Source of the DNA: an uncultured Bacteroidales bacterium
Lineage (GTDB): Bacteria > Bacteroidota > Bacteroidia > Bacteroidales > P3
Length of the DNA stretch: 64,000 nucleotides
Direction of reading: 5' to 3'
Assembly: GCA_900316055.1 (NCBI GenBank)
Contig: ONBK01000006.1
Coordinates: 42,881 to 106,880 of the forward strand
Positions 1 through 64,000 of the stretch are shown here, piece by piece. Each line of letters starts with the position of its first letter. Position 1 is the first letter of the stretch. The notes under the pieces were generated by a model. The model was not told the origin of the DNA and did not search any database. It saw nothing but the letters and a program-made list of their open reading frames with translations. A program made the position numbers and the translations under genes.

Positions 1-2
1 CG

Positions 3-53
3 ACTGGCGAGCGGGAGACCATTATTGCTTTCTATGCGGCGGCGGAATCTTGA
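3..53 (+). CDS. 3' end of an unseen upstream gene (tentative)
   Basis: The frame starting at base 3 reads 16 codons without a stop and ends in TGA at 51-53; its last residues are AFYAAAES. Only the tail is inside the window, so no function can be given. The next 50 bases lead into a promoter-like motif, which fits this being the end of a gene, but a frame this short can be open by chance. Confidence 0.3.
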   Translation, partial: TGERETIIAFYAAAES

Positions 54-102
54 AAGAAACAAAAAGTTTTCATGTGTCCGCGTGCATGTCGAGTATTTTA
101 TG

Positions 103-110
103 TATTTTTG
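103..110 (+). promoter_or_regulatory. Bacteroidota -7 box (TATTTTTG)
   Basis: TATTTTTG matches the Bacteroidota promoter core TAnnTTTG and lies 47 bases before the nitroreductase start. No clear TTTG box is seen at the usual distance upstream. Confidence 0.55.
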
Positions 111-157
111 CAGCCGAAAAAGCATCATTTTTTAAATAAATACAATAAAAATATAGA

Positions 158-901
158 ATGAAAAACGATGTATTGGATGTGATGATGAATCACCGGTCGA
201 TAAGGAAATTCACGAAGGAGAAGGTCGACCCGAAACTGTTGGAGGAGATTGTCAACTGCGGGCTACGGGCCTCGAACACAGGCAATATGCAGCTCTACAG
301 CGTCATTGCCACCCAGGAGGAGCCGTTGCGCACGGAGCTTTGCGGGTTGCATTTCGGGCAGTGCTCGTCGGCACCGCTCTTCCTCACCGTCTGCACCGAT
401 GTGAACCGCTACCACCACTACTGCCGCGTGAACGGCTGCGACGAGTCCTACGGCAACATGCTGTGGTTCGTCTCGGCGCTGGTGGATGCCAGCCTCTTCG
501 CACAGAACCTCTGCCTTGCGGCGGAAGCCCGTGGGCTGGGATTCTGTCATCTGGGCACCGTCAACTACAACACGGAGAAGATTGCCAAGCTGCTGCAATG
601 CCCCAAAGGGGTGGTACCCGTCATCGCATTGGCGATGGGACATCCCGCCGAAGAGGGTCGCCTGAGCGAACGTTTAGGAACGGATGCCGTGCTGCACAGC
701 GAGATGTACCACGACCCCACGGACGAGGAGATAGTGAAAACCCACGCGGTGCGCGACAACGACCCCTTCAACCGGCAGATGGTCGTGGAGAACGGCACGA
801 GAAACTACTGCGAAATCTTCACCACCAAGCGCTACCCTCGCAGCCAGAACGAGGCCATCAGTGCCGACCTGCTTGACTTTCTCAAGAAAAAATGGTTATA
901 G
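158..901 (+). CDS. nitroreductase family protein (NfsA-like)
   Basis: A 247-residue flavoprotein of the nitroreductase superfamily, cytoplasmic, expected to bind FMN and reduce nitro compounds, quinones or flavins with NAD(P)H. The N-terminal RSIRKF motif (about residues 13-18) and the later LGFCHLG segment are the family hallmarks for FMN contacts, and the length fits the NfsA/FRP-type subgroup. The ATG follows a good -7 box at 103-110 and no better start is available. It stands alone upstream of an acyl-CoA ligase that has its own promoter. The true substrate cannot be read from the sequence. Confidence 0.85.
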   Translation: MKNDVLDVMMNHRSIRKFTKEKVDPKLLEEIVNCGLRASNTGNMQLYSVIATQEEPLRTELCGLHFGQCSSAPLFLTVCTDVNRYHHYCRVNGCDESYGNMLWFVSALVDASLFAQNLCLAAEARGLGFCHLGTVNYNTEKIAKLLQCPKGVVPVIALAMGHPAEEGRLSERLGTDAVLHSEMYHDPTDEEIVKTHAVRDNDPFNRQMVVENGTRNYCEIFTTKRYPRSQNEAISADLLDFLKKKWL

Positions 902-925
902 AAATGTGAATTTTTTTAACATTTT

Positions 926-956
926 TTTGCCATTTTGAAAAAAGTGTGTATTTTTG
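926..956 (+). promoter_or_regulatory. Bacteroidota promoter, TTTG-N19-TATTTTTG
   Basis: A TTTG box at 926-929 and TATTTTTG at 949-956 are separated by 19 bases, the expected spacing. The ATG of the acyl-CoA ligase follows 22 bases later. Confidence 0.75.
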
Positions 957-978
957 CATTTTAAAACGATACTGAAAA

Positions 979-2853
979 ATGGTAGAAATCACACGCACTT
1001 TTGACCTGCTGGACCACTTGGTGGAGCAGTATCCAAAGGATGACATCCTGGCTGGTAAAGTGAACGGCGAGTGGGTAAAGTACAGCTCGCATGACTATTA
1101 TAAATATGCCCATTATTTAGCCTACGGACTCTGTGAGATGGGTCTGAAACAGGGCGACAAGGTGGTGACGATGAGTGCCAACTGTCCGGAGTGGAACTTC
1201 ATCGATATGGCATTGGCGATGAGCGGCATGATACATGTGCCTATCTACCCCACGCTGAACACCGACGCCTATCTCCATATTCTGAAACATAGTGAGGCAA
1301 CGGCCGTCTTCGTGAGCACGAAGGTGCTGCTGGGCCGCCTGCGCCCGGCGCTGGAGCAGGTAGACCCGCAACCGCAGGTCTATACCCTCGCCAATATCGA
1401 GGGCGAGCACCGCATGCTGGAGATTCTGAAACTGGGTATCGCCAACCGCGACAAATGGATGGGCGAGATAGAGCGTCGCAAACGCGAAATCAAGCCTGAG
1501 GAGTGGATGACGATGATTTACACCAGCGGCACCACCGGTATGCCCAAAGGCGTGATGCTGAGTCACCGCAACCTCTGCTCGAACTTCTTGGCTCACGCAA
1601 AGGTGCAGATTCTCGGCAGCAACTGCCGTGTGCTCTCTTTCCTGCCACTGAACCACATCTACGAACGCTCGCTGAACTATCACTTCCAATATCTCGGCGT
1701 GAGCATCTACTATGCCGAAAACCTCGGCACCATCCAGCAGAACATGCTGGAGATTCACGGTCACGGCTTCTGCGCTGTGCCACGTGTGTTGGAGATGATC
1801 TACGACAAAATGTATGCCGCAGGCAAGGATTTCACGGGCATCAAGAAGAAAATCTACGACTGGGCCTTCCGTCACGGTCGCCACTACGACTATACCGGAC
1901 TGCGCAAGTTCTCGCCTATGTATATGCTGGGGCAGAAGATTCTCGACCGACTGGTCTACTGTAAATGGCGCGATAAATTCGGTGGCAACCACTTGGTGAT
2001 TATCACCGGTTCGTCTTCCATCCAGCCCGATATGATACGCGTCTTCGCCGCTGCCGGCATCAATATCTATGAAGGCTATGGATTGAGCGAGACCTCACCG
2101 GTGATTGCCGTCAACGACCCGGCGCACAAGATGGTGCGTATCGGCACCGTGGGCCCCATCCTGAGCGGTGTGGAAGTAAAATTCGCCGACGACGGCGAAA
2201 TCCTCACCCGCGGACCGCATGTGATGATGGGCTACTACAAAGACCCCGAATACACGGCACAGGTTATCGAACCTGACGGATGGTTCCACACGGGCGACAT
2301 CGGCACCCTCGTCGACGGACGTTTCCTGAAGATTACCGATCGCAAGAAGGACATCTTCAAACTCTCGGCTGGCAAATATGTGGCTCCACAGCTCATTGAA
2401 AACATGCTGCGCGGAAGCGAATATATCGAGCAAGTGATGGTCATTGGCGAGAACGAGAAGTGCGCCGCCGCTATCATCAGCCCGAACTTCAACACGCTGC
2501 ACTTCTGGGCGCTGAAATACAAGCTGCACTACCGCGACAATGGCGAACTCATCACGCTGCCGCAGGTACACGACAAATTCAAGAAAGTGTTGGAGGTCTA
2601 CAACAAGAACCTCGCGCCGCACGAGCAGATCAAGCTGTTCCGCTTAGTGGTGGACGACTGGAATACCTCGAACGGCTTCCTCTCCCCCACCCTGAAGTTG
2701 CGCCGAGCCCCGCTGATGGAGAAATACCAAGACCTTATCTCCGATATCTATGGCAAGGAAAAAGCATCCTCCAACGCCTTCTTCTCGGCCTTCAAGTCGA
2801 TTGAGTTGCCCTCCATCAACCTTCCTTGGCAGAAAAAAGGAGGCAAGGAGTGA
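979..2853 (+). CDS. long-chain acyl-CoA ligase (AMP-binding)
   Basis: A 624-residue ANL-superfamily enzyme that activates a fatty acid with ATP and transfers it to CoA. The phosphate-binding signature YTSGTTGMPKG lies near residues 180-192; GYGLSETSP and the TGDIG and DRKKD motifs follow in the expected order, so adenylation and C-terminal lid domains are complete. About 35 C-terminal residues beyond the lid (SAFKSIELPS...) look like a membrane-associating tail. The window holds a second ligase of this type at 22781-24571, so the two may differ in chain length. It is preceded by its own promoter and appears monocistronic. The fatty acid used cannot be predicted. Confidence 0.88.
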   Translation: MVEITRTFDLLDHLVEQYPKDDILAGKVNGEWVKYSSHDYYKYAHYLAYGLCEMGLKQGDKVVTMSANCPEWNFIDMALAMSGMIHVPIYPTLNTDAYLHILKHSEATAVFVSTKVLLGRLRPALEQVDPQPQVYTLANIEGEHRMLEILKLGIANRDKWMGEIERRKREIKPEEWMTMIYTSGTTGMPKGVMLSHRNLCSNFLAHAKVQILGSNCRVLSFLPLNHIYERSLNYHFQYLGVSIYYAENLGTIQQNMLEIHGHGFCAVPRVLEMIYDKMYAAGKDFTGIKKKIYDWAFRHGRHYDYTGLRKFSPMYMLGQKILDRLVYCKWRDKFGGNHLVIITGSSSIQPDMIRVFAAAGINIYEGYGLSETSPVIAVNDPAHKMVRIGTVGPILSGVEVKFADDGEILTRGPHVMMGYYKDPEYTAQVIEPDGWFHTGDIGTLVDGRFLKITDRKKDIFKLSAGKYVAPQLIENMLRGSEYIEQVMVIGENEKCAAAIISPNFNTLHFWALKYKLHYRDNGELITLPQVHDKFKKVLEVYNKNLAPHEQIKLFRLVVDDWNTSNGFLSPTLKLRRAPLMEKYQDLISDIYGKEKASSNAFFSAFKSIELPSINLPWQKKGGKE

Positions 2854-2924
2854 GGAGAGAATTGAGAATTGGGAACCGAAAGACGAGAGGTAAATAACGT
2901 AAAATATGGAAGTTGAAAAATAAA

Positions 2925-2956
2925 TTTGGCCATATCAGAAAAAGGGTGTACTTTTG
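2925..2956 (+). promoter_or_regulatory. promoter of tRNA-Gln
   Basis: TTTG at 2925-2928 and TACTTTTG at 2949-2956, spaced by 20 bases, lie 28 bases before the mature tRNA end. Confidence 0.75.
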
Positions 2957-2984
2957 TACCCGTTTTTTGAGAAAAAAAGCCGAT

Positions 2985-3055
2985 TGTCCCATGGTGTAAT
3001 GGTAGCACATCAGATTTTGGTTCTGCTTGCCCAGGTTCGAGTCCTGGTGGGACAA
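2985..3055 (+). tRNA. tRNA-Gln (anticodon TTG)
   Basis: A 71-nt cloverleaf: acceptor stem TGTCCCA pairs with TGGGACA and the discriminator base is A. The anticodon loop TTTTGGT places TTG at positions 34-36, and the T arm CCAGG-TTCGAGT-CCTGG is perfect. CCA is not encoded. It has its own promoter and sits alone between two protein genes. Confidence 0.95.
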
Positions 3056-3059
3056 CGAA

Positions 3060-3122
3060 GAGAGTTATGAGGTGGGAGTTATGAGTTAAGAGTTAATGCT
3101 TGAGTGCGAGAGTGCTTGAGCG
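3060..3122 (+). repeat. degenerate GAGTTATGAG / GTGCTTGAG repeats
   Basis: The gap between tRNA-Gln and the next gene is filled with imperfect copies of a roughly 10-base unit (GAGTTATGAG, GAGTTAAGAG, GTGCTTGAG). This is one of many short-period repeat tracts in this window; it explains most of this non-coding stretch. Confidence 0.65.
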
Positions 3123-3147
3123 TTTTTTGTAGATAAAAAACACCAAT

Positions 3148-4347
3148 ATGAAGAAATTCTTTTTCTCAGTCATGCTTCTGCTGGGTGCCGCCACCTGCAT
3201 GCAGGCACAAGAAAACGTCTTTATCACTGACATCGCCGAAGGCTGGAAGACGAAACCCATTGAGAATGTCATCAATGGAAGTCTCGGAATCATGATGGAG
3301 GCCTTCCACAAGACCTGGCCCACCTACGTCACCCGCGATGCCTGCAGTGTGATGGAGGAAGGCCTGGACAAGAAAGTACTCGACCCTGAAACGGACTACA
3401 CTGTGACTGTCGATGCCGCAAACGGGTTCCTGTTGGTTGGTGACGGCGGAACCGACGGCCTTTATATGTCGTCCTGCATCTGGAACCGCGACAACGGACA
3501 CAAACTCTTCGCCGTCATGATTGGCAAGCCCACCGACCCCGAACTCGAGGTGGTGTGCTTCTACGACTACGACCCCAAAGCCAAACGTCTGACTCCGGAG
3601 CCCAACATCCTATCCGACTTCAAGCGCAAAGAGGAAAATAGTCAAATCTCCCACCAACTGCCCCGCAAAGGAAAAGAGCTGATTATCCTCGAATATGCCC
3701 TGCCTTTCATCTATGCCCACCATTTCGCCTGGAACGGGATGCAGCCCGTCTTCGAAAAAGTCGATATCGACAGGGAGAAGATGAAAGAGTTTGGTGAAGA
3801 GCCTGACGGGTCTATCTCTGTAACCTTCAAAGGTCAGAAGCCCGGAATCGGCGATTTCGTGACGGCCATTCTTTCACAAGAAGAACTTGGCGAAGCACTG
3901 GGCGGAATGGCTGAGGACTGGAAGAAATACCAGAAGGGGAAAACGCTGGCCAAGAACACCACCATCACGGTGGATTCCAAAAACGGCTACGTACGCTACG
4001 ACGTGAATCATCCCGAAGGGGAGAACCTGTATATCGAGTACTGCTACTGGAACTGTGCCGACGGCAAGCACAAACTGGTGGCGGAGAATGTGTCGTTAGT
4101 GGTAAACGGCGAGCCGGTGGATACCGAGCTCACGGGACTTTCGTTCTATTGGTACGACAACACCAGCCACAAAATGAACTACAAATATGCCTTCGAACTG
4201 GGAGAAGAGATAGAAGCCGCCTATGGTGCCACGGGATGCATGCGCAATCTGCCCCGTCAAGGAAAGACCATCGAATTTGTGTACTTCACTCCCAAAGGGA
4301 AGGTGACAAAGAAACTGACCTGGGACGGGAGGAAGTTTGTGAAGTAA
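3148..4347 (+). CDS. exported protein with two homologous halves, function unknown
   Basis: I do not recognise this 399-residue protein. It opens with a clear signal peptide (lysines, hydrophobic core, cleavage after MQAQ near residue 21). The mature part appears to be an internal duplication: residues about 90-200 and 280-395 share the order T-TVD--NG, a WN--(D/N)GHKL-type segment, a short FYDYD/FYWYD strand, then LPR(K/Q)GK followed by a FAWNG/LTWDG ending. It is likely periplasmic or surface-linked because no lipobox is present. It is first in a run of four co-directed exported proteins (to 8825), which suggests a shared envelope role. Confidence 0.7.
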   Translation: MKKFFFSVMLLLGAATCMQAQENVFITDIAEGWKTKPIENVINGSLGIMMEAFHKTWPTYVTRDACSVMEEGLDKKVLDPETDYTVTVDAANGFLLVGDGGTDGLYMSSCIWNRDNGHKLFAVMIGKPTDPELEVVCFYDYDPKAKRLTPEPNILSDFKRKEENSQISHQLPRKGKELIILEYALPFIYAHHFAWNGMQPVFEKVDIDREKMKEFGEEPDGSISVTFKGQKPGIGDFVTAILSQEELGEALGGMAEDWKKYQKGKTLAKNTTITVDSKNGYVRYDVNHPEGENLYIEYCYWNCADGKHKLVAENVSLVVNGEPVDTELTGLSFYWYDNTSHKMNYKYAFELGEEIEAAYGATGCMRNLPRQGKTIEFVYFTPKGKVTKKLTWDGRKFVK

Positions 4348-4381
4348 TAGGTTAATGGTTATAGGTTTTTGGTTATTGGTC
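4347..4381 (+). repeat. degenerate GGTTATAGG repeat tract
   Basis: GGTTAATGGTTATAGG... units of about 8-9 bases fill the gap between two exported-protein genes. The same unit recurs at 6243-6275. Confidence 0.6.
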
Positions 4382-5152
4382 ATGAAGCATTCTTTAATAA
4401 TTCTCATATCCTTTTTACTTTGTGGATTTTCGCAGACGGCGCGGGCCGATGTGATTGCGGATTTCCACTTTGAGGGCACTTTGGGTGACAAGATTGGAGT
4501 TTCCATTGAGTTTGCCGTCAATGGCGATATGGTTGCCGTTGGCGAGATTGTCTACACCAACCACAAAAACCCCATCCGCATGCTGTTGGTGGGGGTATGG
4601 GACGGTGACGAGTACCGTCTCAACGAGTACAAACTCGACGGCACCGTTACCGGCTGCCTGTATATGAAGATTGACGACACCACCTACAACACGCCCGAAA
4701 TGACCGAAGGCACCTGGATTAACTACAAGACCGGAAAAATGTACGAGATGAAGAATATGGAGTATATCGGAACATCGTCGAACAGTTTCTGGGATTACGG
4801 CACCCAAGAGACCATCGAAGGAGACTACTACTTCCACCAGTGGGACACTGCATCGAATTCAATGGTCATCGGAAGCGCCTCCTTCCGTTGGGCCGGTGAC
4901 CACAAACTGGACTTTGAAATTCTCAACGACCTGGAAGTTAGTTACATAAGCAGCACCCCCGGCCGTCCCGCCGAACTCAGGCCCTACACTTACAATGACT
5001 TCGTCTATGAGAAATGCAGTTACGTTTTCGAGGCCCATTTCTTCAAAAATTTCGTGGTGCTAATTACCGACTCGGAACCTGAGAACAATATGTGTGGCGA
5101 CAAGAACCTCAAAATTGACGGGGTATACTTTAAAATGAAAAATGAAAAGTGA
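4382..5152 (+). CDS. exported protein, function unknown
   Basis: A 256-residue protein that I do not recognise. I chose the ATG at 4382 because it starts a proper signal peptide (MKHSLIILISFLLCGF..., cleavage after TARA); an in-frame ATG at 4355 would lie in the repeat tract. The mature protein is rich in aromatic and acidic residues and short beta-strand-like segments, with a YYFHQWD segment near the middle. The last codons (FKMKNEK) coincide with an AAAATGAAAAATGAAAAG repeat, so its C-terminus may have been extended by repeat sequence. It is the second of four co-directed exported proteins. Confidence 0.65.
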   Translation: MKHSLIILISFLLCGFSQTARADVIADFHFEGTLGDKIGVSIEFAVNGDMVAVGEIVYTNHKNPIRMLLVGVWDGDEYRLNEYKLDGTVTGCLYMKIDDTTYNTPEMTEGTWINYKTGKMYEMKNMEYIGTSSNSFWDYGTQETIEGDYYFHQWDTASNSMVIGSASFRWAGDHKLDFEILNDLEVSYISSTPGRPAELRPYTYNDFVYEKCSYVFEAHFFKNFVVLITDSEPENNMCGDKNLKIDGVYFKMKNEK

Positions 5153-5174
5153 AACATATTAAGAAATTAAGAAT

Positions 5175-6242
5175 ATGAAAACAATCTTTACCTCCTTATT
5201 TCTTACCTCCCTACTCTACATTGGCTGTGGTAGCAACGGTTCGAAGAGTGACTCTTTGAACGCCATCGACACTGCCGACATTGTGGCCGATGCCACTCAG
5301 GATTCCATCCGTCACACGAAGGAATACATCGCCCAGCGCATCGACACCATCTACAAGTACAAGGACGACATGCGCTTCTGCTCGGCAAAATATCTGTCGT
5401 TGGATGCCCATGCCAGCAAGCTCAGCCATGAGATGGGTTATGTCTACCGAGACTACGACCACTGGGTCGTCGGACAGGATATTGACAAGAAATGGAGCTA
5501 TAAAATCAAAGAAATCAAGAACATCACCGAGGCTACGGCCGACGTCGAACTGACCGTCCACAACTTCAAAAACAGGAAAATCATTCTCAACCTGGTCTTC
5601 GAGCGCGGTGACTGGTTCGTCGACGACTTCCACATCTCCTTCTCCGGCCAAGACCTCGGCAACGTGAGTGAGAAAGCCGACATGCTCACCTTCATCTACA
5701 CCTGCAACAACGAGAAGATTGACAAGCAATACGGCAAGACCTTCGACATCAACAAGTATCTGAACGCCATGATCGCCGCCTCGGAACTTGGCGACGAAGT
5801 TGTGTTCGATAAGTATGCGCTTATCGATGTCGACCTCGACGGCACCTATGAGGTCCAGGTACACACCCTTGACGACTTCTACGATGCAGTCTTCTCCATC
5901 GCCGACGGCAAACCCGTGTTGCTGGTCTGTACCGACCCCCATACCATGCTGGACTTCTTCGAGCACGGCGTGGCGGCACAGGGTGGCTGTGGCACCGGCT
6001 GCGCACGCGGCGAGTTCTGCATCATCAAGGATAGCCGTCCCGTCTGCCGCACCACCTGGATGGACCAGTACAACATGAAAGGCGACAAGATTGACAGCGA
6101 AAGCGGTTACACGGTCAACGACAAGGGATGCGACGAGGAGACCTACATGAAAGCGATGAGCGCCATCGGCAAATACGTCACCTTCGAGCCCATATGGCAC
6201 CCCATCGAAGTCCGTAAGACCCTCTCCGACTACGCTGAATAA
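5175..6242 (+). CDS. lipoprotein, function unknown
   Basis: A 355-residue lipoprotein: the signal peptide ends in a lipobox-like LYIGC, with the lipidated Cys near residue 18. An unstructured acidic and serine-rich stretch follows. A segment DVDLDGTYEV near residue 218 resembles the calcium-binding Dx(D/N)xDG loop found in secreted Bacteroidota proteins, and a Cys-rich patch GGCGTGCARGEFC follows near residues 272-284. No enzyme motif is recognised. It lies 22 bases after the previous exported protein and 63 before the next, so all are probably co-transcribed. Confidence 0.65.
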   Translation: MKTIFTSLFLTSLLYIGCGSNGSKSDSLNAIDTADIVADATQDSIRHTKEYIAQRIDTIYKYKDDMRFCSAKYLSLDAHASKLSHEMGYVYRDYDHWVVGQDIDKKWSYKIKEIKNITEATADVELTVHNFKNRKIILNLVFERGDWFVDDFHISFSGQDLGNVSEKADMLTFIYTCNNEKIDKQYGKTFDINKYLNAMIAASELGDEVVFDKYALIDVDLDGTYEVQVHTLDDFYDAVFSIADGKPVLLVCTDPHTMLDFFEHGVAAQGGCGTGCARGEFCIIKDSRPVCRTTWMDQYNMKGDKIDSESGYTVNDKGCDEETYMKAMSAIGKYVTFEPIWHPIEVRKTLSDYAE

Positions 6243-6275
6243 AATGGTTATGGGTTATAGGTTATGGGATATAGA
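6243..6275 (+). repeat. degenerate GGTTATGGGTTATAGG repeat tract
   Basis: Short imperfect GGTTAT(G/A)GG units in the gap between the lipoprotein and the YARHG protein, the same family as at 4347-4381. Confidence 0.6.
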
Positions 6276-6305
6276 AAAAATAGGAATTATTAAATAAATT
6301 GTAAT

Positions 6306-8825
6306 ATGAAGCATTTGTCCCCTTCACTCCACTCTCACTTCCCTCTCACTTCCCTCTCACTCCTACTCCTTCTCACCTTTCACCTTTCATCTTTCACCTT
6401 GTTCGCCCAGCCCATCCAGAACGGCGACAAGTTCTGGGACGGCGCCGTCTTCTATCAGGCCAGCACCTTCAGCAGTGGTGCCGTAGACCTCGTCGGCAAA
6501 GATATCAACGGCGACGAATATAGCATTGCCCTCATCTGGAACGAAGACAAAAACGAATATTCCGTCTTCTCCCGCAACGGCGCCATCGCCCTGCGCGTCA
6601 ACGAAGGAGCCAGAGTGAAGAAACTCTTCATCGACCGCGTTTCCCATTTCCTGGTCTTCTACAATAACAAGGGCGACGCCGCCTGGACGTTGAGATACTT
6701 CCTCAATGCCGACCTGCAGAGCTGCACCCTCATGGAGCGCAACCTCGAGCAGATGCCCACCTCCGAAGTCATCACCACCCACCTGCTCAACACCACCTGG
6801 CTGGCACGCTTCCCCAAGGAGGAGCTGCGCCTCATGCGCAACGAAATTCTCGCCCGTCACGGCTGGAACTTCCAATCCAAAGACCTGCAGGACCACTTCA
6901 AGAAAGAGAAATGGTACAAGCCCGTCAAGGACAACAGCACCGTCGTCCTCAGCGACCTCGAGCGCACCAACCTCGAACTCATCAAAGCCGAAGAGGCCAC
7001 ACCCGATGATTACCGCTACAGCATGCTCTCACCCGACATGTTCCCCGGCGGTCTGGCCGACGACGGCCGCGGACCCGAAGAGATCAACGGCGTGCAGACC
7101 TATACCGTCACCAACGAGCGCGAGTTCCTCAACGCCCTCGGTCCCAACCGCACCATCGTCCTCGCCAAGAACGTGCACCTCAACCTCTCGCGCGTCCTCG
7201 AGAACGAGAGCCTCTTCATCGACAACCCCAACCGCCGCTGGGTTCAGTCCGGAGAAGACTTCATCGGCACTATTCCCCTCGTCATCAGCGAAGGAGAGAC
7301 CGACGGCCAGCAGCTCGACCTCGTCAATATCGACAACCTCACCATCCGCGGCGCCGGCAACGCCAGCATCGAAGTCGACCCGCGCTACTCCTACTGTCTC
7401 TACTTCATCAACTGCCACCACTGCCGTGTGGAGAACCTCACCATCGGCCACACCGAATACGGTTTCTGCTCCGGCGGCGTCATCGGCGCGAAGAAATGCG
7501 ACATTCTCGAAGTTCTCGACTGCGACCTCTACGGCTGCGGCACCTACGGCTTCGACGTCATGGAGAGCCGCAACCTCGATGTCCGCAACTGCAACGTCCA
7601 CCATTGCACCTACGGCATCATGCAGCTGCGCAAGTCGCAAGGGCTGCACTTCACCAACTGCGACTTCTTCCAAAACAAGGAGTACGACCTCGTCGAAGGC
7701 CGTGGCTGCAAGGATATCACCTTCACCGACTGCCGCTTCTACAGCAACAAATACGATAACACCCTCTTCAGTTTCGACTCCAAATTCGTCCTCGAAGGCT
7801 GCGAGATCTACTGTCCCACCGACAAACTCGGCACCATGAGCCAAGCCGACCAGTCGGGCAAGAAAAACTTCTTCTCCCCCGAGTCCGACCCCCTCAACCT
7901 CGCCACCCGTCCCATCGGCCCCGACCAGCAGATCCTCGCCTCCATGCCCATGTTCCTCTATATCCTCGACAAGGACCACATGCAGATGGTCTACTGGAGC
8001 GACGTGAAAGAACCCGTGCTGAACGATGAGAGCGCCGACTACTACGAAGCCGAGCATGCCCGCTGGGAGCTGCAGGAAAGTTTCCGCCAGAATGCCGAGA
8101 AGTACATCAACCTCATCACCCCCTCCGGCAAGGTCTGCATCCTCAAACACATCGGCGAGACCCTCAAGGATTCCAAAGGCCGCGACATCTACCCCGGCGA
8201 GCTCCACAGCCGTCCCTCCATCCCCTCCCCGGGTCTGAAATACGCCTTCGCCTACCCCGGCAACATGCTGCCGGAAGACGAGATGTGGGGCATGTGGGTC
8301 GTCGTCACCAACGACTACCTCCGCAGCCACGCTTTCGTCCCGATGACCTACCATCTCGACAGTCCCAAGACCCTGCCCTCCAAAGTCGTCAAGCAACTCG
8401 AGAAGCAGTACAATATGAAAGCCGAGCGCTCGCAGCTGATAGAATCCAACGACCGCTTCGGCTACGGCGTCCTCCAATTCAAAGGCCCGTGGAAGACCCG
8501 CATCGGTGAATACGGCGACACCACACAGGTGGCTCTGGCTCTCGAGGTCTTCACCGTCGACGGCAAGGTCTACGCCTACCCCATGGAAGGTTACTACGAC
8601 AACGTCTATGGTCCCACCTGGAATGCCGACGATGGTGGCGAATACATGTCAGGTGATGTCATGGTTTTTGACAGTCCCGACGGCCCCGAATTCTGCCATA
8701 TCCACGGCGCCCCCGAGAGCATCACCGTCAGTCTCTTCACCATCCGCGACGGCAAACTCACCCACCAGCGTTACGAAGTCTACCACGCCCTCTACGACGA
8801 ACCCGACCCCAACTGGGAGGAATAA
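6306..8825 (+). CDS. exported YARHG / right-handed beta-helix protein
   Basis: An 839-residue exported protein. The signal peptide (cleavage after LFAQ, near residue 35) is encoded largely by CTCACTTCC/TTTCACCTT repeats. Residues about 165-220 form a YARHG domain (NEILARHGW... followed by KWYKPV), a small extracellular domain of unknown ligand. Residues about 330-520 consist of regular short turns rich in C, N, D and G (for example CDLYGCGTYGFDV), typical of a right-handed parallel beta-helix of the pectate-lyase/NosD type; the C-terminal 300 residues are unassigned. Such helices often bind or cleave polysaccharide, but I see no catalytic signature, so activity is unproven. It is the last gene of the exported-protein run. 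Confidence 0.75.
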   Translation: MKHLSPSLHSHFPLTSLSLLLLLTFHLSSFTLFAQPIQNGDKFWDGAVFYQASTFSSGAVDLVGKDINGDEYSIALIWNEDKNEYSVFSRNGAIALRVNEGARVKKLFIDRVSHFLVFYNNKGDAAWTLRYFLNADLQSCTLMERNLEQMPTSEVITTHLLNTTWLARFPKEELRLMRNEILARHGWNFQSKDLQDHFKKEKWYKPVKDNSTVVLSDLERTNLELIKAEEATPDDYRYSMLSPDMFPGGLADDGRGPEEINGVQTYTVTNEREFLNALGPNRTIVLAKNVHLNLSRVLENESLFIDNPNRRWVQSGEDFIGTIPLVISEGETDGQQLDLVNIDNLTIRGAGNASIEVDPRYSYCLYFINCHHCRVENLTIGHTEYGFCSGGVIGAKKCDILEVLDCDLYGCGTYGFDVMESRNLDVRNCNVHHCTYGIMQLRKSQGLHFTNCDFFQNKEYDLVEGRGCKDITFTDCRFYSNKYDNTLFSFDSKFVLEGCEIYCPTDKLGTMSQADQSGKKNFFSPESDPLNLATRPIGPDQQILASMPMFLYILDKDHMQMVYWSDVKEPVLNDESADYYEAEHARWELQESFRQNAEKYINLITPSGKVCILKHIGETLKDSKGRDIYPGELHSRPSIPSPGLKYAFAYPGNMLPEDEMWGMWVVVTNDYLRSHAFVPMTYHLDSPKTLPSKVVKQLEKQYNMKAERSQLIESNDRFGYGVLQFKGPWKTRIGEYGDTTQVALALEVFTVDGKVYAYPMEGYYDNVYGPTWNADDGGEYMSGDVMVFDSPDGPEFCHIHGAPESITVSLFTIRDGKLTHQRYEVYHALYDEPDPNWEE
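6320..6401 (+). repeat. CTCACTTCC / TTTCACCTT repeats coding a signal peptide
   Basis: Tandem imperfect CTCACTTCCCT units are followed by CACCTTTCACCTTTCATC units. They lie in frame inside the signal peptide of the YARHG protein and encode its Ser/Leu/Phe-rich hydrophobic core. Confidence 0.75.
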
Positions 8826-8873
8826 AATAGCCTCGTAACACAATAAAAGCTCTGGTGTGCCGTTATAGGCGGT

Positions 8874-9893
8874 ATGAAACAGAACAAAGTTCTTATCGTT
8901 TATACCGGTGGCACCATCGGCATGGTGCAGGACGAGAACGGCTCGCTGCACCCCTTCGCCCTCGACCGCATCTACGACGCTGTACCACAACTCAAACACT
9001 GTGAATATGGCATCGATTCCGTGACGCTCGACAGCATCATCGATTCCAGTTGCATGACCCCCGCCCTATGGGTGAATATCGCTGAAATCATCGAACGCGA
9101 GTATGACCAATACGACGGCTTTGTTGTCCTCCACGGCACCGACACCATGGCCTACACCGCCTCGGCCTTGAGTTTCATGTTCAAGAACTTGGCCAAGCCC
9201 ATCGTACTCACCGGCAGTCAGCTGCCTTTAGGCATGCTGCGCAGCGACGGCCGCGAGAACATCATCTGCGCTCTTGAGATTGCCTCCACACGCCAGGTGA
9301 CCATCCCCGAAGTATGCATCTTCTTCGACAGCCACCTCTATCGTGGCAACCGCAGCACCAAGATCAACGCTGAAAACTTTGATGCTTTTGAATCTTATAA
9401 CTACCCCTCGTTAGCTAAGGCTGGCATCAACATCTCATTCAAGGAGCACCTCTTTCAGCCCATGCCCACCGAGCCTCTGCAGGTACGCAAGAAATTCGAT
9501 ACCCGCGTAGCCATCCTGAAACTCTTCCCCGGCATCGGACCCGAGGTGGTCAACACCGTGCTCCACACCCCTGACCTGCAGGGTGTGGTCATTGAAACCT
9601 ATGGCTCCGGCAACGCCCCCACCGACGAATGGTTCATCTCCGCCCTCGACGACGCGATCCGTCGCGGCATCATCGTCCTCAATGTCACACAATGTAAGGC
9701 GGGTTCCGTCAAGATGCGCCAGTATGCCGCAAGCTGCGATATGGACCGCATTGGCGTCATCGGTGCCGGCGACATCACCATCGAGGCTGCCATCGCCAAG
9801 ATGATGTGCCTCCTTGGCGAATACCCCAACGACAAAGAGCATGTAAAGATACGCCTTAGCCAGTCGCTCCGCGGAGAAATCACAGAACAATGA
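8874..9893 (+). CDS. ansA: type I L-asparaginase
   Basis: A 339-residue cytoplasmic enzyme hydrolysing L-asparagine to aspartate and ammonia. The first catalytic threonine is in YTGGTIG near residues 10-16 and the second in VVLHGTDTMAYT near residues 84-95, both characteristic of the family. Absence of a signal peptide and the length match the cytoplasmic type I (AnsA) group rather than periplasmic type II. Its stop overlaps the start of the PorT-like gene (ATGA), so the two are translationally coupled even though their roles look unrelated. Confidence 0.9.
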   Translation: MKQNKVLIVYTGGTIGMVQDENGSLHPFALDRIYDAVPQLKHCEYGIDSVTLDSIIDSSCMTPALWVNIAEIIEREYDQYDGFVVLHGTDTMAYTASALSFMFKNLAKPIVLTGSQLPLGMLRSDGRENIICALEIASTRQVTIPEVCIFFDSHLYRGNRSTKINAENFDAFESYNYPSLAKAGINISFKEHLFQPMPTEPLQVRKKFDTRVAILKLFPGIGPEVVNTVLHTPDLQGVVIETYGSGNAPTDEWFISALDDAIRRGIIVLNVTQCKAGSVKMRQYAASCDMDRIGVIGAGDITIEAAIAKMMCLLGEYPNDKEHVKIRLSQSLRGEITEQ

Positions 9894-10705
9894 TTAAAGG
9901 AGTGAAAAGGAATGAAAAAGGAGTGACAAGGAGTGAAAGGACAAATGGGCACGACAGCGCTATTGTCCTCTCTCTCCCTTTCACTTCCTCTCACTTCCTT
10001 TCTCTCCTCCTTATCCTTCTCACCTTTCATCTCTCACCTTTCACCTCCCACGCGCAGGTGGGCAACCTCGGTAAGTTCGACTCGCGGCTGTTGCACTACG
10101 GCATCCAGGTGGGTTACACCCAATCGATGTTCGACCTCGAATACAGCGACGAAACCCTCCTCCGCGAGACCCTCCAGGGCGTCACTTCTTACTATGCCGC
10201 GGGGTTCCATATCGCTGTCATCGGTGATCTGCGCATCAACGACTGGTTCAACCTGCGGCTCATTCCCGGTGTCACCCTCGTCACCCGACAGGTCTCCTAC
10301 GCCTGGGAACCCGGCTATCTAAACACGCACCCCCTCGCCGAACGCTGGCGCAATGTCGAATCCGTCTATGGTGACATACCCATCGAGTTGAAGTTCCGCG
10401 CCAAACGCTACGGAAACTTCCGCCCCTACCTCACCGCCGGTGTCAGCTACGGCTTCGACTTCGCCTCGCTGCGCGAGAACAAGAACCTCACAGACGAGAG
10501 CATCATCCGCATCCAGCCCCACGACCTTCGCTACTGCATGGGGGTGGGCTTCGATGTCTTCCTGCGCTATGTGAAGTTCGCCATCGAATTCAAGATGAAC
10601 CTCGGCCTCCTCGACCTCAAAGTCGAAGACCCCGACATCTACATCCGCTCCTTCAACAACCTCACTACCCGCACCTTCATGATTTCATTCACCTTCGAAG
10701 GATAA
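9890..10705 (+). CDS. porT: PorT-like outer membrane beta-barrel (type IX secretion)
   Basis: A 271-residue outer-membrane barrel. From the signal-peptide cleavage site (SHAQ, about residue 56) onward the layout matches PorT family proteins: LLHYGIQVGYTQ at the start, FNLRLIPGVTL strands, KFRAKRYGNFRPYLTAGVSY in the middle and a terminal aromatic strand ending in FEG. PorT is an essential factor of the Bacteroidota type IX secretion system, in agreement with two T9SS-sorted proteins at 17412-20065. The N-terminus is unusually long because the region before the cleavage site is made of GAGTGAAAAGG repeats and their complement; the ATG at 9890 is the only in-frame one. Other PorT-family barrels of unknown role cannot be excluded. 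Confidence 0.7.
   Translation: MIKGVKRNEKGVTRSERTNGHDSAIVLSLPFTSSHFLSLLLILLTFHLSPFTSHAQVGNLGKFDSRLLHYGIQVGYTQSMFDLEYSDETLLRETLQGVTSYYAAGFHIAVIGDLRINDWFNLRLIPGVTLVTRQVSYAWEPGYLNTHPLAERWRNVESVYGDIPIELKFRAKRYGNFRPYLTAGVSYGFDFASLRENKNLTDESIIRIQPHDLRYCMGVGFDVFLRYVKFAIEFKMNLGLLDLKVEDPDIYIRSFNNLTTRTFMISFTFEG
9896..10055 (+). repeat. repeat tract and complement coding the PorT N-terminus
   Basis: GGAGTGAAAAGG-type units at about 9898-9941 are followed by CCTTTCACTTCC and CACCTTTCATCTC units at 9970-10050. The two halves are roughly complementary (AGTGAAAGG at 9932-9940 against CCTTTCACT at 9977-9985), so the mRNA could fold at the start of the gene. The tract is in frame and forms the first 55 residues, including the signal peptide core. 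Confidence 0.7.
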
Positions 10706-10714
10706 TTTGCAGAC

Positions 10715-12655
10715 ATGATGAAACGATATGCCAGATTCAACTACTTAATTTGCATCTACTTATTAGGAATTGCTTTCTTCACGTTGTTCCGAATTGCAGA
10801 GACCATCGCCTATTGTGCAACGACTGAGGGTCCTGACGATTTCGGTGGCCTTTACCTCCATGCACTGTGGAACGGATTCCGTTTTGACACTGCTGTGAGC
10901 ACCTATCTCCTCGCTCTGCCGCTACTGCTGCTCATCATCGGTGAGATGACACGCTTTAGAAAACGCTGGTATTATGCCGTCATCCATTATATGCTGATGA
11001 CGTTCTACACGGTGGCCTTCTTTGGTTGTGCCGCCGACATTCCCTATTTCTGCGGTTTCTTCACACATATCGATGTGGCGGCGTTAGGCTGGCTCGACAC
11101 CTTCGGCACCCTCACGAGTACACTTTTCGGCGACCCGATAAACATTATGTATCTGGTAATCTTTATCGCCATTGCTGTCGGTTGGTGGCTGCTAGGTCGA
11201 CTGATTTACAGACGTGTACTCCTATCTCATCTCGGCGAGAATCTGGGTTATAGCCGCAGCATCCCCATTGCGTTGCTGCTGGCGGGAGTACTATTCCTCG
11301 GAATGAGAGGCACGATAACAAAATTCCCCATCCGCATCAGCATGGCCTACTTCTGCAACAATCCTTTCATCAACCAGATAGGTCTCAACCCCGTATTCAC
11401 CTTCATCAAAAGTATCGAGGAGTCGGGCCGCGACGCCAACCGACCCGTCCAACTCATCGATGCCAAGGAGGCCGAGGAGGTGTGGCGCGAACAGCAGGAA
11501 TGGCCTGTCGACGAAAGCCTCGACGAGGCTTCACTGCGCCTGCCCGATGGAATGAATGTGGTGGTGGTCATGATGGAGTCCATGAGTGCTGCAAAGACCT
11601 CCCTCTATCGCTCCGACGACAGTTATACCCCGTATCTCGACAGTCTGATGCGGCAGTCGCTGACCTTCCGTGAAACCTACTCTTCAGGCATCCACACCCA
11701 CAACGGAATCTATTCCACCCTCTACTCGCAACCCGCCACGCTGGCACGCCAGACGATGCGGAGCGTTCCCATGCCTTATGTATGCGGACTGCCACAAGCT
11801 CTCGACGCTGCAGGCTACCACACCGCTTTCTTTGTGGGCTACGACGAGAACTATGACAACATGCGAGGCTTCCTCTACCAGAACGGCTTTGACTTGGTGG
11901 TAGGAGAACTTGGATTCCCCCATAAAGAGTCCAAAAGTCAATGGGGTCTCCCCGACCATGTGCTGTTCGAACATGTTATAGAACACTGCGACAGCATCTC
12001 CCGTCGCGGCCCTTTCTTTGCCTGCTGTATGACCTGCAGCGACCATCCACCCTACTATCTGCCCGAAGGGACAAGCTTCGTTCCACACCACGAGAAGATG
12101 TCGGAGAAGATGACTGAATATGCCGACTGGGCCATCGGCCAATTCATCCAAAAGGCATCGGAGAAACCGTGGTTCGACAACACCCTTTTTGTCTTCGTGG
12201 GCGACCACGGCCTCTTCCTCAAACCCGTATATGATATGGCGTTACCGCACAATCATGTGCCGCTCCTCTTCTATGCCCCAAGTCAGATAGTGCCTCACTT
12301 TGTCGACCGCCTGGCCATGCAAATCGATATTGCCCCCACCATTCTGTCCATCCTCGGCATCGAGGTACCAAAACCCATGCAGGGCATTGATTTGACGCAC
12401 GTCACACGTCCCTATGCCTTTTTCAGTGCTGACGACAAGATTGGCTGTGTCGATGGCGAATTATTCTACCTCTTCCGCGTCAAAGCACAAAGTGCCAGTC
12501 TCTACCGATACAAGGAACATTCGCTCGACGACCTTATCAACAGTCTCCCCGAGCATGCAGAAGCCCTGCGCCGCTATGCTCTGGGTATAACGCAAAAGAG
12601 CCAGAACATGCTTGTCGACGGAACCACCGCCTGCGGTGGCGAACGGAAAAATTAG
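10715..12655 (+). CDS. membrane phosphoglycerol transferase / sulfatase family (LTA synthase-like)
   Basis: A 646-residue inner-membrane protein with about five transmembrane helices in the first 230 residues and a periplasmic alkaline-phosphatase-fold catalytic domain after about residue 275. VVVVMMESMSAAKTS gives the metal-binding glutamate, with a downstream Thr/Ser as candidate nucleophile; SSGIHTHNGIYSTLYS and VFVGDHG supply the other conserved metal-site segments. The family includes LtaS and phosphoglycerol or phosphoethanolamine transferases that decorate lipids or glycans; in Bacteroidota the substrate is usually unknown. It follows the PorT-like gene by nine bases, so it is probably in the same transcript. 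The 3' end overlaps a convergent gene by four bases. Confidence 0.8.
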   Translation: MMKRYARFNYLICIYLLGIAFFTLFRIAETIAYCATTEGPDDFGGLYLHALWNGFRFDTAVSTYLLALPLLLLIIGEMTRFRKRWYYAVIHYMLMTFYTVAFFGCAADIPYFCGFFTHIDVAALGWLDTFGTLTSTLFGDPINIMYLVIFIAIAVGWWLLGRLIYRRVLLSHLGENLGYSRSIPIALLLAGVLFLGMRGTITKFPIRISMAYFCNNPFINQIGLNPVFTFIKSIEESGRDANRPVQLIDAKEAEEVWREQQEWPVDESLDEASLRLPDGMNVVVVMMESMSAAKTSLYRSDDSYTPYLDSLMRQSLTFRETYSSGIHTHNGIYSTLYSQPATLARQTMRSVPMPYVCGLPQALDAAGYHTAFFVGYDENYDNMRGFLYQNGFDLVVGELGFPHKESKSQWGLPDHVLFEHVIEHCDSISRRGPFFACCMTCSDHPPYYLPEGTSFVPHHEKMSEKMTEYADWAIGQFIQKASEKPWFDNTLFVFVGDHGLFLKPVYDMALPHNHVPLLFYAPSQIVPHFVDRLAMQIDIAPTILSILGIEVPKPMQGIDLTHVTRPYAFFSADDKIGCVDGELFYLFRVKAQSASLYRYKEHSLDDLINSLPEHAEALRRYALGITQKSQNMLVDGTTACGGERKN

Positions 12656-14229
12656 ACCACTTGATTGATGGCCTCGATGCAACGAATGCCATCGAGGGCG
12701 GAACTGACAATTCCTCCAGCATAACCTGCACCTTCACCGCAGGGATAGAGTCCGGCGAGCTGGGGATGCTGAAGCGTAACTTTGTCGCGGGGGATGCGTA
12801 CAGGCGAGGAGGTGCGACTCTCGACAGCCAAAAGACTGGCCTCCTCGGTAATAAAGCCTCGCATTTTACGATCGAAATCCTTGAAGCCCTGTATCAGACA
12901 GTCCACCACGAAAGGTGGCAATATCTCGTGCAGTGGCGCGCTGACGCAGTGCCCCATATAGTTGCTCTTGTTGAGATGCGATGAAGATTTACGACGAAGG
13001 AAGTCCACGAGACGTTGCGACGGTGCATCGATGCAGCCGCCGGCAGCCTCGAAAGCACGCTGTTCAACAGATTTTTGAAAATTGAGCAACGCCAACGGCG
13101 AAGCCAATTCTTCATTCTTCATTTTTAATTCTTCACTCAGATTTACGGTGACAGCGATGCCGCTATTTGCGAATCCACTGTTGCGAGCGGCATTGCTCAT
13201 ACCATTAACCACCTGTTGTCCTCCTGCCGTGGCGGCAGGAACGATAACACCTCCGGGACACATGCAGAAACTGAAGACACCATGCTGGTTGCTTGATTGC
13301 TTGATTGCTTGATTGCTTGAGTATACCTGTGTCACCAAGCTGTAAGTGGCTGGCGGAAGCAAAGGAGAGTAACCCTTGCCGTGGTATTGTATCTCGTTGA
13401 TGAGTTCCTGTGGATGCTCCACACGGACACCAAGAGCGAAAGGTTTGGCCTCGAGGAGCCAACCTCGACGGGCAAAGAGTTCATAGATATCGCGAGCAGA
13501 ATGTCCTGTGGCTAAGATAACGGCATCACCTTCGATGAAATTATTCCCCAAGGTAACCACTCCTTTTAGACGTCCCTCTTTGACAATCAAATCAATGACA
13601 CGCGTATTGAAAAAATATTCACCGCCAGATTCCGTGATGGTCTTACGCATATTGCTGATGATGGCGGGTAGGCGGTCGGTGCCGATATGGGCGTGGACAT
13701 CGACCATAATGTCGGGGTCAGCACCATGCTCGACAAAGAGACGTAGCACCTGCGACACATCGCCACGCTTGGTAGAGCGTGTGTAGAGCTTTCCGTCGCT
13801 GTAGGTTCCAGCGCCACCTTCGCCAAAGCACCAGTTGCTGTCGGGATTCACCTCCTTGGTACGTACCAGCGAGACTATATCCTTCTTGCGCTCTTCCACA
13901 GGCTTTCCACGCTCAATAATAATTGGCTTCATGCCCAGCTGCAATGCCCGCAAAGCTGCGAAAAGGCCGGCTGGGCCAGCTCCGACAATGATGATTCGGG
14001 GTGCGCTAGGATTCGGAGTAATTGGGACAATCGGAGTGTTCTGAGTATTCTGACCAATTACTACAGTACAGTGAAAGAGCGGCCGGCGACGACAGTCGAT
14101 GCTGCGCCGGGTGATACGGAAAGGCTCCAAAGCGCTCTCACCCACCCCCAACGCTTTCGCCACAGCACGTCGCACGGCGGCTTGGGAGGCATACTCTTCG
14201 GGGGTGAGGTCTATCTGTATCTGCTTCAT
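12652..14229 (-). CDS. FAD-dependent oxidoreductase (COG2509-like)
   Basis: A 525-residue flavoprotein with a small N-terminal domain (residues 1-75) followed by the FAD-binding motif VGAGPAGLFAALRA near residues 85-100 and a second dinucleotide segment (ILATGHSARDI). The final GEGAGYAGGI motif near the C-terminus also contacts FAD. This layout matches the uncharacterised FAD-dependent dehydrogenases of the COG2509 type. Three stretches coincide with short-period repeats: NTQNTPIVPITPNP before the FAD motif, [12 protein letters not shown] in the middle and EELKMKNEEL further on; all keep the frame. It is followed on the same strand by nothing close and preceded by uvrB eight bases upstream, so the two share a transcript. 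Confidence 0.75.
   Translation of the reverse strand: MKQIQIDLTPEEYASQAAVRRAVAKALGVGESALEPFRITRRSIDCRRRPLFHCTVVIGQNTQNTPIVPITPNPSAPRIIIVGAGPAGLFAALRALQLGMKPIIIERGKPVEERKKDIVSLVRTKEVNPDSNWCFGEGGAGTYSDGKLYTRSTKRGDVSQVLRLFVEHGADPDIMVDVHAHIGTDRLPAIISNMRKTITESGGEYFFNTRVIDLIVKEGRLKGVVTLGNNFIEGDAVILATGHSARDIYELFARRGWLLEAKPFALGVRVEHPQELINEIQYHGKGYSPLLPPATYSLVTQVYSSNQAIKQSSNQHGVFSFCMCPGGVIVPAATAGGQQVVNGMSNAARNSGFANSGIAVTVNLSEELKMKNEELASPLALLNFQKSVEQRAFEAAGGCIDAPSQRLVDFLRRKSSSHLNKSNYMGHCVSAPLHEILPPFVVDCLIQGFKDFDRKMRGFITEEASLLAVESRTSSPVRIPRDKVTLQHPQLAGLYPCGEGAGYAGGIVSSALDGIRCIEAINQVV
13106..13138 (-). repeat. in-frame TTCTTCATTCTTCATTTTTAA repeat in the FAD oxidoreductase
   Basis: Imperfect AATTCTTCATT units of about 8-10 bases lie within the coding sequence and encode LKMKNEEL-like residues. 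The same unit type appears in intergenic gaps, for example around 5134-5150. Confidence 0.65.
13288..13322 (-). repeat. in-frame GCTTGATT repeat in the FAD oxidoreductase
   Basis: Four nearly perfect copies of the octamer GCTTGATT lie inside the gene and encode [12 protein letters not shown] on the minus strand. An 8-base unit repeats all three frames in 24 bases, which explains the SNQAIKQ period. Confidence 0.85.
14010..14053 (-). repeat. in-frame ATTCGGAGT / ATTCTGAGT repeat in the FAD oxidoreductase
   Basis: Degenerate ATTCGGAGTAATTGGGACAA and GTTCTGAGTATTCTGA units sit between the N-terminal domain and the FAD-binding domain and encode the NTQNTPIVPITPNP linker. Confidence 0.55.
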
Positions 14230-14237
14230 GAGAGGTA

Positions 14238-16346
14238 TTATCTGGCGGTGTCGAGAAGAGACTGAAGTTCTTTTATTTCGTCGCGAAACTTGGCAGCAAC
14301 CAGAAAGTCGAGTTCCTTGGCAGCAAGCTGCATCTTGCGCTGACGTTCACGTATCTCCTTACGCAACTGTTCTTTTGTCATTGCGAGGAAGGATGAATTC
14401 TTTGATTGTTTGATTGCTTGATTGCTTGAGTCTTCGACTGGTTCACCAAAGGAAGCGCGGGACTCGGCGGCAATGAGGATATCCTCCTTATAGATGCTGA
14501 TGGGATCCTTCTCTATAATACCACGTTCCTCTGCTGCACGTTCAATGACTGAAGTAGTGCCGAGAATGGCATCGGTAGACTTGACTATCTGGCGCGGAAC
14601 GATGCCGTGTTCCATATTGTATTTTATCTGCTTCTCCCGGTGACGGTTGGTGATGTCGATGGCACGTTGCATGGATCCCGTGATGGTGTCACCATAGAGG
14701 ATGGCCTTGCTGTGCACATTGCGGGCGGCACGCCCGATAGTTTGAATGAGGGCACGGTCGGAACGTAGGAAACCCTCCTTGTCGGCATCGAGGATAGCCA
14801 CGAGGCTCACCTCGGGGAGGTCGAGACCTTCACGCAATAGGTTGACACCTACCAGCACGTCAAAGACTCCCATACGGAGGTCGCGCATAATCTCCACACG
14901 CTCGAGGGTATCTACGTCGGAATGAATATATTTACTCCTGATTCCCAGATTAATCAGATAGGAAGTAAACTCCTCGGCCATACGTTTAGTGAGGGTGGTG
15001 ACGAGGACACGTTCGCCTTTGTCAACGGTGTTCTCAATCTCGTCAAGCAAGTCATCGACCTGACTGACGGCGGGACGAACCTCGACAACTGGGTCGAGAA
15101 GGCCCGTGGGACGTATCACCTGCTCAACAACCACACCTTCAGCCTCGTTGAGCTCATAGTCGGCAGGCGTGGCGGAGATATAGATGGTCTGACCGGTGAG
15201 ATTGTAGAATTCCTCATAGGTCAAGGGGCGGTTGTCCAAGGCCGAAGGAAGTCGGAATCCATATTCAACCAACGAGGTTTTACGGCTACGGTCTCCCCCG
15301 TACATGGCGCCAATCTGGGGCACTGTGACATGACTCTCGTCAACGACGAGGAGGAAATCGTCCGGAAAATAGTCAATGAGGCAGAAGGGACGGGAGCCTG
15401 GCTGTCGGCCGTCGAAATAGCGGCTATAATTCTCGATACCAGAACAATATCCGAGTTCCTGTATCATCTCGAGGTCATAGTTGACGCGCTCCTCAAGACG
15501 CTTTGCCTCGAGGTGCTTGTCGATGGAGATGAGATAGTCGCGACGGTCGAACATGTCACGCTGTATCTGAAGGATAATCTCGGGAAGATGATCCTTGGAG
15601 GTGAGAAAGTTAGAGGCAGGGTAGATGATTATTTCATCGAAACGCTCAAGACGCTGACCGCTGATGGGATCGAAGCTCTCAAGCGACTCCACCTCGTCGT
15701 CCCAAAAGGAGACTCGGTAGCAGAAATCAGCGAATGAGGGGAAGATGTCGACGGTGTCTCCCTTGACGCGAAAACGCCCGTTAGTGAACTCAATCTCGTT
15801 TCTCACATACTGTCCATCAAGGAGTTTCATCAGTAGTTGGTCGCGCTGGATTCGGTCGCCGACGCGTATCTCGACGGTACCTTTCTTGAACTCGTCGGGA
15901 TTGCCGATACCATAGATACAACTCACGGAGGAGACCACGATGACATCACGACGTCCACTCAGCAGCGCACTGCTGGCACGGAGTCGTAGTTTGTCGAGTT
16001 CGTCATTGATTTGCAGGTCTTTCTCAATATAGGTATTGGTGGCAGCAATGTAAGCCTCCGGCTGGTAGTAGTCGTAGTAGGAGACAAAGTACTCGACAGC
16101 GTTGTCGGGGAAAAACTGGCGGAACTCTCCGTAGAGCTGTGCCGCGAGAGTCTTGTTGTGGCTCAGCACCAATGTGGGGCGCTGCAGCTGCTGAATGACA
16201 TTGGCCACAGTAAAAGTCTTGCCCGAGCCAGTGACACCCTGAAGCACCTGGGCACGCTGGCCACGCTTGACGCCATCCACGAGTTGGCGGATGGCGTCAG
16301 GCTGGTCGCCCATGGGGGCGAAATCAGATTTGAGATTGAAGTCCAT
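14238..16346 (-). CDS. uvrB: excinuclease ABC subunit B
   Basis: A 702-residue UvrB, the damage-verifying helicase-like subunit of nucleotide excision repair, which takes over DNA from UvrA and recruits UvrC. Walker A GVTGSGKT is near residues 38-45, the beta-hairpin region with [14 protein letters not shown] follows, and the helicase motifs ending in [10 protein letters not shown] are intact. The C-terminal UVR domain (residues about 665-700) is complete. Between core and UVR domain the linker includes [12 protein letters not shown], encoded by GATTGTTT/GATTGCTT repeats. It lies nine bases after the coiled-coil lipoprotein gene and eight bases before the FAD oxidoreductase. Confidence 0.96.
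14399..14432 (-). repeat. in-frame GATTGCTT repeat in the uvrB linker
   Basis: About four copies of GATTGTTT/GATTGCTT lie in the sequence coding for the linker before the UVR domain (residues about 638-649). It is the same octamer as in the neighbouring FAD oxidoreductase. Confidence 0.85.
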
Positions 16347-16355
16347 TATACAAGA

Positions 16356-17249
16356 CTACTTGGTGGAGACCACCAGGTAATCGGTATACTGCCAGAATTT
16401 GGTAGGATTAAGAATGTGGAGATAGGCGGTGACCTTCTTGTTCTCCTCGTCGGCCACGAACTCGTAGCTACCCTCGGGGTGTTGGCTGACAAGGACAGGT
16501 TTCTTGAGATTGAGGGTGATGGTGGTAACCTTGGTGCGGTCAATCTCTGTAAACTTGTCGGTCTTCATGTTCGCCACGGTTCCCTGCTTACGGCCAATGC
16601 CGATGAAGCCACCAGATTTGCTTACTACACCAGCTTCCTTGAGTTCATCGTAGGTACCGACGATAAACCATGCGCGATTGGCATCGGCAATCTGCTTGGC
16701 AATACGCTGGTCCTTCTCCTCGTTAGAGGCGGTAAGGTCTGTGACATTCTGGTTAAGGTTGGCAACATTCTGGTGGAGATCCTTAATGACCACCTTGCTG
16801 TTCTCGAGTTCGGTAAGCAGTTCGGCAATCTGAGCCTCCTGAGCTGCGCTGCGTTCCTCAAGACGGGTGATATAAGCCTGAAGGTCGGCATTTTTACCAT
16901 TAAGGGTCTTGATGCGGCCGCTGAGCTGACGGATCTTCTCTTTATTGGCGGCCATGGTCTCCTGAAGGGCTGCCATACGATCGGTGATGGTACGGCGGTT
17001 GGCCTCAGGGTTCTTGCGGCTCATCTCTTGCATGACGGCATATTCGGCCTCGAGCTGTGCGAAGGTACTGTCGACCTCGTTGAGCATGGCCATGAGACTG
17101 TCGCGCTCAGCAAGACCGATGTTCTGCTGGGCGATGATATCACGCATGGAGTCGATCTGCTTTTGAGCTTCGGATTTACCGTCGCCGCCACAAGCCACAA
17201 ATGCGAAAGTGGCGACCAAGATACTGACTGTCAAAAAGATTTTCTTCAT
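16356..17249 (-). CDS. coiled-coil lipoprotein, function unknown
   Basis: A 297-residue lipoprotein with signal peptide and lipobox FVAC (Cys near residue 20). Residues about 25-165 are strongly heptad-like and rich in E, K, Q and L, giving a long coiled coil; a compact C-terminal domain begins at AWFIVGTYDELKEAG and contains a glycine-rich SGGFIGIGRKQG loop. This combination of coiled coil plus compact end domain is common in Bacteroidota lipoproteins without known function. It precedes uvrB by nine bases and is separated from the cobalamin operon by a terminator. Confidence 0.7.
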   Translation of the reverse strand: MKKIFLTVSILVATFAFVACGGDGKSEAQKQIDSMRDIIAQQNIGLAERDSLMAMLNEVDSTFAQLEAEYAVMQEMSRKNPEANRRTITDRMAALQETMAANKEKIRQLSGRIKTLNGKNADLQAYITRLEERSAAQEAQIAELLTELENSKVVIKDLHQNVANLNQNVTDLTASNEEKDQRIAKQIADANRAWFIVGTYDELKEAGVVSKSGGFIGIGRKQGTVANMKTDKFTEIDRTKVTTITLNLKKPVLVSQHPEGSYEFVADEENKKVTAYLHILNPTKFWQYTDYLVVSTK

Positions 17250-17357
17250 TTTTATTAAAGTTGTTTTGTTATTCGAATCTATTTCCTCCTAAATATGGTA
17301 GCGAAATAACGCACCTATATTTATTTCTATTGTACGCGTCCTTGTTAAAAAAATATA

Positions 17358-17392
17358 AAAAACCGCAACAGCCGTCACGGCCACTGCGGTCA
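17358..17392 (-). terminator. rho-independent terminator of the cobalamin-controlled operon
   Basis: On the minus strand, stem ACCGCA/TGCGGT with inner GCC/GGC pairs is followed by a T-rich run. It lies about 20 bases after the stop of the last gene of that operon. Confidence 0.8.
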
Positions 17393-17411
17393 TATTAATC
17401 AAAACAACTCT

Positions 17412-18407
17412 TTATTTCTTTACTATTTTGCTTGCCAGGCCTTCGCAACGAAGCATGTAAATCCCTGCAGGAAGCTCAGTGAAATCGAGGGTATTGCGTC
17501 CTTGACAGAGATTATAAACAGAGACTATGAGGCCTCTGGCATCGACTAAGATTGCTTTGGAGGGACGCAACAGGGTGACGAAGAGATAGTCGGTAGTGGG
17601 GTTGGGGTAAACAACAAGTTTAGATTCGAGAGGTGTGAGCTGATTGTCGTCGATACCCTGAAGGGCGGTGAGGACAGCAACACCAGTGAGGTCGAAACCA
17701 CCGCTGGCATAATTAGCGTACTCGTTGGTGGGATAGGGATCGTTGACCATGTGGCCAAAGGCATCATAGGTAGCATACTGCGGATTGATGGTACCCACGA
17801 CATCGACGAGGCGCACATGGGTGATGTTGTCGATATCGAGGCCCACACTGTCGCGCAACTCCTCAAGGTCGAAGGGTGTACCATAGCCCACTCGGAACTT
17901 ACCTGCAAGGTTGTTGAGGTTGGTGGGGTCGACAGAACCGTTGGAACCCACTTGCACCTCGGTCTGGGTGAGCGAAGTGGAGGGGAAGCGCACGAAGCGC
18001 TCGCCATCGGAACTCACTTCAACAAAAGCCAACTCGAGAAAATTGTCGTTGAAAGAGTTCTCATAAACCGCAAAATCGGGACCCGGCACATTGTGGATGG
18101 GAGCACCGAAGGTGAGAGTAGCAGTACCGCCGTCACCAAGGCTGACAGCCGAAGTAGTGATGGTACCAGCAGGGCCAATACCGTATTCTTCATTACCATA
18201 ACGTGCACGAGGGCCATCGGGATTAACGATATCAACAGGGCCTCGTTCCACAGTACAACCCGTAGCCCAGCCGATAATGACACTGCTGTCGCAGTGAATG
18301 GCATTGCATCCGGGAGTGCCCACAGCACCGCAAAAAGAGCCCTGCCCCCAGGCACTCAACGAGAGGCCCAAGGACAGCGCCATCATAAAAAAGACATTAT
18401 TCTTCAT
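17412..18407 (-). CDS. T9SS-sorted surface protein in a cobalamin-riboswitch operon
   Basis: A 331-residue exported protein: a signal peptide (cleavage after SAWG/Q near residue 21), a central beta-rich domain with the block GPDFAVYENSFND...FLELAFVEVSSDGERFVRFP, and a C-terminal T9SS sorting domain starting at VVYPNPTTDYLFV and ending in lysines. The sorting domain directs export through the type IX system and surface attachment. I recall the central block from secreted proteins that often lie near B12 transport genes in Bacteroidota, but this was not checked. Its start overlaps the end of the upstream repeat protein by four bases (translational coupling), and both follow a cobalamin riboswitch. 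A role as surface B12-binding factor is inference. Confidence 0.72.
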   Translation of the reverse strand: MKNNVFFMMALSLGLSLSAWGQGSFCGAVGTPGCNAIHCDSSVIIGWATGCTVERGPVDIVNPDGPRARYGNEEYGIGPAGTITTSAVSLGDGGTATLTFGAPIHNVPGPDFAVYENSFNDNFLELAFVEVSSDGERFVRFPSTSLTQTEVQVGSNGSVDPTNLNNLAGKFRVGYGTPFDLEELRDSVGLDIDNITHVRLVDVVGTINPQYATYDAFGHMVNDPYPTNEYANYASGGFDLTGVAVLTALQGIDDNQLTPLESKLVVYPNPTTDYLFVTLLRPSKAILVDARGLIVSVYNLCQGRNTLDFTELPAGIYMLRCEGLASKIVKK

Positions 18408-20065
18408 TCTTTAATGATTTTCACAACACTATCATCCACGCGGAGCATATAGATTCCGGCAGTCAGACGACCGAGGTCGAGACGGGTCTCGGTGCCATTG
18501 ACAGCGAAGGATGCCACAATACTACCGCGCATGTCGTAAAGGACAGCTCGGCCGTTACCCTCGATACCACTGATAGTCACCATGTCGGCAACGGGATTGG
18601 GATAGACGTTGATGCTGACATTTTCAGTGTTGACGATACCTTGGGTCTGGGGAACGCCGACAGGATGAATCTCCATAGGGTAGACATAGGAGTAGTACCA
18701 GTATCCATTATACTCCATGCTGTCAACGATGACACCGGCAGCGGGTTCGGCCCACTTCTCGAAGTCACCGTTATTGAGGGTCTGCGCCATACCGGCATCA
18801 CTAATACCGTTATTCTTGCTCTCCCAATAACTATAAGCCTGCTTGCGGAGGGTATCGCCAGGGGCGACGACAAAGAGGATATCGTTGAGATAAGCACCGT
18901 CCATGGTGTAGCTGAAACGGGGGTCAGCGGCAGCGATATCCGTCATCATGTCACTGACAGTCTTGGTACCGTTGAACTTATATCCCCATGCAAGGGCGGT
19001 GTCGGCCCAGTTGACGGCCATAACCACCTCGTTGGAACCTTCGCCCACCCAGTAAAGGATGTCACTGGCGGAAATGGTAGACTCCTCGGGCATCGGAGCG
19101 GCGGGAACACTGACGGGATTGATAGCCATGGGATAGACATAAATATAGGACCAATAGGTCTCTCCTCCCCACTCATAGCTGAAGCTGTCGACAACAACTC
19201 CGGCGGCGGGTTCGGCCCATTTCTCAAAGTCACCGTTATTGAGGGTCTGCGCCATACCGGCATCACTAATACCGTTATTCTTGCTCTCCCAATAACTATA
19301 AGCCTGCTTGCGGAGGGTGTCGCCAGGGGCGACGACAAAGAGGATGTCGTTGAGATAAGCACCGTCCATGGTGTAGCTGAAACGGGGGTCAGCGGCAGCG
19401 ATATCCGTCATCATGTCGCTGACAGTCTTGGTACCGTTGAACTTATATCCCCATGCAAGGGCGGTGTCGGCCCAGTTGACGGCCATAACCACCTCGTTGG
19501 AACCTTCGCCCACCCAATAGAAGATGTCACTGGCGGCAATAGTGGCCTCGACGGGCTGGTCGGGAGCATTGGGATCCTCAAGGAATATGATGGTGTCTGC
19601 AGCGAATTGACCCATATCAGACCATTCAACAAAATCGCCATCACTTATTGACTGGCTGTTAATGGCGCTTGCCATATCGCCATTGACGGTATACATCCAC
19701 CAACCCATGCCAGAGCCATTAAGTTCAAGACCAGTTTCGGTGTTAGCGTAGGTCATGTCGTTGATGAACGAACGCCCTGAATTCATGGAGATGCTTAGAT
19801 TGGCATCATAGGTCGAGATCGTGTCCATCAGACTGTTGCAAAGGATTGTACCATTGAAGCGAACTCCCCAGACGGCACCGATATAGTATTCGTCGCCGTC
19901 ACCGTCAAGTTCTTCCCATGTGATAAGCACAACAGCTTGGTTGCTGCCGCTACCGACCCAGTAACGGACATCGCTGGCGGCGATGGCAGCCGTTTTGGGT
20001 GTCTGGGCCATTGCTCCAATGAAGAGCATCAACCCGAATGCTAAAGTAAGTACTTTTTTTACCAT
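18404..20065 (-). CDS. T9SS-sorted three-repeat surface protein under a cobalamin riboswitch
   Basis: A 553-residue exported protein (signal peptide to about residue 20). It has three related domains: residues about 26-165, 175-320 and 330-470. Each starts with ASD--YWVG-GSN and a tryptophan strand, then WG(V/Y)(R/K)FNGT and further along a (Y/S)(F/Y)(L/I)NDI-type segment. The second and third are almost identical even at DNA level. A C-terminal T9SS sorting domain begins at INVYPNPVADMV (about residue 487) and ends in IIKE. A cobalamin riboswitch lies about 135 bases before the start, so synthesis should drop when B12 is plentiful. Family and context suggest a surface cobalamin (or corrinoid) capture protein; direct binding is inference. 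No other B12 genes are in the window. Confidence 0.72.
   Translation of the reverse strand: MVKKVLTLAFGLMLFIGAMAQTPKTAAIAASDVRYWVGSGSNQAVVLITWEELDGDGDEYYIGAVWGVRFNGTILCNSLMDTISTYDANLSISMNSGRSFINDMTYANTETGLELNGSGMGWWMYTVNGDMASAINSQSISDGDFVEWSDMGQFAADTIIFLEDPNAPDQPVEATIAASDIFYWVGEGSNEVVMAVNWADTALAWGYKFNGTKTVSDMMTDIAAADPRFSYTMDGAYLNDILFVVAPGDTLRKQAYSYWESKNNGISDAGMAQTLNNGDFEKWAEPAAGVVVDSFSYEWGGETYWSYIYVYPMAINPVSVPAAPMPEESTISASDILYWVGEGSNEVVMAVNWADTALAWGYKFNGTKTVSDMMTDIAAADPRFSYTMDGAYLNDILFVVAPGDTLRKQAYSYWESKNNGISDAGMAQTLNNGDFEKWAEPAAGVIVDSMEYNGYWYYSYVYPMEIHPVGVPQTQGIVNTENVSINVYPNPVADMVTISGIEGNGRAVLYDMRGSIVASFAVNGTETRLDLGRLTAGIYMLRVDDSVVKIIKE
18741..19077 (-). repeat. near-identical intragenic repeat, copy A
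   Basis: This stretch matches 19206-19542 with about ten differences by eye; the offset is exactly 465 bases (155 codons). It encodes most of the third domain of the surface protein. Confidence 0.9.
19206..19542 (-). repeat. near-identical intragenic repeat, copy B
   Basis: Direct repeat of 18741-19077 encoding most of the second domain. High identity indicates recent duplication or gene conversion. Confidence 0.9.
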
Positions 20066-20199
20066 ATTGATATTGTTTTTTTTGTTAATATTTCAATGTC
20101 AATATCGGCATCTTACTTTTTTCGGGGGAAAACACATACAGACGCGACAAATCACGTCTCTACCGGAGTGCTTTTTCCTCGAAAGCGGTACCGATTTTA

Positions 20200-20370
20200 G
20201 TGATTTGGCAGGTCTTCTGGCTTGCTCTCTCGGCTCTGTCTTCCCATATAACTATAGCGTTATACAGTGACACATCATATTGAGCTTCAATACCTGAGCT
20301 TACAGCAGCGGGACTGCACCGGACTCTCACCGGTTTCCCTCTTGGCACCTTCGGCAGGTGACCAAATCGG
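20200..20370 (-). ncRNA. cobalamin riboswitch
   Basis: On the minus strand the element reads with its conserved parts in order: GATTTGG (P1 left arm), GGTGCCAAGAGGGAAACCGG, GAGTCCGGTGCAGTCCCGCTGCTGTAA, a variable arm, and the B12 box GCCAGAAGACCTGCC followed by CCAAATC, which closes P1. These are the hallmark segments of the adenosylcobalamin-class riboswitch. About 135 bases lie between its end and the start of the three-repeat surface protein; this spacer contains a small AGACG/CGTCT hairpin that could form part of the switching structure. It accounts for the long non-coding gap before rnr. Confidence 0.95.
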
Positions 20371-20373
20371 CGG

Positions 20374-20404
20374 CAAAAATACAAAATAAAATTAAACCGA
20401 CAAA
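20374..20404 (-). promoter_or_regulatory. promoter of the cobalamin-riboswitch operon
   Basis: On the minus strand TTTG (20401-20404) and TATTTTTG (20374-20381) are spaced by 19 bases and lie directly before the riboswitch. Confidence 0.85.
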
Positions 20405-20500
20405 ATAATTTATTATTATGAACGTTAACAATAATATTGAGAAGCCGACTACCAAGCCTCACCAAAACACATAACCCTAATCAATAATTCTTTTTGCTCC

Positions 20501-22777
20501 ATGAACGAACAATTAGCCAAACAGATACTTAAAATCTTTGCCAACAATCCCTTCGATGCCTACAACCACAAGCAGATTGCCTCCCGCGTGGGTGCCAACA
20601 GCAAAGCCGAGCGACAGGAAGTCATTCGCACCATGCAGCAACTGGCCGAAGAGAAGCACCTCGTAGAGGACGATCACAAAGGGAAATTCAAGATTAATCC
20701 AAAGTCCATCAACGACGACCTAATGCCCCACAACTACGTCACCGGCACCATTGACATGAAGCAGGGCGGCAAGGCGTATGTGATTCCTGACGAAGAAGGC
20801 CGTGAAGATATCCAGATTGCTCCCAACAACACCCGTCACGCGCTCCACGGCGACACGGTGAAAGTACTGATGTTCCCGCAACGAAAGATGCACAAGCCTG
20901 AAGGTCAAGTGGTGGAGATTATCAAACGGGCCAAGACACACTTCGTGGGCGTCATACAGCGGCAGGAACGCTTCGCTTTCATGGTCAGCGACAGCCGTAC
21001 CATGCAGGTCGATATCTTCATCCATATCGACGACCTCGCCGGCGCCGAGAATGGCGAGAAGGTGCTGGTAGAGATGATTGACTGGCCCGAGCGCATGAAC
21101 AACCCCGTGGGCCGCGTCATCAAACGCCTCGGAAAGCCTGGTGACAACAACGTAGAGATGCAGAGCATTCTGGCCGAGTACGACTTCCCGCTCGACTTCC
21201 CCAAGGAGGTTGAAGAGGAAGCAAAGAAAATCAAGAAGCCCACCAAGAAAGAGATGGCCTCGCGACGTGATTTCCGCGATGTCACCACTTTCACCATCGA
21301 CCCCGCCGACGCCAAAGACTTCGACGACGCCCTCTCCTTCCGTGAACTGCCTAACGGACATATCGAAGTGGGTGTGCATATCGCCGACGTATCCTATTAC
21401 GTTAAACCTGGCAGCACCATCGACCGCGAAGCCTACACCCGAGGAACTTCTGTCTACCTCGTCGACCGCACCATCCCCATGCTCCCCGAGAAACTCTGCA
21501 ACGAGGTCTGCTCCCTCCGTCAAGATGAAGAGAAACTCTGCTTCAGCGTCGTCTTAGAAATGGATTCCAAAGCCAAAGTCCACAAGACCTGGATGGGCAA
21601 GACTGTCATTTGTAGCAACCGCCGCATGGCCTACGAAGAGGCTCAGGAAATCATTGAGTCCGGCATAAGCGACGGCACCGCCGTCGCCACAGCCATCCTC
21701 CGTCTCCATGCCCTCGCCACCATCCTGCGCAACCAGCGCTACAAAAGCGGAGCCATCAACTTTGAGACCCAAGAGGTGAAGTTCCAACTCGACGAAAACG
21801 CCAAACCCATCGGCGTCTACATCAAAGAAAGCAAAGAGGCCAACTGGCTCATCGAGGAGTTCATGCTCCTGGCCAACCGAAGCGTTGCTGAATATATCGG
21901 AAAGCCTTCTGGGAAATCTGGAAAGTCCGGAAAAACAGGAGCTCCCTCTCGCACCTTTGTCTATCGCGTCCATGACGAACCCAACCCCGAGAAACTCAAC
22001 ACCTTCGTGGAGTTCGTCGCCAAACTAGGATTCAGCATGAAGACCTCCAGTCGCAAGGCGCTCGCCGAGAGCTACAACCGTCTCTTTGAAAACATCGCCG
22101 GACGTGGCGAAGAACACATGGTCGACACCATCGCCATCCGCACCATGTCCAAGGCCTACTACAGCACCGAAAACATCGGTCATTACGGCCTCGCTTTCCC
22201 CTACTACACCCACTTCACATCCCCCATCCGCCGCTATCCCGACCTGATGGTCCACCGCCTCCTCGAACGTTATCTTGAGGGTGGTTCCTCGGCAAAAAAA
22301 GACGAGTATGAGGACTACTGCAAACACTGCTCCATCATGGAGAAGAAAGCTGCCGACGCCGAACGCACCAGTGTAAAATACAAGCAGGCCGAGTTTCTGG
22401 CCGACAAACTGGGCCAGGTCTTCCCTGCCCTCATCAGTGGTGTCAGCAAATGGGGCATCTACGCCGAAATCGAGGGCAACAAATGCGAGGGCATGATACC
22501 CATCGGTAGCCTTAAGGACGACTACTACATGCTCGATGAGGACAACTACCAAGTCATCGGTCGCCGTAACGGACGCTGCTACAAACTCGGCTATCCCGTC
22601 CATATCCGAGTCCGCAAGGTTGACCTCCTGAAAAAACAGATAGACTTCGACCTCGTCGAAGAGGAAGCACAGAATCCCGCTCCAAAAGCCAAAAACTCCC
22701 GGAAAAACCGAAAAAACAGCAAAACCGGAATCCCCGGAAAATCCGGAAAGGCCGGAAAGAATAAGAAAAAGAGGTAA
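20501..22777 (+). CDS. rnr: ribonuclease R
   Basis: A 758-residue 3'-5' exoribonuclease of the RNB family that degrades structured RNA. An N-terminal winged-helix-like region and two cold-shock OB folds precede the RNB catalytic core, whose metal-binding aspartates lie in DPADAKDFDDALS (residues about 267-279); TSPIRRYPDLMVH marks the end of the core and an S1 domain follows (SGVSKWGIYAEIEG). The basic C-terminal tail is typical of RNase R. Two segments coincide with GGAAA(A/G)TCC-type repeats: GKSGKSGKTG inside the catalytic region near residues 467-481 and the GKSGKAGKNKKK tail. It converges on an acyl-CoA ligase with a three-base gap. Confidence 0.93.
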   Translation: MNEQLAKQILKIFANNPFDAYNHKQIASRVGANSKAERQEVIRTMQQLAEEKHLVEDDHKGKFKINPKSINDDLMPHNYVTGTIDMKQGGKAYVIPDEEGREDIQIAPNNTRHALHGDTVKVLMFPQRKMHKPEGQVVEIIKRAKTHFVGVIQRQERFAFMVSDSRTMQVDIFIHIDDLAGAENGEKVLVEMIDWPERMNNPVGRVIKRLGKPGDNNVEMQSILAEYDFPLDFPKEVEEEAKKIKKPTKKEMASRRDFRDVTTFTIDPADAKDFDDALSFRELPNGHIEVGVHIADVSYYVKPGSTIDREAYTRGTSVYLVDRTIPMLPEKLCNEVCSLRQDEEKLCFSVVLEMDSKAKVHKTWMGKTVICSNRRMAYEEAQEIIESGISDGTAVATAILRLHALATILRNQRYKSGAINFETQEVKFQLDENAKPIGVYIKESKEANWLIEEFMLLANRSVAEYIGKPSGKSGKSGKTGAPSRTFVYRVHDEPNPEKLNTFVEFVAKLGFSMKTSSRKALAESYNRLFENIAGRGEEHMVDTIAIRTMSKAYYSTENIGHYGLAFPYYTHFTSPIRRYPDLMVHRLLERYLEGGSSAKKDEYEDYCKHCSIMEKKAADAERTSVKYKQAEFLADKLGQVFPALISGVSKWGIYAEIEGNKCEGMIPIGSLKDDYYMLDEDNYQVIGRRNGRCYKLGYPVHIRVRKVDLLKKQIDFDLVEEEAQNPAPKAKNSRKNRKNSKTGIPGKSGKAGKNKKKR
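21900..21943 (+). repeat. in-frame TCTGGAAAG repeat in rnr
   Basis: Imperfect TCTGGGAAA/TCTGGAAAG/TCCGGAAAA nonamers encode SGKSGKSGKTG. A nonamer keeps frame, so the peptide repeats as SGK. Confidence 0.75.
22690..22776 (+). repeat. CCGGAAAA repeats at the 3' end of rnr
   Basis: CCCGGAAAAACC, CCCCGGAAAATCC and GGAAAGGCC units encode the lysine- and glycine-rich tail of RNase R and are of the same kind as the internal tract at 21900-21943. Confidence 0.65.
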
Positions 22778-22780
22778 CCT

Positions 22781-24571
22781 CTATTTGAACAGCGCGTCAA
22801 TCTGCTCCTGATAGGCGGCAGCGACGTTCCTTCTAATAAGTTTCTGCGTGGGCGTGAGCATCTTGTTGGTCTCACTCCATATATCGGCCACCAGCACAAA
22901 TTTCTTCACCTGCTCGGTAACACCCAACTCAGCGTTGTACTTGTCAATCACCTTCTGGAAACGGGCAATGACGGTCTTGTCGGCAATCATCTCCTCTTTG
23001 CTTTCAGCTGTTACACCGTGACGCTTGCACCAGTCTTTCAGCATGTCGAAATCTGGCGCGACAACAGCAGCAGCGAACTTCTGATCGGCACCCACCACCA
23101 TCATGTCGAGGATGAAAGGCGACTGCTTCATCTTCTCCTCGATTACCTCGGGATTGATGTATTTACCCATCGAGGTCTTGAACATACTTTTCGTACGACC
23201 CGTGATGAAGAGGTAGCCGTCGGGGTCGAAATAGCCCGTGTCGCCGGTATGAAACCAGCCCTCCTTGTCGATGGCCTCGGCAGTGAGTTCGGGTTGATTG
23301 TAGTAGCCTTTCATCACATTTCCTCCACGGCACTGAATCTCATTGGTATCCTTATCAATACGCACCTCTATCTCGCGCATGGCGAAGCCCACAGAACCAA
23401 TCTTACGGCCTTTCTTGTTCGAATTGGTCACGGCAATCAACGGTGAGCACTCCGTGAGGCCATAACCCTCGTAGAGGTCTAACCCTACGCAAGAGAAGAA
23501 ACGCGTTAGACGCGGCTGGATGGTGGCGCCACCACTAACAAGCATATACAACTCGCCACCCATGCTCTCACGAATCTCCTTGTACACCAGTTTGTCGGCC
23601 AACTTCTTCTGTAGTTTGTACCAAGCCGAGAGTTTCGACTCGTCGAGGTCGTATTCGAAAGCCAAATCAAGAGCCCAATCGAAGATCTTCTTCTTTATTC
23701 CAGTCAGTTTCTCGCCTTTGCGGAAAATCTTGTCGTAGACTTTCTCGATAAACCTCGGCACACAAGCCATCATATTGGGGCTAAACTCCTTGCAATTGTC
23801 GCCCACCTTGGCGATACTCTCGGCATAGGCAATGGTGAAGCAGAGCCACTGATAAAGATACCCCATCATCCTTTCGTAGATATGGCACATGGGCAGCCAC
23901 GAAAGAGCCTTCGTCCAGGTCTTTCCCGGACTCTCCTTAATCTCCTGCACATTCATAATCAATCCCTTGTGCGTCAGCATAGCGCCCTTCGGCGTACCCG
24001 TAGTACCACTGGTGTAGATCATCGTACAGACATCGTCTATGGTCAAAGCATCCTTCATCTCCTGTAGCCGTTCCGGAGCATCAGGATACTCAGTCAAATA
24101 CTGGCGACCAATCTCATAGATATCATCCATCGACTTCACCCCCTCAACGGGGACTATTGTACACAGATTCTCTAAATGCGGTAACTTCTCGCGGATATTA
24201 CTGATTTTCTTATACAACGTCGCATTCTCAACCACTAACAGACGCACCTGCGCATCATTGAGGATATACTGATAGTCCTCCTCACTGATGGTGGGATAGA
24301 TAGGCAGTAGTACGGCTCCCGTCTGCTGCACACCGAAGTCCACATAGTTCCACTCCGGCCGGCCAGCACTGATAAGGCCTATATTCTCGCCCTTCTTCAC
24401 TCCCAAGTGCATCAGAGCATAACTGATGAGATTACATTTCTCAATATATTCGTCGATATAGTGCTCTTTCCACTCACCGTTTTCTTTGAATTTAAAAACC
24501 GGACGTTCCGGATGCAATTCCTTTCTCCACTGAAGCAGGTCGAATAGTCGTGTAGGTTCTTTCATGGCCAT
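22781..24571 (-). CDS. long-chain acyl-CoA ligase (AMP-binding), second copy
   Basis: A 596-residue ANL-superfamily ligase, cytoplasmic, activating a fatty acid via acyl-adenylate. YTSGTTGTPKGAM is near residue 190, GYGLTECSPLIAV, TGDTGYFDPDG and TGRTKSMFKTS follow in order. I use the ATG at 24571 because the longer frame would start with TTG at 24580. It is clearly different from the ligase at 979-2853 (no long C-terminal tail), so the two are probably not redundant. It has its own promoter at 24596-24627. Confidence 0.88.
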   Translation of the reverse strand: MAMKEPTRLFDLLQWRKELHPERPVFKFKENGEWKEHYIDEYIEKCNLISYALMHLGVKKGENIGLISAGRPEWNYVDFGVQQTGAVLLPIYPTISEEDYQYILNDAQVRLLVVENATLYKKISNIREKLPHLENLCTIVPVEGVKSMDDIYEIGRQYLTEYPDAPERLQEMKDALTIDDVCTMIYTSGTTGTPKGAMLTHKGLIMNVQEIKESPGKTWTKALSWLPMCHIYERMMGYLYQWLCFTIAYAESIAKVGDNCKEFSPNMMACVPRFIEKVYDKIFRKGEKLTGIKKKIFDWALDLAFEYDLDESKLSAWYKLQKKLADKLVYKEIRESMGGELYMLVSGGATIQPRLTRFFSCVGLDLYEGYGLTECSPLIAVTNSNKKGRKIGSVGFAMREIEVRIDKDTNEIQCRGGNVMKGYYNQPELTAEAIDKEGWFHTGDTGYFDPDGYLFITGRTKSMFKTSMGKYINPEVIEEKMKQSPFILDMMVVGADQKFAAAVVAPDFDMLKDWCKRHGVTAESKEEMIADKTVIARFQKVIDKYNAELGVTEQVKKFVLVADIWSETNKMLTPTQKLIRRNVAAAYQEQIDALFK

Positions 24572-24595
24572 AGTTTTCAATTATGTTAATTTTTG

Positions 24596-24627
24596 CAAAA
24601 ATACACATAATTTTATTACGATGCAAA
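24596..24627 (-). promoter_or_regulatory. promoter of the second acyl-CoA ligase
   Basis: Minus strand TTTG at 24624-24627 and TATTTTTG at 24596-24603 with 20 bases between them. Confidence 0.75.
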
Positions 24628-24689
24628 ATTTTTTTTATAAAAAAATAACAATCAACACTCCTTGCACATTATCAATGTATTACAAATAC

Positions 24690-24756
24690 ACCAACACCGT
24701 ACCAACTCCTACCAAAGACGGTGTTGGTACGGTGTTGGTACGGTGTTGATACGGTC
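24690..24756. repeat. 11-bp tandem repeat within a 17-bp perfect hairpin
   Basis: Three copies of GTGTTGGTACG (the last with one change) span about 24721-24754. ACCAACACCGTACCAAC at 24690-24706 is the exact reverse complement of 24723-24739, giving a 17-bp stem with a 16-base loop. It is in the intergenic space between divergent genes, away from both promoters and without a T tract, so it is not a typical terminator. Apart from this element and two promoters this 312-base gap is AT-rich with nothing else recognised. Confidence 0.85.
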
Positions 24757-24849
24757 TTCTTTCGGTTTTCAAATGGTTTTCTAAGGATGTATTCGTTTGT
24801 TAAAACAGAAACTCTGAAAGATAATTTCCCCCATGTAAAAAAAAAAATG

Positions 24850-24857
24850 TATTTTTG
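24850..24857 (+). promoter_or_regulatory. Bacteroidota -7 box before holA
   Basis: TATTTTTG lies 26 bases before the holA start; no clear upstream TTTG box at standard spacing. Confidence 0.6.
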
Positions 24858-24883
24858 CTGTTTTAAACAGCAACAAGGTCGCG

Positions 24884-25891
24884 ATGGCAATAACTGACAA
24901 ACAACTGATTGCGGATTTACAGGCGGGCATTTTCAAGCCCGTATATCTCCTCACGGGGGAGGAGAACTACTACATTGACGTTGTGTCTGACCATTTTGAG
25001 AACAAGGTCATCGACGAGTCGATGCGCGATTTTGACCAAACCGTGGTCTACGGACGCGACACCTCCATGGCCGCCGTCATCAGCGACGCCAAACGCTACC
25101 CCATGATGTCGCCCGTCCACCTGGTCCTCGTAAAAGAGGCTCAGGACATCGACACCAAGCAGTGGGAACAACTGGTCACCTATCTCGAGCATCCGTCGGA
25201 GAAAGGCATCATCGTCTTCTGTTACCGCCACAAGAAACTCGACAAACGCACTGCCGCCTACAAGTCCATCGATAAGTATGGCTGCGTCTATGAAACTCCG
25301 AAGGTGTGGGACAATCAGGTACCCGGCTGGATTACCAATCAAGTCAAATCCAAAGGATTCACCATCAACGAAAAAGCCGTGTATCTCATCGCCGAATCCG
25401 TGGGCAACGAACTCGGCAAGATAGCCAACGAACTCGGCAAACTGTATCCCCTGCTGCAGCCTGGGGAAGCCATCACTGAGGAACTGGTGGAGAAACAGAT
25501 AGGCATCAGCAAAGACTATAACGTCTTCGAATTGCAGAAAGCCATCGGTCGACGTGACCCCGTAATGTGTAACCGCATCATCAACTATTTCGCCTCCAAC
25601 CCCAAGAAAAATCCCATCCAGCAAGTGCTGCCCATCCTCTACAGCTATTTCCTCAAGGTGATGTTCTACCACCAGCTCGAGAACAAGAGCGACGCGGCAA
25701 AAGTGCTGGGTTGCGCGCCCTCTTTCGTGCAGGACTACGCTGTAGCAGCTTCCAACTACTCACTTGGGAAACTGGCCACCTGCATAGGCTACCTCTACGA
25801 AACCGACCTGCGATCCAAGGGGGTCCGCAACAGTGGAACCGTTACCGACGGTGAACTACTAAAAGAATTGATATTTAAAGTTATTCACTAA
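24884..25891 (+). CDS. holA: DNA polymerase III subunit delta
   Basis: A 335-residue clamp-loader subunit, the wrench that opens the beta clamp during loading. The N-terminal part shows the HolA pattern FKPVYLLTGEENYYID, and the middle contains LIAESVGNELGKIANELGKL, a conserved helix of domain II, before the C-terminal collar domain. It lacks a functional Walker motif, as is normal for delta. Start is supported by the nearby -7 box. The TonB receptor starts 37 bases downstream and could be read through, although functions are unrelated. Confidence 0.88.
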   Translation: MAITDKQLIADLQAGIFKPVYLLTGEENYYIDVVSDHFENKVIDESMRDFDQTVVYGRDTSMAAVISDAKRYPMMSPVHLVLVKEAQDIDTKQWEQLVTYLEHPSEKGIIVFCYRHKKLDKRTAAYKSIDKYGCVYETPKVWDNQVPGWITNQVKSKGFTINEKAVYLIAESVGNELGKIANELGKLYPLLQPGEAITEELVEKQIGISKDYNVFELQKAIGRRDPVMCNRIINYFASNPKKNPIQQVLPILYSYFLKVMFYHQLENKSDAAKVLGCAPSFVQDYAVAASNYSLGKLATCIGYLYETDLRSKGVRNSGTVTDGELLKELIFKVIH

Positions 25892-25928
25892 AGGAGACCC
25901 GAAGTCAGGAGATAAGGAGATAAGATAT

Positions 25929-28256
25929 ATGAAAAAAACATTATATATATTTTTACTTTTTCTATTTTCATTTTTCAATTTTCAATTCGCAGCGGCACAG
26001 TGTACCGTGAAGGGTGTGCTATTCGATGAGAAGAACGGCGAAGCAGTGCCGTTCGCAAATGTGGTACTTGACGGAACGTCCCACGGTTGCGCCACCGACA
26101 TCAACGGATTCTTCCTCATCAACAAAGTTCCCGAAGGGAAATACACTCTAAAAGTAAAATATGTGGGCTACGAGGAATACACCGAACAGCTCGACCTGAA
26201 GAAAAGCAAGACCGTCACCCTCACCATCCACCTCAAACCGTCGGCACAGACATTGCAGACAGTGGAAATCACCGATAGCCGTATCGAGGAACGCAAGATG
26301 CAGACACAGGTCAGCGTGGAGAAACTCCGCGCCAGCCAGATACAGCAGATGCCCTCCATCGGCGGCACCGCAGACATCGCGCAATACATGCAGGTGCTTC
26401 CCGGCGTGAGCTCCACCGGCGACCAGGGCGGACAACTCTACATCCGTGGCGGCTCCATGATCCAGAATCTCTGCCTCCTCGACGGCATGATTGTCTACAA
26501 CCCCTTCCACTCCATCGGTCTCTACTCCATCTTCGAGACCGACGTAATCCTCAATGCCGACATCTACACTGGCGGCTTCGGCGCCGAATACGGCGGCCGC
26601 ATGTCGTCCGTGATGGACATCACCACCCGCGACGGAAACAAACGCCACCACAGCGGCAAAATAGGCATCAACACCTTCGGTGCCAGCCTCATCCTCGAAG
26701 GACCGTTGAAACGCGAGAGCGACAAATCTAAGTCCACCATTTCATACCTCCTCACCGCCAAAAACTCCTACCTCTCCAAAAGCTCCGAAGCACTCTATTC
26801 CTATATCGACGGCGGCCTACCCTTCGACTTCCTCGACCTCTACGGAAAGCTCAGCTTTAACTCTGGCACCGGCAGCAAACTCAACCTCTTCGGATTCCGC
26901 TTCGACGACAAGGTCACCAACTATCAGGCTATCGCCGACTACCACTGGCAAAATGTCGGTGCCGGCACCAACTTCATGCTCGTCACCGGAGCCTCCGCCA
27001 TCCTCGACGGAAGCATCGCTTGGTCGAAGTATAACATCACCCTCGACGACGGCACCAATGACAGCAAATTCAGCGAGATTGGTGGCTTCAACGCCACCAT
27101 GCAAATCACCAACTTCATCGGCAACAACAAAGTGAAGTACGGTCTCAGCATCGAGGGTTACAACACCGACTACCAGTTTGTCAACCAGTATAAGAAACGC
27201 ATCTCGCAACATGAGCCTTCCACCTCCCTCTCTATGTTCGCCACCTATAAGTGGAACGCTGGCAAATGGCTCGTCGACCCTGGTGTGCGTGTGGTCTCTT
27301 ATGCCACCCTCGGCAGCTTCAACATCGAGCCTCGTCTCGCTGTGAAATACAACGCTTTCGACAACCTGCGTTTCAAATTTGCCGGCGGATTCTACAGCCA
27401 GATTTTCCTCGATGCACGCTCCGACAACGACATTGTCAACCTCTTCAGCGGCTTCCTCACCGGGTCAGCCGACCTCAATGTGCCATCGACTTTCCGCGGC
27501 AACGACGTCACCTCTTGCGTACAAAAAGCCAAGCACTTGGTTTTCGGTGCCGAATACGACCTCACCGAACACATCACCCTGAATGCCGAGTTCTACTACA
27601 AGAAATTCGACCAACTCCTCAACGCCAACCGCAACAAAGTCTACGACGACAATGACCCCATCTACAATAGTGGCCTGTATGCGCAACCCGAATATCTGCG
27701 CAAAGACTACATCATCGAGGAGGGATATGCCTCGGGCTTCGATCTCAGCATGCGCGCCGACCTCGAACGTCTTTATCTTTGGGCCACCTATTCGTTGGGC
27801 TTCGTGGAACGCAGCAACGAGATTCAGACCTACAACCCTCACTACGACCGTCGTCACACTGTTAATATCCTGGCCACCTACGCTCTCGGCGAGTGGCGTG
27901 AGTGGGAGCTCAGCGCCCGTTGGAGTTTCGGCTCCGGATTCCCCTTCACACAGACCCAGGGCATTTACTCCCAGCTGATATTTGGCAACAGCATCGTCTC
28001 CGACTACACACGCGAGAACGGCGAATACAGCCTCCACTATGCCGACCTTTATAAAGGCCGCCTCCCCTCCTACCACCGTCTCGACATCGGTGTAAAACGC
28101 AAATTCTCCCTCGGCACCCGCTCCATCCTCGAACTCAGCCTCTCGGCCACCAACCTCTACAGCCGCGAGAACATCTTCTACTTCAACCGTATCACCTTCG
28201 AGCGCGTCAACCAGTTGCCCATTCTCGTCTGCGCCGGCGCGACATTGACATTCTGA
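25929..28256 (+). CDS. TonB-dependent receptor with CarboxypepD_reg-like domain
   Basis: A 775-residue outer-membrane receptor. The signal peptide core (FSFFNFQF) is encoded by TTTTCAATTTTCAATT repeats. Residues about 25-110 form a carboxypeptidase-regulatory-like domain (VKGVLFDEKNGEAVPFANV), then a plug (IRGGSMIQNLCLLDGMIVYNP; GAEYGGRMSSVMD) and a 22-strand barrel ending in an aromatic TLTF. No SusD partner is nearby, so this is not a classical glycan-utilisation pair; ligand is unknown. The amino-acid permease begins four bases after its stop, suggesting a joint transcript and possibly linked substrates. Confidence 0.85.
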   Translation: MKKTLYIFLLFLFSFFNFQFAAAQCTVKGVLFDEKNGEAVPFANVVLDGTSHGCATDINGFFLINKVPEGKYTLKVKYVGYEEYTEQLDLKKSKTVTLTIHLKPSAQTLQTVEITDSRIEERKMQTQVSVEKLRASQIQQMPSIGGTADIAQYMQVLPGVSSTGDQGGQLYIRGGSMIQNLCLLDGMIVYNPFHSIGLYSIFETDVILNADIYTGGFGAEYGGRMSSVMDITTRDGNKRHHSGKIGINTFGASLILEGPLKRESDKSKSTISYLLTAKNSYLSKSSEALYSYIDGGLPFDFLDLYGKLSFNSGTGSKLNLFGFRFDDKVTNYQAIADYHWQNVGAGTNFMLVTGASAILDGSIAWSKYNITLDDGTNDSKFSEIGGFNATMQITNFIGNNKVKYGLSIEGYNTDYQFVNQYKKRISQHEPSTSLSMFATYKWNAGKWLVDPGVRVVSYATLGSFNIEPRLAVKYNAFDNLRFKFAGGFYSQIFLDARSDNDIVNLFSGFLTGSADLNVPSTFRGNDVTSCVQKAKHLVFGAEYDLTEHITLNAEFYYKKFDQLLNANRNKVYDDNDPIYNSGLYAQPEYLRKDYIIEEGYASGFDLSMRADLERLYLWATYSLGFVERSNEIQTYNPHYDRRHTVNILATYALGEWREWELSARWSFGSGFPFTQTQGIYSQLIFGNSIVSDYTRENGEYSLHYADLYKGRLPSYHRLDIGVKRKFSLGTRSILELSLSATNLYSRENIFYFNRITFERVNQLPILVCAGATLTF
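25955..25990 (+). repeat. TTTTTCAATT repeat coding a signal peptide core
   Basis: Imperfect TTTTCATT/TTTTCAATT units encode the FSFFNFQF part of the TonB receptor signal peptide. Confidence 0.6.
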
Positions 28257-28260
28257 TAAC

Positions 28261-28920
28261 ATGAATCTGAGCGAACTATTCTACGAGATACTGATTGTCG
28301 AGGACCGTTGGATGCTAATAGTCAACGGTCTGCTGGCCACCATTGTCATCACCTTGCTTTCGTTGTTTGTCGGCACACTTCTCGGTGGAGGCATCTATCT
28401 CATGACCCGCAGCAACCGCCCCTGGGTATGCAAGACCGCCCAAACCTATCGCTTCATTGTTCGCGGCACCCCCTTGCTGGTGTTGCTGTTATTCTTCTTC
28501 TACGTGGTGCTTTCCGGTGGCAACGGACTCCTTGCCGCCGTTGCGGCTTTTGCCATCAACTTCTCCAACCTTACCAGCTCGCTCTTCCAGAGTTCCATTG
28601 ACTCCGTAGGACGCGATCAGATTGAGGCCGGTCGTGCGCTGGGTTTCACCAACATGCAGAACTGGAAGTATATCGTGGCCCCCCAGGCACTGAAGAACGC
28701 ACTCCCTGCCTATAAATACCAAGCTGTGACCATGGTGAAAGGCACCTCCATTGTGGGTTATGTTGCCATCACAGACCTGACCAAGGCCACGGAGAGCATC
28801 CGTTCCTCCACCAGCCATTCGATTGTACCGCTGATACTGGTCACCGTCATCTATTTCATCCTTGCCTGGCTGCTCTGCAAACTGCTGGACTATATCGCCA
28901 TTAAAACCACTCGCATATGA
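28261..28920 (+). CDS. amino-acid ABC transporter permease
   Basis: A 219-residue inner-membrane permease of the polar amino acid (His/Glu/Gln/Arg/opine) family. Several transmembrane helices surround the cytoplasmic EAA loop, seen here as QIEAGRALGFTNMQNWKYIVAPQALKNALP, which docks onto the ATPase. Its stop overlaps the ATPase start (ATGA). No periplasmic binding protein is encoded in the window; in this family it can be elsewhere or fused, and here it is not fused to the permease. Substrate cannot be stated beyond polar amino acid or related amine. Confidence 0.85.
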   Translation: MNLSELFYEILIVEDRWMLIVNGLLATIVITLLSLFVGTLLGGGIYLMTRSNRPWVCKTAQTYRFIVRGTPLLVLLLFFFYVVLSGGNGLLAAVAAFAINFSNLTSSLFQSSIDSVGRDQIEAGRALGFTNMQNWKYIVAPQALKNALPAYKYQAVTMVKGTSIVGYVAITDLTKATESIRSSTSHSIVPLILVTVIYFILAWLLCKLLDYIAIKTTRI

Positions 28921-30002
28921 TATCCGTACGCCATCTCACCAAGTCATTCCCTACCTCTAACGGCAGACCGATACAAGCACTACGAGACATCAGCTGCGAA
29001 ATCCATGAGGGCGAAATTGTCTCCATTATAGGTCACTCGGGGTGTGGGAAAAGCACCCTGCTGCGCGCCCTCAACCTGCTCGATCCCCCCACCGCAGGTG
29101 AGATCCTCGTCAACGGAGAAAATATCCTGGTCAAAGGCTACCCCGCCCACCAACTGCGTCAGAAGATGGGCATGGTGTTCCAGCACTTTAACCTCTTCAA
29201 CCATCTTACCGTCCTCGAGAATGTCACTCTGGCCCCTATGAAGTTGCGTGGTCTCGACCGCACACAAGCCGAACAGGAAGGCATCGAATTCCTGCGCAAA
29301 GTGGGTCTAGCCGAGAAAGCCCAAGCGATGCCCTCCGCCCTTTCTGGCGGACAGAAACAGCGCGCCGCCATTGCCCGCACCCTCGCCATGAGGCCCAACA
29401 TTATCCTCTTCGACGAGCCCACCTCCGCCCTCGACCCCACCATGGTCGGCGAGGTACAAGGCGTCATACGCCTGCTGGCACAGGAGAAAATGACCATGCT
29501 CATCGTCACCCATGAAATGCGTTTCGCCCGTGACATCAGCAGCCGCATCCTTTTCATGCACGACGGTATAATCTATGAAGAAGGCACTCCCGAACAGATT
29601 TTCTCCCATCCCCAACGTCCCGCCACACAGGCCTTCGTGCGCCGCATCCGTAGCCTGACGTTTGACATCACAAACAACGACTTCGACTTCTACGACATGA
29701 CGACGCAGATCAAGCAATTCTGCATCCGCTACTCTATGCCTGAGAAGATGGACCCCATTACCCATGTGGTGGAAGAGATGCTGGTGCTGATGCGAAAATA
29801 CGACAGTCCCATCCATATCGAGGTAACCTACAGCGAGTTGAACCAAACCTCAACGATAGCCATCATTCATAAAGGCGAAACCCTCTCGCCCTTCGAGCGC
29901 GAAGACACCGACGAACTTGCTGTGATGATTATCCATGGTATGAGTAACGACATACATACCGAACAAACCCCTGAGGGTATCAAACTCACTTTCGCAATGT
30001 AA
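28917..30002 (+). CDS. amino-acid ABC ATPase fused to a degenerate RsbW-like (GHKL) domain
   Basis: A 361-residue protein. Residues 1-245 are a complete GlnQ-type ATPase: Walker A GHSGCGKST (about 38-46), signature LSGGQ (about 143), Walker B ILFDEPTSALD. Residues about 250-361 are extra. By eye they follow the RsbW-like kinase at 31820: VVEEMLVLMRKY against AMEEAVVNVMNY, IHKGETLSPFERED against CDSGIPFDPTQAE, and a shared HGMSNDI/RQIMDHI-type helix. The ATP-binding Asn and the DSG and GGLG motifs are lost, so this is probably a non-catalytic interaction domain. Placement directly before phosphatase, kinase and STAS genes supports a regulatory link, but this is inference. Confidence 0.8.
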   Translation: MISVRHLTKSFPTSNGRPIQALRDISCEIHEGEIVSIIGHSGCGKSTLLRALNLLDPPTAGEILVNGENILVKGYPAHQLRQKMGMVFQHFNLFNHLTVLENVTLAPMKLRGLDRTQAEQEGIEFLRKVGLAEKAQAMPSALSGGQKQRAAIARTLAMRPNIILFDEPTSALDPTMVGEVQGVIRLLAQEKMTMLIVTHEMRFARDISSRILFMHDGIIYEEGTPEQIFSHPQRPATQAFVRRIRSLTFDITNNDFDFYDMTTQIKQFCIRYSMPEKMDPITHVVEEMLVLMRKYDSPIHIEVTYSELNQTSTIAIIHKGETLSPFEREDTDELAVMIIHGMSNDIHTEQTPEGIKLTFAM

Positions 30003-30034
30003 CATTTTAAATTTTTAAACCAATAATACCAATT

Positions 30035-31816
30035 ATGAAGAAACTCAAATGGTGGCATTCGCTACACACTCGCAGCAGTCTGGCATTGATTATCATCGCG
30101 GCAGTGATGATAGAAGTAAGCGGTGCCGTACAGTTCTACTTCGCCCGCAACGGAATCCAAAAAGAGGTGGACGAGCGAGCCCAGTCTGAAATGAAGATGA
30201 AAAGCCTCAAGATACAAAAAGTGGTATCGAGCGTGGAGTCTGCCGTCGAAAACATCGACAGGTTGCTGGATTGGTCTGTCGAGAATCCCAATTATATCTA
30301 TCCCATTTTGGAGGAATTTGTCGAAAGCAACGAATGTATCCAAGGCTGTGCTATTGCTTTTGAACCCAACTATTTCCCTAAAAAGGGACGCTGGTTTGAA
30401 CCCTATGTCCGCCGCGACACTAACGGCACATACCTCCGCATGCAAATCGCCAATGAATCGCACGACTACCACAACATGTCATGGTACAAAGAAGGGAGGT
30501 TGGCTGACGGCGGCTTATGGACCGAACCCTATATCGACAATGAGGGTGCTCACGGCTTGATTTGTTCCTACACCCTCCCTGTACATAACTCTAAAGGTGA
30601 GGTTGTCGCCGTCTTCTGCGCCGACATGTTGCTCGACTGGCTCACCGAGGAATTTGTCCTCGACGAAAACACCAACTATTATTCCTTCATCGTCAGCCGT
30701 GAAGGCCGCATGCTGGCCTGTCCCGACAAATCTTTGATAATGAACTACACTCTTGACGATGCCAGCAATCAATTCCATGACGCCAATATCCCGGAGGTAA
30801 ACAAAGCCATGCTTGCCGGAAAAAGCGGCAGCGCCGAAGTGAAAAACAATGACGGCGAACTGAGCTACATGTATTATTCTCCAGTCGAGGGCAACACCGG
30901 CTGGTCGATGGCCATTCTCTTCCCTGACCGTGAGATTTACAAAGGACTGCGTGACATCGCCTTTAAGCTCGGAATACTCATGTTCCTCGGCCTCACTCTC
31001 ATGATTTACATTATGTGGCGCGCCGTCAAAGGCTTTAAACGCCTGCAAGCTGTCAGTGCAGAGAAAGAACGTATCGGCAGTGAACTGCGTATCGCCAGCG
31101 CCATCCAGATGGGCATGCTCCCCAAGACATTCCCTCCATACCCCGACCTCGACGAGCTGTCCATGTTCGGCACCCTCGTGCCCGCCAAGGAGGTGGGCGG
31201 CGACCTCTACGACTTTTACGTGCGCGATCAGAAACTATTCTTCTGCCTGGGCGACGTCAGTGGCAAGGGCGTACCCGCGTCACTGGTGATGGCCGTCACA
31301 CGAAGTCTCTTCCGCACTGTGTCGGCTCATATTGTGGAACCAGGGAAGGTAATGACACAAATGAACGAGGCCATGTCGGAGATGAACGAGAACTCGATGT
31401 TCGTCACCCTCTTCATCGGTGTACTCGACCTGCGCACCGGAATCCTGGCCTACTGCAACGCCGGCCACTGCCCTCCCATAGTCATCCATCAGGGTTCGGC
31501 CACACCTATCGTCATGGATGCCAACATCCCCGTGGGCCTCATGTCCGATTGGCAATACACGCAGCAGAACACTACCATACAGCCTGGCAGCAGTCTATTC
31601 CTCTACACCGACGGCCTCACCGAGGCTGAGGACGCCGAGCACAGACAGTACGGCGAAGAGCGCATGTTCGCCGCCCTCTCCCAGACCGACAGTCTGGCAC
31701 CACGCGACCTCATTGCGGCCATGACCGAGTCAGTCCACTCCTTCGTGGCCGGCGCTGAGCAGAGCGACGACCTCACCATGCTCGCCATCCAGTTTATCAA
31801 AACCATTAATGCCTAA
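30035..31816 (+). CDS. membrane sensor PP2C (SpoIIE-type) serine phosphatase
   Basis: A 593-residue membrane protein. One transmembrane helix at about residues 12-33, a periplasmic Cache-like sensor up to about 300, a second helix at about 307-327, then a linker and a SpoIIE-type PP2C domain from about 375 to the end. The metal-binding motifs are intact: GGDLYDFYV, GDVSGKGVPA, YTDGLTEAED and SDDLTMLAI. In partner-switching systems such phosphatases dephosphorylate a STAS anti-sigma antagonist; both kinase and STAS partner are encoded directly after it (three- and five-base gaps). The sensor ligand is unknown; the adjacent amino-acid transporter makes an amino acid plausible. Confidence 0.88.
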   Translation: MKKLKWWHSLHTRSSLALIIIAAVMIEVSGAVQFYFARNGIQKEVDERAQSEMKMKSLKIQKVVSSVESAVENIDRLLDWSVENPNYIYPILEEFVESNECIQGCAIAFEPNYFPKKGRWFEPYVRRDTNGTYLRMQIANESHDYHNMSWYKEGRLADGGLWTEPYIDNEGAHGLICSYTLPVHNSKGEVVAVFCADMLLDWLTEEFVLDENTNYYSFIVSREGRMLACPDKSLIMNYTLDDASNQFHDANIPEVNKAMLAGKSGSAEVKNNDGELSYMYYSPVEGNTGWSMAILFPDREIYKGLRDIAFKLGILMFLGLTLMIYIMWRAVKGFKRLQAVSAEKERIGSELRIASAIQMGMLPKTFPPYPDLDELSMFGTLVPAKEVGGDLYDFYVRDQKLFFCLGDVSGKGVPASLVMAVTRSLFRTVSAHIVEPGKVMTQMNEAMSEMNENSMFVTLFIGVLDLRTGILAYCNAGHCPPIVIHQGSATPIVMDANIPVGLMSDWQYTQQNTTIQPGSSLFLYTDGLTEAEDAEHRQYGEERMFAALSQTDSLAPRDLIAAMTESVHSFVAGAEQSDDLTMLAIQFIKTINA

Positions 31817-31819
31817 GCC

Positions 31820-32230
31820 ATGAAACGCCATCTTACACTCCACAATGACGTCAGTGAGATACCGCAATTGGCAGCCTTCATCGACGAAACAGCCGAAGAG
31901 GCCGGCATTGACATGGCTGTCGCCATGAGCCTCAATCTGGCCATGGAGGAAGCCGTAGTCAACGTGATGAACTATGCCTATCCTGCTGGCACCATGGGCA
32001 CCATTGACATCGATGCTGCATGCGACGACGGCAAACTCACCTTCGTCATCTGCGACAGCGGCATACCCTTCGACCCCACCCAGGCCGAAAACCCCGACGT
32101 CACCCTCCAGGCCGAAGACCGCGCCATCGGTGGCCTCGGCATCTTCCTCGTACGCCAGATTATGGACCACATCGAATACCAGCGCCTCAATGAAAAAAAC
32201 ATACTAACCCTTAGAAAACAAATAAAATAA
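31820..32230 (+). CDS. RsbW-like ATP-binding serine kinase / anti-sigma factor
   Basis: A 136-residue GHKL-fold protein with the N box LAMEEAVVNVMNYAY, the DSG motif (ICDSGIPFDP) and the glycine lid GGLGIFLVRQIMDHI. The length and motifs match RsbW/SpoIIAB-type kinases, which bind either a target (often a sigma factor) or an unphosphorylated STAS protein and phosphorylate the latter. It lies between the phosphatase and the STAS gene. No sigma factor is in the window, so its target is unknown. Confidence 0.88.
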   Translation: MKRHLTLHNDVSEIPQLAAFIDETAEEAGIDMAVAMSLNLAMEEAVVNVMNYAYPAGTMGTIDIDAACDDGKLTFVICDSGIPFDPTQAENPDVTLQAEDRAIGGLGIFLVRQIMDHIEYQRLNEKNILTLRKQIK

Positions 32231-32235
32231 AGAAT

Positions 32236-32538
32236 ATGAACACCACCATTAAAGAACAGAACGGCGAACTCGTAGCCCTCTTCAACGGACGCCTCGACAC
32301 CCCGGCAGCCCCCCAAACCGAGAAAGACATCCAACCCCTGCTGGCTGCCGAAGGAAAAAACATCGTACTTGACTGCAACGCACTGGAATACATCTCCTCC
32401 AGTGGCCTACGACTCTTCCTCACCATCCTCAAGAGTGCCAAACCGAAGGGTAGCCACGTCTACATCACCGGCATGAACGACGACATCCGCAACGTCTTCT
32501 CCATGACCGGATTCACCAACCTCTTCGAGTTCCGCTAG
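32236..32538 (+). CDS. STAS-domain anti-sigma factor antagonist
   Basis: A 100-residue single STAS domain. The phosphorylation site region IVLDCNALEYISSSGLRL contains the conserved serine after ISS. It would be phosphorylated by the RsbW-like kinase and dephosphorylated by the SpoIIE phosphatase encoded upstream, completing the partner-switching trio. It ends five bases before the convergent ung gene. Confidence 0.9.
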   Translation: MNTTIKEQNGELVALFNGRLDTPAAPQTEKDIQPLLAAEGKNIVLDCNALEYISSSGLRLFLTILKSAKPKGSHVYITGMNDDIRNVFSMTGFTNLFEFR

Positions 32539-32543
32539 GCCAC

Positions 32544-33221
32544 TCAGGCTATCCTCGTCCAATTGATAGGTTCCTTTCCCTGCTGAGTAAGGAACTTATT
32601 GCATTGCGAAAAATGGCGACAGCCGAAAAAGCCGCGATAGGCGGAGAGTGGTGACGGGTGCGGGGCAGTAAGAACCAGATGCTTGGACGTGTCAATCAGG
32701 GATTTTTTGGCAATGGCATAACTGCCCCATAGAAAGAAGACGAGGCCCGAACGTTGCTGACTGAGGGCCTGTATGGCGGCATCGGTGAAGGTCTCCCAGC
32801 CGTGACGCTGGTGACTGCCGGCCTGATGAGCGCGGACGGTGAGAGTGGCGTTAAGTAACAGCACACCCTGCTCAGCCCAGCCGCTGAGGTCTCCACAGGT
32901 GGTGGGAATCTGCGTGCCGAGGTCGTCGTTAATCTCCTTGATGATATTCACCAGCGAGGGCGGTACTTGGACACCCTGTGGCACCGAGAAACAAAGTCCC
33001 ATCGCTTGTCCAGGTTCATGATAGGGATCTTGTCCCAGAATGACCACTTTCACTTTATCGAACGGCGTAGTGTCGAAGGCGTTGAATATCTTGCCACCTG
33101 GAGGGTAGCAGGTATACTGCTGTCTCTCAGCGACAAGAAACTCCTTGAGTTGTGCGAAATAAGGTGCCTCGAACTGCGGCTGCAGCACCGCATACCAACT
33201 TGGATCAAGCTTTACGCTCAT
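32544..33221 (-). CDS. ung: uracil-DNA glycosylase
   Basis: A 225-residue family 1 uracil-DNA glycosylase removing uracil from DNA to start base excision repair. The water-activating motif [18 protein letters not shown] and the minor-groove loop [14 protein letters not shown] are present, and the length is normal. Its start overlaps the preceding MBL hydrolase stop by four bases on the minus strand, implying co-transcription. Confidence 0.96.
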
Positions 33222-33856
33222 ACTAAAAAAGAGTTATATTTCTTTTCTTTGCCAATCTGGCTAGCGATGCCGTGACCAGGAAGGACCCGGTAGTCTTCGG
33301 GGAGGGTGAGGACTCGTTCCTTGAGTTTCTCTATCAGCGTGGGGTAGTCTCCGCCAGGGAGGTCGGTACGTCCAATGCTGAAATGGAACAACGCATCACC
33401 AGTGAGGACAGCCTTCTCCTGCGGTAGCACGAAACAAATACTCCCTGGGCAATGACCCGGTACATAGCGGCATTCCACCTCGGTCTCTCCTACCCTCAAC
33501 AGATCGTTATCATTGATTTCCAATACCTCAAGGTCACTCATATTATCCACCGCAAAACCCATCAGCGAACCATAGACCTCGGCCTGTTTCAGCAGGTGGC
33601 GTCCTTCAGGATGCATCGTCACAGGCAATCCATAGTGCTCACAGCATTGTCGCAACCCGGCGATGTGGTCCACGTGCGCATGGGTGAGAAGAATATGGGT
33701 TACCTGCAGTGACGAGGATGCCACATACTCAACCAATTGGCTGTCCTCGTAGGAGGCTTCGGAGGCAGGGTCGACAATAGCACATTGTCGTGTCGCCTCG
33801 TCGACAATCACGTAGGTATTAACCTCAAAGTGGTTGAACGTAAACTGTTTAATCAT
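33218..33856 (-). CDS. MBL-fold metallo-hydrolase (glyoxalase II-like)
   Basis: A 212-residue metallo-beta-lactamase-fold hydrolase. The zinc motif [10 protein letters not shown], a later GHCPGS histidine, an Asp in TGDALF and a final GHG histidine give the dinuclear site of the glyoxalase II-type subfamily. Substrate is unknown; single-domain members hydrolyse thioesters or have unclear roles. It lies between a lipoprotein gene and ung in a minus-strand run starting with lysS. Confidence 0.85.
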
Positions 33857-33857
33857 T

Positions 33858-34670
33858 TCACTGAACCTTGGTCATCTGGAAGGTAGCGGTGTAAGTGGTG
33901 CCATCCTCACGTTGACGGAAAGCCGTCCAGTTCATTACGCCATCAACGATGGAAGCTATCTCCCACCACTCTCGGTGCTCTCCCTCGTCATCACCAACGT
34001 TCTTCCAACGTGTGCAAAGGAGGGTGCCGTCGACAAAATATTCTGTCATCTCGCTGGCGTTCGGCGTCCAGTTGCTGTCAGCATCCAAGACGTAGTAAAT
34101 ATAGGTACCGTCGTCAAAATACTCCCAGCGATGTGGCTCGCCATCGTCAAACTCCGATCCTTCACCACTGGTGACACGTCCTTCCCACGTGCCAAGAATA
34201 TCGCTGCTGTAGTCGTCAGAGACCCTGGTCCAAAGTGTCGTACCTTTGCTATCATACAACGTCTCTCCATTATGGGATACCGTGTATTCCATTTCGGCAA
34301 CTATCTCGGTCTCCGAAATGGACTTGACTTCTAATTCAGCCACGAAAGAGGTTGTCTTGTTGAGGTTCCCGTACATACTAATCTTGTTGCCATTCACAGT
34401 AATGAAACTTTTCGCACGGTAAGTCCACTTAGGTTGGGTTTCACTATAGTCCACTTTTGAAGCGCTAACGTAGCCTATGGTATCTGATTCAAAAGTGTAT
34501 ACCACCTTCTCGTTTGTCGTCAATGCGTTTCCATCGAACTGTGTCAACATCCATTTACCAAGCATCTGCTGGGAGAGGTTCTCAAATTCATTCTCCTTAT
34601 CCTTAGTGCAGGATGAAAATACCGTGGCCATGAGAGCCACCATCAAAAAAAGTTTCTTCATTGTATTCAT
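33858..34670 (-). CDS. lipoprotein, possibly lipocalin-like, function unknown
   Basis: A 270-residue lipoprotein: signal peptide with lipobox FSSC, Cys near residue 20, then KDKENEFE. The rest shows two similar beta-rich segments each starting with a GKW/GTW motif (MLGKWMLTQFDGN and ILGTWEGRVTSGEG), reminiscent of lipocalin-like Bacteroidota lipoproteins. The start can be the ATG directly after lysS or one three codons later, which fits the signal peptide equally well. Function unknown. Confidence 0.65.
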   Translation of the reverse strand: MNTMKKLFLMVALMATVFSSCTKDKENEFENLSQQMLGKWMLTQFDGNALTTNEKVVYTFESDTIGYVSASKVDYSETQPKWTYRAKSFITVNGNKISMYGNLNKTTSFVAELEVKSISETEIVAEMEYTVSHNGETLYDSKGTTLWTRVSDDYSSDILGTWEGRVTSGEGSEFDDGEPHRWEYFDDGTYIYYVLDADSNWTPNASEMTEYFVDGTLLCTRWKNVGDDEGEHREWWEIASIVDGVMNWTAFRQREDGTTYTATFQMTKVQ

Positions 34671-36389
34671 TCACTTGTTAATCCAACTTTCAATTTGTTC
34701 TTTTCGTACGGCGGGGATGTCGAGTTTCATCTTCTTGCGGAGGCCGCCGAGGTCGTTGAAGAGCTTGTTGGGGTTGGCTGCTTTGAGCTGGGATATGGTA
34801 TTGATACCTGCCTTGCGGATTACCGGCACCCATTCGGCGGGGACGCCGTGCTTGACGAAATCCTCGTCGGTGGTGACGGCGGCTTTCTTCTCGGGCTTCA
34901 TCAGGGGGAAGAGGAGCACGTCCTGAATGTTCTGTTCGTCTGTCATCATCATCACCAATCGGTCGATGCCAATGCCCATGCCGCTAGTGGGTGGCATGCC
35001 GTACTCGAGGGCGCGCACGAAGTCCATGTCGATAAACATGGCCTCGTCGTCGCCTTTCTCGCTCAGACGCAGCTGCTCCTGGAAGCGCTCCAGCTGGTCG
35101 ATGGGGTCGTTGAGCTCGCTATAGGCGTTAGCCAGTTCCTTGCCGCAGACGAAGAGCTCGAAGCGTTCGGTGAGGTTGGAATTGTCGCGGTGGCGCTTGC
35201 AGAGGGGCGACATGTCGATGGGGTAGTCTGTGACGAAGGTGGGCTGTATCAGCGTGGGCTCGCACTTCTCGCCGAAGATGGCGTCGATCAGCTTGCCTTT
35301 GCCCATCGTCTCGTCGACTTCAATGTTGAGGGCTTTGCAGGTGTCGCGCAGCTGCTGCTCGTCCATGTTCTCCACGTCGTAGCCAGTCTGTTCCTTGATG
35401 AGTTCGCACATCGGAGCGCGGCGGAAGGGACCGCCGAAGTCAATCTCGTGACCCCACACGTTCACTTTGGTGGTGCCGTGTAACTCTTGGGCGATGCGTC
35501 CCAGCATGGTCTCGACGAAGGTCATCATCCAGTTGTAGTCCTTGTAGGCCACGTATATTTCCATGCAGGTGAACTCAGGGTTGTGTGTGCGGTCGATGCC
35601 CTCGTTGCGGAAGTTGCGGCTGAACTCGTACACTCCGGCATAGCCGCCGACGATAAGGCGCTTGAGGTACAGCTCGTCGGCGATGCGCAGGTAGAGCTCC
35701 ATGTCCAGCGCGTTGTGGTGCGTGATGAAGGGGCGCGCCGCAGCGCCGCCGGGGATTACCTGCAGCACCGGTGTCTCCACCTCGAGGTAGCCCTGCTCGT
35801 TGAAGAAGGAGCGCATCGTGTTGATTATCTTGGTGCGCTGCACAAAAGTCTCGCGCACCTGCGGGTTGACGATGAGGTCAACATAACGCTGGCGGTAGCG
35901 TAGCTCGGGGTCGCTGAAAGCGTCGTACACCACACCGTCTTTCTCTTTGACAATGGGCAGGGGACGGAGCGACTTGCTGAGCACGGTGAGACTCTTCACA
36001 TGAATGGAAGTCTCACCCATCTGGGTCACAAAGACATAGCCAGTAACACCGATGATATCACCGATATCGAGCAGACGTTTAAAGACGGTGTTGTAGAGGG
36101 TCTTGTCCTCATCGGGGCATATCTCGTCACGCTTGATATACAGTTGGATGCGGCCGTAACTATCCTGCAACTCCACGAAGGAAGCGGCTCCCATGATGCG
36201 GCGGCTCATAATGCGGCCAGCGATGCTCACGTTCTGGAAAAGGGTGTTGTCCTTGGGAAATTGCTCAAGAATCTCTGCGCTTTTGCAGTTTACCTCATAG
36301 AGGGCGGCGGGATAGGGGTTGATGCCCAAGTTCTTCAACTCTGCCAGCGAATTGCGGCGTATCTGTTCTTGCTCAGTAAGTTCTGCCAT
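34671..36389 (-). CDS. lysS: lysyl-tRNA synthetase (class II)
   Basis: A 572-residue class II lysyl-tRNA synthetase. An N-terminal OB anticodon-binding fold (residues about 50-165) is followed by motif 2 ([16 protein letters not shown]) and motif 3 ([11 protein letters not shown]). About 70 extra residues after motif 3, ending in IESWINK, resemble a C-terminal extension common in Bacteroidota LysS. A full promoter is present at 36424-36454. The lipoprotein gene starts on the base after its stop codon. Confidence 0.96.
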
Positions 36390-36423
36390 AATATTCTTGT
36401 ATTTTTGTATTCAAAATAAAATG

Positions 36424-36454
36424 CAAAAATACGAAGAAAGCCCGATATGACAAA
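36424..36454 (-). promoter_or_regulatory. promoter of lysS
   Basis: Minus strand TTTG at 36451-36454 and TATTTTTG at 36424-36431 with 19 bases between; the start codon is 34 bases further. Confidence 0.8.
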
Positions 36455-36456
36455 AT

Positions 36457-37023
36457 TTATTTTACGCGGCGGATGCTGTGGAGGGTGTGGGAGTAGGATT
36501 GCGTCTGTTCGTTGAAGATTCCTTTACTATCGAGTTTATCAATTCTGACATAGCCGGACGCATGGATGATGCGTCCGTCACCCATGCAGATGCCCACATG
36601 AATCACCCGACCATCGGCGTTCTGGAAAAAGGCAAGGTCGTCGCGCTGAATATCACAAAGACAGACCTCATTGCCACAGGTCACCTGCTGGGAAGCATCG
36701 CGCGGGAGCCAGATGCCCATCGCCTTGAAGCAGACCTGTGAAAGTCCCGAACAGTCGATACCGGCCTTAGAGCGTCCTCCCCACAGATAGGGCGTGTCGA
36801 GAAAAAAACGCTCGGCGAGGTCGGCAGCGCTATCGAAAGGAACATACTGTTTGTTGTCCACCCAACCCTCGTAACCATCATAAAAACAGCGAACTTTAGA
36901 CCATTTGGTTTCATGCTGCAACACCTCTACGGTGTCGCCGGCGAGAAGCTGGTTGACCATTTCGGCACGGTCGTTGCCTTCGGCCCGCATGGGCACAGCA
37001 GATAAAAAACAATATCCTTTCAT
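36457..37023 (-). CDS. NlpC/P60 (C40) peptidase with SH3 domain
   Basis: A 188-residue peptidase expected to cleave gamma-D-Glu-diamino acid bonds of cell wall peptides. Residues about 1-60 look like a bacterial SH3 domain (AEMVNQLLAGDTVEVL); the catalytic Cys is in GIDCSGLSQ and the His in GRIIHASG. No signal peptide is visible, so it may act in the cytoplasm on imported or recycled muropeptides, or the real start may differ. It is preceded by the DUF4294-like gene at about 40 bases on the same strand. Confidence 0.85.
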   Translation of the reverse strand: MKGYCFLSAVPMRAEGNDRAEMVNQLLAGDTVEVLQHETKWSKVRCFYDGYEGWVDNKQYVPFDSAADLAERFFLDTPYLWGGRSKAGIDCSGLSQVCFKAMGIWLPRDASQQVTCGNEVCLCDIQRDDLAFFQNADGRVIHVGICMGDGRIIHASGYVRIDKLDSKGIFNEQTQSYSHTLHSIRRVK

Positions 37024-37065
37024 TTTAGATTCTTTCTTAACTCTTATCTATAAATCTCTTTACTC

Positions 37066-37686
37066 TTATAAATATCCCTTATCTATGGATTTGACGATGC
37101 GGTCAATAAGGTCGTCCTTTGAATTATTCGAGGGGTCGAACTTGTCTTTTAAATTAAAACCGAAGAGCTTCGCACACGCCTGATAGAGTCCGGCTCGGAA
37201 AGAACCACGGAGGTCTTTGACGAGGGTGTAAGCCGAGCGACTGGTCTCACGGTCAATAAGTTTTATCAATACAAGCCCTTGAGAATAAGTACGTTTCTTT
37301 AAATCTTTCTTGTATTCGGCCTCGATATCCTTCTCGGCCTTTTTCAACATCGCCTTACGTTCCTTCGGGGATACCTTGGCCACCTCCGCCTCGAGAATAT
37401 CAAGACGACGTTTGGCCTCCCGGGCATAGGGAAGCATAATCTTGATATTTCGGATAAGCTTGGTATTCTTGTTGATTTCCTTCTGGCTAAGCAGCAAATA
37501 GGAGCCCCATACATTGACAGCCTTAAGAAAAATATAAGGGATAGTATCGCCATTCAAGACTGCAGCAAAGGTATAGTGTGTTTTGGCCACCGGATTCCGT
37601 GCTGAAAAATTGTCCTTTCCCTGGGCAGAAACACAACCCACAGAAGCCCAAAAGAGCGTCAACACAAACAGGAGGCGAAGGTTCAT
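37066..37686 (-). CDS. exported DUF4294-like protein
   Basis: A 206-residue exported protein. I use the ATG at 37686, which gives a normal signal peptide (MNLRLLFVLTLF..., cleavage after VSAQ); the longer frame begins MMMNRIII at 37713. The pattern NGDTIPYIFLKAVNVWG and the long basic helix EAKRRLDILEAEVAKV followed by AYTLVKDLRGSFRAGLYQACAKLFGFNLK match what I recall of DUF4294, a Bacteroidota family of unknown function. It heads the minus-strand pair with the NlpC/P60 gene, so an envelope role is likely. Confidence 0.75.
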   Translation of the reverse strand: MNLRLLFVLTLFWASVGCVSAQGKDNFSARNPVAKTHYTFAAVLNGDTIPYIFLKAVNVWGSYLLLSQKEINKNTKLIRNIKIMLPYAREAKRRLDILEAEVAKVSPKERKAMLKKAEKDIEAEYKKDLKKRTYSQGLVLIKLIDRETSRSAYTLVKDLRGSFRAGLYQACAKLFGFNLKDKFDPSNNSKDDLIDRIVKSIDKGYL

Positions 37687-37787
37687 GGCGATTATTATCC
37701 TATTCATCATCAATAACTATGAAAACGTTCTTTTATTATTTAGTGTCGGAAAATAAATTTTCTTTCCATCGGTTCAAAAAATAGTCG

Positions 37788-37795
37788 TACCTTTG
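37788..37795 (+). promoter_or_regulatory. Bacteroidota -7 box before the ABC exporter
   Basis: TACCTTTG lies 23 bases before the ATPase start codon. Confidence 0.6.
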
Positions 37796-37818
37796 CACCC
37801 CGATAAAATTATTGAATC

Positions 37819-38595
37819 ATGGAAGAGATACTTCGCGCGGAAGGATTGTGCAAGACTTTCACCCTCTCGCGCAAACAGCAGAAGATTGAAAGGACCACCG
37901 CCAAGCGCAAGACAGCCGTGAACAATCTGACATTCAACGCCTACCGCGGTGAGATTTTCGGCCTCTTAGGCCCCAACGGCGCCGGCAAGACCACGACACT
38001 GCGCATGCTGAGCACTCTGATACGTCCCGACGAAGGTGATGCCCTGCTCGACGGATGCAGCGTGGTGAAAGAGCCCGAGGAGGTTCGTAGGAAAATAGGA
38101 TTCCTCACCTCTGAACTCAAGCTGGAGGACTTCTTCACTCCCAACTACCTCTTCGATTTCTTCAGCCGTCTGCATGGCGTGGAAGAGGCCACCATCCGTG
38201 AGCGTAAAGAGCGTATGTTCAGCCGTTTCGGAATTGACAAGTTCGCCGAGGTGAAGGTTGCCAACCTTTCCACCGGCATGAAGCAAAAGCTCTCGTTAGT
38301 CATCTCTCTGGTTCACAACCCCGAAATCATCATCTTCGACGAACCTACCAACGGACTCGATGTGCTGACTGCCCGCACCGTCACCGACTACCTGCAGGAA
38401 CTCCGTGGCGAGGGCAAGACCATCATCCTCAGCACACACATATTCAGCCTTGTAGAACGTCTCTGCGACCGCGTGGGCGTCATCATCGACGGCAGAATGA
38501 CCGTCTGCGGCACCCTTGAGGAGGTCTGCAACGGAATGACGCTGGAAGACAGATTTTTTGAACTTTACAAAGAGCAGAAAGGAGGTGAAGAATGA
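37819..38595 (+). CDS. ABC exporter ATPase (NatA-like)
   Basis: A 258-residue ATPase with Walker A GPNGAGKTT, signature LSTGMKQKLSL and Walker B IIFDEPTNGLD. LSTGMKQ in place of LSGGQ and the short length are typical of the ABC-2 subgroup that includes sodium exporter NatA and drug exporters. Its gene overlaps the permease by four bases (ATGA). Confidence 0.88.
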   Translation: MEEILRAEGLCKTFTLSRKQQKIERTTAKRKTAVNNLTFNAYRGEIFGLLGPNGAGKTTTLRMLSTLIRPDEGDALLDGCSVVKEPEEVRRKIGFLTSELKLEDFFTPNYLFDFFSRLHGVEEATIRERKERMFSRFGIDKFAEVKVANLSTGMKQKLSLVISLVHNPEIIIFDEPTNGLDVLTARTVTDYLQELRGEGKTIILSTHIFSLVERLCDRVGVIIDGRMTVCGTLEEVCNGMTLEDRFFELYKEQKGGEE

Positions 38596-39776
38596 AATCT
38601 AATATATGGACCATCATCAAGAAAGAGTTTGCCCGTTTCTTCGGCGACCGACAACTGATATTCACGGCCGTTATCATGCCAGGATTGCTTATCTATCTTA
38701 TATATAGTCTTATAGGCACCGGCGTCAACAGTATGATCAGCGACAGCGAGAACCAACAGATAACCCTGCAAGTGGAGAATATGCCAGAGAGCATGAGCGA
38801 GATGCTGTTGTCATACAACTCGCCAGTATGCAAAATAGAGTTGAAATCCATCTCGGACGAGGATATCAAGATGTTGGAAAACAAGGAAGTGAACGCCCTG
38901 ATGATACGCTTCCCGGCCGACTTTGACCAGCAGGTGGAAAACTACTACTCGCTTGAAACCGAGTCAATTCCCAATATCGAAATCTACTATAACTCGGCCA
39001 ATATTGCATCGAAGATGATTTACGAGAAACTCTACGAGAGCATTATGAGTTTCGAGCGAGGCTACCAGATTAATGAAAGCAGTGAAGAAGGGCCGACGGA
39101 AAAATACGATGTGGCCACGGATTCAATCGACTCCATGATTTGGAGCAAGATACTGCCGATGCTTATTATGATGATGCTCTTCAGCGGCGTGATGGCTATC
39201 GCCCCCAGCTCCATCGCCGGCGAAAAAGAGCGCGGCACCATCGCCACCCTGCTCGTCACGCCCATGAAACGCAACGATTTAGCTCTCGGCAAGATAGTGT
39301 CGCTCAGCTGCATTGCCCTCCTCAGCGGCACATCCAGCTTTATCGGCATCGCGCTGTCGCTGCCCAACATGATACAGACCGAGAGCGCCGAACTGGGACT
39401 CAACTACACCTTCAACGACTATATCGCGTTGATGTTCATCATCTTCGCCTCTGTACTTATCATGGCTTCCGCAGTCAGCCTCCTGTCGGCGCTGGCCAAA
39501 GACGTGAAGAACGCCGGCACCATGATCACTCCCTTCATGCTGGTGGTGATGGTTTGCGGTCTGATGCCGTTGATGCAGGAAAGCGCCTCAGAGAATCCCG
39601 CCGTCTACGCCATCCCCTTCTATAACAGCATTGAAGCCATGACCGCCGTCTTCGCCCACAAACTGCATTGGGGCTTCGTGACCATCACACTGGGTGCCAA
39701 CATTGCCTTCACCGCCATCGCCACATGGGCACTGACGAAGATGTTCAACAGCGAGAAGGTGATGTTCTCGAAATAA
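38592..39776 (+). CDS. ABC-2 permease (NatB-like)
   Basis: A 394-residue permease of the ABC-2 type: one N-terminal helix (about residues 22-45), a large extracytoplasmic loop rich in E, S and N (about 45-180), then five or six helices. The segment IAGEKERGTIATLLVTPMKRNDL is the conserved cytoplasmic motif of NatB/ABC-2 permeases. With the preceding ATPase it forms a complete exporter; the cargo could be sodium, lipids or drugs. Confidence 0.85.
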   Translation: MKSNIWTIIKKEFARFFGDRQLIFTAVIMPGLLIYLIYSLIGTGVNSMISDSENQQITLQVENMPESMSEMLLSYNSPVCKIELKSISDEDIKMLENKEVNALMIRFPADFDQQVENYYSLETESIPNIEIYYNSANIASKMIYEKLYESIMSFERGYQINESSEEGPTEKYDVATDSIDSMIWSKILPMLIMMMLFSGVMAIAPSSIAGEKERGTIATLLVTPMKRNDLALGKIVSLSCIALLSGTSSFIGIALSLPNMIQTESAELGLNYTFNDYIALMFIIFASVLIMASAVSLLSALAKDVKNAGTMITPFMLVVMVCGLMPLMQESASENPAVYAIPFYNSIEAMTAVFAHKLHWGFVTITLGANIAFTAIATWALTKMFNSEKVMFSK

Positions 39777-39788
39777 GGAGTCAGGAGA

Positions 39789-40562
39789 TTACATATCCTC
39801 GACAGCACCCTTAATCTGAACCTTTGTAAAGCCTTCGTCTATCACTGGTTGGACGAGGGCTTTCATTTCCTGCGGGCTAAATTTCTGGAGTCCCTGCATG
39901 GGGGTGGGACGGTCGATGGTGTAGACCATCCACTCGCGGGGACGCAGCAGTCGGACGATATCCATCATGGGCCCCACGACCTCGGGACATGAGGAGTCGA
40001 AATCGGGGCTGCGGAGCATGCAAGTCTGGAGGACAAAGTTGCCTTTGAACTGCTTGAGTGCTTCGATAACACGTTGCACGTCGTAGCCGGGCGCAGGATT
40101 GTTAATCTTGGAAGCCAACTCGTTGGTGGGGGCGTCAATCTTCATGATGGGGTTATCCACCTTGCACAAAGCATTGAAAATCTCCGGAATATGGACACGG
40201 GTAGCATTGCTAAGCACACTGACCTTGGCCGAGGGGTAATATTGGTCACGCAGGCTCAATGTGTCGTCGATAATCTGCGGAAACTCGGGATTGATAGTAG
40301 GTTCACCGTCACCGCTGAAAGTAATACTATCAACAGGAATATTCTCTTTCTCAAGCTTTTGCAACATGCACCCAAGGTCGTTGCGCACCTTCTCGGCGGT
40401 GGGGAGGACGGTGTCGTCACGACCATCACGGTTCCATCCACACTCGCAGTAGATGCAGTCAAAATTACATATCTTGCCCTTCTCAGGCAGGAGATTGATA
40501 CCCAACGAACTACCAAGTCGCCGGCTGAATATGGGTCCAAAAACGGTTTCTTCGCGTAACAT
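39789..40562 (-). CDS. radical SAM protein
   Basis: A 257-residue radical SAM enzyme. The 4Fe-4S/SAM motif is CNFDCIYC (CxxxCxxC) near residues 33-40, followed by ITFSGDGEPT, the GGE-like motif, and the usual half-barrel. It resembles small radical SAM proteins of the COG0731 type without extra cluster domains; substrate unknown. It converges on the ABC permease and is followed by a repeat-filled gap to the LytTR gene. Confidence 0.85.
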   Translation of the reverse strand: MLREETVFGPIFSRRLGSSLGINLLPEKGKICNFDCIYCECGWNRDGRDDTVLPTAEKVRNDLGCMLQKLEKENIPVDSITFSGDGEPTINPEFPQIIDDTLSLRDQYYPSAKVSVLSNATRVHIPEIFNALCKVDNPIMKIDAPTNELASKINNPAPGYDVQRVIEALKQFKGNFVLQTCMLRSPDFDSSCPEVVGPMMDIVRLLRPREWMVYTIDRPTPMQGLQKFSPQEMKALVQPVIDEGFTKVQIKGAVEDM

Positions 40563-40566
40563 AAAT

Positions 40567-40615
40567 ATAAAGGTTAAATAGGTTTGAAAGGTTTAAGAGG
40601 TTTAAAAGGATGAAG
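40567..40615 (-). repeat. AGGTTTAAA repeat tract
   Basis: AGGTTAAAT, AGGTTTGAA, AGGTTTAAG and AGGTTTAAA units of 9-10 bases fill the gap between the radical SAM and LytTR genes. The reverse complement of this unit (CCTTTAAAC/CCTCTTAAAC) recurs at 59957-60046. Confidence 0.7.
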
Positions 40616-40616
40616 A

Positions 40617-41507
40617 TTATAGGTTATTAAATGCGGATTTTACTTTAGCAGTGTTGGTGCGGGAGACAGGGAGGTTATCATGGGTATGCTGCATAACAAG
40701 TTGTATGGTACCCGACTGGGAAGCAATCTTTTCCACCTGAGCGAGATTGACAAGGAAGGCACGATGGCAGCGCACCACTGTCGGGTAGTCCATTAACGTC
40801 TCCTCCATCTGCTTGGAGGTGGCCCGGAGCATATCGCTACGTACATCACCATTACATAAATGATACACTTTCACATAGTTGCCCACAGACTCAATATAGA
40901 GGAGGTCGGTGATGGAGAGTGTGATGCTCTCGCTAGTGCTGCCCGAAAGGGTGATTGCTTGATTGTTTGACTGTTTGACTGTTTGATTATTTGATTGAGT
41001 GAGCGTCTGGGTATTAGTGTATTTAATGGCTTCGTTCAGTCTCTTTGTTTCCTCCAATTCGGCTGCCAAGTATTGGCTGTGGAACTTGAATCGCCAATAG
41101 AGGCCGATAACGAAGGAGCAGAAGGCAATGATGAGTAGCGTCTCGAAGAAGTTGTCCCACGACAGACGGTTACACTCCACAAGGTTGCTCAAAAAGAAAT
41201 GTCGGTAGAAACAGAGTACCAACGAGATGAGAAGAGTATTAATGAGTTGGAAGCAGAGGTTGCGACGAAAGATATATTCCACACCTTTCTCGGTAGAGCT
41301 AGGCATCTTGAAAAGGTATTTCAGGAGGGCATCCGTTAGTATACATCCTACAATGCCCAACACCCATATCGCCAATAGATGCAGGTATGCCATCCACTGC
41401 CACTGCGCAAGTCCAAAGGGCTTGAAAACAGCCAACGCCACCACCACAAAAGTGGTGCTGACAACCCGAACTTTTATTGTATCCCGTCTCTCGCTACCGA
41501 TATGCAT
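40617..41507 (-). CDS. membrane-bound LytTR transcriptional regulator
   Basis: A 296-residue regulator with four predicted transmembrane helices in the first 150 residues and a C-terminal LytTR DNA-binding domain (LYIESVGNYVKVYHL, then MEETLMDYPTVVRCHRAFLVNL). It has no receiver domain, so it is a one-component membrane sensor. The linker between the two parts (about residues 168-190) consists of TQSNNQTVKQSNNQ, encoded by ATTGTTTGACT-type repeats. Bacteroidota genomes often place such regulators next to small membrane proteins, and a LiaF-like gene is divergent here. Confidence 0.8.
   Translation of the reverse strand: MHIGSERRDTIKVRVVSTTFVVVALAVFKPFGLAQWQWMAYLHLLAIWVLGIVGCILTDALLKYLFKMPSSTEKGVEYIFRRNLCFQLINTLLISLVLCFYRHFFLSNLVECNRLSWDNFFETLLIIAFCSFVIGLYWRFKFHSQYLAAELEETKRLNEAIKYTNTQTLTQSNNQTVKQSNNQAITLSGSTSESITLSITDLLYIESVGNYVKVYHLCNGDVRSDMLRATSKQMEETLMDYPTVVRCHRAFLVNLAQVEKIASQSGTIQLVMQHTHDNLPVSRTNTAKVKSAFNNL
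40951..41004 (-). repeat. in-frame GATTGTTT / GACTGTTT repeat in the LytTR linker
   Basis: Six to seven imperfect octamers (GATTGCTT, GATTGTTT, GACTGTTT, GATTATTT) encode the Gln/Asn-rich linker. This is the octamer family also found in uvrB and the FAD oxidoreductase. Confidence 0.85.
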
Positions 41508-41514
41508 AACGAAT

Positions 41515-41522
41515 CAAAAATA
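41515..41522 (-). promoter_or_regulatory. Bacteroidota -7 box just before the LytTR gene
   Basis: Minus strand TATTTTTG ends only eight bases from the ATG at 41507. If used, the transcript would be almost leaderless. Confidence 0.45.
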
Positions 41523-41617
41523 CGGAATAATAACGAGTTGGGGACGAATTTATTTTGTCACTCGTCACAAAAAGATGCAGAATATCCCATTCGCTTGCGG
41601 GAACAAAAAAACGATTG

Positions 41618-41625
41618 TACTTTTG
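41618..41625 (+). promoter_or_regulatory. Bacteroidota -7 box before the LiaF-like gene
   Basis: TACTTTTG lies 70 bases before the LiaF-like start codon; no clear TTTG box at standard distance. Confidence 0.55.
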
Positions 41626-41694
41626 CAACCGAAATAAACAATCAAAACACCAAATCATTAAACGTTTATCGTTAAACCCTAAAATTTATTTGTT

Positions 41695-42246
41695 ATGATA
41701 ATAAGATTTTTCATCGGAATCGCTCTCGTCGCCATGGGACTGTTGAAGCTGGGCGACATGTGTAACATTGTCAACGCCGACTGGCTGTGGCAGCAGCCCT
41801 GGACGGACTACGTCGCCCCTGCAGCGATGATACTCTTCGGCTTCGACCTCCTTTTCCGTCGCCGCGAACACCGGCACGAAAATTTCCTGCAGCGCCCCGT
41901 GCCCTCCTCCGAAGAGGGCAAACGCATTGTCTGCAAGACGCGATTCGGCGGCGATGAGTACGTCTATCACGGCGAGACTTTCCACGGCGCCAGCCTCGAA
42001 GTCTTCTGCGGTGGTATCCGCCTCGACCTCCGCGATGCCGTCATCTCTGAGGATGAGGAAATTGACATCCACAACTCCTGCGGTGGCATTGAAATCTTCG
42101 TTCCACGGACGGTCAACGTAGTGGTGCAGAGCCGCAGTTTCTTAGGAGGCGTAGAGAATAGTACCAATGGTACTACCACTCCTTCGGCACCCACCATCCA
42201 TATCATCGCCAGCAACTTCTGCAGCGGAGTCGAGATAAGGAATTAA
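41695..42246 (+). CDS. LiaF-like membrane protein
   Basis: A 183-residue protein with two short transmembrane helices in the first 55 residues and a C-terminal beta-rich domain. The GASLEVFCGGIRLDLRDA and NSCGGIEIFVPRTVNVVVQSRSFLGGVEN pattern is typical of the LiaF C-terminal (cell-wall-active antibiotic response) domain, repeating CGG-I turns of a small beta-helix. LiaF proteins act in envelope stress sensing. It is divergent from the membrane LytTR regulator, making the two a likely regulatory pair. Confidence 0.75.
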   Translation: MIIRFFIGIALVAMGLLKLGDMCNIVNADWLWQQPWTDYVAPAAMILFGFDLLFRRREHRHENFLQRPVPSSEEGKRIVCKTRFGGDEYVYHGETFHGASLEVFCGGIRLDLRDAVISEDEEIDIHNSCGGIEIFVPRTVNVVVQSRSFLGGVENSTNGTTTPSAPTIHIIASNFCSGVEIRN

Positions 42247-42304
42247 TTGATATACAAGAGATAAGAATTAAAAGATACGAGCTAAAAGTTAAAAGATAAA
42301 AGTT
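42247..42304 (+). repeat. AGATAAAAGTTAAAAGAT repeat tract
   Basis: Imperfect AGATAAGAATTAAA and AAAGTTAAAAGATAAA units fill the gap before the M28 peptidase. Confidence 0.6.
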
Positions 42305-44008
42305 ATGAAAAAACTTTTCTTTGTTATAGTATTCGCTTTCACATTTCACCTCTCACCATTCACCTCTCACGCACAGGATTTATCGCACTACAAGCAGATT
42401 GTCAAAGAGCTGAGTTCGTCAAAGTACCAAGGCCGTGGATATGCCAAGAATGGTGCCAACGCGGCGGGGAAATACCTCGAGCAAGAATACCATATGGTGG
42501 GCGTCGACGAAGTGATGCTTCAGCCCTTCTCATTGGACATCAACACCTTCCCGGGAAAGATGGAGATGTCTGTCGATGGCCGTAAACTGACTCCTGGTAT
42601 TGACTTCTCGATGCGAGAATACTCGCCGGGAGTACAAGGCACCTATAAACTTTATTATGTCGACACACTGAACTTCGATGCTGAAAAGATGTTCGCCGAT
42701 TTGGCGAAACCCGAAAACAAAGGCTGCTTCGTGGTGTGCGACTTCTGGTTTGCCTACAAGCACTCCAAAGACTTCCGCAAACTGCAATTCGGTGACGAGT
42801 GTCCTAACGCTGGTATGGTACAGACCTGGGAGCCGCTGTTGAAGTTCTACAAAGCTTACGGCGAGGAGGTCAAGGGAAAACCCATCATCTGGGCAGAGTC
42901 GGATTTTCCGAAGGATGCCAAAAGCATCACTGTCAATATTGAGAATAAGTTCTTGAAGGACTGCTATTGTTTCAACGTCATCGCCAAGGTGGAAGGCCGT
43001 AAACACGACAGTTGTATCGTCTTCACAGCACACTATGACCACCTGGGTAATCTTGGCCGTGATGTGTACTACGCTGGGGCCAACGATAACGCCTCAGGCA
43101 CCGCTGCCATTGTTACCCTCGCCGCCTATTACGCCAAGCACCGTCCTGAGTATGACATGTATTTCCTCTCCTTCTCCGGTGAAGATGCAGGCCTCCGTGG
43201 CTCAGAGTACTATGCCGAACACCCCGTGGTGCCTCTCAGCCAGATAAAGTATCTTCTTAATATAGATATGATTGGCGACAATAACCCCGTGCAGTACTGT
43301 GAGGTGAGCGACGAGGGAATGCCTGGTTTTGCTCTCTTTGAACAGATTAACAGCGAGAAACACCATTTCAAGGCTCTGAATAGAGGAGAACTTGCCGGCA
43401 ACAGCGACCACTACCCCTTCGCTCAGCGTCATGTACCCTGCATCTTCTTCGAGAACGAAGAGGGAGACGCCTTCAAGTACTATCACACCACTTTCGACGA
43501 CTACGAGCATTTCCTCACCGATACCTACGAGCCACTATTCCGTCTGGTGACGGAGTTCGTGGAGAGATACAATGTGCGTGTGGAGGGTCACTACACCTAT
43601 GAACATGCTTTCAACTATGATTTGGAAGGCATCCATCTCGATGTAAATGAAACGGGTACGATGGATTTCTATCCCGACGGAACGGCGCTCGACTCGGCAC
43701 GACAGGTGTATACCGCCACAATGAAGGATGGCCGGAGGGTGACGTGGGTGTACAACTACATCAGTCCCAGTCGCTGGCACCTGGAGGGCAATGACCTTTA
43801 CTTTGCCGGAGTCAAGGAGGGCTTCCGTATGGAGGTGGTTGGAGATAACAAGGAACCCGAGTTGGCGCAAAAGATTGCGGGCATCTATAGTGGAAACATC
43901 GACTACGAGTACAAGTTCCACATCGACACACTAACTTCCAATCTGTTGCAGTGGAGTTTCATCTACCGCGACGGTCACTCCGACACATGGAAATTCTACA
44001 GAGAATAA
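42305..44008 (+). CDS. exported M28 family metallopeptidase
   Basis: A 567-residue exported peptidase. The signal peptide ends in SHAQ near residue 24; its core FTFHLSPFTS is encoded by TTTCACCTC repeats. The zinc-peptidase core shows HYDHLG near residue 244, AGANDNASGTAA and FSGEDAGLRGSEYY, which supply the His, Asp and Glu ligands of M28 aminopeptidases. A protease-associated-like insert lies before it, and the last 110 residues form a separate beta-rich domain with a YRDGHSDTWKFYRE ending. It is directly followed by a CAT-like gene. Confidence 0.85.
   Translation: MKKLFFVIVFAFTFHLSPFTSHAQDLSHYKQIVKELSSSKYQGRGYAKNGANAAGKYLEQEYHMVGVDEVMLQPFSLDINTFPGKMEMSVDGRKLTPGIDFSMREYSPGVQGTYKLYYVDTLNFDAEKMFADLAKPENKGCFVVCDFWFAYKHSKDFRKLQFGDECPNAGMVQTWEPLLKFYKAYGEEVKGKPIIWAESDFPKDAKSITVNIENKFLKDCYCFNVIAKVEGRKHDSCIVFTAHYDHLGNLGRDVYYAGANDNASGTAAIVTLAAYYAKHRPEYDMYFLSFSGEDAGLRGSEYYAEHPVVPLSQIKYLLNIDMIGDNNPVQYCEVSDEGMPGFALFEQINSEKHHFKALNRGELAGNSDHYPFAQRHVPCIFFENEEGDAFKYYHTTFDDYEHFLTDTYEPLFRLVTEFVERYNVRVEGHYTYEHAFNYDLEGIHLDVNETGTMDFYPDGTALDSARQVYTATMKDGRRVTWVYNYISPSRWHLEGNDLYFAGVKEGFRMEVVGDNKEPELAQKIAGIYSGNIDYEYKFHIDTLTSNLLQWSFIYRDGHSDTWKFYRE
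42338..42376 (+). repeat. TTTCACCTCTCACC repeat coding a signal peptide core
   Basis: ACATTTCACC, TCTCACCATTCACC and TCTCACGCAC units encode FHLSPFTSHA of the M28 signal peptide; the same peptide occurs in the PorT-like protein. Confidence 0.75.
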
Positions 44009-44650
44009 ATGAAAACAGAAGTTAACCCTTGTGAGACGAGCCGTGCGGAGGCGTTCCGACTGTGGATGTCGTCGCCTATGCCGATGGTTACATTAGTGAA
44101 GACTCTTGACGTTACTCGATTAGTAAAAGCCAGCATAAAGAGCGGTATCAAGTTCACATCGCTGATGTGCTGGTGCATCGGAAAGGCGGCGAGTCAGGTA
44201 GAGGAGTTCTATACGCTACCTGTTGACGGGAAGATGTATCGCTACGACAGGCTGGCCATCAACGTCATTGTGAATAACCGCAATGGCGGCATCAATTCCT
44301 GCGACATCCCCTACACGGATGATTTACAGCAGTTCAACCGCGACTATTTGGAGCTGACAGCGCAGGCAGCGAGAGAGTGCAAGAGCTCCTTCCTTGAAGA
44401 CCACATGGTTGTCGGCACCTCAGCCATGATACAGACGGAGCTTGATGGCATCGTCAACCAATACACCGACCAGTTCTGCAATCCGTTTCTGGCATGGGGC
44501 AGGTATCGCAAGGGATTATTCAAGACCACCCTGCCTATATCATTTCAATTCCACCATGTCCAGATGGACGGCGGCCATGGAGCAAGATTTTTGGATGAAC
44601 TGCAAAAAACCATAAAGGGCATTGAGTATGGAAATATCAAATTGGTTTAA
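44009..44650 (+). CDS. chloramphenicol acetyltransferase-like protein
   Basis: A 213-residue member of the type A chloramphenicol acetyltransferase fold. The catalytic motif HHVQMDGGHGARFLDEL (HHxxxDG, near residues 181-197) and the N-terminal RAEAFRLW and MVTLVKTLDVT segments match the family. Many chromosomal members have no proven drug activity, so resistance should not be assumed. It starts on the base after the M28 stop and overlaps the next gene by 23 bases. Confidence 0.8.
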   Translation: MKTEVNPCETSRAEAFRLWMSSPMPMVTLVKTLDVTRLVKASIKSGIKFTSLMCWCIGKAASQVEEFYTLPVDGKMYRYDRLAINVIVNNRNGGINSCDIPYTDDLQQFNRDYLELTAQAARECKSSFLEDHMVVGTSAMIQTELDGIVNQYTDQFCNPFLAWGRYRKGLFKTTLPISFQFHHVQMDGGHGARFLDELQKTIKGIEYGNIKLV

Positions 44651-45059
44651 GGGTTTCGAGAAAGGTATGGCACGGCTCTCTCCAGAGGAACGGTCTGCAT
44701 TCTTCTCAGAATGTGGGAGAAACTGCGTAAATGGCAGCACGCTTTCTGTTTACAAGAAACTCTATGAGGATGCCAAAGGGAACATGGATGTGTTCTTTCA
44801 GATGGCAAATGAGTTGCCGGGAGTAAAAGGTGAGGTTATTGAGAAAGGTCGTGTCTATCGTCTTATTTTCTTAGAATGTACCTGCGAATTATGCAAAAAA
44901 GGATATATCTCAACGCCGATGCTCTGTGAATGTTCACGCCAAAGTGTGATTTATTCGCTGCACAGTTTGTGGAAAGACAAGACCTTCACTGTAACGCTTC
45001 GTCATTCCATCTTGGGTGGTGCAACAGATTGCGAAATGAGAATAGAGGTCGATAGATAA
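44628..45059 (+). CDS. Cys-rich small protein, function unknown
   Basis: A 143-residue protein that I do not recognise. I use ATG 44628 rather than the TTG two codons upstream. It has a pair of Cys near the start (FFSECGRNCVNG) and a Cys cluster CTCELCKKGY...LCECSRQSV near residues 88-110, suggesting metal or redox binding. It overlaps the CAT-like gene by 23 bases and precedes the isochorismatase, so it belongs to the same transcript. Confidence 0.6.
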   Translation: MEISNWFKGFEKGMARLSPEERSAFFSECGRNCVNGSTLSVYKKLYEDAKGNMDVFFQMANELPGVKGEVIEKGRVYRLIFLECTCELCKKGYISTPMLCECSRQSVIYSLHSLWKDKTFTVTLRHSILGGATDCEMRIEVDR

Positions 45060-45072
45060 AAACAGAAAAGAT

Positions 45073-45564
45073 ATGCAAACAAAGGCACTTGTCGTTATCG
45101 ACATACAGAACGACATCACCAAACACTACCGCGACATCATTGACAATATCAACAAAGCGATTGATTGGGCGGCAAACGAGGGGATGCACGTCATCTATAT
45201 CAAGCACAACAACATCACAGCCGGCACCCGTACCTTCAAGCCTGGCACTCGCGGTGAGGAGTTGGCACCGGAGCTGAAGGTTGTTTCGGAAAATATCTTT
45301 GTGAAGACAAAGAGTAACGCATTGACGAGCGAAGCGTTTAGCTCATTCATTGCGGAAAACGGAATCACTGAGTTCTATATCGTCGGAGCCGATGCTACCG
45401 CCTGCGTGAAGTCTACCTGTTTCAACATGCGGAAAGCAGGCTACATGGTGCATGTCCTCTCTGACTGCGTCACCAGTTACGACCTGCAGAAGTTGCCCGA
45501 AATGCTCGCCTATTACGCCAAACAAGGCTGCGAAGTAAAAACATTGGCGGATACTATCAAATAA
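45073..45564 (+). CDS. isochorismatase-family cysteine hydrolase
   Basis: A 163-residue hydrolase of the isochorismatase-like fold. VVIDIQND supplies the catalytic Asp, a Lys lies in the middle, and the nucleophilic Cys is in GADATACVKSTC. Members hydrolyse nicotinamide, biuret, ureidoacrylate or other amides; the substrate here is unknown. It follows the Cys-rich protein by 13 bases. Confidence 0.8.
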   Translation: MQTKALVVIDIQNDITKHYRDIIDNINKAIDWAANEGMHVIYIKHNNITAGTRTFKPGTRGEELAPELKVVSENIFVKTKSNALTSEAFSSFIAENGITEFYIVGADATACVKSTCFNMRKAGYMVHVLSDCVTSYDLQKLPEMLAYYAKQGCEVKTLADTIK

Positions 45565-45633
45565 AAACGACCATTTGACGTTACGGGGAAAAGAGAAACT
45601 CCGCCTGCCGGGACATTTAATATACGAGAAATA

Positions 45634-46179
45634 ATGGAAACCAATAGAATACTGTTACGCTTCTGGCGCGAGTGCGATGCTCCCGCATTGTACAAATATG
45701 CCAGCGACCCCGAGGTGGGACCTCGCGCAGGATGGCCACCACACAAGAACGTGGAGGAGAGCCGCGAGATTATCCGTACCCTCTTCAACAGCGACCACAT
45801 GTGGGCCATCGAATGGAAAGAGACAGGCGAGCCTATCGGCTGCATAGGCTATTTTGTCTATGGCGAGAGCAATATCAACATCGGAGAGAACGATGCAGAA
45901 GCTGGCTATTGGATAGCTCGTCCCTACTGGAACAAGGGCATCTGCAGCGAGGCGCTGCGACTGCTGATAGACTACAGCTTCAATGAGAAGGGATTTGCCA
46001 CCCTCTGGAGCGACTTCTTCCCCGACAATCCTGCTTCCGGCCGCGTGATGGAGAAGTGTGGCTTCCGCGACACTGGTGAGATCAACTACTGTAGCCAACT
46101 GCAGATTGGTAGCGACCGACCAGTGAAGATTATGCGACTGGACAACAATAAAAACGGCAAAGCCACGTTACTCCATTGA
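45634..46179 (+). CDS. GNAT acetyltransferase (RimJ/RimL-like)
   Basis: A 181-residue acetyltransferase. The start METNRILLRFWRECDAPALYKYASDPEV is the usual opening of the RimJ/RimL-like subgroup, followed by EAGYWIARPYWNKGICSEALRLL, the acetyl-CoA binding loop, and a NPASGRVMEKCGF ending. Substrate unknown: ribosomal protein N-termini or small molecules. Preceded by a 69-base gap with no recognised element. Confidence 0.85.
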   Translation: METNRILLRFWRECDAPALYKYASDPEVGPRAGWPPHKNVEESREIIRTLFNSDHMWAIEWKETGEPIGCIGYFVYGESNINIGENDAEAGYWIARPYWNKGICSEALRLLIDYSFNEKGFATLWSDFFPDNPASGRVMEKCGFRDTGEINYCSQLQIGSDRPVKIMRLDNNKNGKATLLH

Positions 46180-46197
46180 ACTTATTACGAGAACCTT

Positions 46198-46515
46198 ATG
46201 GCGAGTAATCCTGATTTTGTACAATATATTTCCGACCAATGCAGCGGTGCCGGAGAAATTGTAACCCGCAAAATGTTCGGTGATTATGGTATCTATTGCG
46301 AGGGGAAAATTTTCGGTCTCATCTGCGACAACGGCTTCTACCTCAAGCCCACCGAAACAGGACGAAAGCTGCTCCGCAGCGAGGACATGCGTCCTCCTTA
46401 CGACGGAGCCAAGCCCTACTTCTATATCGAGGATGTCGACGATCGCGATTACCTCTCAGCCCTTGTAAAATCCACCTGCGCAGAACTGCCGGCCCCTAAA
46501 CCTAAAAAAAGATGA
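46198..46515 (+). CDS. TfoX/Sxy N-terminal domain protein
   Basis: A 105-residue protein made of a single TfoX N-terminal domain: VTRKMFGDYGIYCEGKIFGLICDNGFYLKPT is the characteristic core. In Proteobacteria full TfoX (Sxy) helps activate competence genes, but single-domain versions are widespread and uncharacterised. It overlaps the next gene by four bases (ATGA). Confidence 0.85.
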   Translation: MASNPDFVQYISDQCSGAGEIVTRKMFGDYGIYCEGKIFGLICDNGFYLKPTETGRKLLRSEDMRPPYDGAKPYFYIEDVDDRDYLSALVKSTCAELPAPKPKKR

Positions 46516-46991
46516 AAATATTCAGGGAAATATTAGGATACCTGATAGGGGGGCTGCTTTTTGTCGCACTAATACCCACAATAATGTGGCTAGCCTCCGG
46601 CATGCCTCCGATAGTACACATCGGGGCACTACGGGCCTCTATAACGGGATTACTGATGGTTGGAGGAATAACGCTGAGCATCTGGACCATCATCTACATG
46701 AAGCATCGCGGGAAAGGCAACCCGATGGATGCTTTCGGCCACGAAGTGGCGCCGCGCACCCAACACTTGATGACCGACGGCCCCTACCGTTTCAATCGCA
46801 ACCCCATGCTCACCGGCACACTGACCTATCTGGCAGGAGTGGTGGTGTGGCTTTGGTCTTGGCAGGCAGTAGCGGTATGGGTAGCCTTCTTCGCCATTAT
46901 GTTCATCCAGGTCCTCAGCGAGGAGCATCGCTTACAACGCGACTTTGGTGAGGAATATAAAAAATATTGCAGATGTACCCGCAGATTCTAA
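46512..46991 (+). CDS. isoprenylcysteine methyltransferase-like membrane protein
   Basis: A 159-residue membrane protein with about four helices. The C-terminal half contains DGPYRFNRNPMLTGTL...and EEHRLQRDFGEEYKKYCRCTRR, the conserved ICMT/PEMT-type methyltransferase segments that bind S-adenosylmethionine. The substrate in bacteria is usually unknown. It ends just before the terminator of the convergent tRNA. Confidence 0.85.
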   Translation: MKIFREILGYLIGGLLFVALIPTIMWLASGMPPIVHIGALRASITGLLMVGGITLSIWTIIYMKHRGKGNPMDAFGHEVAPRTQHLMTDGPYRFNRNPMLTGTLTYLAGVVVWLWSWQAVAVWVAFFAIMFIQVLSEEHRLQRDFGEEYKKYCRCTRRF

Positions 46992-46992
46992 A

Positions 46993-47018
46993 ACAAAAAA
47001 ACCTCCGTTTGGGAGGCT
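46993..47018 (-). terminator. terminator after tRNA-Val(CAC)
   Basis: On the minus strand CCTCC-CAAAC-GGAGG is followed by a run of T. It also lies at the end of the plus-strand ICMT gene. Confidence 0.7.
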
Positions 47019-47023
47019 TGGAG

Positions 47024-47098
47024 TGGTCTGTGGGAGATTCGAACTCTCGACCTCTTCCGTGTGAAGGAAGCGCTCTGAACCAACTGAGCTAACAGACC
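47024..47098 (-). tRNA. tRNA-Val (anticodon CAC)
   Basis: A 75-nt cloverleaf on the minus strand: GGTCTGT pairs with ACAGACC and the discriminator is A. The anticodon stem CTTCC/GGAAG holds loop TTCACAC, so the anticodon is CAC. CCA is not encoded. Confidence 0.93.
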
Positions 47099-47117
47099 GT
47101 GGGGTTGAAAACGGGTG

Positions 47118-47148
47118 CAAAAGTACACACTTTTTTGAAACTGACAAA
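47118..47148 (-). promoter_or_regulatory. promoter of tRNA-Val(CAC)
   Basis: Minus strand TTTG at 47145-47148 and TACTTTTG at 47118-47125 with 19 bases between, 19 bases before the tRNA 5' end. Confidence 0.8.
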
Positions 47149-47161
47149 ATATTTCTTCTCA

Positions 47162-47905
47162 ATGGCCAAGAAAAAACAGGGACTCCTCCACTCGCAAATC
47201 AGCGGAACAATCTGGTTTGCAGCGGTATTAATAATCATCCTCGCCCTTGTATTTTTTTTCTTCCCCAAGCACTCTACCAGCCCACAACAAGCCCCTAATG
47301 AGAAAAAAAACATAGCCGTTTTACAGAAAAAAGAGGATTCCGTCTACCGGTCGCGCCGCCTACAATACCACTCCCAGAACCACCGTCAATATCCCTCCCA
47401 AGACAACTGCTCCTACCCCGCACAAAACCGCCCTCAATCCTCCTACCTGGCTCTCGACACCCTCAACAGCTACTACAGCACCAAACGTCACACGCCCATC
47501 CGCCAACCACTTTCGGTGGAGCTCAACAGCGCCGACACCACCACCCTGCAACTGCTTCACGGCATCGGCCCCACCTACGCCCGCCGTATCGTCAAATACC
47601 GCGAACGACTGGGCGGCTTCATCTCCACCGACCAACTGCTCGAAGTCTACGGATTCACTCCCGAACTGCTCGACCACATACGTCCCCACCTGTGCCTCGA
47701 CCCCTGCGAACTACGAAAAATCAACATCAACACCATGACGCTCAAGCAACTGATAAAGCATCCCTATATGGACTACTATTTCGCCCGCGACCTCGTCAAC
47801 CTCCGTTCGCGCGGCGCCACATTCTCCTCTCCCGACGACCTCCGCACCCTCCCCTCCTGCAACGACACACTGCTCTCACGGCTCCTCCCTTACCTCGAGT
47901 TTTGA
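47162..47905 (+). CDS. helix-hairpin-helix (ComEA-like) membrane-anchored protein
   Basis: A 247-residue protein. I use ATG 47162; the longer frame would begin with GTG inside the tRNA promoter region. One transmembrane helix (about residues 17-35) is followed by a low-complexity linker rich in Q, S, H and Y, and then two ComEA-like helix-hairpin-helix blocks: VELNSADTTTLQLLHGIGPTYARRIVKYRERLGGF and ININTMTLKQLIKHPYMDYYFARDLVNLR. The topology places the DNA-binding motifs outside the cytoplasm, as in ComEA receptors, which supports but does not prove a DNA-uptake role. Confidence 0.8.
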   Translation: MAKKKQGLLHSQISGTIWFAAVLIIILALVFFFFPKHSTSPQQAPNEKKNIAVLQKKEDSVYRSRRLQYHSQNHRQYPSQDNCSYPAQNRPQSSYLALDTLNSYYSTKRHTPIRQPLSVELNSADTTTLQLLHGIGPTYARRIVKYRERLGGFISTDQLLEVYGFTPELLDHIRPHLCLDPCELRKININTMTLKQLIKHPYMDYYFARDLVNLRSRGATFSSPDDLRTLPSCNDTLLSRLLPYLEF

Positions 47906-47974
47906 TAGAGATCTTGCAGAAAAAAAAGATTACACGATGCAATATTGAGAGGAGCTGGCCGTTAATTGGAAGTC

Positions 47975-48319
47975 ATGAATTGGATTAAGCGCATAGCTTC
48001 TTGGGTGCTGCTGGCGGCATATCTACCACTGGTGGCAGTATCGTCGTTCCATGTTCACCATGAAACCGTCGACAACCACGACGACTGCCTGCAATGCACC
48101 GGCCATTTCGAGACACAACATCAACATAATTGCGACTGCCCCTACTGCTACTTTCTGAGCCTGAGTTATCTCGGCCGGAATGCTAAGTCGTCGGCAGTTC
48201 TCCTTCCCGTGACGGAACATCATCCCACAGAAATTGCTGAAACGACGGGAATGTTCCTCTATGGGCTAAGTTTGCTCCGGGCGTCACCGTCTTGTCCCCT
48301 ACATTTATTGAACGCTTGA
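47975..48319 (+). CDS. His/Cys-rich small exported protein
   Basis: A 114-residue protein. The ATG at 47975 is used instead of an upstream TTG. One hydrophobic helix (about residues 8-24, possible signal) is followed by a His- and Cys-rich segment SFHVHHETVDNHDD, CLQCTG, and HQHNCDCPYC, which looks metal-binding; a second hydrophobic patch lies near the C-terminus. It is placed 78 bases before a TonB receptor that itself has a CQNCG motif in its plug, hinting at metal uptake. No family name is assigned. Confidence 0.65.
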   Translation: MNWIKRIASWVLLAAYLPLVAVSSFHVHHETVDNHDDCLQCTGHFETQHQHNCDCPYCYFLSLSYLGRNAKSSAVLLPVTEHHPTEIAETTGMFLYGLSLLRASPSCPLHLLNA

Positions 48320-48321
48320 TT

Positions 48322-48353
48322 GCCTGATTGTTTGTGTGTTTGGGCAATCAGGC
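48322..48353 (+). terminator. 9-bp hairpin between His-rich and TonB receptor genes
   Basis: GCCTGATTG at 48322-48330 pairs perfectly with CAATCAGGC at 48345-48353 and is followed by CTTTGTTCATTT. It is built from the GATTG(C/T)(C/T)T octamer family and could attenuate transcription into the receptor gene. Confidence 0.5.
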
Positions 48354-48397
48354 CTTTGTTCATTTACACACTTACATTTTTTATCGATTAAGCAAAA

Positions 48398-50680
48398 ATG
48401 AAACGGATATTAATCTTATTATTATGCGTATTCCCCTTGATGGCTTTTGCCCAAAAGCACACCGACGCAAATCTTCTAGGCCATGTAATCAACTCGAAGA
48501 CAGGAGAGCATGTGGCTTATGTAAGCGTCTTCCTGCAGGGGACCACCATCGGTACCGCTACCGACGAAACAGGCCACTTCCATATTGCTAATTGTCCCGA
48601 GGGAACCTTTATCGTAGTGGTTCATGGCGTGGGCTACAAGCAGGTGGAGCGTGCAGTGACTTTCGAACAGAAAAAGACCGTGGAACTCGACTTCCTGTTA
48701 GAGCCCGACGTCATTGCCCTCAACCAGCTCGTTGTCACTGCCACCCAGCATGCCACCTCACGCCGGGAAACACCTTCGGTAATCGACGTCATTGGCAGCG
48801 ACCAGCTCGAAGCTGTCACGGCCGTCAACCTGGGCGAAGGCCTGCGTTTTCAAACGGGTGTCTGTGTCGCCAACACCTGCCAGAACTGTGGCGCCAACGA
48901 GGTGCGCCTCAACGGACTGGGCGGTGCTTATTCTCAGATACTCATCGACAGCCGACCCATCAACAGCGCCCTCGCCAGCCTCTACCTTCTGGAACAACTG
49001 CCTACGGCATTGATTAACCGCATAGAAGTGATGCGCGGCGGCGGCTCCGCACTCTACGGCAGTAATGCCATTGCCGGTGTCATCAACGTCATCACCAAGG
49101 AGCCGTTGCACAACAGCGCCTCGGTGGAAAATCTCACACGGCTGGTGGGCGGACAGAGCATCGACTGGAGCAACTCGTTCAACGCTTCCGTCGTCAGCGA
49201 TAGCCGAAAGGCAGGACTCTTCATCTACGGCCACAACCGTCAGCGCAACCCGTACGACCATAACAACGACGGCTACTCGGAAGTGGGCTTGTTAAAGGCA
49301 CACATGGTAGGCATACGCGGATACCTCCGCACCAGCGACTATTCAAAACTTAATATCGAATATCACAACATCGGTGACTATCGACGGGGCGGCGACCGTT
49401 TCGACCTCCCTGCCAATCAAGCCCATGTGGCCGAAGGCGGCGAGCACGACATCCACTGTGGGAGCCTCAAGTGGGAATGGTTCTCGCACGACGGCGAGAG
49501 CCATGCATCCCTCTTTGCATCGGCCCAATATGTCGACCGCGAAAGCTATAATGGCGAGCGCGAAGATGACGATCCCTTCGGCAACTCCTACGGTTACACC
49601 ACAGACCTCACCGTCAACGAAGGATTCCAGTATAGTCGCCACTTCAAACAGTTACTCTTCATGCCCGCCGAGTTCACTGCCGGTCTCGAGCACACCTACG
49701 ACCGCTTGCAGGACCGTCTGCTTACCGACAGCAACACCCTCGACCAGAGCACTTCCGTGCTCAGTACTTATCTACAGAACGAATGGAAAGACGAGCACTG
49801 GAACATACTTATCGGACTTCGTGCCGACCGTCATAGTATGCTCGAAAACCTCATCGTCAGCCCTCGGCTGAACCTACGCTATGCTCTCAACGAGCACCTC
49901 GTGTTCCGCATAGGCTATTCCTCTGGCTTTCGCGCCCCACAGGTCTACGACGAGGACTTGCATATTGGTGCTGTAAATGGCGAATTATACAAGATCACCA
50001 ATGCCGCCGGCCTGCGACAGGAGCACTCACACTCCCTCAACCTTTCCACTGACATCTGCTTCCATCTAGGCGATATCGAAGGCGACCTGCTGGTGGAGGG
50101 CTTTTATACCCGCATCAACGATGCATTCGTCAACAAACTGCTTTTCGACGACACAACCAGCGGCTACCGTCACTACGAGCGTCGCAACAGTGACGGCGCC
50201 GAAGTGAAAGGCATCAACCTTAACCTTAACGTCAACTTTAACGCCAACATGCAAATGCAAATAGGTGGCACCTGGCAGAGCAGCCTCTATACCGGCGGAG
50301 GACAAGAATGGGACGAGGGCAAATTCGAGAACCGCATGGAGCGCATCCCCAACCTCTATGGTTACCTCTCGGCCACCTATAGCCCCTACAAGCGCTTGAG
50401 TCTCATGGCCACCGGCACCTTTACAGGTCCGATGTTGGTGTATCATACAACCACAGAGATGGAGCAGGTCATCACACCCTCCTTCTTTGACCTCACACTA
50501 AAGGCCTCCTTTACCATCCCTCTGGGTGTACGCACCTCGCTCGATGTCAGCGCCGGCGTGCAAAACCTATTCAATAGCTTCCAGCGTGACTTTGACAGCG
50601 GCCCTTCTCGCGACGCCTCATACATCTATGGACCCACGCTACCCCGCACCCTGTTCGTCGGTGCCAAGCTGACGGTCTGA
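48398..50680 (+). CDS. TonB-dependent receptor (cation/siderophore type)
   Basis: A 760-residue outer-membrane receptor: signal peptide (cleavage after AFAQ), carboxypeptidase-regulatory domain (about residues 27-105), plug and 22-strand barrel ending in KLTV. The plug has TCQNCGANEVRLNGLGGAYSQILIDSRPI and the classical VMRGGGSALYGSNAIAGVINVITK segment, which places it among BtuB/CirA-like receptors rather than SusC. The CQNCG cysteines recur in a receptor subgroup I recall beside small His-rich proteins, in line with a metal ligand. A strong bidirectional terminator follows. Confidence 0.85.
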   Translation: MKRILILLLCVFPLMAFAQKHTDANLLGHVINSKTGEHVAYVSVFLQGTTIGTATDETGHFHIANCPEGTFIVVVHGVGYKQVERAVTFEQKKTVELDFLLEPDVIALNQLVVTATQHATSRRETPSVIDVIGSDQLEAVTAVNLGEGLRFQTGVCVANTCQNCGANEVRLNGLGGAYSQILIDSRPINSALASLYLLEQLPTALINRIEVMRGGGSALYGSNAIAGVINVITKEPLHNSASVENLTRLVGGQSIDWSNSFNASVVSDSRKAGLFIYGHNRQRNPYDHNNDGYSEVGLLKAHMVGIRGYLRTSDYSKLNIEYHNIGDYRRGGDRFDLPANQAHVAEGGEHDIHCGSLKWEWFSHDGESHASLFASAQYVDRESYNGEREDDDPFGNSYGYTTDLTVNEGFQYSRHFKQLLFMPAEFTAGLEHTYDRLQDRLLTDSNTLDQSTSVLSTYLQNEWKDEHWNILIGLRADRHSMLENLIVSPRLNLRYALNEHLVFRIGYSSGFRAPQVYDEDLHIGAVNGELYKITNAAGLRQEHSHSLNLSTDICFHLGDIEGDLLVEGFYTRINDAFVNKLLFDDTTSGYRHYERRNSDGAEVKGINLNLNVNFNANMQMQIGGTWQSSLYTGGGQEWDEGKFENRMERIPNLYGYLSATYSPYKRLSLMATGTFTGPMLVYHTTTEMEQVITPSFFDLTLKASFTIPLGVRTSLDVSAGVQNLFNSFQRDFDSGPSRDASYIYGPTLPRTLFVGAKLTV

Positions 50681-50710
50681 CACATTATTTGGGAACAAAC
50701 AAACACTAAA

Positions 50711-50742
50711 AAAACAGACCATCCAATCGGATGGTCTGTTTT
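50711..50742. terminator. bidirectional terminator between TonB receptor and tRNA-Val
   Basis: AAAACAGACCATCC pairs perfectly with GGATGGTCTGTTTT around a 4-base AATC loop, with A and T runs on both sides. It can end both the plus-strand receptor transcript and the minus-strand tRNA transcript. Confidence 0.9.
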
Positions 50743-50745
50743 CTG

Positions 50746-50820
50746 TGATCTGCACAAGATTTGAACTTGTGACCTCTTGCCTGTCAAGCAAGCGCTCTAA
50801 ACCAACTGAGCTAGCAGATC
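50746..50820 (-). tRNA. tRNA-Val (anticodon GAC)
   Basis: A 75-nt cloverleaf on the minus strand: GATCTGC pairs with GCAGATC and the discriminator is A. Anticodon stem CTTGC/GCAAG holds loop TTGACAG, so the anticodon is GAC. CCA is not encoded. Confidence 0.93.
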
Positions 50821-50852
50821 AAATTGAAGATTTCTTCTCGCGAAATCGGGTG

Positions 50853-50883
50853 CAAAGATACGACGATTTTCGAAACTGGCAAA
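50853..50883 (-). promoter_or_regulatory. promoter of tRNA-Val(GAC)
   Basis: Minus strand TTTG at 50880-50883 and TATCTTTG at 50853-50860 with 19 bases between. It lies head to head with the plus-strand box at 50903-50910. Confidence 0.8.
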
Positions 50884-50902
50884 ATTATTTGAAAAAAAGT
50901 TG

Positions 50903-50910
50903 TATTTTTG
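50903..50910 (+). promoter_or_regulatory. Bacteroidota -7 box before the second nitroreductase
   Basis: TATTTTTG lies 88 bases before the gene start; the leader in between is filled with AAACTTTAAAC-like units. Confidence 0.55.
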
Positions 50911-50934
50911 TAATCGAAACCCAAACACCAACAT

Positions 50935-50990
50935 CACTTAATATACTATAAACCAAACCTTAAACTTCAAACTTTAAACATTAAACTTTT
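50935..50990 (+). repeat. CTTTAAACATTAAA repeat tract in a leader
   Basis: CCTTAAACTT, CAAACTTTAAAC and ATTAAACTTT units of about 9-10 bases form most of the leader of the next gene. Confidence 0.55.
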
Positions 50991-50998
50991 TTCACCTC

Positions 50999-51649
50999 AT
51001 GGCTGACAATTATCTCGAAAAAAGGTACGAAGAGACCCTCGGAAGTGGAAAAATCAGGGTCAAAAAGATAGGACATACCGTCGACGAACTGCTGCTGAAA
51101 AACCGCAGCACGCGAGGCTACAAGAAAGCCTATCGGGTGAGCCGCGCCGAACTGGAACGCATCGCCGCCGTCTGCAGCCGCATCCCCTCGGCCCGTAACC
51201 AGCAGGTGTTGAGAATGATGCTCGTCACCCACGACAGTGGTGCCGAAAAGGTACTGCCACTGGTGAAGATGGGGGCCGCACTGCCCGAGTTGCACCTTCC
51301 TTTCCCTGGTACTGAACCCGAAGCGTTTATCATTGTCTGCTCCACCGTGGAGGAAAACCCCATGGTTGACATCGACCTTGGTATCGCCGCCCAAAGCATG
51401 CTGATGAAAGCCGTCGAGATGGGCCTCAACGGTCTGATTATCGCCGCCTTCAACCGCAGCAAGCTACAAGAAGCATTCTCCCTCCCCTACCCTCCGCTGC
51501 TGGTACTGGCCATCGGCAAAGGCGACGAACGCATCGAACTCACCCCTATCGGTGAAAACGAAAGTCACGCCTACTATCGTCACGACGGCATCCACTATGT
51601 TCCTAAGGTTTCGGCAAAAGATTTGCTGATTCATTCGTCGGCGGATTGA
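50999..51649 (+). CDS. nitroreductase family protein, divergent
   Basis: A 216-residue nitroreductase-like flavoprotein. NRSTRGYKKAYRVSRAELERI is a variant of the RRSIRKF opening, and the later GIAAQSMLMKAVEMGLNGL helix and LLVLAIGKGDE strand are as expected. The protein is shorter than the family member at 158-901, and the FMN-binding residues are partly changed. Function unknown; 13 bases separate it from the ComEC-like gene. Confidence 0.8.
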   Translation: MADNYLEKRYEETLGSGKIRVKKIGHTVDELLLKNRSTRGYKKAYRVSRAELERIAAVCSRIPSARNQQVLRMMLVTHDSGAEKVLPLVKMGAALPELHLPFPGTEPEAFIIVCSTVEENPMVDIDLGIAAQSMLMKAVEMGLNGLIIAAFNRSKLQEAFSLPYPPLLVLAIGKGDERIELTPIGENESHAYYRHDGIHYVPKVSAKDLLIHSSAD

Positions 51650-51662
51650 ACAAATTGAACGA

Positions 51663-53102
51663 ATGATGCAAAGAGTTCCCCTCCTGCCTATGGCGGTAGC
51701 CATGATGGTGGGTATCGCCGTATCTCATGCCGCCCTCCTCCCGATATGGGTGTGGGCTGTCGTGATGGGCGTTGCGGCACTTGCGGGAGGACTGCTGACA
51801 ATACTGAAAAAAAGGGAATTCCGTGTCGCACTCACCCTCCTGCTGACACTCACTTTCGTGGCCATCGGTGCCTTACGGATTCTCCCCGACGACGCACAAT
51901 ACGACCCGCGACACTGGACCCATCTCGTCCAACAGCCCTCTTTCCTCACCCTGCGGCTCACGGAGACACCCACACCCCGCGAACGCAGCTGGAAGACGGA
52001 AGCAGAGGTCCTCTCTGTCGACAGCCTCGAAGCCCACGGCACCCTACATCTCTTCCTCCGCAAGGACAGCACCGCCGCCACCCTGCATTACGGCGACACG
52101 TTGCCCCTGCACGGCTACGCCGATACCACACGCGGCACACTCTATGTCACCTCAGACCATTACCTCATCGCCGGGCACGACAGCACCTCGCCGCGAGCCC
52201 ACTGCGAAGCAATGAGAATGAAACTCCTACGCCGTATGCAGCACGGCCCTTTGGAACACCGCCATGCGGGGGTGGCCGAAGCGATGACCCTCGGCTGGCG
52301 CGGAGACCTCGAGCCCGACCTGCAGGCACAGTTCCGCGCCGCAGGCATCATGCATCTGCTCTGCGTCAGCGGCTTGCATGTGGGACTGCTGGCCGTCATG
52401 GTGGGAGGCCTCTTCCTCTGGCTCGGTGAGGAGCGTCGCGGACGTATCCTGAGAGGCAGCCTGCAACTACTGGTATTGTGGGGCTTCGCTCTGCTCACAG
52501 GCTTAGCTCCCGCCACCGTACGTGCCGCCCTGATGTTCAGCCTCTTCATCATCAGCCACATGATGGGGCGCCGCACCGACAGTCTCAACCTCCTGTCCCT
52601 TGCCGCCATCGTGATGCTGATGGTCGACCCACTGCTGCTCTTCAACACCGGCTGGCAGCTCTCCTTCTGTGCCGTCGCCGGCATCTTGCTGGCACGCCCC
52701 GCGATACAGCTGTTTCACAACCCCTTCTGGCAGACTGCCTCCGTCTGCCTCGCGGCCACCCTCGCCACCCTTCCCGTCATTCTCTCCTCCTTCCACACCT
52801 TCCAACCTTACTTCCTGATAGCCAATATTATCATCGTCCCTCTCGCCGCCCTTATCCTCGTTCTCTCGCTGCTCTACATGCTCCTCCCCTGCCCTTTATT
52901 CGCTTCACCGCTATGGTGGTTGCTCGAGAGCAGCGACCGTCTCACGGGTGCCATCTCACGCCTGCCGGGAGCCACCATCAATAACATCGAAATCAGCCCT
53001 ATAGGAACTATGTTCCTAACGGTGGCGATTTTTTTCATCCTCTTCGCAATAAACGCCGCCCTTCATCGTTACAATCAAAGAAAGAATCTACCCTTATGCT
53101 GA
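51663..53102 (+). CDS. ComEC/Rec2-like competence membrane protein lacking the hydrolase domain
   Basis: A 479-residue polytopic membrane protein. An N-terminal soluble part resembling DUF4131 follows two helices, and the ComEC core begins at VAEAMTLGWRGDLEPDLQAQFRAAG with HLLCVSGLHVGLLAVMVGG. Full ComEC proteins form the inner-membrane channel for transforming DNA and often carry a C-terminal metallo-beta-lactamase domain; here the protein ends after the last helices, so that domain is absent. It overlaps the UpxY gene by seven bases. Confidence 0.85.
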   Translation: MMQRVPLLPMAVAMMVGIAVSHAALLPIWVWAVVMGVAALAGGLLTILKKREFRVALTLLLTLTFVAIGALRILPDDAQYDPRHWTHLVQQPSFLTLRLTETPTPRERSWKTEAEVLSVDSLEAHGTLHLFLRKDSTAATLHYGDTLPLHGYADTTRGTLYVTSDHYLIAGHDSTSPRAHCEAMRMKLLRRMQHGPLEHRHAGVAEAMTLGWRGDLEPDLQAQFRAAGIMHLLCVSGLHVGLLAVMVGGLFLWLGEERRGRILRGSLQLLVLWGFALLTGLAPATVRAALMFSLFIISHMMGRRTDSLNLLSLAAIVMLMVDPLLLFNTGWQLSFCAVAGILLARPAIQLFHNPFWQTASVCLAATLATLPVILSSFHTFQPYFLIANIIIVPLAALILVLSLLYMLLPCPLFASPLWWLLESSDRLTGAISRLPGATINNIEISPIGTMFLTVAIFFILFAINAALHRYNQRKNLPLC

Positions 53103-53644
53103 ACGACACACACCAATGGGTGGCCCTATACACCAACTCGCGTGCTGAGAAGAAGACCGCCCAGACGCTGGAGGCTGCTGGTTATGAAGTTTATCTACCC
53201 CTGAAGCACACCCGCCGTCAATGGAGCGACCGTTGGAAGAGTGTAGAGGTACCGCTCATCAACTCCTATATCTTCGCCAAGATACGTGCCAGAGATGTAA
53301 CCCCCGTGCGCAACAGCGCCGGCGTGGTGACTATCGTCTCGTGGCACGGGAAACCCGCCATCATCCCCGACAAAGAAATCAACGCCATCAAACGCCTGAT
53401 GGACGCCGAGGCGGAAGTACACGTAAGAAACAGCACGCAACTGAAGCGCGGTGCCAAAGTGCGTATCGCCGAAGGCCCCTTCACAAACATGGAAGGAATG
53501 CTTATCAGAGACTGCGAGGATGGAAACTTCTGCGTCAGCATCTCAGGACTCGATTTCGTTCTGGTTACCGCTATCGAGAGTAGCATCCTTGAACTTATCG
53601 AAGAAAATCCAGACACCCCCAAAGGCCTCTGGGAAAAAGAATAG
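53096..53644 (+). CDS. UpxY-family transcription antiterminator (NusG paralogue)
   Basis: A 182-residue NusG-like protein: the NGN domain starts at QWVALYTNSRAEKKTAQTLEAAGYE and a KOW-like segment follows (KVRIAEGPFTNMEGML). Length and sequence fit the UpxY proteins of Bacteroides, which bind RNA polymerase at the 5' leader of one capsular polysaccharide operon and suppress termination. No polysaccharide genes follow; instead a vWA protein, a four-helix bundle and a transketolase-like gene do. It is translationally coupled to ComEC, which is unusual for this family. Confidence 0.82.
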   Translation: MLNDTHQWVALYTNSRAEKKTAQTLEAAGYEVYLPLKHTRRQWSDRWKSVEVPLINSYIFAKIRARDVTPVRNSAGVVTIVSWHGKPAIIPDKEINAIKRLMDAEAEVHVRNSTQLKRGAKVRIAEGPFTNMEGMLIRDCEDGNFCVSISGLDFVLVTAIESSILELIEENPDTPKGLWEKE

Positions 53645-53652
53645 ATGTCCCG

Positions 53653-55008
53653 ATGCGCAAACTGTTCATAGTATTGATGTTATTGCTGGCCGGGAGCCAA
53701 TGGCCAATGGCCAATGCGCGACCCGAAAAGACACGTCTGCTGCTTATCGTGGACTGTTCCCATTCGATGTGGGATCATTGGCAGAGTAACGCCAAAATCA
53801 AGGTAACACAGCAGGTGCTGCTGACGTTCCTCGACAGCATCGCAAGCCAGCACGATGTCGACGTGGCGCTCCGCGTCTTCGGCCACGAGAACAAGCTTCA
53901 TTTCTCCACACGCCTTGAGGTACCCTTCGGCGCGGACAACATCTACCAGCTACAGAGCAAAATCAAGACTCTCGTCCCACAAGGCGGCTGTACAGCAGCA
54001 ACGGCACTGACCGACGCGCTCTCCGACTTCCCCGCCACGGGCGACTCCCGCAACCTGATACTCATCATCACCGACGGCATGGACGACTGCGATGCCGAGA
54101 TCTGCGACGTAGCCAGACAGGTACAACTCAGTGGCGTGGTAGTGCAGACTTTCGTGCTGGGGATCGGCGGGGGAGCCTTCCGCAATGCCGACTGCGCGGG
54201 AAGCCTCTTCCTCGTGCCTGACGAAGAGGAATACACCAAGACGCTCAACGACATCTTCCGTCTGAGCGACAAGAAAGCCCCCGTGGTGTTGAAGATGACC
54301 GACGGTAGCGGCGACCTTTACGAGACCGAACATCCTGTGGCCTTCTACGACCACCGTACAGGTGTTATCCGCCAGAGCACCATCTACAGCGTCGACGAGC
54401 ACCTGCGACCCGACACCCTGCTGATGGACCCGCTGGTAACCTACGACATGACCGTCTTCACTCATCCGCCACTACGGAGAGAGAACATACAATTCAGCAT
54501 CGACCGTGTAAACAACATCGACATCACCGTCAACGAGGGAACCCTCAAGGTGCAGCATAGCGGCCAGCGTCCGCCGTGGACGCAGCCATCGGTTGACGTG
54601 ATTATCCGACGTTCCGACAACGGTGAGCGCGTGGCGGCTCAGACGATTGGCGAAACAGGGCAGTACCTCGCCGGCCGCTACGATGTAGAGGTGCAGACCT
54701 TACCCGTCACCACCCTGCGCGGTGTGGAAGTGCGTAGCGACGCCGTCACCGAACTCAGCGTTCCCATGCCTGGCATGCTGGTATTATCTAAACCCAAGGG
54801 CATCACCACCGGCGCCATCTTCCGCCTGCGCGACGGCCAGGTGGAGTTCGCCACCGACCTCAACCCCAGCACCGCCGGCGAACGCCTACTGCTCCAACCC
54901 GGCCAGTACGAGGTCGTCCTCCACCCCCAGAACGCCACCAAATACGACAAAGTCCAGTCCAAACGCTTCGTGATAGAAAGTTCGCAAACCACCAAGATAC
55001 AGTTTTGA
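53653..55008 (+). CDS. exported vWA-domain protein
   Basis: A 451-residue exported protein. The signal peptide (cleavage near NARP, about residue 23) ends in the repeat-coded QWPMANA. A von Willebrand factor A domain occupies about residues 28-200 with the metal site DCSHSMW (DxSxS), a Thr in GGCTAATALT and TDGMDDCD. The C-terminal 230 residues are beta-rich Ig-like modules ending in SKRFVIESSQTTKIQF. Such proteins bind partners at the cell surface or in the periplasm. It lies eight bases after UpxY. Confidence 0.8.
   Translation: MRKLFIVLMLLLAGSQWPMANARPEKTRLLLIVDCSHSMWDHWQSNAKIKVTQQVLLTFLDSIASQHDVDVALRVFGHENKLHFSTRLEVPFGADNIYQLQSKIKTLVPQGGCTAATALTDALSDFPATGDSRNLILIITDGMDDCDAEICDVARQVQLSGVVVQTFVLGIGGGAFRNADCAGSLFLVPDEEEYTKTLNDIFRLSDKKAPVVLKMTDGSGDLYETEHPVAFYDHRTGVIRQSTIYSVDEHLRPDTLLMDPLVTYDMTVFTHPPLRRENIQFSIDRVNNIDITVNEGTLKVQHSGQRPPWTQPSVDVIIRRSDNGERVAAQTIGETGQYLAGRYDVEVQTLPVTTLRGVEVRSDAVTELSVPMPGMLVLSKPKGITTGAIFRLRDGQVEFATDLNPSTAGERLLLQPGQYEVVLHPQNATKYDKVQSKRFVIESSQTTKIQF
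53694..53719 (+). repeat. CAATGGCCAATGG repeat in a signal peptide
   Basis: CCAATGGCCAATGGCCAATG, a 7-base unit repeated three times, encodes QWPMAN at the end of the vWA signal peptide. Confidence 0.7.
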
Positions 55009-55011
55009 GCC

Positions 55012-55611
55012 ATGACCGACTCCAGGGACTTTTTACGGCAGGATAACAACTACAGGACGTTGAAGGCATTCCGCAAGGCGGAGTGCGTCTACGACGTAAC
55101 CTATTATTTTGCCAATAAGTTCTTGGTGAAGGGAGACCGTACGATAGACCAGATGGTGCAGGCGGCGCGGAGCGGCAAGCAGAATCTGGCAGAGGGCAAC
55201 ATCGATGGCATCACCTCGAAGGAGATGGAACTGAAGCTGACCAACGTCAACCGTGCCTCGTTGCACGAACTGCTGTTGGATTATGAGGACTACCTGCGGG
55301 TGCGCGGTCTGGAGCAGTGGCCATACAACGATTCGCGCTGCGTGCAGACGCGCGAGTTCTGCAAGAAGCACCTCGACTCGGCGGTCTACCGCGAGAAGAT
55401 AAAAGACCGCTCCGACGAGACCATAGCTAATATCGCCATCACGCTGATACACCAGTGCGACGTGCTGATAAAAGGGCTTATCGAGTGGCAGAAGAAGAAC
55501 TTCCTCGAAAACGGAGGGATAAAAGAGGAGATGTACAGAGCGAGAAAAGCCTACAGAGATAGCAATGGGTTTAATGGGCAGAATGGGTCTAATGGGCAAT
55601 ATGAGCAATAG
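55012..55611 (+). CDS. four-helix bundle protein
   Basis: A 199-residue protein of the four-helix-bundle (S23/Avd-like) fold: helices around RTLKAFRKAECVYDVTYYFANKF, IDQMVQAARSGKQNLAEGNIDG, ELKLTNVNRASLHELLLDYEDYL and IANIAITLIHQCDVLIKGLIEWQ. The QAARSGKQNLAEG motif is the family hallmark. Many such proteins bind nucleic acids or assist retroelements, but no reverse transcriptase or variable repeat is near. The C-terminal SNGFNGQNGSNGQYEQ is encoded by AATGGG(T/C) repeats. It starts three bases after the vWA stop. Confidence 0.8.
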   Translation: MTDSRDFLRQDNNYRTLKAFRKAECVYDVTYYFANKFLVKGDRTIDQMVQAARSGKQNLAEGNIDGITSKEMELKLTNVNRASLHELLLDYEDYLRVRGLEQWPYNDSRCVQTREFCKKHLDSAVYREKIKDRSDETIANIAITLIHQCDVLIKGLIEWQKKNFLENGGIKEEMYRARKAYRDSNGFNGQNGSNGQYEQ

Positions 55612-55651
55612 GCGTCAGCCGCCCATTAAGCCCATTAAGCCCATTAAACCC
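55564..55651 (+). repeat. TTTAATGGGC repeats and complementary GCCCATTAA repeats
   Basis: AATGGGTTT, AATGGGCAG, AATGGGTCT nonamers (coding NGFNGQNGSNG) are followed after the stop by GCCCATTAA nonamers. GGGTTTAATGGGC at 55567-55579 is the exact complement of GCCCATTAAACCC at 55639-55651, so the 3' end can fold into a hairpin spanning the stop codon. Confidence 0.75.
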
Positions 55652-55692
55652 ACTAAACAAAACAGAAATAATAATCAAAAACAACAATAACA

Positions 55693-56904
55693 ATGACCCA
55701 CTACGAAAAACAATCAAGCAAAGAGTTGCGCGCCGGCATGGGCGAAGGCCTGGTAGAGGCTGGCCGCAAGAACGAGAATGTCGTCGCCCTGAGCGCCGAC
55801 GTGAAAGGCAGCGTCAAGATGGACGGCTTCGCCAAAGAGTTCCCCGAGCGCTTTATCCAGTGCGGCATCGCCGAGGCCAATATGGTCGGCATCGCCGCCG
55901 GACTGAGCCTCTGCGGCAAGGTGCCCTTCATCGGGGGCTTCGCCGAGTTCGTCACCGGCCGCGTCTATGACCAAATCCGCCAGGTGGTGTGCTACTCGAA
56001 CAAGAACGTCAAAATCTGCGGCTCGCACGCCGGCATCTCGCTCGGCGAGGACGGCGCCACGCACCAGACCATGGAGGACATCGCCCTGATGAAGGTGCTG
56101 CCCAATATGACCGTGCTCGTGCCCGCCGACTTCAACCAGGCCAAGGCCGCCACGCTGGCCGCCGCCGAGCACGTCGGGCCCGTCTACCTCCGCCTCGGCC
56201 GCTCCAAGATGCCCTGCTTCCTGCCGGAGAATGAAAAATTCGAAATCGGCAAGGCCCAGCTGCTGAGCGAGGGCAAGGACGTGACCCTCTTCGCCTGCGG
56301 CCACCTCGTATGGGAAGCCCTGCAGGCCGCCGAGCACCTGGAGAAGGTCGGCATCAGCTGCGAAGTCATCAACATCCACACCATCAAGCCCCTCGACGTG
56401 GAGGCTGTGGTGGCCAGCGCCCGCAAGACCGGCGCCGTCGTCACCTGCGAGGAGCACCTCTTCAACGGCGGCCTCGGCGACAGCATCGCCCAGACCCTCG
56501 CCCTCCACTGCCCCACGCCGATGGAGTACGTGGCGGTAGATGACAAGTTCGGCGAGAGCGGCACACCCGACGAGATGCTCACCAACTACCACCTCCGCGC
56601 CGCCGACATCATGGCCAAGGTCTACGCCGTCCTGCAGCGCAAGCCCGGCGCCCCGCAGCAGCGCTACTGCCAGAGCTGCGGCATGCCGCTGACCGACGAG
56701 GTCACGAGCGAGAATCCCGACTACTGCAAGTACTGCTTCGCCGATGGCAAGTTCACCGCCGACTGCACCATGGAGCAGATGATAGACTTCTGCGCCCAGT
56801 ACGTCGACGAATTCAACCGCAACACCAACCAGCACCTCACCGCCGACGAGTACAAAGAGCAGCTCCGCCAGTACTTCCCGCTGCTCAAGCGCTGGAAAAA
56901 GTAA
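55693..56904 (+). CDS. transketolase C-terminal half fused to a zinc ribbon domain
   Basis: A 403-residue fusion. Residues about 1-318 are the pyrimidine-binding and C-terminal domains of a two-subunit transketolase (SADVKGSVKMDGFAKEFPERFIQCGIAEANMVGIAAGL; GSHAGISLGEDGATHQTMEDIAL). Residues about 322-403 form a complete putative zinc ribbon domain: YCQSCGMPL, a spacer, YCKYCFADGKFT, TMEQMIDFC and the ending LKRWKK. The thiamine-diphosphate-binding N-terminal half is not encoded in the window, so the enzyme needs a partner from elsewhere. The zinc ribbon normally occurs as a separate small protein of unknown role. Confidence 0.88.
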   Translation: MTHYEKQSSKELRAGMGEGLVEAGRKNENVVALSADVKGSVKMDGFAKEFPERFIQCGIAEANMVGIAAGLSLCGKVPFIGGFAEFVTGRVYDQIRQVVCYSNKNVKICGSHAGISLGEDGATHQTMEDIALMKVLPNMTVLVPADFNQAKAATLAAAEHVGPVYLRLGRSKMPCFLPENEKFEIGKAQLLSEGKDVTLFACGHLVWEALQAAEHLEKVGISCEVINIHTIKPLDVEAVVASARKTGAVVTCEEHLFNGGLGDSIAQTLALHCPTPMEYVAVDDKFGESGTPDEMLTNYHLRAADIMAKVYAVLQRKPGAPQQRYCQSCGMPLTDEVTSENPDYCKYCFADGKFTADCTMEQMIDFCAQYVDEFNRNTNQHLTADEYKEQLRQYFPLLKRWKK

Positions 56905-56915
56905 TCCCAAACCAT

Positions 56916-56948
56916 GCAGGAGGTACACTCCACATGTGTGCCTCCTGC
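56916..56948. terminator. hairpin between transketolase and esterase-LysM genes
   Basis: GCAGGAGGTACAC pairs with GTGTGCCTCCTGC (13 bp with one G-U pair) around a 7-base loop between convergent genes. The following T-richness is weak, so efficiency is uncertain. Confidence 0.65.
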
Positions 56949-57003
56949 CTCATTTATGACATCACAGTAACATTGATCGCTTCCCCAAGGACTTCATGTT
57001 TCA

Positions 57004-58008
57004 TCACCTCACCCTCAACTTCTTGCCGAGTTGCAGTTTGGTGGTGGACTTGATGCCGTTGAGGGAACAGAGATTTTTCACCGTAGTGTGATAGCGACGC
57101 GCCAGCTTGCTGAGCGTGTCGCCTTTTTTTATAGTATGGTATTGTGTCTCGGAATTTTCAGAATACTCTGAAGCATCAGCGTTCTCCGAGCCACCCACGG
57201 CTTTCTCGGTCACCACCTTGTTGCCGCCTCCACGAGCCTCACGGTAAACGTTACCGTTCAGGTCATCAGTAGAGATATTGTATTCGCGATTGACGCTACG
57301 GTCTCTGTCGGCCAGGCTATGGGAGAAGAGCCATTCGTAGGTCTTCTGCATATAAAAGATACGTGCCAGACGTCCGTGATTGGCCCCCTTGAGGGGTGTC
57401 CAGATCAGCCGTTCGGCGGTGTCGCAGGCCTCCATGGCATCCACCACACGCTGCGAAGCCGAGATACCCACAGCACGGTCGGCGGTACCATGCAATATCC
57501 ACAGCGGCATGCGGTTAAGCCCGCAGAATTCCTTCAGTGTGCTACCCCCGCAGAGAGCCATTGCCGCAGCGAAGCGGTCGGGATAGGTCCCCGCTACATC
57601 GAGTGTGCCGAAGCCGCCCATACTCATTCCAATGAGATAGATGCGATTGGTGTCGACGGCATAGCGTTCCTCCGCCCAATCCACCAAGCGGATCACCCGT
57701 TGGGGGGTCCAGCCATTTGAAGTCTGGGGAGCCAAAACGTATGCATCGATTTTCATGCCCATCTCAAGGGCGTTGATGGGACCGTAGCGCTTCACACGGT
57801 TGAGGTTCTTCCCGCTAAGACTCTTTCCATGAAGGAAAACAATTAGGGGCTTGGAGGGTGAAGAAAGGGTATCGCCACTGGCGGGGGGCTCGTAGAACCA
57901 GAAGTTATAGGCATCCTTCACATCGCCGCGGTGTGCTGTGAGGTGCTGCGCCTGCAGTACTAAAGTGGTCAAAAAGAACAATAAAAAGACTATCTGTTTC
58001 TTCTTCAT
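57004..58008 (-). CDS. exported esterase-like hydrolase with C-terminal LysM
   Basis: A 334-residue exported protein. ATG 58008 is chosen because it starts a proper signal peptide (MKKKQIVFLLFFL..., cleavage after LQAQ); the longer frame overlaps the promoter region. The alpha/beta-hydrolase core has the nucleophile elbow GMSMGGFG, an Asp in LHGTADRAVG and a His in GANHGRLA, resembling feruloyl esterase/dienelactone hydrolase-like enzymes. A linker (SEYSENSETQ, coded by ATTCTGAA-type repeats) leads to one LysM domain (HTIKKGDTLSKLARRY...). The LysM would hold it at peptidoglycan. Substrate unknown. Confidence 0.8.
   Translation of the reverse strand: MKKKQIVFLLFFLTTLVLQAQHLTAHRGDVKDAYNFWFYEPPASGDTLSSPSKPLIVFLHGKSLSGKNLNRVKRYGPINALEMGMKIDAYVLAPQTSNGWTPQRVIRLVDWAEERYAVDTNRIYLIGMSMGGFGTLDVAGTYPDRFAAAMALCGGSTLKEFCGLNRMPLWILHGTADRAVGISASQRVVDAMEACDTAERLIWTPLKGANHGRLARIFYMQKTYEWLFSHSLADRDRSVNREYNISTDDLNGNVYREARGGGNKVVTEKAVGGSENADASEYSENSETQYHTIKKGDTLSKLARRYHTTVKNLCSLNGIKSTTKLQLGKKLRVR
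57150..57191 (-). repeat. ATTCTGAA-type repeat in the esterase-LysM linker
   Basis: ATTTTCAG, AATACTCTGAA and GTTCTCCGAG units encode the linker between esterase and LysM domains. Similar units lie in the helicase at 59494-59516 and the FAD oxidoreductase at 14010-14053. Confidence 0.5.
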
Positions 58009-58026
58009 AACGGTCATTTGAAAATG

Positions 58027-58034
58027 CAAAGATA
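58027..58034 (-). promoter_or_regulatory. -7 box of the esterase-LysM gene
   Basis: Minus strand TATCTTTG, 18 bases before the ATG at 58008, supporting that start. Confidence 0.55.
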
Positions 58035-58053
58035 CGAAAATTATTTTTTTTCG

Positions 58054-58061
58054 TATTTTTG
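58054..58061 (+). promoter_or_regulatory. -7 box of the SF1 helicase gene
   Basis: TATTTTTG, 22 bases before the ATG at 58084. It overlaps the longer reading frame from 58018, so that earlier start is rejected. Confidence 0.65.
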
Positions 58062-58083
58062 CACTCCGAAAAAGCAATCACTC

Positions 58084-59982
58084 ATGGTGAATAGCGGCAT
58101 ATATTTCAGCCATTTGCGAGAGTTGGTAGCCCTCGAGCTCCGCGAAGAGCAGCAGTCCTACCAGCGCAGCCTCGAGGCCAAAGGAGCTTCGCTCACAGGC
58201 TGCATCCAGGAGCCCGCCTGCCGCTATCCCGTACATCTGGGCAACAACGCCTACAACCCCCTCGGACAGCTCACCCTCGAACTGCGCTACGAGGTGGGTG
58301 AAGACGAGGTGGAGCTCGACTTCGAGCCCGGCAAGCCGGCCACCGTGTTCTACCTCACCGATGGCGGCGCGAAAGAGCTGCCGCACCAGTGCTATGTAGA
58401 ATTAGTGGGCGACGGCGTGATGACCGTCAGCCTCCCCTCGAAATCTGCCCTGCAGAGCATCAAGGACCTCGCCGAGCACCACCTGCTGGGTGTGCAACTG
58501 GGCATCGACAACACCAGCTACCGCGTGATGCAGGAGGCCCTCTCGGAAGCCGAGAGGAAAGAAGACGAGAAGTTCGTCCATCTCCGCAATATACTGATAG
58601 GCAACGCGCAGCCCTCTTTCCGACAGCTGCCGCCTCTCTCCTTCCCCTGGCTCAACGCCACCCAGAATGCCGCCATACAGAAGGTGGTGGAGGCGCAAGA
58701 GGTCTCCATCGTCCATGGCCCTCCGGGTACCGGCAAGACCACTACGTTGGTGGAAGCCATCATCGAGACCCTTGAGCGCGAGACTCAGGTACTTGTCTGC
58801 GCCCCCTCCAACGCCGCCGTCGACTGGATCAGCGAGCAACTCATGCGCCGCAGCGTCAACGTGCTGCGCATCGGCAACCCACTGCGCATGAGCGACGAGA
58901 TGCTCGACTGCAGCTACGAACGACGCTATTCCGCCCACCCCGACTACCACGAGTTATGGAATATCAAAAAGGAGTTAAGGGGTGACAAAGGGGAGGTGAA
59001 AGGAGATAGGCGACATAAGCTCCAATCTCGCGCCATGGAGCTTGAAATAAAAATCAACGCCGACCTCTTCGACCAAGCCAGCGTGGTCAGCTGCACCCTT
59101 ATCGGCAGCGCCTACCGCCTCATGGAACGCCGTCGCTTCTCCACCCTCTTCATCGACGAGGCCGCACAGGCCCTCGAGCCCGCCTGCTGGGCCGCCATCC
59201 TCAAAGCCGACCGCGTCATTATGAGCGGCGACCACCAGCAACTGCCACCTACGGTGAAAAGCATAAAGGCTGTCAAAGAAGGCCTCGCCAACACACTGAT
59301 GCAGAAACTCGTCGGCCTGCATCCTCGCTGCGTCACGCTGCTCACCACACAGTACCGCATGAACAAGGACATCATGGCCTTCTCCTCACGCTGGTTCTAC
59401 CACAATCGACTCCAGGCCGCCCCCGAGGCCGCCCACCGGCTGGTCTCCCCCCTCGACACACCGCTCACCTGGATCGACACCTCAGCATATTCAGACCATT
59501 CTGAAAAACGCACTCACACCGGCTCCCTCACCAACGCCCAGGAGGCCCGCCTCGTCATCCACACCCTCCGCGACTATATCGAGATGATTTCTCCGCAGAA
59601 AATCGAGAACGAGCGCGTGGACTTCGGCATCATCACCCCCTATCGCGGACAGGCGCGCCTCATCCGCCGCCTGCTCAAGATGCAGCACTATTTCCGAAAG
59701 CTCAAACGCCACATCACCGTCGGCACCGTTGACGGCTTCCAAGGGCAGGAGCGCGACGTCATCGTCATCTCCCTCGTGCGCGACAACACAGACGGCAATA
59801 TTGGTTTTCTCCGCGACCTGCGCCGCATGAACGTCGCCATGACGCGCGCGCGCATGAAACTTATCATCATAGGCAACGTACAAGCCCTCTCCCGCCACCG
59901 CTTCTACCGCGAACTGGCAGAACACATCCGACAGCACGGCGAATTCATAGAAATCCCCTCACCCCCCCCTCAAACCCCTTAA
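58084..59982 (+). CDS. SF1B helicase (IGHMBP2/UPF1-like)
   Basis: A 632-residue helicase. Walker A GPPGTGKTTTLVE lies near residues 213-225, then APSNAAVDWI (Ia), FIDEAAQALEP (II), GDHQQLPPTV (III), TQYRMNKDIM (IV), TVDGFQGQERDVIVIS (V) and NVAMTRARMKL (VI). This order and the N-terminal beta-barrel place it with IGHMBP2/SMUBP-2-like proteins, 5'-3' helicases on RNA or DNA. An extra segment ELRGDKGEVKGDRRHKL at about residues 297-313, between motifs Ia and II, is encoded by GGAGTTAAGG/GGAGGTGAAAGG repeats. The last residues (SPPPQTP) and the stop codon lie in a CCTCAAACC repeat. Confidence 0.88.
   Translation: MVNSGIYFSHLRELVALELREEQQSYQRSLEAKGASLTGCIQEPACRYPVHLGNNAYNPLGQLTLELRYEVGEDEVELDFEPGKPATVFYLTDGGAKELPHQCYVELVGDGVMTVSLPSKSALQSIKDLAEHHLLGVQLGIDNTSYRVMQEALSEAERKEDEKFVHLRNILIGNAQPSFRQLPPLSFPWLNATQNAAIQKVVEAQEVSIVHGPPGTGKTTTLVEAIIETLERETQVLVCAPSNAAVDWISEQLMRRSVNVLRIGNPLRMSDEMLDCSYERRYSAHPDYHELWNIKKELRGDKGEVKGDRRHKLQSRAMELEIKINADLFDQASVVSCTLIGSAYRLMERRRFSTLFIDEAAQALEPACWAAILKADRVIMSGDHQQLPPTVKSIKAVKEGLANTLMQKLVGLHPRCVTLLTTQYRMNKDIMAFSSRWFYHNRLQAAPEAAHRLVSPLDTPLTWIDTSAYSDHSEKRTHTGSLTNAQEARLVIHTLRDYIEMISPQKIENERVDFGIITPYRGQARLIRRLLKMQHYFRKLKRHITVGTVDGFQGQERDVIVISLVRDNTDGNIGFLRDLRRMNVAMTRARMKLIIIGNVQALSRHRFYRELAEHIRQHGEFIEIPSPPPQTP
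58969..59010 (+). repeat. in-frame GGAGGTGAAAGG repeat in the helicase
   Basis: GGAGTTAAGG, GGTGACAAAGG, GGAGGTGAAAGG and GAGATAGG units encode ELRGDKGEVKGDR, between helicase motifs Ia and II. Confidence 0.7.
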
Positions 59983-60046
59983 ACCTCTTAAACCTCTTAA
60001 ACCCCTCAAACCTCTCAAACCCCTCAAACCCCTTAACCCCCCTAAA
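59957..60046 (+). repeat. CCTCTTAAA / CCCCTCAAA repeat tract
   Basis: About nine copies of CCTCTTAAA or CCCCTCAAA cover the end of the helicase gene, its stop codon and the whole gap up to the NCS2 permease. It is the complement of the unit at 40567-40615. Confidence 0.85.
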
Positions 60047-60047
60047 C

Positions 60048-61364
60048 ATGTTAAAAAAACTCTTCGGCTTCGACCCCACAAAGCATAAGGTGCGTACCGA
60101 GATCATAGCCGGCATCACCACCTTCCTCACCATGGCCTATATCCTGGCCGTCAACCCCGGCATCTTCAGTGCCCTCGACAGTGGCGACAATCCCATGCCC
60201 ACCACCGCCGTCTTCACCGCCACAGCCCTCGCCGCCATCGTCGGCACCCTGGTGATGGCCATCTATGCCAAGAAGCCCCTCGGCTTGGCTCCCGGCATGG
60301 GCATCAATGCCTTCTTCGTCTTCACCGTCTGCATCGGCATGGGCTATCGTTGGCAGTTCGCCCTCACGGCCGTCTTCCTCGAGGGTATCCTCTTCATCAT
60401 TCTCTCGATCTTCAAGATTCGCGAGCTGATTGCCAACACCATCCCTGCCGGTCTGAAGGCCGCCATCGGAGCCGGCATCGGCCTCTTCATTGCTTTCATC
60501 GGCCTGCACAATTGCGGCATCGTGGTCAACAACCCCGACACATTGGTCACCCTTGGCAACTTCGGCGACCGCGCCACCCTTCTGGCGCTCATCGGCCTCT
60601 TTATCTGCGGTCTGCTGATGGTCCAGAAGGTCAAAGGCGGCCTCCTCTGGGGCATCCTCATCACCACCCTTATCGGCATTCCGATGGGGGTAACCCAACT
60701 CAACGGTGTAGCCTCCGCACCGCCTTCGGTGGCACCCATCTTCATGCAGATGCAATGGCACGATATCTTCTCTCCCGAAATGCTTATCATCATCCTCACC
60801 TTCCTCTTCGTCGACCTCTTCGACACCATCGGCACCGTGGTGGGTGTCTCGATGAAAGCCGGCATGGTGGACAAGAGAGGTAATGTCGACGGTGTGGGCC
60901 GCATGCTGATGTCCGATGCCATCGCCACCGCCGCTGGCGCCATGCTGGGCACCTCGACCACCACCACCTATGTGGAAAGTGCCGCCGGTGTGGGCGTGGG
61001 TGGCCGCACGGGGCTCACCGCCTTCGTCATCGCCGTCTGCTTCGCTCTGGCCCTGTTCCTCAGTCCATTCTTCCTTGCCATCCCGGCGGCAGCCACCGGC
61101 CCCGCCCTCATCATCGTGGGTGTCATGATGTGTTCCAGCATCACCAAGATCGTTTGGGATGATTTTAGCGAGGCCATCCCCGCCTTCATCACCATGCTGA
61201 TGATGCCGCTGAGCTACAGCATCAGCGAAGGCATCATGCTCGGCATCATCATGTATGTCCTGCTGAACGTCTGCACCGGCAAGAAAGGCATGAAGAAAAT
61301 CAGCCCCACCATCTGGGTCCTCTCCGTCGTCTTCGTGCTACGATACCTAGAGAAAAGCCTGTAA
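60048..61364 (+). CDS. NCS2 (AzgA-like) purine permease
   Basis: A 438-residue inner-membrane transporter with about 12 helices, importing guanine, hypoxanthine or adenine with protons. The N-terminal GITTFLTMAYILAVNPGIF, the GMGINAFFVFTVC motif, and the DLFDTIGTVVGVSMKAGM and TTTYVESAAGVGVGGRTGLTA segments are characteristic of the AzgA/PbuG branch. A strong terminator follows at once, so it ends its transcript. The upstream gap is filled with repeats and no promoter is seen. Confidence 0.9.
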   Translation: MLKKLFGFDPTKHKVRTEIIAGITTFLTMAYILAVNPGIFSALDSGDNPMPTTAVFTATALAAIVGTLVMAIYAKKPLGLAPGMGINAFFVFTVCIGMGYRWQFALTAVFLEGILFIILSIFKIRELIANTIPAGLKAAIGAGIGLFIAFIGLHNCGIVVNNPDTLVTLGNFGDRATLLALIGLFICGLLMVQKVKGGLLWGILITTLIGIPMGVTQLNGVASAPPSVAPIFMQMQWHDIFSPEMLIIILTFLFVDLFDTIGTVVGVSMKAGMVDKRGNVDGVGRMLMSDAIATAAGAMLGTSTTTTYVESAAGVGVGGRTGLTAFVIAVCFALALFLSPFFLAIPAAATGPALIIVGVMMCSSITKIVWDDFSEAIPAFITMLMMPLSYSISEGIMLGIIMYVLLNVCTGKKGMKKISPTIWVLSVVFVLRYLEKSL

Positions 61365-61370
61365 AGAACT

Positions 61371-61404
61371 GGCGGGGCCGCGCTACCGCGCGGCCCCGCC
61401 TTTT
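61371..61404 (+). terminator. rho-independent terminator of the NCS2 permease
   Basis: GGCGGGGCCGCGC pairs perfectly with GCGCGGCCCCGCC around TACC and is followed by TTTT. The adjoining A run also gives a T tract on the other strand. Confidence 0.93.
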
Positions 61405-61412
61405 AAAAAAAA

Positions 61413-61444
61413 TTTGGTCAGATGAAAATTATTTCGTAAATTTG
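61413..61444 (+). promoter_or_regulatory. promoter of the hydrogenase-like operon
   Basis: TTTG at 61413-61416 and TAAATTTG at 61437-61444 with 20 bases between, 40 bases before the DRTGG gene. Confidence 0.75.
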
Positions 61445-61484
61445 CACCTTGAAATATTTAACACATTCTTAATACTATTGCACT

Positions 61485-61826
61485 ATGACTTTAAGAGATA
61501 TTGTAGACAAACTGGGAGCGACGGTGCCGCTGGGAGCGGAACGTCTCGATATAGAGGTGGAGCATGCTTTCGCCTCGGATTTGATGAGCGACGTGCTGAC
61601 GCTGAAAGACACCCCGGTGCTGGTGACGGGACTCTGCAACGTGCAGACCATCCGCACCTGCGACATGGCCAACCTCGACGTGGTCATTTTCGTGCGCAAC
61701 AAAAAACCGACGGAGGATATGATTGAGCTGGCCGAGGACAACGATATGGTGCTTATCTGCAGCACCTACTCGATGTTCAAGACCTGCGGGTTGCTGTGGG
61801 AACTCGGAATGAAACCTTTGTATTAA
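61485..61826 (+). CDS. DRTGG-domain protein
   Basis: A 113-residue protein consisting of one DRTGG-type domain: HAFASDLMSDVLTL, VLVTGLCNVQTIRTCDMANL and the final MFKTCGLLWELGMKPLY follow the pattern of small DRTGG proteins. The domain is also found in serine kinase-related and phosphotransacetylase proteins; its ligand is unknown. In clostridia and thermotogae I recall these small proteins near iron hydrogenase genes together with a GHKL ATPase, as here. Gaps to the next genes are 12 and 33 bases. Confidence 0.8.
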   Translation: MTLRDIVDKLGATVPLGAERLDIEVEHAFASDLMSDVLTLKDTPVLVTGLCNVQTIRTCDMANLDVVIFVRNKKPTEDMIELAEDNDMVLICSTYSMFKTCGLLWELGMKPLY

Positions 61827-61838
61827 CAATCTAAGATT

Positions 61839-62252
61839 ATGCATCAAGAATATACTGTTATAGAAGGGGATTTTGTGAATGCTGGGAAGGCTTCGAGTTC
61901 AGTGAAGAAGACGCTGAAGCAGTTGAACGTGAATCCGCAGGTGGTCAAGCGTGTCGTCGTGGCCCTCTATGAGGCCGAGGTGAACGCCATCGCCCATGCC
62001 TACGGCGGCAAGGTGGAGGTGGATATCGACAGCGACAAAATCCGTATGGTAGTGGCCGACAAGGGCCCGGGTATCCCCGATATCGCACTGGCCATGCAGG
62101 AAGGCTACTCCACCGCTCGCCCCGAAGTACGCGACATGGGCTTCGGCGCCGGTATGGGCCTGCCCAATATGCAGAAGAATGTCGACAAATTGAACGTCAG
62201 CTCCGAAGTAGGAGTCGGCACGACGGTCGAAATGGAAGTGAATTTCCAGTAG
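61839..62252 (+). CDS. GHKL ATP-binding protein (anti-sigma regulatory factor-like)
   Basis: A 137-residue RsbW/RsbT-like protein: N box YEAEVNAIAHAYGG, DKGPGIPDI and the lid GFGAGMGLPNMQKNVD, ending in VEMEVNF. Motifs are intact, so ATP binding and kinase function are plausible. Unlike the protein at 31820 it has no STAS or phosphatase next to it; instead it lies between a DRTGG and a hydrogenase-like gene, so it may regulate or respond to that redox protein. Confidence 0.85.
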   Translation: MHQEYTVIEGDFVNAGKASSSVKKTLKQLNVNPQVVKRVVVALYEAEVNAIAHAYGGKVEVDIDSDKIRMVVADKGPGIPDIALAMQEGYSTARPEVRDMGFGAGMGLPNMQKNVDKLNVSSEVGVGTTVEMEVNFQ

Positions 62253-62285
62253 TTAAGTAGTCAGTAGTTAAGAAGTTAAGTAGAA
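62253..62285 (+). repeat. GTAGTTAAGAAGTTAAG repeat tract
   Basis: AGTTAAGTAGTCAGTAGTTAAGAAGTTAAG units of about 8-10 bases fill the gap before the hydrogenase-like gene. Confidence 0.6.
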
Positions 62286-63650
62286 ATGGCTTTTTATCAC
62301 GCTTTACAAGTAGAGGAAGATCGATGCATTGGTTGTTCGCGGTGCATGAAGATATGCCCCACGGAGGCTATCCGCATCCTAGGGGGAAAGGCCGAGATAC
62401 AGGAGCACCGTTGCATCGACTGCGGCAAATGCTACGAGGTGTGCCCCGTCCAGTCTATCGCCATCAAGGACGACGACTTCGAGGCTTTCAAGAAGTATTC
62501 CCACTCGGTGGCGCTGCTGCCGGCAGTCTTCATGGGCCAGTTCCCCGACGAGGTGAGCGTGTCGCAGGTCTACGCGACGCTCTATGAGCTGGGGTTCGCC
62601 CATGTGATGGAGGTGGAGAGTGCGGCGACCATCTTCAAGGAAGCCAAGGAGAAGTATGCCCGCGAGCATTCCGACATCCGTCCCCTCATCTCTTCGTTCT
62701 GCCCCGCCATCGTGCGCCTGGTGCAGATCAAGTATCCGTCGCTGACGGAGAATATCATGCCCATCAAGGCCCCCCTCGACCTCAGCGCCATGTATGCCAT
62801 CGAGGAGCTGATGCACCGCGGCATTCCGCGCGAGGAGATAGGACTCTTCTATGTCACTCCCTGCGCCGCCAAGGTGGCGGCCGTAAAGGCCCCCGTAGGC
62901 GAGGAGAAGTCCATTATCGACGGCGTCATCAATATGAATTCGCTCTTCAACCGCGTCTACAAGCGCATGAAGGACAACGGGAAGAATCACCAGTACAAGC
63001 CCCTCTCGCGTCAGCGCCTCTCGGCAGACGCCATCCTCTCGACCCTCACCAACGGCGAGCGCCGCATCTGTACGGCCAAGCGCAGCTACTCCATCGACGG
63101 CATCGAGAATGTCATGGACTTCCTCGACAAGCTGGAGAACGACGAGGTGGAGGGCGTGGAGTTCCTCGAACTGAGGGCTTGCGACCAGAGCTGTGCGGGA
63201 GCGTTGCTGAGTGTCGACAACCGTTTCCTCTGCGGCGAGCGGATGTATGCCCGTGCCCGCAAGGCGGCGGAACGCGAGCGCAACGGCGAGATGGCCCGCG
63301 ACCGCGAGATGGATAAATACCAGGACTACCTGATAGAGCATTCCATGGTAGACGAGGTGGAGCCCCGTTCGATGATGGTGCTCGACAACGATATCTCGAA
63401 GGCGTTGGAGAAGATGGAGAAGATAGAGAAGATGAAGGTGTGCCTGCCGCAGATCGACTGCGGCGTGTGTGGTGCCCCCACCTGCGAGGCTTTCGCCACC
63501 GACGTGGTGTGCGAGAAGGCCAGCCTGCACCAGTGTGTCTTCTACCGCCTGCACCTCGAGGCACAAGGGAAGATGACCCTCCACGAGGGCCGCTCCAATA
63601 TGTACTCCGTCTGGGGCGACGACCGCATCAGCGGGGAGATAGAGGTGTAA
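62286..63650 (+). CDS. [FeFe]-hydrogenase-like iron-sulfur protein, putative redox sensor
   Basis: A 454-residue protein. Two 4Fe-4S ferredoxin motifs lie at residues 14-25 (CIGCSRCMKICP) and about 43-54 (CIDCGKCYEVCP). A hydrogenase large-subunit domain follows with the four H-cluster cysteine positions kept: SSFCPA (Cys139), TPCAAK (Cys193), and RACDQSC (Cys299, Cys303). The usual GGGQP after the last motif is missing. The C-terminus has CGVCGAPTCEAFATDVVCEKA, a further Fe-S site. No PAS domain is present. This resembles the putatively sensory group C/D-like hydrogenases; H2 sensing is inference. Confidence 0.85.
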   Translation: MAFYHALQVEEDRCIGCSRCMKICPTEAIRILGGKAEIQEHRCIDCGKCYEVCPVQSIAIKDDDFEAFKKYSHSVALLPAVFMGQFPDEVSVSQVYATLYELGFAHVMEVESAATIFKEAKEKYAREHSDIRPLISSFCPAIVRLVQIKYPSLTENIMPIKAPLDLSAMYAIEELMHRGIPREEIGLFYVTPCAAKVAAVKAPVGEEKSIIDGVINMNSLFNRVYKRMKDNGKNHQYKPLSRQRLSADAILSTLTNGERRICTAKRSYSIDGIENVMDFLDKLENDEVEGVEFLELRACDQSCAGALLSVDNRFLCGERMYARARKAAERERNGEMARDREMDKYQDYLIEHSMVDEVEPRSMMVLDNDISKALEKMEKIEKMKVCLPQIDCGVCGAPTCEAFATDVVCEKASLHQCVFYRLHLEAQGKMTLHEGRSNMYSVWGDDRISGEIEV

Positions 63651-63666
63651 TCACGCTTACGGAAAA

Positions 63667-63720
63667 AAAAAACGAATAAAAACAGCAAGGGATGCTCCCG
63701 AAAGAGCATCCCTTTGCTGC
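63667..63720 (-). terminator. terminator of the OmpA-like gene
   Basis: AGCAAGGGATGCTC pairs with GAGCATCCCTTTGCT (one bulged T). On the minus strand it is followed by a long T run, so it mainly ends the OmpA-like transcript; it may also stop the plus-strand hydrogenase operon. Confidence 0.85.
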
Positions 63721-63743
63721 ACCATTTAACTAAAGAGTATTTC

Positions 63744-64000
63744 TTACTTGATTTCCACGGTGGCGCGGCGGTTATGAGCGCGGCCTTCCTTGGTGGCGTT
63801 CGATTCCACGGGATAGCTCTCGCCTTTGCTGGTAACAGTGATGTTACGGGCGGGAGCACCCATCTTGGTCATCATACGCTTGACAGCGTAGGCACGTTTG
63901 CGGCCAATCTTCAGGTTGTTCTTCCTCGTGCCGGTATTGTCGGCGTAACCCGTGACGACGACATGGATATTCGCGTCGTTCTTCATGGCGTCACACAGTT
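63744..64000 (-). CDS. OmpA-family C-terminal domain protein (5' part outside window)
   Basis: The visible 85 residues are the C-terminal peptidoglycan-binding domain of an OmpA-like protein: VVVTGYADNTGTRKNNLKIGRKRAYAVKRMM contains the Asp and the downstream RA-VK that contact diaminopimelate, and NRRATVEIK closes the domain. The frame stays open to the window edge (preceding codons L-C-D-A), so the N-terminal part is missing and the ATG at 63986 is probably internal. A strong terminator follows the stop. Confidence 0.85.
   Translation of the reverse strand, partial: LCDAMKNDANIHVVVTGYADNTGTRKNNLKIGRKRAYAVKRMMTKMGAPARNITVTSKGESYPVESNATKEGRAHNRRATVEIK

Follow-up and report, generated by a model that had tools for sequence, protein, structure and literature searches.

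A riboswitch-controlled gene pair of a rumen-type Bacteroidales bacterium predicted to encode type IX-exported surface proteins for vitamin B12 capture

Comparison with relatives and structure prediction lead us to propose that two adjacent genes of an uncultured, rumen-type Bacteroidales bacterium (P3 lineage; GenBank assembly GCA_900316055.1, contig ONBK01000006.1) probably form a B12-scavenging cassette: two surface capture proteins, exported by the type IX secretion system (T9SS), that are predicted to bind B12 and would serve the transporter BtuBG. In the 64,000-nucleotide stretch analyzed (the window), a promoter, a cobalamin riboswitch, gene 1, gene 2, and a terminator follow one another on the minus strand, to which all coordinates below refer. 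Gene 1 (18404 to 20065; 553 amino acids) encodes a signal peptide (recognized by eye), three repeats resembling the transcobalamin beta domain, and a T9SS sorting domain. Gene 2 (17412 to 18407; 331 amino acids), the start of which overlaps the end of gene 1 by 4 nucleotides, encodes a signal peptide (again by eye), a BtuH-like domain, and a sorting domain. Riboswitch-controlled B12 capture is a kind of system that is already known, and in the literature searched we found no description of the transcobalamin-like repeats, of a T9SS-exported BtuH-like partner, or of the cassette that they make up.

The aptamer (20190 to 20381) matched the Rfam cobalamin model RF00174 over its full length (model positions 1 to 189) with 107.2 bits, against a cutoff of 31.5, and an E value of 7.2e-26; it was also found in the genome scan and by a riboswitch model of our own (riboswitch model R1), which was built from 16 sequences, this aptamer among them, and covers the riboswitch in its 5' half only. 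The motif TTTG-N19-TATTTTTGC, which we take to be the Bacteroidota-type promoter consensus, is present directly before the riboswitch (20373 to 20404) and occurs seven times in the window, against a shuffle mean of 0.22. The leader between aptamer and start codon (20060 to 20189) is strongly structured (-36.9 kcal/mol; z, -5.7) and holds the start codon inside a stem, making it a candidate expression platform that may act as the switch. Downstream of gene 2, a 14-pair stem followed by a T-run (17361 to 17391; -19.5 kcal/mol; z, -4.5) was taken as an intrinsic terminator; since terminator-like sites were no more numerous in this region (three) than in shuffles (mean, 3.0), this call is based on the strength and the place of the site itself. 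Promoter, riboswitch, and terminator had all been named in a preliminary description of this DNA and were thus borne out.

It seems highly improbable to us that the riboswitch is a relic, or the driver of something else, with the two genes being read from another promoter. While the leader does contain a sigma-70-like match (20061 to 20088), such matches occur at a near-chance frequency (seven, versus 3.8 ± 2.0 in shuffles); the aptamer, on the other hand, is full length, and the motif scan of the window revealed no Bacteroidota-type promoter between the one in front of the riboswitch and gene 1. Additionally, the arrangement recurs in relatives: a gene-2 match was found in 100 of 149 family genomes, and in 43 of 45 genomes hand-picked from those 100 a riboswitch was located within 8 kb upstream of it. 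Counted by match rows rather than genomes, the figure was 50 of 54, three rows being pieces of one protein. The two exceptions were genomes G057 and G089; in the latter, a riboswitch lies immediately upstream of a gene-1 match located on another contig.

With respect to export, the C termini of gene 1 (18410 to 18607) and gene 2 (17415 to 17612) both matched the type A sorting domain Por_Secre_tail above the Pfam and NCBIfam cutoffs (PF18962, 40.4 and 31.2 bits; TIGR04183, 35.2 and 28.3 bits, respectively), in agreement with the initial description of a three-repeat secreted protein and a second secreted protein that share this domain. The genome contains 58 sorting-domain matches with an E value of ≤0.001, 54 of them over the cutoff, as well as the gene for the translocon protein SprA (2390 bits), and sorting domains were present on all nine homologues tested, from Flavobacterium to P3. 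Judged by eye, the likely cleavage site of the gene 1 signal peptide is followed by Gln, and gene 2 has no lipobox, a T9SS domain standing in place of a surface-lipoprotein signal. Both proteins would therefore be expected, by the nature of these signals, to exit the cytoplasm via Sec and to cross the outer membrane via the type IX system.

Of the three repeats of gene 1, R3 (18638 to 19084) is a recent duplicate of R2 (19091 to 19552), with 89% identity as protein and 88% as DNA, and R1 (19574 to 19996) is 30 to 31% identical to either as protein. When a model of R2 (pLDDT, 96.5) was compared with the PDB, fold ranks 1 to 14 were all occupied by the mammalian B12 carriers transcobalamin, haptocorrin, and intrinsic factor, among them 5np4, by its title the isolated human transcobalamin beta domain with cyanocobalamin; these matches were weak (E, 0.025 to 0.18; query TM, 0.40 to 0.51), none reaching an E value of ≤0.001. 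Repeat R1 bears a match to DUF4430 (PF14478), which scored 21.3 bits in one scan of gene 1 and 24.6 in another, around the cutoff of 23.8; beyond this and the sorting domain, nothing in gene 1 exceeded a Pfam cutoff. In one relative (L084), the DUF4430 match reached 48.2 bits, but only 12 of 62 repeats matched at an E value of ≤0.1, the modelled R2 not among them, and the family reached just 2 of 247 genomes of the phylum, our own included. Since the Pfam family is too narrow for the repeat, mapping was done with an alignment of our own (A1), which reached 31 of 247 genomes of the order, again including this one. By predicted fold, the repeats thus appear to be distant relatives of DUF4430 and the transcobalamin beta domain, with weak E values. 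A transcobalamin-like SLBB/DUF4430 clade is outlined in the portion of PMC1796856 available to us; gene 1 resembles it in the predicted fold of its repeats and in a probable role as an extracellular B12 binder, its DUF4430 match lying near the cutoff, although the hosts given there are animals, Gram-positive bacteria, planctomycetes, and archaea, whereas ours belongs to the Bacteroidota. Transcobalamin itself joins an alpha/alpha toroid to its beta domain, whereas no toroid match was found by Pfam in gene 1 or gene 2, and gene 1 differs further in its tandem repeats and T9SS export. On contig C19, a 1577-amino-acid protein carries a single repeat, and no riboswitch is present there.

The central domain of gene 2 (G2; 17655 to 18344) had BtuH2 (7biz_B) as its best fold match in the PDB (E, 4.9e-4) and BtuG1 (8blw_B), which carries a BtuH domain, as its second; these two proteins occupied ranks 1, 2, and 5, with netrin and CBM32/discoidin folds scoring close behind. 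Like gene 2, BtuH2 of Bacteroides thetaiotaomicron (BT_1956) and the BtuH domain of BtuG1/BtuGH are riboswitch-controlled accessories of B12 uptake. G2 and BtuH2 share the stretch LG..GG...F...I.N..G..DF....N.F, in which Asn96 (conserved in 48 of 48 sequences) and Phe98 (43 of 48) of G2 align with the B12-contacting Asn399 and Phe401 of BtuH2; a second BtuH stretch, D.N.NG.PD.EW, is absent from gene 2. Aligned with three BtuH sequences in hhalign, G2 yielded a probability of 32% (E, 4.8e-4; 38 columns), compared with 0.1% for the control, A1, but a global run likewise yielded only 0.1%. A profile search of PDB sequences with gene 2 did not return BtuH, the repeat profile returned nothing at an E value of ≤10, and searches of PDB sequences with both genes and their profiles overall gave sorting-domain or chance-level matches or nothing; the proposed relations to BtuH and transcobalamin are therefore founded on fold and context. 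We therefore describe the domain as BtuH-like in predicted fold, with very low sequence similarity, and do not file gene 2 as BtuH: BtuH2, a surface lipoprotein, contains PKD domains, whereas gene 2 is a T9SS cargo in which neither a lipobox (by eye) nor a PKD match was found. Identity of gene 2 with DUF4465/BtuJ was rejected, as PF14717 matched neither gene 1 nor gene 2 nor anything else in the genome. In many relatives the BtuH-like domain is fused to the repeat protein rather than placed on a partner protein, as it is here. The preliminary description had held the pair to differ from BtuG and BtuH in domain architecture; gene 1 is transcobalamin-beta-like, but for the gene 2 domain, itself BtuH-like in predicted fold, the contrast with BtuH was overdrawn.

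Whether both proteins bind B12 was weighed against a narrower version of the same explanation, the odds of which overlap with ours, in which only the BtuH-like gene 2 does so and the repeats are spacers, modules docking to BtuBG, or binders of another ligand. In Flavobacteria and some sister genera, a gene-2-like protein is found without repeats in the stretch read, and the number of repeats in relatives varies from 1 to 5, as spacers might; moreover, in the available text of PMC12751083, no cobalamin binding was seen for BtuK2 and BtuL, two operon members of B. thetaiotaomicron. Nevertheless, the best fold matches of the repeats are without exception cobalamin carriers, and their alignment has Trp, Gly, and Asp positions that are invariant or nearly so, which would be less readily explained in a spacer than in a binding site. 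We consider this narrower version rather unlikely.

The gene neighborhoods of relatives argue for a link to B12 uptake. In "bacterium P3" (L093), riboswitch, btuB, btuG, gene 1, and gene 2 follow each other on one strand, both homologues with sorting domains, and a gene-2 homologue lies in or beside the btuB operon there and in three further loci (L084, L069, and L075), an arrangement absent from the window itself. In Flavobacterium cupreum (L154), the order is riboswitch, btuB, btuG, and a gene-2 homologue, the last of these with a sorting domain. Across Bacteroidota, the best 80 of 516 confirmed gene-2-like loci, which are related to one another, were screened with riboswitch model R1 (77 matches, two below 30 bits): in 71, a same-strand riboswitch was located upstream (69 without the two weak matches), "upstream" meaning anywhere within the locus, up to 9 kb, and 9 had none. 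In these same 80, btuB and/or btuG matched on the same strand in 43, never on the opposite one, and not at all in 37, the search being a single-sequence phmmer with the proteins of this genome, which misses distant ones. Starting from the repeats alone, as mapped in the 31 genomes of the order (near-identical genome pairs included), we read 29 loci with flanks of about 1.5 kb: 21 had a riboswitch, in every case on the same strand and upstream, and 16 had a strong gene-2 domain, either following the repeats or fused to them. In a genome from another family of the order (G378), a 280-amino-acid protein with one repeat and, by eye, a lipobox lies in a stretch (L191) that also contains btuB, btuG, and a BtuH; no repeat-bearing lipobox protein was found upstream of btuB in the stretch examined of G386. 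In B. thetaiotaomicron, such a lipoprotein form of the repeat might be represented by BtuL or by BtuK, of which BtuK1 is a measured B12 binder.

These neighborhoods also bear on the notion that the pair are ordinary T9SS adhesins or glycan binders, placed under a B12 riboswitch to signal the state of the host or community and not binding B12. Adhesins are often very long and rich in repeats. Some relatives indeed have repeat-rich frames of more than 2000 amino acids, the multidomain protein on C19 carries its repeat without a riboswitch, and the G2 fold is close to that of CBM32 and discoidin domains. Against this stand the adjoining btuB-btuG in many relatives, the B12-binding proteins that head the fold matches of both domains, and the fusion, in sister genera and beside btuB-btuG (L069 and L075), of G2 to DUF4465, a family for which B12 binding has been measured according to the accessible part of PMC13398666. 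On balance, we regard the adhesin explanation as improbable.

The cassette itself contains no btuB, as had been noted, but this does not extend to the genome, which was found not to lack a B12 transporter. The genome scan identified three cobalamin riboswitches, belonging to the gene 1-gene 2 pair, to btuB-btuG, and to nrdD, encoding a class III ribonucleotide reductase. The btuB-btuG pair lies on the same contig, 42 kb away, and its products matched BtuB1 (8blw_A; E, 1.4e-122) and BtuG1 (8blw_B; E, 2.7e-37). BtuG, a YncE/DUF5074 beta-propeller lipoprotein, likewise captures B12 at the surface under the same kind of riboswitch, but has a different fold and is encoded here apart from the cassette. 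In relatives, the cassette stands beside or inside the btuB-btuG cluster; here, it would have been split off with its own riboswitch. On the capture reading, which was already put forward in the preliminary description and now gains support from the L093 cluster, the riboswitch-linked relatives, and the predicted B12-binder folds, low intracellular B12 would permit expression of both genes, going by the known action of this riboswitch family. Gene 1 would then present three sites of the transcobalamin-beta type and gene 2 a single BtuH-like one, and corrinoids may be held at the cell surface or on shed proteins before being passed to the BtuB-BtuG complex of the same regulon.

A more elaborate version can be offered only tentatively, namely, a multisite "bacterial transcobalamin" exported by T9SS, in which each tandem repeat binds a corrinoid and the BtuH-like domain covers the other face of B12, the task of the alpha-toroid in animal carriers. 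Such sponges, of high capacity and either surface-bound or released into the medium, might reload BtuBG, with capture modules (DUF4465, transcobalamin-like repeats, and BtuH-like domains) being swapped around a constant BtuBG core. BtuJ1, BtuJ2, and the DUF4465 family are also riboswitch-regulated B12-capture proteins, as far as the available sections of PMC12751083 and PMC13398666 describe them, and the latter gives a C-terminal export motif for 38% of 824 DUF4465 proteins (229 with IPR026444 and 88 with IPR013424); this genome, by comparison, has transcobalamin-like repeats in the place of DUF4465.

Surface capture of B12 in Bacteroidota has so far been described mainly through the lipoproteins of gut Bacteroides. 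Our findings point to a second route, by way of T9SS, that is used in rumen Bacteroidales and, in the case of gene 2, also in Flavobacteria and other Bacteroidota, and they propose a ligand for two families that are either unnamed in Pfam or scarcely covered by it. One domain of this route resembles the B12 carriers of animals, and, should the predicted binding hold true, this would bear on the origin of transcobalamin.

All elements named in the preliminary description (promoter, riboswitch, two genes and terminator) were found on the minus strand of the window, where, together with a leader, they apparently form a single transcription unit. A promoter, TTTG-N19-TATTTTTGC (20373-20404), overlaps with its -7 box the first bases of a cobalamin riboswitch (20190-20381), the claimed identity of which is borne out by an Rfam match of 107.2 bits (RF00174). 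A strongly folded leader follows, and then gene 1 (18404-20065), gene 2 (17412-18407, overlapping gene 1 by 4 nt) and a terminator (17361-17391). The T-run of a leader hairpin at 20140-20159 is weak, and the gene 1 start codon lies inside a predicted stem; the switch may therefore act at the level of transcription or translation. The unit is flanked by a divergent RNB-domain gene of the RNase R type (20501-22777, plus strand; PF00773, 373 bits) and, just downstream, by a minus-strand gene for a coiled-coil lipoprotein (16356-17249; NCBIfam Cbp1 family, 201 bits). By eye, a Cbp1-like gene also lies behind the cassette in two relatives (L082 and L087).

Gene 1 encodes three tandem repeats of ~150 amino acids each (R1 to R3), preceded by a signal peptide read by eye (MVKK...AMA|Q) and followed by a type IX secretion system (T9SS) sorting domain. 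With 89% protein and 88% DNA identity, R2 and R3 are recent duplicates. R1 scored 21.3 bits in one scan and 24.6 in another (cutoff, 23.8) against DUF4430, a family that includes the human transcobalamin beta domain; R2 gave no match to DUF4430, and a clear one (48.2 bits) was found in a relative of similar architecture (L084). An AlphaFold2 model of R2, built from 62 repeats (mean pLDDT, 96.5), was compared with the PDB: ranks 1 to 14 were all transcobalamin, haptocorrin or intrinsic factor, with modest E values of 0.025 to 0.18, and unrelated matches started at 0.35. Since these 14 matches, which include 5np4 (human transcobalamin beta domain in isolation, with cyanocobalamin), represent one family, we count them as one piece of evidence. 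Burroughs et al. (2007; PMC1796856) described transcobalamin-like SLBB domains that Gram-positives, planctomycetes and some archaea possess, and saw in them probable scavengers of B12; Bacteroidota are not named for this clade in the sections cited here, and the text nowhere contains the word riboswitch. A single gene 1 repeat is also present in a 1577-amino-acid multidomain protein elsewhere in the source genome (contig C19, L068:7237-11970), with a partial sorting-domain match; the genome search placed no riboswitch on that contig.

The gene 2 product carries ~230 amino acids of a further domain (G2) between a signal peptide read by eye (...SAWG|Q) and a sorting domain. A G2 model from 48 sequences (mean pLDDT, 90.7) found as its best PDB matches BtuH2 of Bacteroides thetaiotaomicron (7biz_B, E = 4.9e-4) and BtuG1 with a BtuH domain (8blw_B, 6.9e-4), followed by netrin (7.3e-4) and, from 1.4e-3, CBM32 or discoidin-type folds. 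BtuH was reported, in the part of PMC8941943 relied on here, to have no known structural homologues. With hhalign, SLGD-GGTATLTFGAPIHNVPG-PDFAVYENSF of G2 aligned to the stretch TLGGWGGYVTFGFDHTIINVEGKRDFRINGNAF of a BtuH from another family of the order (L191), with a probability of 32% and an E value of 4.8e-4 over 38 columns; a control with the gene 1 repeat alignment against BtuH and a global G2-BtuH run each gave 0.1%. Gln333 of BtuH2 is index 233 in the 7biz chain, hence numbering is index + 100, and the N and F of GNAF in the aligned stretch correspond to Asn399 and Phe401, which touch the phosphate and lower ligand (PMC8941943, in part). At these positions, all 48 G2 sequences have Asn and 43 of them Phe. 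The sequence link to BtuH is weak, but it coincides with the ligand site.

The source genome (2.43 Mb in 32 contigs, 96% complete) contains three cobalamin riboswitches. Besides the one described here, a second (C8:20969-21168), 42 kb from the unit, precedes a TonB-dependent receptor and a DUF5074 protein, the best solved relatives of which are BtuB1 (E = 1.4e-122) and BtuG1 (2.7e-37), respectively. The earlier statement that there is no transporter gene thus holds for the operon but not for the genome, in which btuB is present under the same kind of switch. The third (C24:17268-17466, minus strand) precedes nrdD (L005:15054-17150), encoding the B12-independent class III ribonucleotide reductase; as class II NrdJ is also encoded, B12 supply likely switches between the two. 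The genome further encodes one FecCD-type permease and SprA, and a search for sorting domains gave 58 matches at E <= 0.001, of which 54 exceed the cutoff.

Within the family, gene 1-like matches were found in 95 and gene 2-like matches in 100 of 149 genomes, and in many the two are fused, as in L082 (769 amino acids, three repeats plus G2) and L087 (2152 amino acids, five repeats). Single frames of >2000 amino acids, with two to five repeats, the gene 2 domain and one riboswitch ahead, were seen in the relatives L087, L091, L095 and L099. A riboswitch lies on the same strand <=8 kb upstream of a gene 2 match in 43 of 45 selected genomes, against a chance rate of ~0.5% by our own arithmetic (145 riboswitches, 45 genomes of ~2.4 Mb each). 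In one genome (G002), a second nearby riboswitch (L080:6504-6694) precedes a minus-strand frame resembling an acyl-CoA transferase (5065-6378), followed by frames resembling NADH dehydrogenase subunits, all by eye. Other genera of the family have the gene 2-like protein next to btuB-btuG: L084 reads riboswitch-btuB-btuG-(three repeats+G2), L069 and L074 riboswitch-G2 protein-riboswitch-btuB-btuG (the first riboswitch of L074 scoring only 36 bits), and L075 riboswitch-G2 protein-btuB-btuG. The G2 protein of L069, L075 and L070 (the last with no btuB within the stretch read) combines G2, DUF4465 and a T9SS domain. DUF4465 is the BtuJ family, for which the parts of PMC12751083 and PMC13398666 used here report B12-bound crystal structures and affinities in the sub-nanomolar to nanomolar range. 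The source genome has no DUF4465; its transcobalamin-like repeats occupy the position that DUF4465 has in sister genera.

Across named genomes of the phylum, the best 80 of 516 gene 2-like loci span rumen Bacteroidales, Flavobacterium, Mariniflexile, Lishizhenia and Chitinophagales, and by gene 2 similarity the nearest named relatives of the source genome are rumen Bacteroidales MAGs and 'bacterium P3'. Of these 80 loci, 71 contain a same-strand riboswitch upstream of the gene 2-like frame (two at <30 bits), 43 carry btuB and/or btuG on that strand, with both in 21, and 74 have a riboswitch or btuB/btuG; none has a btuB/btuG match on the opposite strand. A T9SS sorting domain is present in each of nine homologues checked, which range from Flavobacterium cupreum to P3. 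In 'bacterium P3' (L093, stop-to-stop frames), the window's gene pair stands at the end of a transporter cluster: riboswitch (3948), btuB (4039-6207), btuG (6198-7265), three-repeat protein (7202-8917) and gene 2-like protein (8890-9930). A search of 247 Bacteroidales genomes for gene 1 repeats found them in 31, in 23 of 174 genera and including the source genome. Among the 29 loci read, a riboswitch is present in 21, in every case upstream with the same orientation, and 16 contain a strong gene 2 domain, adjoining or fused. In L191, a riboswitch-led stretch that also holds btuB, btuG and a BtuH, a one-repeat protein with a lipobox by eye (5819-6658) may be of the kind of B. thetaiotaomicron BtuK or BtuL.

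Riboswitch-controlled accessory surface B12 binders and export-tagged DUF4465 proteins are known in kind. We found no description of the gene 1-gene 2 pair in the open-access literature searched, though one could have been published elsewhere; judged by the listings, this literature holds nothing on DUF4430 in Bacteroidota B12 uptake and only unrelated work on vitamin B12 with T9SS and sorting domains, and for type IX secretion, cobalamin and riboswitch together only work on a flavobacterial TonB transporter. Within that scope, what is new is the use of transcobalamin-like repeats in Bacteroidota as a module under riboswitch control, a BtuH-like partner exported by T9SS, and the conservation of the cassette that they form.

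Building on the observed gene structure, riboswitch, sorting domains and gene order in relatives, and on the modeled folds of the repeat and G2, we propose that low B12 would open the riboswitch and both proteins would be made, their translation perhaps coupled. Exported via Sec and then T9SS, they would be anchored on the outer surface or shed, bind corrinoids, the gene 1 protein at three sites and the gene 2 protein at one, and hand these over to BtuG-BtuB. B. thetaiotaomicron BtuH and BtuJ are described as holding opposite sides of the corrinoid (PMC12751083, in part); this, and especially the fusion of repeat and G2 in relatives, makes it conceivable that repeat and G2 hold it from two sides. 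From the riboswitch and btuB/btuG context, the sorting domains and the L191 lipobox protein, we infer that gene 1 and gene 2 represent a widespread two-part B12 uptake cassette, which many lineages export by T9SS and some probably anchor by a lipid.
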